Source of the DNA: Nitrosomonadales bacterium
GTDB taxonomy: Bacteria; Pseudomonadota; Gammaproteobacteria; Burkholderiales; Gallionellaceae
Length of the DNA: 37,284 nt
Reading direction: 5' to 3'
Assembly: GCA_016195965.1 (NCBI GenBank)
Contig: JACPYR010000052.1
Span: forward strand, 1-37,284
Under the pieces are notes generated by a model. It did not search any database and was not told the origin of the DNA. It worked only from the letters and a program-made list of their open reading frames with translations. Position numbers and translations under genes: made by a program. Shown in pieces: positions 1-37,284 of this stretch (position 1 is the stretch's first letter; the number at the start of each line of letters is the position of its first letter).

Positions 1-393
1 ACCCTCGTGGCCCGCAGTAAAGGCCGCGCTGTAACCGTAGATCACCCAGAGCACCGCGATGACGCAGAAAATCGCAAAGCTCTGCATCACGGTAGACAAG
101 GCGTTTTTCCTGCGCACCATCCCAGAGTAGAACAGAGCCAGACCAGGAACAGTCATCAGCAGCACGAACGCGGTTGAGGTCATCATCCAGGCGATGTCGC
201 CCTTGTTGCAGTCAAAGCCCTTGTCGCCGCATTTCGGCGCGGCGGCAGCTGCCGCAGCATCAGTGACGGGAGCAGCGGTAGCCGGTGATGAAACAGCGGC
301 AGTTCCAGAGGTTACGGATTCATTCGCGTATGCTGGGGCGAATTGCAGGCAAAGCATCATTCCTAGCGCGATCAGCGCTATAAATTTTTTCAT
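1..393 (-). CDS. amtB: Ammonium transporter AmtB, N-terminal 131 residues (cut by window edge)
   Basis: This is an inner-membrane ammonium/ammonia channel of the Amt/Rh family. The visible 131 residues begin with a signal peptide (MKKFIALIALGMMLCLQFA, Ala-x-Ala region near residue 22). An Ala/Thr/Pro-rich periplasmic linker with two Cys follows (about 23-60). The first two Amt membrane helices come next, with the family motif around GDIAWMMTSTAFVLLM and PGLALFYSGMVRRKN. The start at 393 has a strong ribosome site (AGGAGA, 5 bases upstream). It is the last gene of the porin-glnK-amtB operon and begins 16 bases after the glnK stop. AmtB is normally blocked by GlnK when nitrogen is plentiful, which fits the neighbouring glnK. 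The C-terminal part lies outside the window. Confidence 0.95.
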   Translation of the reverse strand, partial: MKKFIALIALGMMLCLQFAPAYANESVTSGTAAVSSPATAAPVTDAAAAAAAPKCGDKGFDCNKGDIAWMMTSTAFVLLMTVPGLALFYSGMVRRKNALSTVMQSFAIFCVIAVLWVIYGYSAAFTAGHEG

Positions 394-409
394 GACGATC
401 TCCTAGATT

Positions 410-763
<354 letters not shown>

Positions 764-777
764 TCAGTTGGGAATCA

Positions 778-1914
778 TTAAAATTTGTAAATCGCTTCCA
801 GCCCCAAAGAGCTCTGGCTATCCCTTGCAATAGTGTCGTTATAAGCAAATGAAGCTTTGTCCGACTTATCCTGGCGAACTTCGCCGCGCAACTCCACGCT
901 CTTGGACGGTGCATAGCCTACGGTCAACGTAGCTTCTTTCCACGTCTGAACTACACCGGTACGATAACCATCCGTGTCATTAAAGCTCTCAATACGCACC
1001 GAGATACGCCATGGATCATTGATCTGATAATTCGCGTAGGCTGCCAAGCCACTCCATTTCGCGCTACCGGTTGATCCATTAGCTAGCGGGGCATTGTCCT
1101 GCGAGCCGCCGTCATAGTTCAGCGCAAAGTTCAGGCTATCAGTTACTGCATAGGTGAGCACCAAGTCGAGCAGATTGCGATTCCCCTGTGTTGCACTTCC
1201 GTTAACAATTTGTTCTGTGCCATAGTGATCCATGACATTGAATACGATGGTCTTGGTTGGAGTCAGCATCAGACCCAGCTCAATATTCTTGTTTGGATGT
1301 TGATCGTTCGCTTCATCCCAGCCGTTATTGACGCCCCCCATTACACTGACCGCATCCGACGCCTTATAGGTCGTGCGTAATCCGGTATGGGTAAAAGGAA
1401 TCGCATAACCAAACAGGATGGAGCGCGAGAAGTTGGTGTTGGCGGATGACTTGATATATTCCTGACCTGCCTGGGTGATGAATTTACCCGCGATAGTCGT
1501 CCACGAACCTGCGGCATATTGCACATAGGCTTGCGTAAGGTCGAAGGTTTGATTGGCAACGCCAGCTCCATAAGACGCTATGGTGCTGGCATCTTTGCCC
1601 ATGGTGACATTGACCGCGCCGCCATAGCCTTCTGCAGGCGTTTTCGCAATCGTCAAATCCATCGCCTGCATCGTGAAACTGTTGTGCGCGTAATCGAACA
1701 CCCGGTTGTTAAAACCGCCAGTGGCAAATTGCCCCGTGCCGGAAAGGCTGCTGTATGAAAAATCAATATCCCCGCTCAGGCTGATGCCCGACGCATCAAG
1801 AATGGCCGACAGCGTCGGTGCGGCGGGTGCAGCCGGAGCATCCGCCGCCAGAGCAGCACCAGGTATAGCCAAAGCCGCAATGATGAGTGAACTTAGTAAA
1901 TTCCCTTTATTCAT
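778..1914 (-). CDS. Outer-membrane beta-barrel porin (BBP2/OmpL-like), first gene of the glnK-amtB operon
   Basis: The 378-residue protein has a signal peptide (about residues 1-23, ending ALA-A), a short Ala/Pro linker, and alternating-polarity strands throughout. It ends in Tyr-Lys-Phe; a terminal Phe is typical of proteins inserted by the BAM complex. It resembles the putative beta-barrel porin-2 family. The ribosome site AGGA lies 7 bases before ATG. It starts 14 bases upstream of the glnK frame and shares its sigma-54/NtrC promoter, so it is probably made under nitrogen limitation. It likely lets ammonium or small nitrogen compounds cross the outer membrane. The substrate is inference from context; the porin nature is well supported. 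Confidence 0.8.
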   Translation of the reverse strand: MNKGNLLSSLIIAALAIPGAALAADAPAAPAAPTLSAILDASGISLSGDIDFSYSSLSGTGQFATGGFNNRVFDYAHNSFTMQAMDLTIAKTPAEGYGGAVNVTMGKDASTIASYGAGVANQTFDLTQAYVQYAAGSWTTIAGKFITQAGQEYIKSSANTNFSRSILFGYAIPFTHTGLRTTYKASDAVSVMGGVNNGWDEANDQHPNKNIELGLMLTPTKTIVFNVMDHYGTEQIVNGSATQGNRNLLDLVLTYAVTDSLNFALNYDGGSQDNAPLANGSTGSAKWSGLAAYANYQINDPWRISVRIESFNDTDGYRTGVVQTWKEATLTVGYAPSKSVELRGEVRQDKSDKASFAYNDTIARDSQSSLGLEAIYKF

Positions 1915-1977
1915 GTTATTTCCTTTCTAAAGTATTAAATCGAGAACGGGGTCTGAGGCATCCGTCATCGCTACATC

Positions 1978-1993
1978 TGCAGGATGTGTGCCA
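1978..1993 (-). promoter_or_regulatory. Sigma-54 (-24/-12) promoter of the porin-glnK-amtB operon
   Basis: Read leftward the site is TGGCACACATCCTGCA. It matches the consensus TGGCAC-N5-TTGCA at every key base except one T. The predicted transcription start is about 1967, giving an untranslated leader of about 52 bases before the porin ATG. NtrC-like sites lie upstream at 2058-2074 and 2089-2105. Confidence 0.85.
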
Positions 1994-2057
1994 TGAGCAA
2001 TTATTCATTAAATAACAATTGCTTACCAAAATTCTAAAGGTATTTCACCAAGCCTAA

Positions 2058-2074
2058 CGCACCAAGTATAGGCG
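2058..2074. promoter_or_regulatory. Weaker NtrC-like binding site (promoter-proximal)
   Basis: The sequence CGCACCAAGTATAGGCG compared with TGCACC-N5-GGTGCA has a good left half-site (5/6) and a poor right half-site (2/6). It is centred about 99 bases upstream of the predicted start and exactly 31 bases from the stronger site. The spacing is what makes it credible. Confidence 0.5.
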
Positions 2075-2088
2075 AGCCCTGCAACATA

Positions 2089-2105
2089 TGCACCACCCGA
2101 GTGCG
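2089..2105. promoter_or_regulatory. NtrC binding site (promoter-distal, strong)
   Basis: The sequence TGCACCACCCGAGTGCG has a perfect left half (TGCACC) and 4/6 of the right half, with the core GCAC-N7-GTGC intact. It is centred about 130 bases upstream of the predicted start. This is close to the enhancer geometry of enteric glnAp2. Confidence 0.75.
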
Positions 2106-2167
2106 GCTACATACAAGGGAAATTTGCTACACTGACATTCAAATATCAAACACACTGGAGTCATGCC

Positions 2168-2416
2168 ATGCTCAACCAAAAACTTTTCGATGACTTGTCA
2201 TCCAAACTGAATGAAGCGGTGAACAGCGGCCCCGCGAAAGACCTCGAAAAAAATATGCGCGCCCTGCTCGCGCAAGGCTTTGCCAAACTCGATCTGGTGA
2301 CTCGCGAAGAGTTCGACGTGCAAACGCAAGTGCTGGCCCGCACGCGTGAGAAGCTCAACGCGCTGGAAGCGCGTGTCACAGAACTGGAAGCACAACGCAG
2401 CAAAACCACCCCGTAA
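2168..2416 (+). CDS. ubiK: UbiK (YqiC-like) accessory factor for ubiquinone biosynthesis
   Basis: This is an 82-residue soluble protein of the UbiK/YqiC family, which assists the aerobic ubiquinone biosynthesis complex (with UbiJ in enterics) and binds membranes. The N-terminal amphipathic helix (LNQKLFDDLSSKLNEAV), the central LVTREEFDVQTQVL motif and a C-terminal coiled coil (about 55-78, Leu/Glu/Arg heptads) match the family in order and length. The start has GGAG with 7-base spacing. It is followed two bases later by yifB and is divergent from the porin operon. The ubiK-yifB pairing is common in betaproteobacteria. Confidence 0.88.
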   Translation: MLNQKLFDDLSSKLNEAVNSGPAKDLEKNMRALLAQGFAKLDLVTREEFDVQTQVLARTREKLNALEARVTELEAQRSKTTP

Positions 2417-2418
2417 AC

Positions 2419-3909
2419 ATGGGCCTCGCGGTCCTTTATAGCCGCGCTCTTTCCGGGATGGAGGCCGACCTCGTCACCGTTGAGGTTCATATCGCTAACG
2501 GCCTTCCGCAATTTACTATCGTCGGCCTGCCGGAAACAGAGGTCAAGGAAAGCAAAGACCGCGTGCGTGCCGCACTGCAAAACTGCCAATTCGATTTTCC
2601 CGCACGCCGCATCACCGTCAACCTCGCGCCCGCCGATCTACCCAAGGAAAGCGGCCGTTTCGATCTGCCTATCGCACTGGGCATACTCGCGGCGACCGGG
2701 CAGATCCCATCCGACAAGCTGTCCGAATATGAATATGCAGGAGAGCTGGCGCTGACCGGCGAGCTGCGCGCGATACGCGGCGCACTGGCGATGACCTACC
2801 GCGCGGCGAACAGTGGGCGTGCATTTATTTTGCCACATGCCAATGCCGCCGAGGCTGCGCTGGTGGAAGAAGCCACCGTGTATCCGGCACAATCGCTGCT
2901 GCAGGTAGCCGCACACCTTGCCGGACGTGAACCGATCTCAACTTATGTCAGCCAGCCGCAAACGATCCCGCCACATTATCCTGACATGCGCGAAGTGAAG
3001 GGCCAGACGCAGGCCAAACGCGCGCTGGAAATAGCCGCAGCGGGAGGGCACAGCGTGCTGATGATGGGCCCGCCGGGAACCGGGAAATCCATGCTCGCGG
3101 CGCGTTTTCCCGGCATCCTGCCGCAGATGTCGCAGACCGAAGCGCTGCAGAGCGCAGCCGTGCAATCGCTGGACGGCAATTTCGATGTGAAGAAGTGGAA
3201 GACGCGCCCCTATCGCGCGCCGCACCATACCGCATCCGGCGTGGCTTTGGTCGGCGGCGGCAGCAATCCGCGTCCCGGTGAAATATCGATGGCCCTGCAC
3301 GGCGTACTGTTTCTCGACGAGTTGCCGGAATTCGACCGCAGCGTGCTGGAAGTGTTGCGCGAACCGATGGAATCCGGCCACATCACGATCTCGCGCGCCG
3401 CACAGCGTGCAGATTTTCCTGCGCAGTTCCAGCTGATCGCCGCCATGAACCCTTGCCCTTGCGGTTATCTGGGCCACTACAACGGAAAATGCCGCTGCAC
3501 GCCGGATCAGATTTCGCGGTACCGCAGCAAGATATCCGGTCCGCTGCTGGATCGCATCGATATCCAGATCGAAGTGCCTGCCGTACCGCAGGATGCCTTG
3601 CTCAACAAGGCGGATGGCGAAGCCAGTGCCGATTTACAGGCGCGCGTCGAGAGCGCGCGCCAACTCCAACTGGCACGCCAGGGCAAACCCAACGCACAAC
3701 TTTCTGTTATCGAGACCGACACAGTATGTATGCCCGATGCGCAGGGCGTCGCGCTGCTGCAACATGCCATCAGCCGCCTGAGCCTTTCCGCGCGCGCTTA
3801 CCACCGCGTGCTCAAAGTGGCGCGCAGCATCGCCGACCTGGAAGGAATGGACAGCATAGCAACGAAACATATCGCCGAAGCGGTGCAATATCGCCGCCTG
3901 AATCTCTGA
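2419..3909 (+). CDS. yifB: YifB/ComM-family Mg-chelatase-like AAA+ ATPase
   Basis: This 496-residue protein is full length for the family. An N-terminal ChlI-type Lon-like domain (about 20-140) includes the GLPETEVKESKDRVRAAL signature. The AAA+ core has Walker A GPPGTGKS (about 217-224) and Walker B VLFLDELPEF (about 296-305). A Cys-rich segment NPCPCGYLGH...CRC (about 340-356) precedes DRIDI, and a C-terminal helical domain follows. ComM, the characterised member, is a hexameric helicase that drives branch migration during integration of transforming DNA. It starts two bases after the ubiK stop with no separate ribosome site visible, so translation is probably coupled. A role in DNA uptake here is by homology only. 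Confidence 0.92.
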   Translation: MGLAVLYSRALSGMEADLVTVEVHIANGLPQFTIVGLPETEVKESKDRVRAALQNCQFDFPARRITVNLAPADLPKESGRFDLPIALGILAATGQIPSDKLSEYEYAGELALTGELRAIRGALAMTYRAANSGRAFILPHANAAEAALVEEATVYPAQSLLQVAAHLAGREPISTYVSQPQTIPPHYPDMREVKGQTQAKRALEIAAAGGHSVLMMGPPGTGKSMLAARFPGILPQMSQTEALQSAAVQSLDGNFDVKKWKTRPYRAPHHTASGVALVGGGSNPRPGEISMALHGVLFLDELPEFDRSVLEVLREPMESGHITISRAAQRADFPAQFQLIAAMNPCPCGYLGHYNGKCRCTPDQISRYRSKISGPLLDRIDIQIEVPAVPQDALLNKADGEASADLQARVESARQLQLARQGKPNAQLSVIETDTVCMPDAQGVALLQHAISRLSLSARAYHRVLKVARSIADLEGMDSIATKHIAEAVQYRRLNL

Positions 3910-3977
3910 ATCACAAACATGCCCGGCACTGCATGGCCGCATGGTAAAATTCGCGCTTATTTTTTAAGCCGGATGCC

Positions 3978-7679
<3,702 letters not shown>

Positions 7680-7688
7680 GAGAACGTT

Positions 7689-8354
7689 GTGGCTGATGAA
7701 TTTAGCTTTAGCTTACAGGCCAAACGCACGCGTCTAAGTGATAGTGAATTGATAGAGGCATTGCAATTTGCCACAGGAATGCTTGGTGAGGGTTATTTCA
7801 CATCGACCGCTTATGATGGACTGGTTGGGAAGCGCCCTCATTCAGCTACGATAATTGATAGATTCGGGTCGTGGAAAAAGGCTCTTGCATTAATTGGCAT
7901 TACCGGTGGAAAAGAAAGGCATTACTCGCCAGAAGAGTTGGTCTCTAATCTTGAGGCAGCGTGGAAGCAACTAGGCTATCCACCCGGCAAGAGAAAAATA
8001 GCATCGCTGGGAGCGAAAATTTCCGAGTCTCCCTACAAGCGGCGTTGGGGCAGCATGCAAGATGCTTGCATAGCACTTGCAGCTTTCCATGAAGGCAAGA
8101 TATCTAAAGAAAGCCTATTGGCAGGACGTCCGGAGAATGAACCTGTTCGTACGACAATTCCTCTCAAGGATAGATGGGCTGTCTTAAAACGTGACAACTA
8201 CCGCTGTGTAAAGTGCGGAGCAAACCCATCCAGTAATCACGAAATTGAGTTGGAAGTAGACCACATCTTTCCCGTCGCCAAAGGTGGCGGAAATTCTCTT
8301 GAAAACCTACAAGTTCTTTGCCGCGAATGTAATCAAGGTAAAAAAGATAGATAA
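7689..8354 (+). CDS. HNH endonuclease with homing-endonuclease-associated repeats
   Basis: The 221-residue protein has two N-terminal copies (about 15-66 and 74-127) of a repeat ending in RFGSWKKAL / RRWGSMQDAC, the style of the HNH-associated repeat found in homing-type endonucleases and thought to bind DNA. A C-terminal HNH nuclease domain follows (about 160-221) with CVKCG, the EVDHI metal/catalytic His, N at SLENLQ, and CRECN. Two Cys pairs should hold a zinc ion. GTG at 7689 is the start, with AGGAG 6 bases before it overlapping the metH stop. Base composition is visibly more AT-rich than metH, suggesting recent arrival. It does not interrupt metH. Target and host function are unknown. 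Confidence 0.82.
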   Translation: MADEFSFSLQAKRTRLSDSELIEALQFATGMLGEGYFTSTAYDGLVGKRPHSATIIDRFGSWKKALALIGITGGKERHYSPEELVSNLEAAWKQLGYPPGKRKIASLGAKISESPYKRRWGSMQDACIALAAFHEGKISKESLLAGRPENEPVRTTIPLKDRWAVLKRDNYRCVKCGANPSSNHEIELEVDHIFPVAKGGGNSLENLQVLCRECNQGKKDR

Positions 8355-8397
8355 AGTATTTGAGGCGTAGCAATTAACTAAAGAAGGAAAAAGTGGA

Positions 8398-8550
8398 ATG
8401 ACTGAACTCATCAAAACCGACACCCAACTAGGCGAAGGCACGGAAGCGCAAGCCGCAACTAATGGGATCAGCATCACAATAGTTTTCGACACAATGCAAT
8501 CAGTCGCAGAAAAGCATTTGGCCAACAGGATGCGCTCGACACCGATATAA
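8398..8550 (+). pseudogene. 5' fragment of an FKBP gene fused to unrelated sequence (50-codon frame)
   Basis: The first 58 bases match the start of the intact FKBP gene at 9388 with only six differences. They encode MTELIKTDTQLGEGTEAQA against [19 protein letters not shown]. Similarity stops abruptly at about 8456, before any catalytic FKBP residue, and the frame continues for about 30 unrelated codons to a stop at 8548. Some likeness continues about 20 bases upstream of both ATGs. It is most simply a duplication remnant left when the intervening 0.9 kb module arrived or rearranged. Whether the 50-residue peptide is made is unknown; an AAGGA lies about 10 bases before ATG. Confidence 0.7.
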
Positions 8551-8561
8551 TTGAGATCATC

Positions 8562-8882
8562 ATGATTACCCACATACAAATCCAGCAAGCCGTTGATCGC
8601 CTGGTGGCATCAGCCCAACCGAGCAAGGTGATATTGTTCGGTTCTTACGCGCGCGGTGATGCGACGGAAAGTTCGGATTTGGATTTGATGGTGATTGAGC
8701 CTGTGGTCAACAACCAATTCGACGAGATGGTGCGCCTGCGCAATGCGGTGGGGAGTATGCCGGTAGGGGTGGATTTGCTGGTGTATTCCGATAGTGAAGC
8801 CGCGCGTCGCAGCCAAGTCCCTGGCACTGCTTTGTATTGGGCGTTTAAGGAAGGGCGGGTGATGTATGACGCCAGCCACTGA
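8562..8882 (+). CDS. MntA-type nucleotidyltransferase antitoxin
   Basis: The 106-residue minimal nucleotidyltransferase has the complete signature Gly27-Ser28-x10-Asp39-x-Asp41 (GSYARGDATESSDLD) and a third carboxylate at Asp71 (VGVDLLV). In characterised MNT/HEPN pairs this enzyme adds AMP to its HEPN partner and so neutralises it. It overlaps the HEPN gene by 17 bases, the usual arrangement. All three metal-binding acids are present, so it should be active. It sits between a truncated and an intact FKBP gene start, which suggests the pair arrived as a unit. Confidence 0.85.
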   Translation: MITHIQIQQAVDRLVASAQPSKVILFGSYARGDATESSDLDLMVIEPVVNNQFDEMVRLRNAVGSMPVGVDLLVYSDSEAARRSQVPGTALYWAFKEGRVMYDASH

Positions 8883-9252
8883 AGAGGCGCTGCGTTTTAT
8901 TCGGTTGGCGGACGACGATGCCGCAGCGTTTCGCGGCTTGCTGAAACTGCCCGAGGTGAAATTCCGTCTGGCGTGTTTCCATGCGCAACAGGCCGTCGAA
9001 AAATTATTGAAGGCGGTGCTGATTTTTAATGGTATCGAATTTCAGCGCACCCATGACTTGCATACCCTTGCAACCTTGCTGTTGCAGAATGACATTACGC
9101 CACCCTGCGCTCCTGAAGAATTAACTCGCCTCAATCCGTTTGCCGTGACGTACCGCTATGACGATACGGATATTCCGCTGATTCGGGATGACGTTGTAGA
9201 GACGATGGTGAATGCCATGCGTCACTGGGCGGGCGAAGTCGTTACAAAATGA
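8866..9252 (+). CDS. HEPN-domain protein, partner (probable toxin) of the MNT protein
   Basis: The 128-residue protein has the HEPN pattern of the PF05168-like type: FHAQQAVEKLLKAVL (about 38-52), a THDL turn (about 62-65), and a late TYRYDD segment. Many HEPN toxins are RNases with an Arg-x4-6-His pair. Here the only obvious candidates are RLACFH (about 34-39) and the C-terminal MRHW, and neither sits clearly in the HepT position. Nuclease activity is therefore uncertain. A purine-rich ribosome site (AAGGAAGGGCGGG) precedes ATG. The 135 bases that follow before the FKBP gene hold no gene I can recognise. Confidence 0.8.
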   Translation: MTPATEEALRFIRLADDDAAAFRGLLKLPEVKFRLACFHAQQAVEKLLKAVLIFNGIEFQRTHDLHTLATLLLQNDITPPCAPEELTRLNPFAVTYRYDDTDIPLIRDDVVETMVNAMRHWAGEVVTK

Positions 9253-9387
9253 ATTTGGATTGTTGGGTATTGCTACGTTGACCAGCGACTTGTCCGATGT
9301 TGTTTGTCGGCCTAGTCGATTGGCCATGCAAAGCTCCACCCAACCCACGGCCTTTTACAATATCGATAACTAACCTGAAAGAGAAGC

Positions 9388-10074
9388 ATGAACGACCTCA
9401 TCAAAACCGACACCAAACAAGGCGAAGGCGCGGAAGCGCAAGCCGGGCAGACCGTGATCGTGCATTACACCGGATGGCTGTATGACGAGAACGCGCCGGA
9501 CAACAAGGGTACTAAGTTCGACAGCTCGCTCGACCGCAACGAGCCGTTCGACTTCCCTCTGGGAGGCGGGCGCGTGATCAGTGGCTGGGACGAGGGTGTA
9601 GCGGGCATGAAAGAAGGGGGGCAGCGCACGCTGGTTATTCCCCCCGAGATGGGTTACGGCGCACGCGGCGCGGGCGGGGTGATCCCGCCAAATGCGACGC
9701 TGGTGTTTGATGTGAAGCTGCTCAAAGTCATCAAGACCGACATCGTCGACACCAAGGTTGGCGAGGGCGATGTGGCACAGGAAGGGCAGCACGTGACCGT
9801 GCATTACACCGGCTGGCTGTACGACAAGAACTTGCCCGAAAATAAAGGTGCGAAATTTGACAGTTCGCGCGACCGCAATGAGCCGTTCGATTTCCCGCTG
9901 GGCCAGGGCCGTGTGATTCAGGGTTGGGACATTGGCGTGCAAGGCATGAAGGTGGGCGGTCAACGCACCCTAACCATCCCGCCCGAGATGGGCTATGGCA
10001 AGCGCGGTGCGGGCGGAGTGATCCCGCCGAATGCGACGCTGGTATTTGATGTCGAACTGCTGGGCGTTCATTAA
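9388..10074 (+). CDS. Tandem two-domain FKBP-type peptidyl-prolyl isomerase
   Basis: The 228-residue protein is two complete FKBP domains joined head to tail (about 1-114 and 115-228). Each contains [25 protein letters not shown], a G-W-D motif, [30 protein letters not shown] and a terminal strand. These cover the conserved FK506-pocket residues (Tyr, Phe, Asp, Trp, Tyr, Phe). The repeats are also close at DNA level, so the duplication looks fairly recent. There is no signal peptide, so it should be cytosolic. FKBPs speed cis-trans proline isomerisation and act as chaperones. A partial copy of its 5' end lies about 1 kb upstream. Confidence 0.92.
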
Positions 10075-10081
10075 AAGTTTT

Positions 10082-10197
10082 TCCGCAGACGACACAGATT
10101 CAGTACCAACCAACCGCGCGGTTCGACAAGTTCGCCGAGAATGTTTGCCGATCTTAATAACTGGTTTTAATCTGCGCAAATCTGTGTAATCTGCGGA
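10082..10197. repeat. Imperfect inverted repeat between FKBP and DUF486 genes
   Basis: The arm TCCGCAGACGACACAGATT (10082-10100) pairs with 10179-10197 at 17 of 19 positions. The right side also contains three short direct units beginning TCTG (10171-10197). The style, strings of 9-10 base units reading CTGTGTAAT/CTGCGGA, resembles dispersed intergenic repeats I recall from environmental proteobacteria. It is similar in design to the one inside potD at 24489-24580. Confidence 0.6.
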
Positions 10198-10216
10198 TAA
10201 TAATTTGGGGTTTCTG

Positions 10217-10573
10217 ATGAACCTGATCTCGCATCCGCTGATCGTCACGGCCTTGATGCTGGCCGTATCCAATTTGTTCATGACGTTCGCCTGGTATGGG
10301 CACCTGAAGAATCTCGCCGCTACGCCGTGGTACGTCGCTGCGCTGGTAAGCTGGGGCATTGCGTTGTTCGAATATCTGATCCAGGTACCTGCTAACCGTA
10401 TAGGCTACACGGAGCTCAGTCTCGGACAACTGAAGATATTGCAGGAAGTGATCACGCTGTCGGTGTTCGTCCCGTTCGCGGTGTTGTATATGAACCAACA
10501 ATTGAAATGGGATTATCTGTATGCTGCGCTTTGCCTGATGGGTGCGGTGTATTTTATTTTCCGCAGCGCTTAG
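10217..10573 (+). CDS. DUF486 (DMT-like) small membrane protein
   Basis: The 118-residue protein has four predicted membrane helices (about 6-26, 35-55, 75-93, 98-116). It carries the family-typical stretches NLFMTFAWYGHLK, SWGIALFEYLIQVPANRIGY and QLKILQEVITLSVFVPFAVLYM. DUF486 proteins are relatives of small drug/metabolite transporters with no established substrate. The ATG at 10217 is preferred because GGGG lies 6 bases upstream; an in-frame TTG four codons earlier has no ribosome site. Confidence 0.85.
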   Translation: MNLISHPLIVTALMLAVSNLFMTFAWYGHLKNLAATPWYVAALVSWGIALFEYLIQVPANRIGYTELSLGQLKILQEVITLSVFVPFAVLYMNQQLKWDYLYAALCLMGAVYFIFRSA

Positions 10574-10603
10574 TTTTTTGCTTTTTACTCTTGGAAAGAA
10601 TTT

Positions 10604-10900
10604 ATGCAATGTCCGTTCTGCTCTACTGAACTCAGCACCAACGCCCATACTTGCAAGCAATGCGGAGCCACCAAGGTTACCCAGCGCACCCCGGTGGGTA
10701 TTTTTGTGGCCTGGGCAGGAATGCTGATGGCAATTTTGTTGGCCATGTTATTGGCCGCCCTGATGATCCTGCCCTTTACCGAGCACGGCTTAAGCGGCTA
10801 TCCATGGCCGACGCTCATCATCTGCTCGATCGCTGCATTTGGCTTGTTCAAATATTCCAAATCCACGATTCATACCAAATGGATACGCCGGGAAGATTGA
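10604..10900 (+). CDS. Small zinc-ribbon membrane protein of unknown function
   Basis: The 98-residue protein starts with a zinc ribbon, Cys3-x2-Cys6 and Cys17-x2-Cys20 (MQCPFCSTELS...CKQCG). Two hydrophobic helices follow (about 33-55 and 65-82) and a basic tail. The layout suggests a cytoplasmic zinc knuckle anchored in the inner membrane. GGAAAG precedes the ATG. It ends 6 bases before mpl, so the two may be cotranscribed, but nothing ties its function to peptidoglycan recycling. Confidence 0.75.
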   Translation: MQCPFCSTELSTNAHTCKQCGATKVTQRTPVGIFVAWAGMLMAILLAMLLAALMILPFTEHGLSGYPWPTLIICSIAAFGLFKYSKSTIHTKWIRRED

Positions 10901-10906
10901 TCATCC

Positions 10907-12286
10907 ATGACTACGAATAATATGCCGAGGATACATATCCTGGGAATTTGCGGGACCTTCATGGGCGGCATCGCCGCGATTGCCCAACAGGCAGGCCATC
11001 GCGTTACCGGTTGCGATGCCAACGTCTATCCGCCGATGAGTACACAGCTTGAAGCACAGGGCATAGAGCTGATCGAAGGCTTCGGCATCGAACAGTTAGA
11101 ACTCAAGCCGGATGTGTTCGTGATCGGCAACGTGGTATCGCGCGGGAATCCACTGATGGAAGAAATCCTTAACCGCAACCTGCCTTACATCTCTGGCCCG
11201 CAATGGTTGGCGGATACCCTCCTTCGCGACAAATGGGTTTTGGCAGTAGCGGGTACTCACGGCAAAACCACGACGACGTCCATGCTGGCCTGGATACTGG
11301 AATATGCCGGGCTGAACCCAGGCTTCCTGATCGGCGGGGTGCCGCAAAATTTTGGCATTTCGGCACGCATCACCGATTCACCGTTCTTCGTGATCGAAGC
11401 GGATGAATATGACACTGCATTTTTCGACAAGCGCTCCAAGTTCGTGCATTACCATCCGCGCACCGCTATCCTGAACAACCTCGAATATGATCATGCTGAT
11501 ATTTTTCCAGACCTCGCGGCGATAGAAACCCAATTTCATCATCTGGTACGCACCGTCCCCGGCAACGGGCTGGTGGTCAGTAACGGACGTGAGGAATCGA
11601 TGCGGCGCGTACTCGAGCGCGGCTGCTGGACACAGGTGGAAACATTCGGCTCCGCTCCCTCTCCCGCCGTGGGAGGGCTGGGGTGGGGGAACGGCTGGCA
11701 AATCGATAGCGACGACAACGTTTACTTCAATGGCAAGGTGCAGGGCACGTTGCAATGGGAACTGATGGGCGAGCACAACCGCATGAATGCGCTGGCCGCG
11801 CTGGCCGCCGCTCGTCATGCCGGTGTGCCCATCGCACAGGGGCTGGCCGCGCTCAAAGAATTCAAGAACGTGAAGCGCCGCATGGAGGTGCTGGGCACGG
11901 TCAGAGGCATCACCGTGTACGACGATTTCGCGCATCATCCCACGGCGATAGACACCACCGTCGCCGGGCTGCGCAGCAGGGTCGGAGCAGCTCGGATACT
12001 GGCGGTGCTGGAGCCGCGTTCCAATACGATGAAGCTGGGCGTGATGAAGGATGCGCTACCCGGCAGCCTCAAGGATGCTGACCTGGTGTTCTGCTACGCA
12101 GGAAATCTTGGCTGGGATGCGCGCGGCGCGCTCGCACCCTTGGGCGACAAGGCAGTGGTAAAAGATGATCTCAACGATCTGATCGAGGCCATTGCCGCCG
12201 CCGTAAAACCCGGCGACCACATCCTGGTAATGAGCAACGGAGGCTTCGGCGGGATACACGAAAAACTGCTGAAACGATTGGCGTAA
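10907..12286 (+). CDS. mpl: Mpl, UDP-N-acetylmuramate : L-Ala-gamma-D-Glu-meso-DAP ligase
   Basis: This cytosolic Mur-ligase-family enzyme attaches the recycled tripeptide to UDP-MurNAc in peptidoglycan recycling. Its 459 residues include the N-terminal nucleotide-binding motif (HILGICGTFMGG), the ATP P-loop GTHGKTT (116-122), the central EADEYDTAFFDKRSKF motif specific to Mpl, GEHNRMNALAA, and the C-terminal DDFAHHPTAI and EPRSNTMKLG motifs. Met6 (10922) is an alternative start closer to the usual N-terminus; neither has a clear ribosome site. An unusual Gly/Pro-rich loop (about residues 250-263) is encoded by a palindromic repeat. It converges with ntrC across a 21-base gap. Confidence 0.93.
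   Translation: MTTNNMPRIHILGICGTFMGGIAAIAQQAGHRVTGCDANVYPPMSTQLEAQGIELIEGFGIEQLELKPDVFVIGNVVSRGNPLMEEILNRNLPYISGPQWLADTLLRDKWVLAVAGTHGKTTTTSMLAWILEYAGLNPGFLIGGVPQNFGISARITDSPFFVIEADEYDTAFFDKRSKFVHYHPRTAILNNLEYDHADIFPDLAAIETQFHHLVRTVPGNGLVVSNGREESMRRVLERGCWTQVETFGSAPSPAVGGLGWGNGWQIDSDDNVYFNGKVQGTLQWELMGEHNRMNALAALAAARHAGVPIAQGLAALKEFKNVKRRMEVLGTVRGITVYDDFAHHPTAIDTTVAGLRSRVGAARILAVLEPRSNTMKLGVMKDALPGSLKDADLVFCYAGNLGWDARGALAPLGDKAVVKDDLNDLIEAIAAAVKPGDHILVMSNGGFGGIHEKLLKRLA
11658..11690. repeat. CCCTCTCCC-type palindromic repeat inside mpl
   Basis: The sequence contains a hairpin CTCCC-GCCGT-GGGAG (11662-11676) followed by GGCTGGGGTGGGGG. This resembles a dispersed intergenic element usually found outside genes. 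Here it is in frame and encodes Pro-Ser-Pro-Ala-Val-Gly-Gly-Leu-Gly-Trp-Gly in a variable region of Mpl. Confidence 0.55.
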
Positions 12287-12307
12287 AGGCAGATTTTAAA
12301 CCCGCCG

Positions 12308-13708
12308 CTACGGCTCCTGATGATCCAGACCCAGCTCCTGAATCTTGCGCGTCAGGGTGTTGCGCCCTATACCTAACAAGGTGGCTGCTTCAATACGCCG
12401 TCCATTGGTGTGTTGCAAGGCCTGCAGAATCAGGGTTCGCTCGAACTGCGCGGTGAACGTGTCCATGATGCGCTCGTCTCCACGCTGCAGCGATAGCGCT
12501 GCCTGTTGCGCCAATGCAGCGCTCCAATCCCCGCTTGATGATGACTGGGTTGATAATCCGCCGCGCCATTCCGGGGGCAGGTCGGCGACCTCCACGATTT
12601 GTGAGGGCGTCATCACGGTCAGCCAGTGACACAGATTTTCCAGTTGCCGTACATTGCCGGGAAAGTCCTGCGCGCTCAGATGCTGCAGCGTCGCGTCGCT
12701 GAATTGCTTCTGTTCGACCGCGAGTTCGCGCGCACTTTTTTGCAAAAAATATTTTGCCAGCAGCGGAATGTCTTCGCGCCGCTCACGCAGTGGCGGCAAG
12801 CGCAGCCTTATCACGTTCAGGCGATGAAACAGATCTTCGCGGAACAGCCCCTGTTTGACGCGCTCATCCAGATTCTGGTGGGTGGCGGTGATGATGCGCA
12901 CATTGGCCTTGATCGGCTGATGCCCGCCGACGCGATAGAAATTTCCGTCTGACAACACCCGCAACAAGCGGGTTTGCAAATCGGCGGGCATATCGCCGAT
13001 TTCATCGAGGAACAGCGTGCCGCCCTCGGCCTGCTCAAAACGCCCGCGCCGGCTCGCAGCCGCGCCGGTAAACGCGCCGCGTTCATGGCCGAATAATTCC
13101 GATTCCAGTAAATCCTTCGGGATCGCGGCCGTGTTGATCGCGATAAACGGCTTGTCTGCGCGTGGGCTATGGCGGTGCAGCGCACGCGCGACCAATTCCT
13201 TTCCGGTACCTGATTCGCCGTTGATCAGCACCGTCGCATGGGATTGCGACAACCGGCCTATGGCGCGGAATACCTCCTGCATTGCCGGAGCATGGCCGAG
13301 TATATCGGCGGCGACTTCGACAGGCTCGGCTTCACCGGATTTGCGTTTGCTTTGCTCCAGCGCGCGTCGTATCAGTTCCACCGCATGGTTGATATCGAAC
13401 GGTTTGGGTAGATATTCGAACGCCCCGCCCTGAAATGCAGCAACCGCACTTTCCAGATCGGAATAAGCGGTCATGATGATGACTGGAATTTGCGGGTAGC
13501 GTTGATGCAGTACCTGCAAAAAATCCAGCCCCGAACTCCCGGGCATGCGGATATCGCTGACCACAACCTGGGGCGCGTCGTTATTCAATGCGCGCAACGC
13601 GTCATCCGCGCTGGAGTAACTCTTGAACTCGATATCTTCACGCGCCAGAGATTTCTCCAACACCCAGCGTATTGAGCGGTCGTCATCGATAATCCATACT
13701 GATCTCAT
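12308..13708 (-). CDS. ntrC: Nitrogen regulator NtrC (sigma-54 activator)
   Basis: This 466-residue response regulator activates sigma-54 promoters under nitrogen limitation. The receiver domain (1-120) has Asp8/Asp9/Asp10 and the phosphorylation site Asp52 (VVSDIRMPG). The AAA+ domain (about 140-375) has Walker A GESGTGKE, the sigma-54 contact loop GAFTGA, and GGTLFLDEIGDM. A C-terminal Fis-type helix-turn-helix ends the protein (ATLLGIGRNTLTRKIQELGL). The frame is open to a GTG at 13717, next to the ntrB stop, but ATG at 13708 has AGGTGA at 5-base spacing and the usual N-terminus. It overlaps or abuts ntrB in one operon, and probable target sites lie in this same window. Confidence 0.96.
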   Translation of the reverse strand: MRSVWIIDDDRSIRWVLEKSLAREDIEFKSYSSADDALRALNNDAPQVVVSDIRMPGSSGLDFLQVLHQRYPQIPVIIMTAYSDLESAVAAFQGGAFEYLPKPFDINHAVELIRRALEQSKRKSGEAEPVEVAADILGHAPAMQEVFRAIGRLSQSHATVLINGESGTGKELVARALHRHSPRADKPFIAINTAAIPKDLLESELFGHERGAFTGAAASRRGRFEQAEGGTLFLDEIGDMPADLQTRLLRVLSDGNFYRVGGHQPIKANVRIITATHQNLDERVKQGLFREDLFHRLNVIRLRLPPLRERREDIPLLAKYFLQKSARELAVEQKQFSDATLQHLSAQDFPGNVRQLENLCHWLTVMTPSQIVEVADLPPEWRGGLSTQSSSSGDWSAALAQQAALSLQRGDERIMDTFTAQFERTLILQALQHTNGRRIEAATLLGIGRNTLTRKIQELGLDHQEP

Positions 13709-13717
13709 GTTTGTCAC

Positions 13718-14758
13718 CTACGGTAAGGGCAGCAGCACGGTGAAACAGGTACGCCCGGGTTCGCTATTGAATTCAATCATGCCATGGTGCTGGCTGACGA
13801 AGTCCTGAGCCAGCGTTAATCCCAGCCCGTGACCATCGGCGCGTCCCGATACCAGCGGATAAAAAATCTTGTCGTGCAGTTCAGGCGGTATGCCCGGCCC
13901 ATTGTCGATAATCTGCACCATCACAGCCAGGCGATGGCGGCGTTTGATCAGAGTCACCTGGCGTGCGATACGCGTGCGCATAATGATCTGCCCGTGGCCT
14001 TGCATCGCCTGAGCCGCATTGCGCACGATGTTGAGCATGGCCTGGATCAGCTGTTCCTTGTCGCCAACCAGCGCGGGCAGGCTGAGGTCATAGTCGCGTT
14101 TTATCGTCAATCCTTCGGACACTTCCGCCAGCACCACACTGCGTACGCGCTCCAGCACTTCGTGGATGTTGAGTGCCCCAAAGTGAGATGCATGCTGCGG
14201 GGCGAGTAATTTTTCCATCAGCGAACGCAACCGGTCCGCTTCCTGCACGATGACCTGAGTGTATTCGCGCAACGCCGGCTTTTCCAATTCCTGTTCGAGC
14301 AACTGCGCGGCGCCGCGTATGCCCCCCAGCGGATTTTTAATTTCATGTGCCAGGTTGCGCAACAATAACCGGTTGGCCTGGGTCTGATCCAGCATCTGCT
14401 CTTCTCGGGCCAGTTTCAGCGGCCTGTCTATCGCGTGAAATTCGAGCAGCAAATATCGTTGGCCGAGCTGCAGCGGAGTGGCGGCGCAGCGTAATTGCAA
14501 CTTTCCGTGCGCATGTGTTCCCAGCGTCAGATCATGTTCGATATAGCTGGCGTTGTTCTGTATCGATTGCTGCATCGCGCTGACCAGTTGTTCGGTATGC
14601 ACAAACACATGTTGCAACGGATGCCCCAGCAGGTTTTTCGAGCTTACGTCGAACAATTGTTCCGCCGCCGGATTGAGATAGGCGATACGCGATTCGTCAT
14701 CCAGCAGGATGACAGCAGTCGCGAGGAATTCCAGCGTGAGCGAGGGAAAGTTGTGCAT
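13718..14758 (-). CDS. ntrB: Nitrogen sensor histidine kinase NtrB (GlnL)
   Basis: This 346-residue soluble histidine kinase/phosphatase acts on NtrC and is controlled by PII. The PAS domain (about 8-75) contains ILLDDESRIAYLNPAAEQLF. The HisKA domain has phospho-acceptor His138 (LAHEIKNPLGGIRGAAQ). The ATPase domain has the N box (NIVRNAAQAM), G1 (DNGPGIPPEL) and G2 (GHGLGLTLA). No membrane helix is present, as expected. The only possible start near the family N-terminus is ATG 14758, yet no ribosome site precedes it. A sigma-54-type element lies so close (14770-14785) that its transcript would begin at about 14759 and be nearly leaderless. Confidence 0.95.
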   Translation of the reverse strand: MHNFPSLTLEFLATAVILLDDESRIAYLNPAAEQLFDVSSKNLLGHPLQHVFVHTEQLVSAMQQSIQNNASYIEHDLTLGTHAHGKLQLRCAATPLQLGQRYLLLEFHAIDRPLKLAREEQMLDQTQANRLLLRNLAHEIKNPLGGIRGAAQLLEQELEKPALREYTQVIVQEADRLRSLMEKLLAPQHASHFGALNIHEVLERVRSVVLAEVSEGLTIKRDYDLSLPALVGDKEQLIQAMLNIVRNAAQAMQGHGQIIMRTRIARQVTLIKRRHRLAVMVQIIDNGPGIPPELHDKIFYPLVSGRADGHGLGLTLAQDFVSQHHGMIEFNSEPGRTCFTVLLPLP

Positions 14759-14769
14759 ATCGTCTATTA

Positions 14770-14785
14770 AGCAGAAAGCATGCCA
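14770..14785 (-). promoter_or_regulatory. Sigma-54-like -24/-12 element directly before ntrB
   Basis: Read leftward it is TGGCATGCTTTCTGCT. Its first 15 bases are identical to the glnA -24/-12 element at 16974-16988. The predicted start (about 14759) is one base before the ntrB ATG. No convincing NtrC pair was seen in the 100 bases upstream. Confidence 0.6.
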
Positions 14786-14855
14786 GACGAAATAAGATTC
14801 ACTATAAAATCCTACGCAATATAAGCGTGGCGTTGATGCGTAGCCGTGAATTTGG

Positions 14856-15371
14856 TCAATTCATGCCTGAATCTGATTTGCGCGGGATGGTAGGGTTCAC
14901 CGGCACGCCCTTTAATTTTGAAAGCTCGGTCTTGAGCGCTTCTATGTTGTTTTGATGCAAGTCAACCTGTTCCTGCAGCGCTTTGATTTTCTCCTCGTAC
15001 TTGGCGACGTTGCGAAAAGTCTTTCCATCGGCTCCCGTGTAGACCTCCGGGTTTGACTCGCCTTCCTTCAAGTTTTGATTCGCCTCTGCCAGCTGTTTTT
15101 CTTCCGCATCCAGTTCATCTTTCAAAATCTTGCGGCGGGCTTCATCACGGTTTTTTTGTGTTTCATTATCCACTTTAGGAAATCCGGACGAGGCGGGTAC
15201 CTTGGCCGGGGGCATCATGGTGGGTAACGGTTCCAGATTCAGTTTTTTGCCACCCTTGAGCGGCTTGCTCGAATAAGTGACGTGGCCATTTTCATCGACA
15301 GATTTATAAATTTCGGCATGCGCCAATAGCGGACAAATGCAGAGCACTGCAAATAAGAAGCCAGGTTTCAT
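14856..15371 (-). CDS. DUF4124-domain periplasmic protein between glnA and ntrB
   Basis: The 171-residue protein has a signal peptide (MKPGFLFAVLCICPLLAHA) immediately followed by the DUF4124 motif EIYKSVDENGHVTYSSKP. A Pro-rich linker and a long Glu/Lys/Gln coiled coil fill roughly residues 60-150. A longer frame to 15428 exists, but ATG 15371 begins a proper signal peptide and has AGGGA upstream. The function of DUF4124 proteins is not established. It lies between a terminator after glnA and ntrB. The same domain recurs at 20459-21073 with a similar signal-peptide, DUF4124, coiled-coil layout. Confidence 0.82.
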   Translation of the reverse strand: MKPGFLFAVLCICPLLAHAEIYKSVDENGHVTYSSKPLKGGKKLNLEPLPTMMPPAKVPASSGFPKVDNETQKNRDEARRKILKDELDAEEKQLAEANQNLKEGESNPEVYTGADGKTFRNVAKYEEKIKALQEQVDLHQNNIEALKTELSKLKGVPVNPTIPRKSDSGMN

Positions 15372-15450
15372 ATTCGGTTTCCCTAAAAATAACGCGGCCA
15401 GTATAGGACAAGCATCAAGCGCAGACAAACTTTTGCAGTCCGTATAAATA

Positions 15451-15474
15451 AAAACGGGGCTCGCGCCCCGTTTT
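15451..15474 (-). terminator. Intrinsic terminator after glnA
   Basis: The stem CGGGGC/GCCCCG (15455-15460 with 15465-15470) is extended by A4/T4 pairs and has a 4-base loop. It is followed in the leftward direction by TTTTTATTTAT. It lies 24 bases past the glnA stop. The symmetric A/T flanks may let it work in both directions. Confidence 0.88.
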
Positions 15475-15498
15475 GTTCGACAGCCCAGTATGAACAGC

Positions 15499-16914
15499 TT
15501 AGAGGCTGTAGTACATGTCGAATTCGACAGGGTGAGTTGTCATGCGGATGCGGTTCACTTCTTCCATCTTCAATGCAATGTAGGCATCGATGAAGTCGTT
15601 GGAGAACACACCGCCACGAGTCAAGAACTCGCGGTCCTTGTCCAGATGAGCCAAGGCTTCATCCAGCGAGGCGCACACGGTTGGTATCTTCGCATCTTCT
15701 TCCGGAGGCAGGTCGTACAGGTTTTTGTCGGCCGGGTCGCCAGGATGAATCTTGTTCTGGATGCCGTCCAGACCAGCCATCATCAATGCCGCGAAACACA
15801 TGTACGGATTCGAAGATGGGTCGGGAAAACGTGTTTCGATACGGCGCGCCTTGTCGCTTGCGACGTGAGGGATACGGATAGAGGCGGAACGGTTTTTGGC
15901 CGAGTAAGCCAGCTTCACCGGAGCCTCATAGTGAGGAACCAGACGCTTGTAGGAGTTGGTGCCTGGATTGGTAATCGCGTTTAGCGCCTTGGCATGTTTG
16001 ATGATGCCGCCGATGTAGTACAGCGCGGTCTCAGACAGGCCTGCATAACCTTTGCCAGCGAACAGGTTTTTGCCGTCTTTCCAGATCGACTGGTGTACAT
16101 GCATGCCGGAACCGTTGTCTCCGACGATAGGCTTGGGCATGAAGGTCGCGGTCTTGCCATACTGGTGCGCAACGTTGTGCACTACATACTTCAAAGCCTG
16201 AGTCTGGTCGGCGCGACGCACCAGCGTGTTGAACTTGGTGCCGATTTCGCACTGGCCCGCGGTCGCCACTTCGTGGTGATGCACCTCAACTTCGATGCCG
16301 ATGTCTTCCAGCGCCAGGCACATCGCAGCGCGGATGTCGTTCAGGCTGTCGACCGGAGGAACAGGAAAGTAGCCTCCCTTCACCATCGGACGATGGCCGG
16401 TGTTACCGCCGTCGTATTCTTCAGAGGTAGACCATGCTGCCTCTTCAGAATTGATCTTCAGAGAGCAGCCAGACATATCGATATGCCAGTTCACCGAGTC
16501 AAAGATGAAAAACTCGGGCTCTGGGCCAAAGTACGCCGTGTCGCCAATGCCGCTGGACTTCAGGTAGGCTTCGGCGCGCTTGGCGATGGAACGCGGGTCG
16601 CGGTCATAACCCTTGCCGTCTGTGGGTTCAATCACGTCACAGGTGATGACCAGCGTGTTCTCGTCCATGAATGGATCGAGATATGCGGTAGCAGGATCAG
16701 GCATCAACAGCATGTCCGAGGCTTGGATGCCTTTCCAGCCGGCGATAGAGGAGCCGTCGAATGCGTGGCCGTCCTCGAACTTGTCCAAACCTACATATTT
16801 GGCGGGTACGCCAACGTGTTGTTCTTTACCGCGTGTATCGGTAAAACGGAAATCCACGAATTTAACTTCGTGGTCTTTGATCATCTTCAATACATCATTT
16901 GCCGACATCGACAT
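15499..16914 (-). CDS. glnA: Glutamine synthetase type I
   Basis: This enzyme makes glutamine from glutamate, ammonia and ATP as a dodecamer in the cytosol. The frame gives 471 residues from ATG 16914. The beta-grasp domain contains [14 protein letters not shown] and the Asp50-type loop [12 protein letters not shown]. Catalytic motifs include [15 protein letters not shown], the ATP-binding [16 protein letters not shown], and NRSASIRIP. The adenylylation-site region [10 protein letters not shown] is near residue 400. TTG 16929 and ATG 16920 also open the frame. GGGGAG sits 7 bases before ATG 16914; ATG 16908 would give exactly 469 residues. It is controlled by a sigma-54 promoter and an NtrC pair, and ends in a clear terminator. 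Confidence 0.97.
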
Positions 16915-16972
16915 AAACATTCTCCCCAAACATCAAATTAAAAAGCTAACCCAAAACCCCAAAAATTCTAAA

Positions 16973-16988
16973 TGCAGAAAGCATGCCA
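16973..16988 (-). promoter_or_regulatory. Sigma-54 (-24/-12) promoter of glnA
   Basis: Read leftward it is TGGCATGCTTTCTGCA, with GG at -24 and GC at -12. The predicted transcript start is about 16962, leaving a leader of about 48 bases. NtrC-like sites lie 97 and 128 bases upstream. Confidence 0.85.
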
Positions 16989-17050
16989 ACTGAATCTGCA
17001 TAGCAGACTGTTATTGTGCCACAAGCCTGTGGCTCAGCACACCAAAAATT

Positions 17051-17067
17051 TGCACTGAAAAGGAGCG
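17051..17067. promoter_or_regulatory. NtrC-like site of glnA (proximal)
   Basis: The sequence TGCACTGAAAAGGAGCG matches TGCACC-N5-GGTGCA at 9 of 12 fixed positions. It is centred at about -97 relative to the predicted glnA start. Confidence 0.65.
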
Positions 17068-17081
17068 CTCCGGGGCAATTG

Positions 17082-17098
17082 CGCACTAATTGTGTGCG
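17082..17098. promoter_or_regulatory. NtrC-like site of glnA (distal), overlapping the 3' end of the CDF gene
   Basis: The sequence CGCACTAATTGTGTGCG keeps the dyad core GCAC-N7-GTGC intact (8 of 12 consensus positions). It is centred at about -128, 31 bases from the proximal site. It covers the stop codon and last codons of the upstream transporter gene. Confidence 0.65.
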
Positions 17099-18294
17099 TG
17101 GCTGCGATGTACATGGATCGCGCGGAACAACTCGTCATCGCGCAGCAGTTCATTGCACCGTGCTTGCAACGCGTCAGCCCGCTCGGCAGGGTGATGGTTG
17201 CCTAAATATATTTCTGCATCGACCTTGCCATCCAGATAGTGAAAAGTCACGCGGCTATCCAGCAACTCCGATTCACCGAGTCGTTCGGCGAGGTGTGCCA
17301 ACAGGCCTGGGCGGCTGGGCAGGAGCGCATTAGGCTTGGCCTGCATATCGTCTTCGGGATCGACATGCACCATGACATCCATCACGTGATGGCTCTTGAG
17401 CACGGCATGCCGCGCCGACTCGGCGATGTAATGGCCTTCGGAAACGCTGATTTTTGGATCGACCATGATGTGTGCATCGACCAGGGCGTTGTCGGCCATC
17501 TTGCGGGTACGCAATTCGTGGATTCCGCGCACGCCGTGAGTATTGAGCAAAGTTTGCCGGATCGCTTCTACTTCCTCAGCTTTCAAGCCGGTATCGATAA
17601 GTTCGGCCAAGGCTTCCAGCGCCAACTTGCCGCCCATGTGGGTAATCATCACCCCCACGACCGCAGCGGCAACCAGATCGAGAAAGGTGTAGCCAAGCAA
17701 ATTGCCGATTACGCCGACGATAACCACCAGTGAGGATGCCGCGTCCGATCGGGCATGCCAGGCATTGGCGATCAGCATTTGCGAACGCACACGTTTAGCC
17801 ACTGCCAGCATGTAGCGGAACATGCCTTCCTTGGCGATCAAAGCCAAAGCCGCGATGGCAAGCGCTAGCGGGTTGACTGCCTGCAATGTCTCGGGATGCT
17901 GCAAACGCATGGCTGCCGTTACCAGCAAGATCACACCCAATACCGCAAGAAATGTCCCGAGAATAAGCGTCGCGGCCGTTTCCACCCGCGCGTGGCCATA
18001 GGGATGATTGGCATCGGCATGACGGCTGCCGTGCCAATTGGCGTAAAGAACCAGCACATCTGAAAGCAAATCCGATAGCGAGTGCAGGCCATCTGCCATC
18101 AAGGCTTGCGAATGCGCAAGAAAACCACCCACCACCTGAAAGGCGGTCAATAACACATTGATGCCTATGCTTACCCACGTGCTTTTTTGCGCTGCGGCAA
18201 AACGCTCGGGATGCACCGGCTCGAAAGCACCGATATCGGCAGGTGATGGTTGCGGATTATTGTGATTTTTCATATCAGTTGCGCTAGTATTCAT
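17086..18294 (-). CDS. Cation diffusion facilitator, zinc-type
   Basis: The 402-residue inner-membrane proton/metal antiporter has membrane helices at about 38-58, 64-86, 107-130, 138-165 and 178-215. The metal site uses His-x3-Asp in helix 2 (GLHSLSD) and His-x3-Asp in helix 5 (WHARSDAAS). In characterised CDFs this HD/HD pairing goes with zinc export. A long cytoplasmic tail (about 215-402) holds the dimerisation domain (VDAHIMVDPKISVSEGH...VMVHVDPE) plus an extra C-terminal segment with EIYLG and a His-rich end. Met8 (18273) is an alternative start. It is divergent from the rhodanese gene. The metal is inferred from motif, not context. Confidence 0.88.
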   Translation of the reverse strand: MNTSATDMKNHNNPQPSPADIGAFEPVHPERFAAAQKSTWVSIGINVLLTAFQVVGGFLAHSQALMADGLHSLSDLLSDVLVLYANWHGSRHADANHPYGHARVETAATLILGTFLAVLGVILLVTAAMRLQHPETLQAVNPLALAIAALALIAKEGMFRYMLAVAKRVRSQMLIANAWHARSDAASSLVVIVGVIGNLLGYTFLDLVAAAVVGVMITHMGGKLALEALAELIDTGLKAEEVEAIRQTLLNTHGVRGIHELRTRKMADNALVDAHIMVDPKISVSEGHYIAESARHAVLKSHHVMDVMVHVDPEDDMQAKPNALLPSRPGLLAHLAERLGESELLDSRVTFHYLDGKVDAEIYLGNHHPAERADALQARCNELLRDDELFRAIHVHRSHAHN

Positions 18295-18360
18295 TTATCA
18301 TCGTATAGCATAACATCTGCGCCTGCCACGTTAAACTTTACGGGAAAAGAAAGAATTATC

Positions 18361-18813
18361 ATGGGAAAAATTACCGCCATCCTGCAAGCCGCGCAACAGC
18401 GCGCCAAAGACCTGAATCTGCCTTATGAAGGTGCATTGTTTCCAGATGAAGCTTATGAAATCCAGCAATCTGCGCCGGGAGCCAAGTTGATCGACGTGCG
18501 CAGCCGTGCAGAACTGGATTGGGTCGGAGGTATTCCTGGTGCAGTACCCGTCGAATGGGCGATCTATCCGGGCATGAAAACCAATCCACACTTCATCGCG
18601 CAACTGGAACAACAGGTGGACAAGGAGGCGCTGGTGATATTTTTTTGCCGCAGCGGAGTGCGTTCCCATCACGCCGCCACCCTGGCGACAAAATCCGGCT
18701 ATAGCGATTGCTACAACATGCTGGAAGGCTTTGAGGGCGAGGCGGACGACAATAAACACCGAAATACCGTTGGTGGCTGGCGGGCGGCAGGGTTGCCTTG
18801 GGAGCAGAACTAA
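18361..18813 (+). CDS. Single-domain rhodanese-like sulfurtransferase
   Basis: The 150-residue cytosolic protein has one rhodanese domain. LIDVRSRAELDWVGGIPGAVPVEW (about 41-64) forms the first signature. The active-site loop is Cys96-Arg-Ser-Gly-Val-Arg-Ser, whose Cys would carry the persulfide. A C-terminal motif NMLEGFEGEADDNKHR...GWRAAGLPW completes the fold. The six-residue loop length suits sulfur rather than phosphate substrates. A longer frame begins at 18250 but overlaps the divergent gene and lacks rhodanese features. The gene carries no sign of its physiological sulfur acceptor. Confidence 0.88.
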   Translation: MGKITAILQAAQQRAKDLNLPYEGALFPDEAYEIQQSAPGAKLIDVRSRAELDWVGGIPGAVPVEWAIYPGMKTNPHFIAQLEQQVDKEALVIFFCRSGVRSHHAATLATKSGYSDCYNMLEGFEGEADDNKHRNTVGGWRAAGLPWEQN

Positions 18814-18819
18814 CCCTCG

Positions 18820-18986
18820 CTAGGGTAGTGTTGCATTCTGTTTGGAATTTAACTTCTCCAGTGGGAGCGGCTTTAGCCGCGATTGGTCGCCCGAGTTTAC
18901 TGTCCGCATCGCGGCTAAAGCCGCTCCCACAAAGGACTTGCTCGATAACTCCATTAAGTTTAATCAACAGTGCAACGCTACACTAG
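18820..18986. repeat. Nested palindromic element (MITE/BIME-like) between rhodanese and xthA
   Basis: Outer arms CTAGGGTAGTGTTGCA (18820-18835) and its partner (18971-18986) pair at 14 of 16 positions. Further loose symmetry lies inside (AATTTAACTTCTCC against a reverse-strand AAACTTAATGGAG). The centre holds a perfect 22-base inverted pair. The outer right arm includes the xthA stop codon, and the left arm starts 6 bases after the rhodanese stop. Confidence 0.7.
18861..18930. repeat. Head-to-head REP pair
   Basis: Arms at 18861-18882 and 18909-18930 are perfect 22-base inverted copies starting GTGGGAGCGGCTTTAGCCGC. Each arm is itself a hairpin (GCGGCT-TT-AGCCGC) with a GTGG 5' tag, the layout of REP sequences mobilised by RAYT transposases. 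No RAYT gene lies in the window. It could also act as a bidirectional transcription barrier between the two converging genes. Confidence 0.88.
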
Positions 18987-19750
18987 TCCGAATAATCGAT
19001 TGTCAGCGGCGCATGATCCGAAAAACGCTGTGCCTTGTAAATGCCGGCGGCATGGGCTAAGGCGGCAATAGCGGGGGTGGCAATCTGGTAGTCTATGCGC
19101 CAGCCTACGTCTTTGGCCCATGCCTGACCACGGTTGGACCACCATGTATAGGCCTCTAGTTCGGGATGGACGAGACGGAACACGTCAGCGAATCCGACTT
19201 CATCGAACAACTCCGTTAGCCAGGCGCGCTCTTCCGGTAGGAAGCCGGAATTCTTTTTATTGCCGCGCCAATTCTTCAGATCAATTTCCTTGTGTGCAAT
19301 GTTCCAGTCACCGCATATCACCACTTCGCGCCCGCTGGCGCGTAACTCTCGCAAATGAGGCATGAAAGCCGCCATGAATTTGAATTTCACCGCCTGCCTC
19401 TCCTCGCCGCTGGAGCCAGACGGCAGATATAGCGAAACCACGCTGAAATTCGTAAAGTCCGCGCACAGGTATCGTCCCTCGGCATCAAATTCATTTATAC
19501 CCAGACCCTCGATGACCCGCCGAGGCTGCTCGCGACAATAGATGCCTACCCCGCTGTAGCCTTTTTTTTCCGCATAATGAAAATAGCCATGATAACCGTG
19601 GGGCGCCAGCATTTGCGCTGTCATATCGGATGCCTGAGCCTTGAGTTCTTGCAGGCATACGATGTCGGCCTTTTGCAGGGCAAGCCATTCATAAAAACCC
19701 TTGCTGGCGGCGGAACGGATGCCGTTCAAATTGACAGTGATGATGCGCAT
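18983..19750 (-). CDS. xthA: Exodeoxyribonuclease III (AP endonuclease)
   Basis: This 255-residue base-excision-repair enzyme of the EEP family cuts DNA at abasic sites and degrades 3' ends. It has LNGIRSAASKGFYEWL with the metal-site Asn, CLQELKAQ with the metal Glu, SGVGIYCR, the catalytic GDWNIAH, an active-site Asp/Asn pair, WWSNRGQAWAKDVGWRIDY and the terminal SDHAPLTIDY with catalytic Asp-His. The frame continues upstream to 19813, but Met at 19750 begins the canonical N-terminus (MRIITVNLNG) with GGAAA before it. Divergent from pyrE over 68 bases; converges on the rhodanese gene across a REP element. Confidence 0.94.
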   Translation of the reverse strand: MRIITVNLNGIRSAASKGFYEWLALQKADIVCLQELKAQASDMTAQMLAPHGYHGYFHYAEKKGYSGVGIYCREQPRRVIEGLGINEFDAEGRYLCADFTNFSVVSLYLPSGSSGEERQAVKFKFMAAFMPHLRELRASGREVVICGDWNIAHKEIDLKNWRGNKKNSGFLPEERAWLTELFDEVGFADVFRLVHPELEAYTWWSNRGQAWAKDVGWRIDYQIATPAIAALAHAAGIYKAQRFSDHAPLTIDYSD

Positions 19751-19818
19751 AAAATTTCCGGGGTTAAAGAGTATGCGCATTATAATGTGCGGCATCGATT
19801 CTACCTGTCGCATTTACC

Positions 19819-20466
19819 ATGGCCAATTTCAGACAAGACTTCATTCGCTTTGCCGTACAACAAAATGTGTTGTGCTTCGGCGAATTTCAGACTAAAGCTG
19901 GGCGCTTGTCGCCCTATTTTTTCAACGCGGGTTTATTCAATGACGGCGTAGCGTTAAGAAACCTGTCGCAATTTTACGCGCAGGCTATTCTGGCGGCTGA
20001 AATCCCGTTCGATATGCTATTCGGCCCCGCTTACAAAGGTATTCCGCTGGTTGCAGGTACGGCGATTGCGCTGGCAGAGCAGGGCAGCAATGTGCCGTTT
20101 TGCTACAATCGCAAAGAGGCCAAGGATCACGGCGAAGGTGGCACAACGGTGGGCGCCAAACTGCATGGCAGGGTATTAATCATCGACGACGTAATCTCGG
20201 CCGGCACCTCGGTGCGCGAATCCATCGAACTGATTCGTGCCGCAGGCGCACAGCCTTGCGGTGTAGTGATAGCGCTGGATCGCATGGAGCGCGGTCAAGG
20301 AGAATTTTCAGCGGCACAGGAAGTACAACGCAACTATGATATTCCGGTAATATCTATCGCGACTCTGGACGATTTGCTCGGCTATTTGCAAGCCGAGGGG
20401 GGCAGGGTGCAAAACTTTACCGCAGTGCAAATTTATCGTGATCGTTATGGAGTAAAAAATGATTAA
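19819..20466 (+). CDS. pyrE: Orotate phosphoribosyltransferase
   Basis: This 215-residue enzyme of pyrimidine synthesis joins orotate to PRPP, giving OMP. It has FQTKAGRLSPYFFNAGLF near the N-terminus, the catalytic flexible-loop lysines in YNRKEAKDHGEGG (about 95-107), and the PRPP-binding motif VLIIDDVISAGTS (about 119-131). Length fits the E. coli-type enzyme. No strong ribosome site precedes the ATG. Its last codons overlap the next gene by 8 bases. Confidence 0.95.
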   Translation: MANFRQDFIRFAVQQNVLCFGEFQTKAGRLSPYFFNAGLFNDGVALRNLSQFYAQAILAAEIPFDMLFGPAYKGIPLVAGTAIALAEQGSNVPFCYNRKEAKDHGEGGTTVGAKLHGRVLIIDDVISAGTSVRESIELIRAAGAQPCGVVIALDRMERGQGEFSAAQEVQRNYDIPVISIATLDDLLGYLQAEGGRVQNFTAVQIYRDRYGVKND

Positions 20467-21073
20467 GCTTATATTGTTCATCGCGTTTGTTGCCGGTGCC
20501 GCGCTGAGTTTTCCTGCAGCAGCAAAAATGTACAAATGGGTGGATAACAACGGCGTTACCCATTACGGCGAAACGGTCCCTCCCGAGTATGCCAACAAAG
20601 ACCGCCAGGAATTAAATCATGAAGGGCGCATAGTAAAAAGCGAAGAGGCGATCACGCCTGAAAGACGCCGGGCAAAAGAACAGGAAGAAGCCAAGAAACG
20701 CGATGCGGCCAAAACGGCACTCGAACAAAAACGCCGTGACACGACACTGATCAACACTTACAGCAATGTGCAAGAAATTGATCTGGCGCGCAACCGCAGT
20801 TTGCAGCAAATAGATGCGCGTATCGATGCCATGAATTCCTCTATCAAGATCGCCAACAATAACCTGGTTGGATTGCAAAAAGAGGCGGATGGTTACACCG
20901 GGGCCAATAAGCCCATCCCCGCTTCTTTGCAGGAAGACTTAAAAGAGGCGCAGGCGCGCTTAACCAAATTGCAGCAGGAGTTGGAAAATCCTATCGCAGA
21001 AAAGGCAGCGATGAACGCGCGCTTTGATGCCGACAAGGCGCGCTACATAGAGTTAACCGGGAAGAAAAAGTAA
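20459..21073 (+). CDS. DUF4124-domain periplasmic coiled-coil protein
   Basis: The 204-residue protein has a signal peptide (about 1-22, FPAAA-K). The DUF4124 motif KMYKWVDNNGVTHYGETVPPEY follows, and then two long charged coiled-coil stretches (about 62-95 and 105-195). The ATG overlaps the pyrE stop, implying translational coupling. It shares architecture with the protein between glnA and ntrB. The function is unknown; a periplasmic structural or adaptor role is only a guess. Confidence 0.82.
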   Translation: MIKLILFIAFVAGAALSFPAAAKMYKWVDNNGVTHYGETVPPEYANKDRQELNHEGRIVKSEEAITPERRRAKEQEEAKKRDAAKTALEQKRRDTTLINTYSNVQEIDLARNRSLQQIDARIDAMNSSIKIANNNLVGLQKEADGYTGANKPIPASLQEDLKEAQARLTKLQQELENPIAEKAAMNARFDADKARYIELTGKKK

Positions 21074-21302
21074 CTGCAAGTATGTACCGCTACTCATCGA
21101 TCTTATGCGTGATTCGTACCGCAGCTAAACCAGTGGATACTTATATACTTTAAAAATTCGCTTGACTATCGGCCAAATCAGAGTAAAAAGCCTGCAGGTA
21201 TTTGATTCAAAGCGTTTGCAGTACTGGTTTTCCCATGTGCAATCTTCGTTTCAAATAGTTCTGCGGGAATTTTTCCCGTTATTTTTATAAGGAAGTAATC
21301 AC
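21074..21302 (+). other. Long leader/intergenic region before the cold-shock gene
   Basis: These 229 bases contain no frame of note. They are AT-rich, with a TTGACT hexamer at 21162-21167 and TATACT at 21144-21149, neither with a well-spaced partner. Long structured leaders are usual for cspA-type genes, so part of this is probably transcribed, but I could not define the start. AAGGAAG precedes the ATG. Confidence 0.4.
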
Positions 21303-21506
21303 ATGGCAACAGGTACAGTTAAATGGTTTAACGATGCAAAAGGTTTTGGTTTTGTTACTCCGGATGATGGCAGCGACGATTTGTTCGCGCACTTTTCCGC
21401 GATCAACATGAGCGGCTTCAAGTCACTCAAAGAAGGCCAGAAGGTCACCTTTGATGTAGTTCAAGGTCCTAAGGGCAAGCAAGCCTCTAACATCCAAGCC
21501 CCTTAA
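21303..21506 (+). CDS. cspA: Cold-shock protein (CspA family)
   Basis: The 67-residue single cold-shock domain binds single-stranded RNA and DNA and melts RNA structure. RNP1 (KGFGFV, residues 13-18) and RNP2 (DLFAHF, about 26-31) are intact, as is the N-terminal [11 protein letters not shown]. Family members can be cold- or growth-phase-induced; the long leader hints at post-transcriptional control, but the subtype cannot be told from sequence. It is a single-gene unit ending in a strong terminator. Confidence 0.94.
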
Positions 21507-21523
21507 TCGGTTCTTGGTTTGGT

Positions 21524-21555
21524 AAAAAGCCCGGCGCGAAAGTGCCGGGCTTTTT
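21524..21555 (+). terminator. Intrinsic terminator after cspA
   Basis: The stem AGCCCGGC/GCCGGGCT (21528-21535 with 21544-21551), flanked by A5 on the left and T5 on the right, sits 18 bases past the cspA stop. A and T runs on either side suggest it could work in both directions. Confidence 0.92.
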
Positions 21556-21690
21556 GTTTGCCTTAATAGCAGAAGGCGTTTCACGCATGTTGTCCGCTTC
21601 ATCAGGGGACCAGTCTGGCTCAATCAGGCAGTCTTGATGCGCCACATCGAATGGAGTAATGTCCAGGCTCGCGATTATCGTTAGTCCGAC

Positions 21691-22776
21691 ATGGCACAAC
21701 TCGAAATCAAAAACGTCACACGCCGCTTCGGCGATTTCGTTGCGGTGGAGGATGTCAGCCTGAATATCGAGGCAGGCGAGTTCTTCACGCTGCTCGGCCC
21801 TTCCGGTTGCGGCAAGACCACCCTGCTGCGCATGATTGCCGGTTTCGATCTGCCCGATGCAGGACAGATCCTGCTCGACGGCAAAGACCTGTCCGACACT
21901 CCTCCGGAAAAACGTCCGCTTCACACCGTTTTCCAGAGTTACGCGCTGTTTCCGCACATGACCGTGGCGGAGAACATAACCTTCCCGCTTAAGATGTCAC
22001 GCTGCTCTCCGAAAGAAACGCGCACTCGTTTGCAAGAGGCGCTGGACCAGATGCGCCTGACCGGCAAGGCCGACAAATATCCGCACGAACTCTCCGGCGG
22101 AGAAAAACAGCGCGTGGCGCTGGCGCGCGGGCTGATCAATCGTCCCCGGCTGCTGCTGCTCGACGAGTCGCTGGCGGCACTCGATGCCAAGTTGCGTGAA
22201 GAAGTGCAGGTCGAGTTGATCAACTTGCAGCGCGACGTGGGCATCACCTTCATCTTCGTGACTCATGCGCAAACCGAGGCGCTGGCGCTGTCGCACCGCA
22301 TCGCGGTGATGAATCGGGGCAAGGTGGAGCAGGTTGATGAGCCCGCCAGGCTTTACGGATTTCCCAGGAATCGTTTCGTCGCCGATTTCATCGGGCATAT
22401 CAATATGATCCCGGTGCAGGTGCTGGAATCCGCGCACGGACATTTGCGCGTTGCCGTGGCCGGCCTAGGCGATATCACTGCCCCGCCGACCGCAGAGGCG
22501 ACGGCCGGGGAGGACGGCATATTCTCGATACGGCCAGAACAGGTGCGCATCGGCGTGCATGGCGAGCTGACCGAATTGAAAAACCACTTTTCAGGCATTG
22601 TCCATAGCGTGCTGTACCAGGGCGATGTCAGCGTGTATCGCGTCAAACTCGCTGACGATGTGATACTGGAAGCATTGCTGCCGAATTCCGCGCCGGGGCA
22701 AGCCAAGCTGTTCGAAGTGGGCGATTCGGTCAAGGTTGGCTGGCGGCACGATGCGGGGATGTTTCTCCATGGCTGA
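21691..22776 (+). CDS. potA: Spermidine/putrescine ABC transporter ATPase PotA
   Basis: This 361-residue ATPase powers the PotBC permease. It has Walker A GPSGCGKT (36-43), Q-loop FQSYALFPHM, the ABC signature LSGGEKQRVALARG, Walker B LLLLDESLAALD and the switch His in FVTHAQTEAL. A C-terminal TOBE-type regulatory domain (about 245-355) is present, with the GIFSIRPEQVRIG motif. No clear ribosome site precedes the ATG. The first of four overlapping or abutting pot genes. Walker B reads DESLAALD where DEPLSALD is usual, a mild substitution. Confidence 0.93.
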   Translation: MAQLEIKNVTRRFGDFVAVEDVSLNIEAGEFFTLLGPSGCGKTTLLRMIAGFDLPDAGQILLDGKDLSDTPPEKRPLHTVFQSYALFPHMTVAENITFPLKMSRCSPKETRTRLQEALDQMRLTGKADKYPHELSGGEKQRVALARGLINRPRLLLLDESLAALDAKLREEVQVELINLQRDVGITFIFVTHAQTEALALSHRIAVMNRGKVEQVDEPARLYGFPRNRFVADFIGHINMIPVQVLESAHGHLRVAVAGLGDITAPPTAEATAGEDGIFSIRPEQVRIGVHGELTELKNHFSGIVHSVLYQGDVSVYRVKLADDVILEALLPNSAPGQAKLFEVGDSVKVGWRHDAGMFLHG

Positions 22777-23680
22777 TGCCGGGAAAAAATTGCCCCCCGC
22801 TGAGCGCCTGACCAGGTATCTGGTCAGCGGCCCGCCGTTTCTATTCCTGCTGCTGCTGTTCGCAGCACCCAGCGCAATCATGGTAATCGCCTCGTTCCGC
22901 TACCCCGGCGAATTTGGCGGGCTGGCCCCGCTGGCCTCCGCCGACCCCAACGCCTTGCATGGAATCACATTGGAAACCTATCAATTCTTTTTCAGCGATT
23001 TCATCTACACCGAAATTTTCGTCAAATCGATCCTGATGGCGCTCGCGACGACGCTGATCTGCCTGGTGATGGCTTATCCTCTGGCATTGCTGATCGCGCG
23101 CAGCGCCAAGCAGCGCCGCGACCTGCTGGTGCTGCTGGTAATTTTGCCGTTCGCAAGCAATTTCCTGATCCGCATCTATGCGTGGATGATAGTGCTCGGT
23201 CCGCAGTCTGCGCTGAGCAGGTTGCTCAACGGCATGCTGAGCCTGTTAGGCCACGCCCCCGTGCAGTTGCTGTTCTCTCCCTTCGCGGTGCTGGTCGCGC
23301 TGGTGTATGTGCACCTGCCGTTCATGGTGTTGCCGCTGTACACCAATCTGGAAAAGCATGACCCTGCACTGCTCGATGCGGCGCAGGATCTGGGCGCTAA
23401 TGCATGGCATCGTTTCTGGCGCGTGACTTTTCCGTTATCTCTGCCGGGAGTGTTTTCCGGAGCTGCCCTGGTGTTCATCCCGGTGCTCGGCATGTTCGCG
23501 ATTCCTGAGCTGCTGGGCGGCACCGGCGACATGCTGATCGGCAATCTGATCAAGGAGCAGTTCCTGGCTACCCGCGACTGGCCGTTCGGATCTACGCTAT
23601 CTATCATGCTGACGATCGCGGTGTTGCTGATCGCATGGCTCATCGCGAAGCTGGGCGCAATTCGAGGCCATTATGTATAA
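22769..23680 (+). CDS. potB: Spermidine/putrescine ABC permease PotB
   Basis: The 303-residue inner-membrane permease has six hydrophobic helices and a long periplasmic loop after the first. The cytoplasmic EAA-like coupling motif (LLDAAQDLGANAWHRFWRVTFPLSLPG, written here in two parts around residues 207-233) contacts PotA. ATG 22769 is chosen because it overlaps the potA end by 8 bases and gives the usual short N-terminus; an in-frame earlier codon at 22736 lies well within potA. Confidence 0.92.
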   Translation: MADAGKKLPPAERLTRYLVSGPPFLFLLLLFAAPSAIMVIASFRYPGEFGGLAPLASADPNALHGITLETYQFFFSDFIYTEIFVKSILMALATTLICLVMAYPLALLIARSAKQRRDLLVLLVILPFASNFLIRIYAWMIVLGPQSALSRLLNGMLSLLGHAPVQLLFSPFAVLVALVYVHLPFMVLPLYTNLEKHDPALLDAAQDLGANAWHRFWRVTFPLSLPGVFSGAALVFIPVLGMFAIPELLGGTGDMLIGNLIKEQFLATRDWPFGSTLSIMLTIAVLLIAWLIAKLGAIRGHYV

Positions 23681-24458
23681 AAGTCATGGGCGCAAGGGGA
23701 TAGCGCTATGGACGGCAGGCATGGCGGTATACGCGTTTCTTTATCTGCCGCTCGTAATCGTCTTTGCCTACTCTTTCAACGATTCGCGGTTAAACGCCGA
23801 ATGGGTGGGCTTCACCTGGCACTGGTATCGGGTGCTGCTGCACGACGAGGAAATGCTGATCGCCGCAGGCAATTCGCTGTTCATTGCGCTGGTGTCAAGC
23901 TCGATTGCGACAGTGCTCGGTACATTGGCCGGCATAGCGATCCACCGTTATGACTTCAGGCTGCTGAACTTCATGGTGATGACCCCGGTCGCGATGCCGG
24001 AGATTCTGCTGGGTGTTTCGCTGCTGCTGTTCTTCATTCAGGTGCTCAACCTGACGCTGGGCATGCTGTCCATCGTGCTCGCCCACATCACGTTCTCGAT
24101 CGGCTTCGTCGCGATCGTGGTGCGCGTAGCCCTCGCAGGGCTGGACGCAAGCATCTTCGAGGCGGCGCGCGATCTGGGCGCATCGCAGTGGCAGACCTTC
24201 CGCCATGTTACTTTCCCGCTGATCCTGCCCGGCGTGATCGCGGGCGGACTGATGGCGTTCACCCTGTCGATCGACGATTTCGTGATTACATTCTTCACCG
24301 CCGGCGTAGGCGTGCAGACGCTGCCGTTGCGCATCTACTCGATGATCAAAATCGCGGTGACTCCGGAAGTGAATGCGGCATCCACGCTGCTGATGCTGCT
24401 GACGCTGACACTGATCCTGCTTGCCTCGAAATTTGCACCCGATGTGTTTAAGGGGTAA
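23673..24458 (+). CDS. potC: Spermidine/putrescine ABC permease PotC
   Basis: The 261-residue second permease subunit pairs with PotB. Six helices are evident. The coupling motif (EAARDLGASQWQTFRHVTFP, about 168-187) and the SIDDFVITFFTAG segment typical of PotC are intact. The ATG overlaps the potB stop by 8 bases. Length matches the family. Confidence 0.93.
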   Translation: MYKSHGRKGIALWTAGMAVYAFLYLPLVIVFAYSFNDSRLNAEWVGFTWHWYRVLLHDEEMLIAAGNSLFIALVSSSIATVLGTLAGIAIHRYDFRLLNFMVMTPVAMPEILLGVSLLLFFIQVLNLTLGMLSIVLAHITFSIGFVAIVVRVALAGLDASIFEAARDLGASQWQTFRHVTFPLILPGVIAGGLMAFTLSIDDFVITFFTAGVGVQTLPLRIYSMIKIAVTPEVNAASTLLMLLTLTLILLASKFAPDVFKG

Positions 24459-24460
24459 GC

Positions 24461-25618
24461 ATGAAGAACCCAAATTCAAAACAATTTAGCCACAGAGATC
24501 GCCCCGGTTTTGCGAGTTGGGCGAGAAGCTCCCCATCCCTGCCTAAACCTATTCTCTGTGGACTCTGTGTTCTCTGTGGCATATGGTTTTTCTCAGCTTC
24601 CAGTGCGCAGGCCGAGGAAGTGCTGCATCTCTACAACTGGAACAATTACATCTCCGAGGAAACCGTCGCGCGCTTCGAATCGCAATGCGCGTGCCGCGTG
24701 GTGCAGGACTACTACTCCGACAACGAAGAGATGCTCGCCAAACTGGCTGCGGGCGCTATCGGCTACGACATCATCGTGCCGACCGGAAACGCGATGGAAT
24801 CTCTGATCCGCCAGCATGCGCTACGCCCACTGGATAAGCGTCTACTGCCCAATCTGAAGAACATCGCCCCAGCCTACCTCGATGCCGCATTTGATCCCGG
24901 CAACCGCTACTCTATCCCTTACGCCTACACACTGACGCTGATCGGCTACAACAGCGAGAAGATACGCGAGCTGGGTTTGCCGACAGATAGCTGGGCGGTG
25001 ATTTTTGAGCCTCGATATCTGGAAAAAATCAAAGGCCGCGTCACCGTGCTCGACAGCCAGCGCGAACTGCTGGCGGCGGCGCTGAAATATCTCGGTTACT
25101 CGGCCAACGATACCGACGAGGCGCACTGGAAGCAGGCGCGCGACCTGATCATCCGCGCCAAGCCATACTGGGCGGCGTTCAACGCATCGAGCTATATCAA
25201 GGAATTGACCGTCGGCAATATCTGGCTGGTGCACGGCTATTCCAACGACATCTTCCAGGCCGATCTCGACGCGCAAAAAGCCGGCAGAAAATTCCGCATC
25301 CTGTCCAGCATCCCCAGGGAAGGCGCGGTGCTGTCGATGGACTCGATGGTGTTGCACAAAACAGGCCCGCGCCCCGACCTGGCGCACAGATTCATCAACT
25401 TCATGCTCGAAGGCAAAAATTCCGCCGAGCTCACCAACCTGATCGGCTCCGGCAACCCCAACCGCGACGCGCTGCAATACATCAACCCGGAGATCGCGAA
25501 CAACCCGGCGGTATTCCCCAATGCCGCGCAGCAAACGCGACTGGAAATGCTGCGCGACCTGGACCGCCAGCAGCGCCGTGTGCTGTCGCGCATCTGGACC
25601 AAGATCAAGCTGAGATGA
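24461..25618 (+). CDS. potD: Periplasmic polyamine-binding protein PotD, with repeat-derived signal peptide
   Basis: The 385-residue binding protein captures polyamine for PotABC. The mature part begins about residue 52 (EEVLHLYNWNNYISEE). Family polyamine-site motifs include YDIIVPTGNAMESL, IPYAYTLTLIGYNSEKI, and LVHGYSNDI, where E. coli PotD has Trp/Asp/Glu contacts. The N-terminus is unusual: about 30 polar residues precede the hydrophobic core, which is LCG-LCV-LCG followed by IWFFSASSAQA. The three-residue units are encoded by three near-identical 9-base repeats. It starts two bases after potC. The ligand could be putrescine or spermidine. Confidence 0.9.
   Translation: MKNPNSKQFSHRDRPGFASWARSSPSLPKPILCGLCVLCGIWFFSASSAQAEEVLHLYNWNNYISEETVARFESQCACRVVQDYYSDNEEMLAKLAAGAIGYDIIVPTGNAMESLIRQHALRPLDKRLLPNLKNIAPAYLDAAFDPGNRYSIPYAYTLTLIGYNSEKIRELGLPTDSWAVIFEPRYLEKIKGRVTVLDSQRELLAAALKYLGYSANDTDEAHWKQARDLIIRAKPYWAAFNASSYIKELTVGNIWLVHGYSNDIFQADLDAQKAGRKFRILSSIPREGAVLSMDSMVLHKTGPRPDLAHRFINFMLEGKNSAELTNLIGSGNPNRDALQYINPEIANNPAVFPNAAQQTRLEMLRDLDRQQRRVLSRIWTKIKLR
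24489..24580. repeat. Inverted/direct repeat element inside the potD signal-peptide region
   Basis: GCCACAGAGA (24489-24498) is perfectly inverted at 24571-24580. The right side consists of three 9-base units, CTCTGTGGA, CTCTGTGTT and CTCTGTGGC (24554-24580). The unit length is a multiple of three and in the potD frame, giving LCG, LCV, LCG. Confidence 0.8.
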
Positions 25619-25667
25619 GCAAAATTCAGCCAGCCTAAAAATTTATTCCAGAAAAAAGTATGATGAA

Positions 25668-25713
25668 TTATTTCCAAAGAGCAGTAGAATAATAAACGCG
25701 TGTCTGGAAATAA
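25668..25713. promoter_or_regulatory. 9-base inverted repeat upstream of the dnaK-like gene
   Basis: TTATTTCCA (25668-25676) is perfectly inverted at 25705-25713, and a third related arm TTATTCCAGA lies at 25644-25653. A TAGAAT hexamer (25685-25690) sits between the arms and could be a -10 element. No clear sigma-32 or CIRCE sequence was found. The spacing of 28 bases suits a looped operator or a weak hairpin. Confidence 0.3.
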
Positions 25714-25754
25714 CGGCAGTCGTCGCTTCATGTGAAATACAGATAGGGGGTCTT

Positions 25755-27650
25755 ATGGCTATCATCGGTATTGATCTAGGCACTTCCAATTCTGCCGCAG
25801 CAGTGTTGCGCGGCGGGCGTCCAGTCATCATCCCCAGCGCCGAAGGCATCAGCATCGGCGGCAAGGCCTTCCCCAGCTACGTCGCGCTCACCGCCGACGG
25901 CCAGATGCTGATCGGAGAACCGGCGCGGCGGCAGGCGGCGGCCAACCCTGAAGGCACGGCCAGCACGTTCAAGCGCAAGATGGGCAAGCGCGAAAACTAC
26001 CACCTCAGAGACAAGGATTATTCGCCCGAGCAGCTCTCTGCTTTCCTGCTGCAAAAGATCAAGCGCGATGCCGAAGCCTTCCTCGGCGAGCCTGTAGAGA
26101 AGGCCGTCGTCACTGTACCGGCATATTTCGACGACAACCAGCGCGCCGCTACCAAGGATGCCTGCCGCATCGCGGGCCTCGAAGTGGTGCGCCTAGTTAA
26201 TGAACCGACTGCCGCCTCGCTGGCCTATGGACTCGACCGCTTGGCTCAGGAACTGCGCATCGCGGTGATCGACCTGGGCGGGGGCACGCTGGACGTGACA
26301 ATCATGGAATTCGGCAAGGGCGTGTTCGAGGTCAAGGCCACCAGCGGCGACACCCAGCTCGGCGGCACCGACATGAACCAGCGCATCTTCGAGCACCTTG
26401 CAGAAAGATTCCAGATGTCCACCGGCGTGGATGTCCGCCTCGACCGCAAGGCCGCCGCGCGCCTGATCGAGGCGGCGGAGAACGCCAAGATCGAACTCAC
26501 CGCCAGCGTCACCACCCATTTGAGCCTGCCCTATCTGGCCGCCGTCAACGGAGAGCCGCGCCATCTCGAACTGGACCTCAACCGCACCGAGCTGGAACGG
26601 CTGGTGCGCCCCGTGATCGAGCGTTGCCGCGGCCCGGTGGAACAGGCGCTGCGCGATGCGGGCATCACGCCTAAGGATGTGGATCGCATCGTGTTTGTCG
26701 GCGGCCCGACCCGCATGCCGGTGGTGCGCAGCTATTTCGAGGAGCTGTTCGGACGCAAGGCAGAGATGGGCGTCGATCCGATGGAATGCGTCGCCGCCGG
26801 AGCAGCCGTGCAGGCCGGGGTGCTGGCCGGAGAAGTCGGCGGCATCGTGCTGGTGGATGTGACGCCGCTCACACTCGGCGTAGAAACGCTGGGCGGTATC
26901 GCCACGCCGCTGATCGCGCGCAACACGCCGGTTCCGGTCAAGCGCTCCGAGACCTTCACCACCGCCGCCGACATGCAGACCAGCGTGACTATCCATGTAT
27001 TCCAGGGCGAACGCCCAATGGCGGGAGACAACACCAGCCTCGGTGAATTCAACCTGACCGGGTTGCCGCCGGCACCGCGCGGCATTCCCAAGATCGAGGT
27101 GACCTTCGACATAGATTCCAACGGCATTCTCAGCGTGTCCGCGAAGGACACGGCCAGCGGCAAGTCGCAGTCGATCAACATCACCGGCTCCACGCGGCTT
27201 GCGGAAGACACCAAGAAACGCATGGTGGAAGATGCCGAGCGCTACGCCGATGCGGACAAGAAGCGGCGCGAGGATGCGGAGAAGCTCAATGCGGCGGATG
27301 CGGGCTGCTACGAAGCCGAGAAGATGCTCGCCAGTTTCTCCGACAAGCTCACCGACGATCTGAAGAAACGCATCGAGACCGCGTTGCGCGAGACCAAGGA
27401 GGCGCTGCTCAAAAAAGATGTCGTTCTTGCCACCGAGCGCGCAGAGGCGCTGAGAAAAATTTTGCAGGAAGCCGGAGCGGTGCTCTATTCGCAATCGGGG
27501 CAGGCCAGCAAAGGCGGTCCTTACGCGGAGACCCGCTGGGAAGGAACAGAGCCGCCGCCCAACGTGGGTGCGGCAACCGGCGAGCCGCGTGCCAGCGGAG
27601 CGGGCCCGCGCGGTAAGGTGGTGGATGCAGAGTACAAGGAAAACACTTAA
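25755..27650 (+). CDS. DnaK-family Hsp70 chaperone (paralogue)
   Basis: The 631-residue Hsp70 has the phosphate-1 motif GIDLGTSNSAAAV, then VTVPAYFDDNQRAATKDA, NEPTAASLAYGL, IDLGGGTLDVTIM and FVGGPTRMPVVRSYF. The linker region reads VLVDVTPLTLGVE, followed by the substrate-binding beta domain and helical lid. It retains the DnaK-like C-terminal VDAEYKE. Thr at GTSN and the slightly short lid suggest a secondary DnaK rather than the main grpE-dnaK-dnaJ copy. AGGGGG precedes the ATG. It leads a run with a Lon-like protease and DnaJ, so it probably works with them in stress protein quality control. No grpE is seen nearby. Confidence 0.92.
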   Translation: MAIIGIDLGTSNSAAAVLRGGRPVIIPSAEGISIGGKAFPSYVALTADGQMLIGEPARRQAAANPEGTASTFKRKMGKRENYHLRDKDYSPEQLSAFLLQKIKRDAEAFLGEPVEKAVVTVPAYFDDNQRAATKDACRIAGLEVVRLVNEPTAASLAYGLDRLAQELRIAVIDLGGGTLDVTIMEFGKGVFEVKATSGDTQLGGTDMNQRIFEHLAERFQMSTGVDVRLDRKAAARLIEAAENAKIELTASVTTHLSLPYLAAVNGEPRHLELDLNRTELERLVRPVIERCRGPVEQALRDAGITPKDVDRIVFVGGPTRMPVVRSYFEELFGRKAEMGVDPMECVAAGAAVQAGVLAGEVGGIVLVDVTPLTLGVETLGGIATPLIARNTPVPVKRSETFTTAADMQTSVTIHVFQGERPMAGDNTSLGEFNLTGLPPAPRGIPKIEVTFDIDSNGILSVSAKDTASGKSQSINITGSTRLAEDTKKRMVEDAERYADADKKRREDAEKLNAADAGCYEAEKMLASFSDKLTDDLKKRIETALRETKEALLKKDVVLATERAEALRKILQEAGAVLYSQSGQASKGGPYAETRWEGTEPPPNVGAATGEPRASGAGPRGKVVDAEYKENT

Positions 27651-27665
27651 TCATTCGGGGGAAAA

Positions 27666-30089
27666 ATGACTATCCCTCCACCATTACCAGCCCAACAGCT
27701 TTACCAGCCATGCGATTCCACACAATTCGGATTTCACACCACGGCTGATCTGGACGATCTGTCCGAAATCATCGGCCAGATGCGTGCAATGGATGCGGTG
27801 CGCTTCGGTGCCGGTATCCGCCATCAGGGCTACAACCTTTTCGTGCTCGGCCCTTCCGGGATGGGCAAGCGCAGCATGGTTCGGCAGTTTCTCGAAGAGA
27901 AAGCGGAGAGCGGCCACGAACCGGACGATTGGTGCTATCTCAACAACTTTACCCAGCCGCACAAACCCAGGGGGCTGCAATTGCCGTCCGGCAGGGGGGC
28001 TGAGCTGCGTCTCGCGATGGAGCATCTGGTGGATTATTTGCGCAGCGCAATTCCCGCGCTGTTCGAGAGCGAGGAGTACCACGCCAAGGCCGCGGCGATA
28101 CAGGAGGAATTCAGCAAGCGCCAGGATCAGGTGTTCAAGGAATTGGGAGAGGATGCCGAAAAACAGGAGATCGTGCTGCTGCGCACCCCGGATGGATTCG
28201 CCTTTGCGCCTACCCGCAACCACGAGGTGCTTCCCCCTGCCGAATACGAAAAGCTGACGGATGAAGAAAAAAAACGGGTGGAGACCGCCATCGCGGGGCT
28301 GCAGGAACGACTGGAAAAAATCATGCGCCAGATGCCTCAATGGCGCAGGGAAAGGCACGAGAGGATCAAGCAGATCAATCGTGAAACCGCGCTGACCGTC
28401 GTCGCTCACCTGATGGATGAGCTGAGGCAGGCCTACGCCGATCTGCCAGAAGTGCTGAAATACTTCGATCTGGTGCAACAGGATGTCGTGGAGAATGTCG
28501 ATGACTTTCGCAAACAGGAAGAGTCATCCACGGTCGGCGGCATGACCATCGTGACCCGACAGAGCTTTCATCGCTACCAGGTCAATGCGCTGGTGAGCAA
28601 CGGCAAGAAATCCGGCGCGCCCATCATCAGCGAAGATAACCCGACTTACAGCAATCTGGTCGGTCGTGTCGAGCACGTTTCCCAATTCGGCGCGCTGGTG
28701 ACGGATTTCACGCTGATCAAACCGGGCGCGCTGCATCTGGCGAATGGCGGCTATCTACTGCTGGATATCCGCAAGGTGTTGATGCAGCCATTCGCCTGGG
28801 AAGGCCTGAAACGGGCGCTGCAATCGCGCGAGATCCGCATTGAATCTCTTGGACAAATGTACAGCCTGGTCAGCACCGTTTCTCTGGAGCCCGAGCCCAT
28901 TCCGCTGGATGCCAAGATAGTCCTGTTCGGCGACCGTCTGTTTTATTATCTGCTGCACGAATACGATCCGGAGTTCGGCGAGTTGTTCAAGGTGGCGGCG
29001 GATTTTGAAGAACACATCTCGCGCAATGCCGACGCCCACCTGCTCTATGCACGGCTGATTGCCACCTTGACCCGCAGGGAATCGCTGCTGCCGTTCGATC
29101 GCGGCGCGGTGGCAAGGGTGATCGAGCACGGCGCACGGCTGGTCGGTGATGCGGAAAAACTGAGCACGCACATGAGCTTTATCGCCGACTTGCTGCGCGA
29201 GTCGGATTATTGGGCTCGCGAGGCCGGCAGATCAGTGGTTGGAGCCGCCGATGTGCAGCGTGCTATAGACACTCAGATCAGGCGGCAGGACAGGCTGAGA
29301 GACCGGATGCATGAGGCGATCCTGCGCGATACCCTGATGATCGCAACGCAGGGCGAAGTGATCGGCCAGATCAACGGGCTATCCGTGATCGAGCTGGGCG
29401 ATTTCGCGTTTGCACAGCCGACCCGGATAACCGCCACCACCCGTCTGGGCGAAGGGGAGATGGTAAACATCGAGCGTGAGGTGAAGCTCTCTGGTGCGAT
29501 CCACTCCAAGGGAGTGTTGATCCTCTCCTCATTCCTCGCCGCGCGCTATGCCAGAAATCAGCCGCTGGCGCTTTCCGCCAGCCTGGTGTTCGAGCAGTCT
29601 TATGGTTTCGTCGAAGGCGACAGCGCCTCGCTGGCCGAGTTGTGCGTGCTGCTTTCCAATCTGGCAAATGTGCCGATCAAACAATCGCTGGCTATCACAG
29701 GCTCGGTGAACCAGTTTGGCCAATCTCAGGCGATAGGCGCAGTCAACGAAAAGATCGAGGGGTTTTTCGACATCTGCACCGCGCGCGGCCTGACCGGCGA
29801 ACAGGGGGTGCTGATCCCCGCCGCAAACATCAAGCACCTGATGCTGCGCCGCGATGTGGTGGAGGCCGCAGCATCAGGAAAATTCAATATCTACGCCGTG
29901 GAAAATGTCGATCAGGCCATCGCGATCCTGACCGGCTTGCCCGCCGGTGAAGCAGATACCAGCGGCGTTTATCCCGAAGGCAGCGTCAACCGCAAGGTGG
30001 CGGAGCGGCTGTCCGAGCTGACCCGAATCAGGCAATCGTTCGCGCGGCAACCCGGTGAAAAATCCAACCCGCAGAACAAATCGGATTGA
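27666..30089 (+). CDS. Lon-like ATP-dependent protease (LonH/YcbZ type)
   Basis: The 807-residue protein belongs to the AAA+ Lon-related group represented by E. coli YcbZ. An N-terminal region with P-loop GPSGMGKRS (about 63-71) is interrupted by a long coiled-coil insert (about 135-250). The AAA module then continues (GALHLANGGYLLLDIRKVL). The C-terminal S16 protease domain has the catalytic Ser653 in EGDSASLAE and Lys696 in GAVNEKIEG. Both dyad residues are present, so proteolysis is expected. It lies 15 bases after the Hsp70 gene and before dnaJ, suggesting a combined refold-or-degrade unit. The substrates are unknown. Confidence 0.88.
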   Translation: MTIPPPLPAQQLYQPCDSTQFGFHTTADLDDLSEIIGQMRAMDAVRFGAGIRHQGYNLFVLGPSGMGKRSMVRQFLEEKAESGHEPDDWCYLNNFTQPHKPRGLQLPSGRGAELRLAMEHLVDYLRSAIPALFESEEYHAKAAAIQEEFSKRQDQVFKELGEDAEKQEIVLLRTPDGFAFAPTRNHEVLPPAEYEKLTDEEKKRVETAIAGLQERLEKIMRQMPQWRRERHERIKQINRETALTVVAHLMDELRQAYADLPEVLKYFDLVQQDVVENVDDFRKQEESSTVGGMTIVTRQSFHRYQVNALVSNGKKSGAPIISEDNPTYSNLVGRVEHVSQFGALVTDFTLIKPGALHLANGGYLLLDIRKVLMQPFAWEGLKRALQSREIRIESLGQMYSLVSTVSLEPEPIPLDAKIVLFGDRLFYYLLHEYDPEFGELFKVAADFEEHISRNADAHLLYARLIATLTRRESLLPFDRGAVARVIEHGARLVGDAEKLSTHMSFIADLLRESDYWAREAGRSVVGAADVQRAIDTQIRRQDRLRDRMHEAILRDTLMIATQGEVIGQINGLSVIELGDFAFAQPTRITATTRLGEGEMVNIEREVKLSGAIHSKGVLILSSFLAARYARNQPLALSASLVFEQSYGFVEGDSASLAELCVLLSNLANVPIKQSLAITGSVNQFGQSQAIGAVNEKIEGFFDICTARGLTGEQGVLIPAANIKHLMLRRDVVEAAASGKFNIYAVENVDQAIAILTGLPAGEADTSGVYPEGSVNRKVAERLSELTRIRQSFARQPGEKSNPQNKSD

Positions 30090-30106
30090 TCCAGGAAAGC
30101 CACGAA

Positions 30107-30139
30107 ATGCGATATGTGGACGATACTTTACCGCGATAA
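30107..30139 (+). other. Possible 10-codon upstream frame before dnaJ
   Basis: ATG at 30107 encodes MRYVDDTLPR followed by a stop at 30137-30139. AGGAAAG lies 7 bases upstream, so ribosomes could initiate here. It ends 17 bases before the proposed AUU start of dnaJ. It may be a leader peptide, a remnant of a lost gene, or chance. Confidence 0.35.
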
Positions 30140-30143
30140 ATCA

Positions 30144-30150
30144 GGGGAGA
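30144..30150 (+). promoter_or_regulatory. Ribosome site that defines the AUU start of dnaJ
   Basis: GGGGAGA, followed by six bases (GCGACC) and then ATT. It is one of the stronger Shine-Dalgarno matches in the window and has no canonical start codon downstream of it. Confidence 0.65.
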
Positions 30151-30156
30151 GCGACC

Positions 30157-31272
30157 ATTACAGCCCAGCGCGATTATTACGAGGTGCTCGGCGTAGCCAA
30201 GGATGCCGACCAGAAGGCGATCAAGGACGCCTTTCGCAACCTCGCCATGAAATATCACCCGGACCGTAACAAGGAGCCGGGAGCCGAAGAGCGCTTCAAG
30301 GAAATCGCCGAAGCTTATGCCATCCTGTCCGACCCGAAGAAGCGCGGCGAATACGATGCGCGCGGTTTTGCCGGTGTGGAGGGCTTCAGCCAGGAGGACC
30401 TGTTCGGCGGTATTAATTTCGACGATATTTTCGGCGGCCTCAATTTCGATTTTGGCGGTGGACCTTTCGCGGGATTTTTTCATCGCCGCCGCATGGGGCC
30501 CGCGCGCGGCGCTAATATTGAAGTGGAGCTATCCATCCCGTTGGAGCGGGTGGCAAAAGGAGGCGAGGAAAAAATCCGCCTGAACCACCCTTCCTCATGC
30601 CCGGCTTGTCACGGCACGGGGGCGGAAGGCGGTGCTGCCCCCAAGGTATGCGCAACCTGTAAAGGCACCGGACGCATCACGCGCAGCAGCCGACAAGCCA
30701 AGGAACATGTGTTGATCCAGCAGATCAGCACATGCCCAGCCTGCCAAGGGCAAGGCAGCATCATCGAACACCCTTGCAAAAAATGCCATGGCAGCGGCGT
30801 TGTAGCCAAGGAAGAAGAACTGGCGGTAAAAATCCCTAAGGGTGTCGAGGAAGGCATGGTGCTGCGCATCCCCGGCAAGGGTATGCCCAGCCCGGAGGCT
30901 GGCGGGATCACCGGAGATTTGTTTGTCGTGGTGCGCACAAAAGACGACCCGCGTTTCGAACGTTCGGGAGCCGACCTGCTGCGCCAGGAAACTATCCCGC
31001 TGACCGACGCCGTGCTCGGCACCACGCTGCAAGTGCCTACGCTGGATGGTTCGGTCAGCGTGACCATACCGTCCGGCACCCAGCCCGGCACGGTGTTGCG
31101 CCTCAAAGATAAAGGCCTGCCGGAATTTGGCAACGAGCGCCATGGTGAATTGTATTTGCGCATCGAGGTGCATGTACCCGAAAAGCTTTCCAGCGAAGAG
31201 CGGGAATTGTATGAGCGCCTGCGCGTGATTGGCGGCAAGCAAGGATGGGATTTCAGGAAGCTGTGGAAGTAA
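30157..31272 (+). CDS. dnaJ: Type I DnaJ (Hsp40) co-chaperone, probable AUU start
   Basis: The 371-residue Hsp40 stimulates the neighbouring Hsp70. The J domain (about 5-70) has His34-Pro-Asp36. A Gly/Phe-rich region follows (about 80-115), then four CxxCxGxG zinc modules (about 147-215) and the two C-terminal substrate-binding domains. The frame is open back to GTG 30055, but that start lies inside the protease gene and adds 34 residues with no J-domain character. No ATG, GTG or TTG falls between. ATT at 30157 has GGGGAGA 6 bases upstream and places the HPD motif at the normal distance, so I chose it. AUU starts are subject to IF3 discrimination in enterics. Confidence 0.88.
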   Translation: MTAQRDYYEVLGVAKDADQKAIKDAFRNLAMKYHPDRNKEPGAEERFKEIAEAYAILSDPKKRGEYDARGFAGVEGFSQEDLFGGINFDDIFGGLNFDFGGGPFAGFFHRRRMGPARGANIEVELSIPLERVAKGGEEKIRLNHPSSCPACHGTGAEGGAAPKVCATCKGTGRITRSSRQAKEHVLIQQISTCPACQGQGSIIEHPCKKCHGSGVVAKEEELAVKIPKGVEEGMVLRIPGKGMPSPEAGGITGDLFVVVRTKDDPRFERSGADLLRQETIPLTDAVLGTTLQVPTLDGSVSVTIPSGTQPGTVLRLKDKGLPEFGNERHGELYLRIEVHVPEKLSSEERELYERLRVIGGKQGWDFRKLWK

Positions 31273-31334
31273 TCGGGATTTACTCCCCTGGGCAAGGGCG
31301 GGAAATCTACGCAACGATATACTGGGAGAAAAAC

Positions 31335-32060
31335 TTGAAACGACACTTCGCTTTGGGTGCTTTGCTCACATTCGCTCTCACACTGCCGTCGCATGGCGAC
31401 GAATTCAATGCGGCACGCAGCATGATGATGGAGGAAGTGTTAGCCGATACCGCCGCCACTTCTTCATACAGCGGCAGGACAGCGCTCGATCCTCGCGTTG
31501 CCGCAGCGATGAGCAAAGTGGAACGTCATCGCTTTGTGCCCGGCGCGCTGGCCGCATCGGCCTATCTCAACCGCCCCCTTCCGATCGGCTACGGCCAGAC
31601 GATCTCGCAACCTTTCATTGTGGCGCTGATGACTGATCTGATGCATGTCAAGGCTGGCGATAGGGTGCTTGAGATCGGCACCGGTTCTGGATACCAGGCG
31701 GCAATCCTGGCGGAAATCGCAAACTCGGTTTACAGCATCGAGATCATTGAACCGTTGGGAAAGCAGGCGGGCGAGCGGCTGGAATCTTTAGGTTACCGCA
31801 ACGTGAAAACCAGGGTAGGCGACGGCTATTACGGCTGGCCGGAGGCATCGCCATTCGACGCGATCATCGTGACGGCTGCCGCAAGCCATGTGCCGCCGCC
31901 TTTGCTCAAACAGCTTAAGCCGGGTGGCCGCATGGTGATTCCGCTAGGCGCGCAATTCATGACCCAGTACTTGATGCTGGTGGAAAAACAGCCGGATGGC
32001 TCGGTGACCACACGCCAGATTTTGCCGGTGCGTTTCGTTCCGCTTACCGGCGGACATTAA
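31335..32060 (+). CDS. pcm: Exported protein-L-isoaspartate O-methyltransferase
   Basis: The 241-residue enzyme methylates isoaspartyl residues in aged proteins to start their repair. Family motifs are RPLPIGYGQTISQPFIVALMTDL, the S-adenosylmethionine loop VLEIGTGSGYQ, and FDAIIVTAAASHVPPPLL with LKPGGRMVIPLG. I place the start at TTG 31335 because GGGAGA lies 7 bases upstream. It also gives a proper signal peptide (KRHFALGALLTFALTLPSHGDE). The frame is open to 31245 without further family similarity. The methyl donor is cytosolic, so an exported form is puzzling, though signal-bearing members do occur in proteobacteria. It follows the chaperone/protease genes, consistent with protein repair. 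Confidence 0.87.
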   Translation: MKRHFALGALLTFALTLPSHGDEFNAARSMMMEEVLADTAATSSYSGRTALDPRVAAAMSKVERHRFVPGALAASAYLNRPLPIGYGQTISQPFIVALMTDLMHVKAGDRVLEIGTGSGYQAAILAEIANSVYSIEIIEPLGKQAGERLESLGYRNVKTRVGDGYYGWPEASPFDAIIVTAAASHVPPPLLKQLKPGGRMVIPLGAQFMTQYLMLVEKQPDGSVTTRQILPVRFVPLTGGH

Positions 32061-32062
32061 CC

Positions 32063-34453
32063 ATGCCCAGCCGTCCGCCTTTCATCGCGATCGGCCTGCT
32101 CTCCGTTTGCGTGCTGGCCTACGAGGTGCTGCTGACGCGTCTGTTCAGCATCACGCTGTGGCATCATTTCGCCTACCTGATCATCAGCGCGGCGATGCTG
32201 GGCTACGGCGCGAGTGGCACGGCACTGACGCTGCTGAAGGAAAACATCGCAGCGAATTTCGGCAGGATATATGTGATCTCCGCCGCCGTTTTGGCTGTTC
32301 TGATGCCGCTGGCATTCATGCTCGCGCAACAAATCCAGTTTAATCCGCTCGAGTTGTTGTGGGATAAATCCCAATTGTACGGACTGTTCGCCGTTTATCT
32401 GCTGATGATGCTGCCATTTTTCTGCGCTGGACTGGGTGTCGGCCTGGTCTTTGCGCATTTCGGCAAGCAAGCATCACGCATCTATGCCTGCGACATTCTG
32501 GGCGCAGGCACCGGCAGCCTGGGTATCATCGCCGTGCTGTTTCTCGTGCCGCCACAACAGGCGCTTACTGCGCTCTCGGCCACGGCGCTGCTGGCCGCCG
32601 CGATCGCTGTCGTAGAATTGAAAATGCAGCCGAAACGGCTGATGGAATTTTTTTTAGCTATGGCTGCGCTGGCAGCGGTCGCCATTCCTGACATGCCGCT
32701 GCGCCCTTCACCCTACAAAGATTTGAGCCAGACCTTGAACATCGCGGGGGCGCATGTGGTCGAGGAACTCAACAGCCCGCTGGGACAAATCACTGTAGTG
32801 GAAAACAACCGTGTGCCGCTGCGCCATGCGCCGGGGATGAGCCTCAATGCCACGAGCGAGCCGCCGCCGCAACTGGGCGTGTTTGTAGACGGGGACGGGC
32901 CTGCGGCGCTGACGCGCTTTGACGGCAGATTCGAAGCGCTGGCCTATCTTGACCAACTCACTTCGGCTTTGCCTTATCATCTGGTTAAGCAGCCGCGTGT
33001 GCTGGTGCTGGGGGCCGGAGCAGGCAGCGATGTGCTGCAGGCGCTCTACCACGGCAGTGCCGCAGTCGATGCGGTGGAACTGGATCGCAACGTCATCGAC
33101 CTGATGCGGCATCGTTTCCGTGATTATGCCGGCAATCTGTACGGCCAACGCGGCGTTCATGTATACAAAGCCGAGGCGCGCGGCTTCGTCAACGCCAGCG
33201 ACGAACGCTATGGCCTGATCCAGCTGGCGCTGCTGGATTCATTCGGCACTGCTTCGGCAGGGCTGTATGGCTTGAGCGAAAATTATTTGTATACGGTGGA
33301 GGCGCTGCAAACCTACCTTGGCCACCTGGCGCCGGATGGTATGCTGACCATCACCCGCTGGCTCTCGCTGCCGCCGCGCGATGCGCTGAAACTGTTTGCC
33401 ACCGTAGTAGCTGCGCTGGAGCGCAACGGTGTGACCGATCCAGCCGCGCGGCTGGTGATGATACGTGGTTGGAAAACCGTCACGCTGCTGGTAAAAAACA
33501 GCGCCTTCACAGCGGGCGAAATCGCGGCTACCAAAGAGTTCTGCCGCTCGCGTTTTTTCGATCTGGCCTATTATCCCGGGATGCTCGCCGGCGAGGAAAA
33601 CCGTTACAACCTTTTGCAGCAGCCCTACTTCTACGACGGTGCTGTTGCGTTATTGTCTCCGCAGCGGCAGGACTTCATTGACCGCTACAAATTTTACATC
33701 GAGCCGGCAACCGATGATCGCCCGCACTTCTTCCGCTTTTTTAAATGGGATTCAGCCGCAGAATTATTCGCGCTCCGCGAGCAGGGCGGCATGCCGTTGC
33801 TCGACTGGGGCTATCCGTTGCTGGTAGCGACGCTGGCGCAATCGCTTGCGGCCAGCGTCGCGCTGATTCTGGCGCCGCTGGCCTGGTCGCGTTGTCGGCG
33901 CACCCTGCCGAGCGCATCGGTAGCCCTGTATTTTCTCGCGATCGGCTTTGCCTTTATGTTTATGGAAATCGCCTTCATCCAGAAATTTGTGCTGCTCTTG
34001 GCGCATCCGCTGTATGCGGTGGCAGTCGTGCTGTGCGCCTTCCTGATATTCGCCGCAGTGGGAAGCTGGCTGGCCGGACATTGGCAGCGTGCAGACAAAG
34101 TCACGCTGGCGGTAATCGCGATAGGTATGCTGTCACTGCTCTATATAGTTATGCTGCCATCCCTGTTTCAGGCGCTGATGCATTGGCCAGATGCGGCAAA
34201 AATTCTTTTTTCCGTGGGACTGATTGCGCCGCTGGCGATGTGCATGGGCGTGCCTTTTCCCGCCGGCATGATGAGGCTGGCAGCAGCAAACGGGCAAACC
34301 ATCCCCTGGGCATGGGCGCTCAACGGATTCGCTTCTGTGATAGGCGCCGTCCTCGCCACATTGCTGGCGGTACATCTGGGTTTTGCTGCGGTGATTTTGT
34401 TGGCGGTATTGATCTACGCAATTGCCTGCGCTGCATTGGGGAGATTTTCGTGA
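32063..34453 (+). CDS. Membrane-bound spermidine-synthase-like protein
   Basis: The 796-residue protein has an N-terminal membrane domain of about six helices (1-200). A soluble Rossmann-type spermidine-synthase-like domain follows (about 210-570) with VLVLGAGAGSDVLQAL and an acidic residue ending the next strand (AVELDRNVIDLM). A second membrane domain of about seven helices completes it (about 585-795). The nucleotide-binding loop is intact, but I cannot assign the amine-binding Asp residues of true SpeE, so polyamine synthesis is not shown. Other membrane SpeE-like proteins remain uncharacterised. It starts two bases after the pcm stop. A link to the potABCD genes upstream is possible but only inferred. 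Confidence 0.75.
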   Translation: MPSRPPFIAIGLLSVCVLAYEVLLTRLFSITLWHHFAYLIISAAMLGYGASGTALTLLKENIAANFGRIYVISAAVLAVLMPLAFMLAQQIQFNPLELLWDKSQLYGLFAVYLLMMLPFFCAGLGVGLVFAHFGKQASRIYACDILGAGTGSLGIIAVLFLVPPQQALTALSATALLAAAIAVVELKMQPKRLMEFFLAMAALAAVAIPDMPLRPSPYKDLSQTLNIAGAHVVEELNSPLGQITVVENNRVPLRHAPGMSLNATSEPPPQLGVFVDGDGPAALTRFDGRFEALAYLDQLTSALPYHLVKQPRVLVLGAGAGSDVLQALYHGSAAVDAVELDRNVIDLMRHRFRDYAGNLYGQRGVHVYKAEARGFVNASDERYGLIQLALLDSFGTASAGLYGLSENYLYTVEALQTYLGHLAPDGMLTITRWLSLPPRDALKLFATVVAALERNGVTDPAARLVMIRGWKTVTLLVKNSAFTAGEIAATKEFCRSRFFDLAYYPGMLAGEENRYNLLQQPYFYDGAVALLSPQRQDFIDRYKFYIEPATDDRPHFFRFFKWDSAAELFALREQGGMPLLDWGYPLLVATLAQSLAASVALILAPLAWSRCRRTLPSASVALYFLAIGFAFMFMEIAFIQKFVLLLAHPLYAVAVVLCAFLIFAAVGSWLAGHWQRADKVTLAVIAIGMLSLLYIVMLPSLFQALMHWPDAAKILFSVGLIAPLAMCMGVPFPAGMMRLAAANGQTIPWAWALNGFASVIGAVLATLLAVHLGFAAVILLAVLIYAIACAALGRFS

Positions 34454-34493
34454 GCATAGCAAACCTGGGACTACGGATATCCGATTGACCGTT

Positions 34494-37124
34494 ATGAACC
34501 CGCACCGCCACAACATCGAGAAGCTCTATGCGCATCTGCACAGCAGCGCGCAGGGCTTGTCGCAGGCCGAGGCAACGCAAAGGCTGGAGAAGTACGGCGG
34601 CAATCAAATCGAACAAATTGCCGAACGGTCTCTGCCGGTCAAGCTGCTGAAGGAATTCACACACTTCTTTGCGCTGATCCTGTGGATAGCCGCCGCACTG
34701 GCTTTTGTCGCCGAATGGAAAGACCCGGGGCAAGGCATGGCGATGCTGGGCTGTGCGGTGCTGGTCGTGATCCTGATCAACGGGCTGTTCTCGTTCTGGC
34801 AGGAATACCGCGCGGAGAAAGCGTTGACCGCATTGCGCAATCTGCTGCCCCAGCACACGACTGCGCTGCGCGACGGACATGCGCGGCAGATACTGGTGGC
34901 GGAGCTGGTGCCGGGCGACGTGGTGCTGCTGGCGGCGGGCGACGATGTCCCCGCCGATTGCCGTTTGATCGAGGCGTTCGGCGTGCGCGTCAACACCGCC
35001 AACCTCACCGGCGAATCCAAGCCTATGGCCCGTGCGGTGACCGCAGAATTCGAGGAGCTTGCGGCCTTGCGGCGCGACATCCTGCATGCCGGCACCTCGC
35101 TGATTTCTGGCGAGGCCAAGGCGATGGTGTATGCGACCGGCATGCACACCGAGTTCGGCAACATCGCGCGCCTGACTCAGACCGTGCGCGATCCGCTGTC
35201 GCCGTTGCAGAAGGAAATCGCGCGCCTGTCGCGGCTGATCGCGTTGTTCGCCACCTTGCTCGGCGCGGTGTTCCTTCTGATCGGCCAGCTGATCGGCCTG
35301 TCGTTCTGGGAAAATCTGGTGTTCGCGATCGGCATCATCGTCGCCAATGTGCCCGAGGGGCTGCTGCCCACCGTCACGCTGTCGCTGGCGATGGCGACCC
35401 AGCGCATGGCGAAGAAAAACGCGCTGGTGCGCCATTTGCCAGCCGTGGAAACGCTGGGTGCTGCAAGCGTGATTTGCTGCGACAAGACCGGCACGCTGAC
35501 GCAGAACCGGATGAGCGTCCGCCAGGTGTTTTATTCCGGCGCGATGCAACCGCTGGCCAAGCTGGCTGAAGCGGAACCGCTGTTCGCAATCATGCGCCAT
35601 TGCCATGACCTTCGCCGTGTCGAGCAAGGCGGGCAGGTGTCGTATCTGGGCGATCCGATGGAGGCGGCGCTGCTGGACAGTATTCCATCGGGAGGCGTGT
35701 CATATCCTCGTTTGGACGAGATCCCGTTCGACACCGAGCGCAAGCGCATGTCGGTGATCTGCGATACCCCGCAAGGGGCCATGCTGTACTGCAAGGGCGC
35801 ACCGGAAATCGTGCTGTCGCTGTGCGGTGCCATGCTGCTGCATGGCAAATGTCTGCCGCTGGAAGAAACTGACCGGGCTAACTTGCTGGCGGCGCATGAA
35901 CAGATGACGGAGCAAGGTTTGCGCGTAATTGCGCTCGCGTATCGCAGGCTGCCGCCAAATCTGCCATTTGAACAGCGAGAGAGCGATCTGATTTTTGCCG
36001 GACTGATTGGGCTGCTCGACCCGCCGCGCGACGCTGTTCCAGAAGCCATACGCCGCTGCCGCGAAGCCGGCATCCGCGTGATCATGATCACCGGAGACCA
36101 TCCGCACACCGCCAGCGCGCTGGCGCGGGAGATCGGGCTGGCGCAGAATCCTGTCGCGGTGACCGGCGACAGGCTGCGTCAAATGTCGGATGCCGATCTT
36201 CAGTTGTTGCTGGACGAACCCGAGCTGATCTTCGCGCGCACCGCTGCCGAACAGAAGATGCGCATCGTGCAGGCGCTGCAGCGCCGAGGCGAGATCGTCG
36301 CGGTCACCGGCGACGGAGTGAACGATGCGCCGGCATTGAAGTGCGCCGACATCGGCATTGCGATGGGCATCTCCGGCACCGATGTCGCCAAGGAATCGGC
36401 CGACATCATCCTGCTCGACGACAACTTTGCGACCATCATTGCAGCGATCGAGGAGGGCCGCGCAGTATTCGACAACATCCGGAAATTTCTCACCTACATC
36501 CTCACGTCTAACATCCCTGAGCTGGTGCCCTATCTCGCATTCGTGTTATTCAGGATTCCGCTGCCGCTGACCATCATCCAGATACTCGCGGTCGATCTCG
36601 GCACCGACATGTTGCCGGCACTCGCGCTCGGCGCAGAAAAACCCGCGCCCGATACGATGCAGAGGCCGCCCCGGCCTCGCGGCGAACGCCTGCTCAACTG
36701 GAGCACGCTGCTGCGCGCCTACCTGTTCCTCGGGCCGCTGGAAGCGTTCGCAGCAATGGCGGCGTTCTTCTTCGTGCTGCACGGCAGCGGCTGGCAATAT
36801 GGCAGTGTGCCGCTACATCGGGACTATCTGCAGGCCACCACCGCGTGCCTGTCGGCGATCATCGCGATGCAGATAGTTAACGTATTGCTGTGCCGCCACC
36901 CGGTGATGTCATCGTTCAGCCGAGGCCGGCACCGCAATCGCCTGATCGGTTACGGGATAGTTTTCGAATTACTGTTGTTGCTGCTGATCGTCTATACGCC
37001 GTGGGGCAATGCGCTGTTTGGCACAGCCCCATTAGGCGCGGACGCGTGGCTGTTCATCATCGCTTTTGCGCCCGGCATGTTGTTACTGGAAGAGTTGCGC
37101 AAGGCGATGGTTCGCAGGAAGTGA
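34494..37124 (+). CDS. P-type ATPase resembling Na+/K+-ATPase alpha subunit (type IIC)
   Basis: The 876-residue cation pump has an N-terminal cation-ATPase domain, TGES (actuator), the phosphorylated Asp330 in CCDKTGTLTQNRM, the KGAPE nucleotide site, DPPR, and GDGVNDAPALK. Membrane-site residues follow the animal Na,K-ATPase rather than SERCA: Glu288 in NVPEGLLPTVT, Ser672/Asn673/Glu676 in TSNIPE, and Asp701 and Asp705 in VDLGTDMLPALALG. Spacings between these residues equal those in Na,K-ATPase (42, 25 and 4). No beta-subunit gene is seen. The frame opens at 34422, but Met at 34494 lies beyond the preceding gene; its ribosome site is weak. The transported ion is inferred. Confidence 0.88.
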   Translation: MNPHRHNIEKLYAHLHSSAQGLSQAEATQRLEKYGGNQIEQIAERSLPVKLLKEFTHFFALILWIAAALAFVAEWKDPGQGMAMLGCAVLVVILINGLFSFWQEYRAEKALTALRNLLPQHTTALRDGHARQILVAELVPGDVVLLAAGDDVPADCRLIEAFGVRVNTANLTGESKPMARAVTAEFEELAALRRDILHAGTSLISGEAKAMVYATGMHTEFGNIARLTQTVRDPLSPLQKEIARLSRLIALFATLLGAVFLLIGQLIGLSFWENLVFAIGIIVANVPEGLLPTVTLSLAMATQRMAKKNALVRHLPAVETLGAASVICCDKTGTLTQNRMSVRQVFYSGAMQPLAKLAEAEPLFAIMRHCHDLRRVEQGGQVSYLGDPMEAALLDSIPSGGVSYPRLDEIPFDTERKRMSVICDTPQGAMLYCKGAPEIVLSLCGAMLLHGKCLPLEETDRANLLAAHEQMTEQGLRVIALAYRRLPPNLPFEQRESDLIFAGLIGLLDPPRDAVPEAIRRCREAGIRVIMITGDHPHTASALAREIGLAQNPVAVTGDRLRQMSDADLQLLLDEPELIFARTAAEQKMRIVQALQRRGEIVAVTGDGVNDAPALKCADIGIAMGISGTDVAKESADIILLDDNFATIIAAIEEGRAVFDNIRKFLTYILTSNIPELVPYLAFVLFRIPLPLTIIQILAVDLGTDMLPALALGAEKPAPDTMQRPPRPRGERLLNWSTLLRAYLFLGPLEAFAAMAAFFFVLHGSGWQYGSVPLHRDYLQATTACLSAIIAMQIVNVLLCRHPVMSSFSRGRHRNRLIGYGIVFELLLLLLIVYTPWGNALFGTAPLGADAWLFIIAFAPGMLLLEELRKAMVRRK

Positions 37125-37146
37125 TAACCGTTCCGCTATAAAACAG

Positions 37147-37284
37147 GCGGATTCAAGGATGAAGTGCAATTTTGAGTAATGCCGGTTGGGTGGGCGGGAT
37201 GCGGTAGCATCCATGCCTTTTTGACCGGCCAGTCGAAATTGCAGAAATGAACTACACACATCTCACCCGAGAAGAACGATACCA
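37147..37284 (+). mobile_element. Left end of an IS30-family insertion sequence (cut by window edge)
   Basis: About 100 bases precede a transposase start. The stretch GCGGATTCAAGGATGAAGTG (37148-37167) looks like an IS30-type terminal repeat, but the right end is not in the window, so the boundary is a guess. It begins about 25 bases after the P-type ATPase stop. Confidence 0.5.
37247..37284 (+). CDS. IS30-family transposase, first 12 codons
   Basis: The visible residues MNYTHLTREERY match the highly conserved start of IS30-family DDE transposases (the helix-turn-helix region begins here). Only 38 bases are present, so intactness cannot be judged. AGTCGAAATTGCAGAA upstream contains no strong ribosome site. 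Confidence 0.75.
   Translation, partial: MNYTHLTREERY

Follow-up and report, generated by a model that had tools for sequence, protein, structure and literature searches.

A retained AUU codon as the probable start of a second dnaJ gene downstream of dnaK2 and a lonB-like gene

Initiation factor IF3 is encoded by infC, a gene that starts at AUU, AUA or AUC (codons hereafter termed AUH) and is autoregulated. In Escherichia coli, pcnB reportedly has an AUU start that limits its expression. In one report, the GTC start of sigR in Streptomyces was found by experiment to be repressed by IF3, and the start is GTC in 32 of 34 species and GTT in two (PMC5472188). Another describes cvfC1 (AUU) and ccpN (AUA) of Staphylococcus aureus, whose AUH starts are conserved and preceded by extended Shine-Dalgarno sites, with AUH reporters yielding ~10% of AUG output and ccpN up to 30% in rich medium (PMC13009471). 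Gain of an AUU start is very rare, at one of 61,358 ancestral AUG starts across 36 groups of related genomes in a third study (PMC5622118). Our literature search yielded nothing pairing an AUU start codon with dnaJ, and a broader search yielded no title on a bacterial dnaJ start.

We have analyzed a dnaJ gene in a window of 37,284 nt (the whole stretch of DNA studied), for which a preliminary description had proposed initiation at an ATT codon. That description took the gene as dnaJ and viewed it in an enteric setting. The gene is instead a paralog, dnaJ2, the canonical dnaJ being located elsewhere in the genome with an ATG start; the host is not enteric, has its nearest named ortholog in Nitrosomonas, and is probably betaproteobacterial. 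The dnaJ2 product matches Pfam models PF00226, PF00684 and PF01556, with HPD in its J domain, four copies of the CxxCxGxG motif and a C-terminal domain, and it scores 360.9 against NF008035 (cut-off 338) and 375.8 against TIGR02349, just under the cut-off of 377.2. Both the GGGGAGA site six bases from ATT and HPD at residues 34-36, numbered from ATT and lying in J domain PF00226, were read directly in the window, as previously described. Four CxxCxGxG motifs are likewise present in 30/33 orthologs, the exceptions being L109 (three under the strict pattern), L112 (at a contig end) and L105 (frame broken past the J domain). Ortholog starts were located using a pattern that requires HPD, so HPD in the orthologs is not an independent test. 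Within the module, dnaJ2 follows dnaK2 and a lonB-like gene (Table 1). A dnaK2 match was found in 26 of 29 dnaJ2 stretches, and the lonB-like gene is directly upstream of dnaJ2 in 21 of the 29. Plasmid records gave 11 matches at 38.8-41.2% identity, with no annotated dnaJ2 ortholog among them.

Table 1. Features of the dnaJ2 module and of its predicted start region in the window
Feature	Position	Strand	Basis
dnaK2 (Hsp70 of the dnaJ2 module), ATG start	25755..27650	+	PF00012; NF001413 above cut-off
lonB-like AAA+ protease gene, ATG start; stop 67 nt upstream of AUU	27666..30089	+	PF13654, PF20436, PF20437, PF05362
10-codon upstream frame MRYVDDTLPR	30107..30139	+	Present, not conserved
Shine-Dalgarno site GGGGAGA, 6 nt upstream of AUU	30144..30150	+	Sequence
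Predicted AUU start codon of dnaJ2	30157..30159	+	AUH in 27/33 orthologs; third-base U excess; first codon of the conserved frame
dnaJ2, type I DnaJ, 371 codons + stop	30157..31272	+	Pfam, curated models, motifs
In-frame GTG (Val10), inside the J domain	30184..30186	+	First canonical codon after AUU

The start codon was compared across 33 orthologs from the window's order and Nitrosomonas Nm166, with the second fragment of genome G529 (L111) uncounted. These start with AUU (20), AUC (6), AUA (1), AUG (5) or UUG (1), such that AUH occupies the ribosome-site-spaced position in 27/33. Several orthologs have two adjacent AUH codons (e.g. ATC ATT), of which the second was chosen by spacing. The AUU of dnaJ2 thus looks like a kept feature, since most of the relatives examined also begin at AUU or a comparably unusual codon. 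It is not indispensable, as six of the 33 orthologs have canonical starts (UUG in L086; AUG in L100-102, L108 and L198), and eight class-level relatives' genes have ATG. A first tree, which used canonical DnaJ as its outgroup, was discarded for its very long outgroup branch and a branch of 5.1 for L105; in a second, 40-row tree, five AUH/NUG changes were counted versus 11.8 in shuffles. L105 was left out of this tree and of the four-fold test described below, and was retained in the start-codon and site tallies.

Third-base U occurs at the start in 19/31 rows (16/21 within the family), compared with ~10% U at four-fold sites of dnaJ2, and the excess was matched in 0/33 and 0/45 four-fold columns. 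Third-base G is present in 5/31, a value equally low in 15/33 four-fold columns, so that the comparison revealed no G depletion; because G is not unusually rare there is no case for selection against G itself, and the argument rests on the U excess. Flanks were aligned for 15 of the 16 AUH orthologs with a 5-codon spacing (L109 left out). In these 15, residues vary at codons 1 and 2 following AUH, most changes in codons 3 to 11 are synonymous, and nothing aligns upstream except the ribosome site, whose purine block is the best-conserved stretch 5' of AUU. Across orthologs, AUH lies 3 to 7 codons before the DYYE motif of the J domain, whereas its aligned spacing to the ribosome site keeps to a range of 6 nt, from -1 to 4 nt, among the 27 AUH genes. 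The duplex energy of the window leader with the 16S tail is -9.2 kcal/mol, and the median for AUH genes is -8.7 kcal/mol, compared with lonB at -5.0 and canonical dnaJ at -0.3. Site strength in AUH genes showed no clear difference from that of dnaK2 (median -7.4; p=0.07) or of the six NUG orthologs (p=0.07), rows not being independent in either comparison. Folding around the dnaJ2 start was not unusual (z 0.68), and an Rfam search of 29000-31400 returned nothing at the gathering threshold.

Other genes of the same genomes were read as controls. ATG was the start of canonical dnaJ in 23/23 read (two of 25 loci, L174 and L188, lacked the J-domain pattern and were unread), of dnaK2 in 23/23 and of lonB in 22/22. 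For pcnB, 26 of 30 returned loci were read, leaving out L234-L237 (fragments or weak matches), and in-frame canonical codons were available in 26/26, with ATG at one fixed place in 21/26; the earlier citing of pcnB as an AUU-start example is therefore not borne out for these genomes. Among DnaJ genes from genome contigs, 75/75 readable loci carried ATG, GTG or TTG at 2 to 6 codons upstream of the J domain, the pattern being absent from four of 79 (L038, L050, L063 and L072). General AUH use in the lineage was not seen in canonical dnaJ, dnaK2, lonB or pcnB. The start of infC was AUA in 19/19 read; eight of 27 loci were unmatched by the pattern, and with a looser pattern AUA matches numbered 23 across the 27.

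Taken together, dnaJ2 almost certainly starts at AUU 30157, and the proposal in the preliminary description holds with AUU, AUC or AUA kept at the same site in 27/33 orthologs. This retention is also why a sequencing error and initiation at GTG 30055 both fail as alternatives. Although the assembly is incomplete (95 contigs), AUH is found at the same site in other genomes, including single-contig ones (L092, AUU; L109, AUC), and the chance that the ATT of the window is an assembly or sequencing artefact is negligible. Initiation at GTG 30055, which would lengthen the product by 34 residues and make its frame overlap the 3' end of lonB, is exceedingly improbable: the frame is open in the window, where this distant in-frame GTG is present, but in 25/33 orthologs it is closed by a stop lying 6 to 17 codons before DYYE (counting the stop itself), which rejects such a start for those relatives, and the upstream sequence is unconserved in the 15 compared. 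Back to the upstream stop, 24/27 AUH orthologs contain no in-frame ATG, GTG or TTG. It had been stated that none of these codons lies between 30058 and the J domain of the window gene; this is correct in frame, but not out of frame, where ATG 30107 occurs. That ATG opens the 10-codon frame, which ends with TAA at 30137-30139, 17 nt before ATT as originally noted. The frame had been suggested to add control, an idea we reject because it is not conserved, and it is probably incidental. Re-initiation at AUU after lonB, dnaK2 or this short frame is very unlikely. The short frame's proximity to AUU would suit such coupling, as would L093, L099, L097 and L110, in which the upstream stop is overlapped or nearly touched; however, the distance from the upstream-gene stop ranges from -5 to 227 nt in 24/27 AUH orthologs (without L001, L197 and L199), no short frame is conserved at the corresponding place, and a constant 14-nt overlap belongs to the AUG orthologs L100-102.

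It is similarly hard to believe that translation begins mainly at GTG 30184, giving a J domain without its first residues and leaving the upstream part untranslated or minor. The Val codon is GTG in 25/27 AUH genes versus 7/23 canonical dnaJ genes, but valine in the window gene is most often encoded by GTG (14/23), and GTA or GTC replaces it in 2/27 AUH orthologs. The preceding R-D-Y-Y-E is conserved with many synonymous changes, and the conserved purine site belongs to AUH, with none at a normal distance before GTG in the window. A role for GTG 30184 as a weak internal start is possible. An alternative that accepts the AUU start holds that it sets output at a steady moderate level, IF3 playing no regulatory part. 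The pairing of a weak codon with a strong site fits this, and three of five AUG orthologs are weak-sited (L100, -1.7; L102, -4.1; L108, -1.1 kcal/mol), as compensation predicts; strong sites are nevertheless kept in L101 (-7.6), L198 (-7.7) and the UUG gene L086 (-11.7), the site-strength comparison is not significant, and U is commoner than C even though both give weak starts. We consider this alternative rather unlikely.

We favor, with a probability of roughly 0.7, the reading that a conserved, IF3-disfavoured AUU, offset by a strong Shine-Dalgarno site, limits DnaJ2. Only the first two bases of AUU would pair with fMet-tRNA, while the strong site at near-fixed spacing would keep the 30S subunit there. 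IF3 would disfavour initiation complexes carrying third-base mismatches, and DnaJ2 would therefore be made at a lower rate than DnaK2 and LonB. Policing by IF3 is plausible, as it fits infC at AUA in the same genomes and the action of IF3 on AUU/CAU mismatches reported in vitro (PMC10158994). A fall in free IF3 would be expected to raise DnaJ2 output, as for infC, and the benefit might be a J-protein kept sub-stoichiometric to its Hsp70, or more J-protein under disturbed initiation. More tentatively, the IF3 regulon of this lineage may extend beyond IF3 itself, with infC (AUA) and dnaJ2 (AUU) coupling a second Hsp70 machine to the state of initiation. If so, a shortage of free IF3 (e.g. when stress disturbs initiation) would raise IF3 and the dedicated J-protein together, and a chaperone system would be gated by translation-initiation state via its J-protein alone. 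With AUH kept across several families downstream of an AUG-start Hsp70 gene, dnaJ2 offers a natural test of why a J-protein would be placed under initiation-fidelity control. Gene finders restricted to ATG, GTG and TTG would probably miscall it as too long (GTG 30055) or truncated (GTG 30184).

Among the described systems, infC resembles dnaJ2 in its conserved AUH start behind a purine-rich ribosome site, but infC encodes the sensor itself, whereas the chaperone DnaJ2 cannot directly feed back on IF3. The AUU of E. coli pcnB is said to limit expression, as proposed for dnaJ2, although every pcnB gene read from the present genomes offers canonical codons in frame. The Streptomyces gene sigR is also a stress-response gene with an operon partner, a genus-kept non-canonical start and an extensive ribosome site, and stoichiometry is the suggested reason, as proposed here; it differs in being a sigma factor gene with GTC or GTT and IF3 control established experimentally, whereas dnaJ2 has AUH and IF3 control deduced from sequence. 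Similarly, in cvfC1 and ccpN a conserved AUH start is combined with an extended Shine-Dalgarno site as in dnaJ2, but these are other genes in another phylum, with starts shown by ribosome profiling. The AUU of dnaJ2 thus joins infC, pcnB, sigR, cvfC1 and ccpN among AUH or IF3-disfavoured starts, here in a chaperone gene.

The dnaJ gene of the window (dnaJ2) is the second dnaJ of its genome, a 2.73-Mb, 83%-complete assembly in which the window is contig C79. Its product is a full type I DnaJ with a J domain, zinc-finger region and C-terminal domain. The canonical dnaJ, which starts with ATG on contig C47, outscores it against the bacterial DnaJ model (453.6 vs 375.5 bits), and the two proteins are 43% identical. 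dnaJ2 lies in a protein-quality cassette (dnaK2-lonB-dnaJ2-PCMT) that is preceded by a polyamine transporter-like operon and followed by a spermidine-synthase-like gene. In 29 dnaJ2 stretches fetched from other genomes, a dnaK2 match was present in 26 (L113, L119 and L132 showed none, and some of these three stop at contig ends). lonB was immediately 5' of dnaJ2 in 21, absent from seven (L117, L118, L135 and L137-L140) and downstream of dnaJ2 in L136. Elsewhere in the window, two very long ORFs of 1233 and 1177 codons overlap on opposite strands.

Positions of features in the window
Feature	Position	Strand	Remark
Overlapping ORF, 1233 codons	3978-7679	+	
Overlapping ORF, 1177 codons	4023-7556	-	
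Cassette with spermidine-synthase-like gene	25755-34453		
dnaK2	25755-27650		upstream of lonB-like gene and dnaJ2
lonB-like protease gene	27666-30089		between dnaK2 and dnaJ2
dnaJ2	30157-31272	+	second dnaJ
PCMT repair methyltransferase gene			after dnaJ2

The distribution of the cassette is patchy. Within the family, dnaJ2 orthologs were found in 23 of 158 genomes; samples of the order and the class gave 9 of 399 and 9 of 369, and two further families gave 5/22 and 1/17. The samples overlap, and the counts for family, order and class include the window genome. Enteric bacteria served as the comparison in the preliminary description, but the host is not enteric; the nearest named ortholog, among the matches listed from the contig collection, is in Nitrosomonas sp. 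Nm166. The host is probably a betaproteobacterium, perhaps of the Gallionellaceae.

The positions given in that description are borne out by the window sequence: ATT 30157 as the apparent start of dnaJ2, GGGGAGA 6 bases upstream, HPD at residues 34-36, and a 10-codon frame ending 17 bases 5' of the ATT. From GTG 30055 to the J domain the dnaJ2 frame has no ATG, GTG or TTG, and its next canonical codon is GTG 30184 (Val10). Ortholog starts were located by a pattern of which HPD was part, and where AUU, AUC or AUA (AUH) codons stood side by side, as in several genes, the second was taken. At the start position, the 33 readable orthologs from the order or Nm166 have AUU (20), AUC (6), AUA (1), AUG (5; L100, L101, L102, L108 and L198) or UUG (1; L086). 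For 24 of the 27 AUH genes, the frame between the upstream stop and the AUH is free of ATG, GTG and TTG; the exceptions are the window gene (GTG 34 codons upstream), L087 (GTG at 3 codons) and L104 (GTG at 3 and ATG at 10 codons). All eight class-level orthologs (51-63% identical) have ATG. In locus L105 of genome G018, the dnaJ2 frame is broken past the J domain, with a stop at residue 125 and no zinc motifs in frame; the gene is either decaying or misassembled.

Four lines of comparative sequence evidence indicate that the AUH codon is the start of dnaJ2. Its distance to the purine-rich ribosome site is near-constant (aligned spacing of -1 to 4 nt), and that to the DYYE motif is 3, 4, 5, 6 or 7 codons. 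Upstream of the AUH, 15 orthologs aligned on that codon are near-random in identity, the ribosome site excepted; the residue varies at codons 1 and 2 after it, and from codons 3 to 11 residues are kept and changes are mainly synonymous. An in-frame stop lies 6 to 17 codons (stop included) 5' of DYYE in 25/33 orthologs, leaving scant room for any other start. The third base of the start is U in 19/31 rows (16/21 within the family), four-fold degenerate third bases of dnaJ2 are U in ~10%, and the start-site U share is matched by 0/33 four-fold columns (0/45 in the family set), which argues that this U is itself under selection. Third-base G is not unusually scarce, as 15/33 four-fold columns have as little, and we therefore make no claim of selection against AUG as such.

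Control genes from the same genomes start with ATG: canonical dnaJ in 23/23 readable loci (of 25), dnaK2 in 23/23 and lonB in 22/22, the lonB start being the nearest ATG at, or no more than 16 codons before, the aligned start. Other DnaJ genes from the contig collection have ATG, GTG or TTG 2 to 6 codons 5' of the J domain in 75/75 readable cases (of 79). For pcnB, which starts with AUU in E. coli, canonical codons are available in frame in 26/26 loci, 21 of which share an ATG at a single fixed position. One other AUH gene was found among the genes examined, infC, with AUA at the homologous site in 19/19 readable loci (of 27; loci L141-L166, the window genome being L161), 17 of them without an in-frame canonical codon upstream.

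Val10, which follows DYYE, is encoded by GTG in 25/27 AUH-start dnaJ2 genes but in 7/23 canonical dnaJ genes from these genomes; 14 of the 23 Val codons of the window dnaJ2 are GTG. This constancy may reflect codon preference or a minor internal start. Added control by the 10-codon upstream frame, as had been proposed, finds no support, since the frame is not conserved in orthologs. The leader RNA matched no RNA family at the gathering threshold and had no unusual fold. Coupling to the upstream gene was rejected as a general mechanism: across the AUH genes for which it was measured (24), the distance from that gene's stop spans -5 to 227 nt.

A 40-row tree, with the ATG genes of the class-level relatives as root, required five changes between AUH and NUG (AUG or UUG) starts, vs a mean of 11.8 with shuffled labels. 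The simplest reading is that the outgroup has AUG, that AUH arose close to the root of the genes from the order, and that a few of these reverted to AUG or UUG, although the change counts leave direction unfixed and L108 and L109 are poorly placed near the base. The AUG group L100-L102 (also L129-L131) has a constant 14-nt overlap with the lonB stop and thus may have shifted to coupled initiation.

The initiator anticodon CAU pairs with AUH codons at two bases only. The AUU start would hold DnaJ2 below the level of DnaK2 and make it responsive to free IF3. Median ribosome site energies are -8.7 kcal/mol for dnaJ2 AUH genes, -5.0 for lonB and -0.3 for canonical dnaJ. The dnaK2 sites are nearly as strong (median -7.4; p=0.07). 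AUH genes likewise show no significant difference from the six NUG orthologs (p=0.07), some of which keep strong sites. Both observations speak against a simple compensation story.

In published work, IF3 is reported to exclude weak third-base pairs in vitro, and the full-length share from AUU/CAU is down to 31.1% when IF3 is raised to 1.5 uM (PMC10158994). In S. aureus, genes that start with AUU or AUA behind extended ribosome sites had reduced output in vivo, about 10% of AUG, with ccpN reaching as much as 30% in rich medium (PMC13009471). Streptomyces sigR has a GTC start in 32/34 species, is repressed by IF3 and depends on the GTC to keep SigR in the right ratio to its partner RsrA; the authors were unable to show a SigR rise from GTC under oxidative stress (PMC5472188), which calls for caution over a stress-sensing reading of dnaJ2. 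dnaJ2 resembles the S. aureus AUU/AUA genes and sigR in joining a weak codon to a strong ribosome site, and resembles sigR further in having a partner, the AUG-started dnaK2, in the same module.
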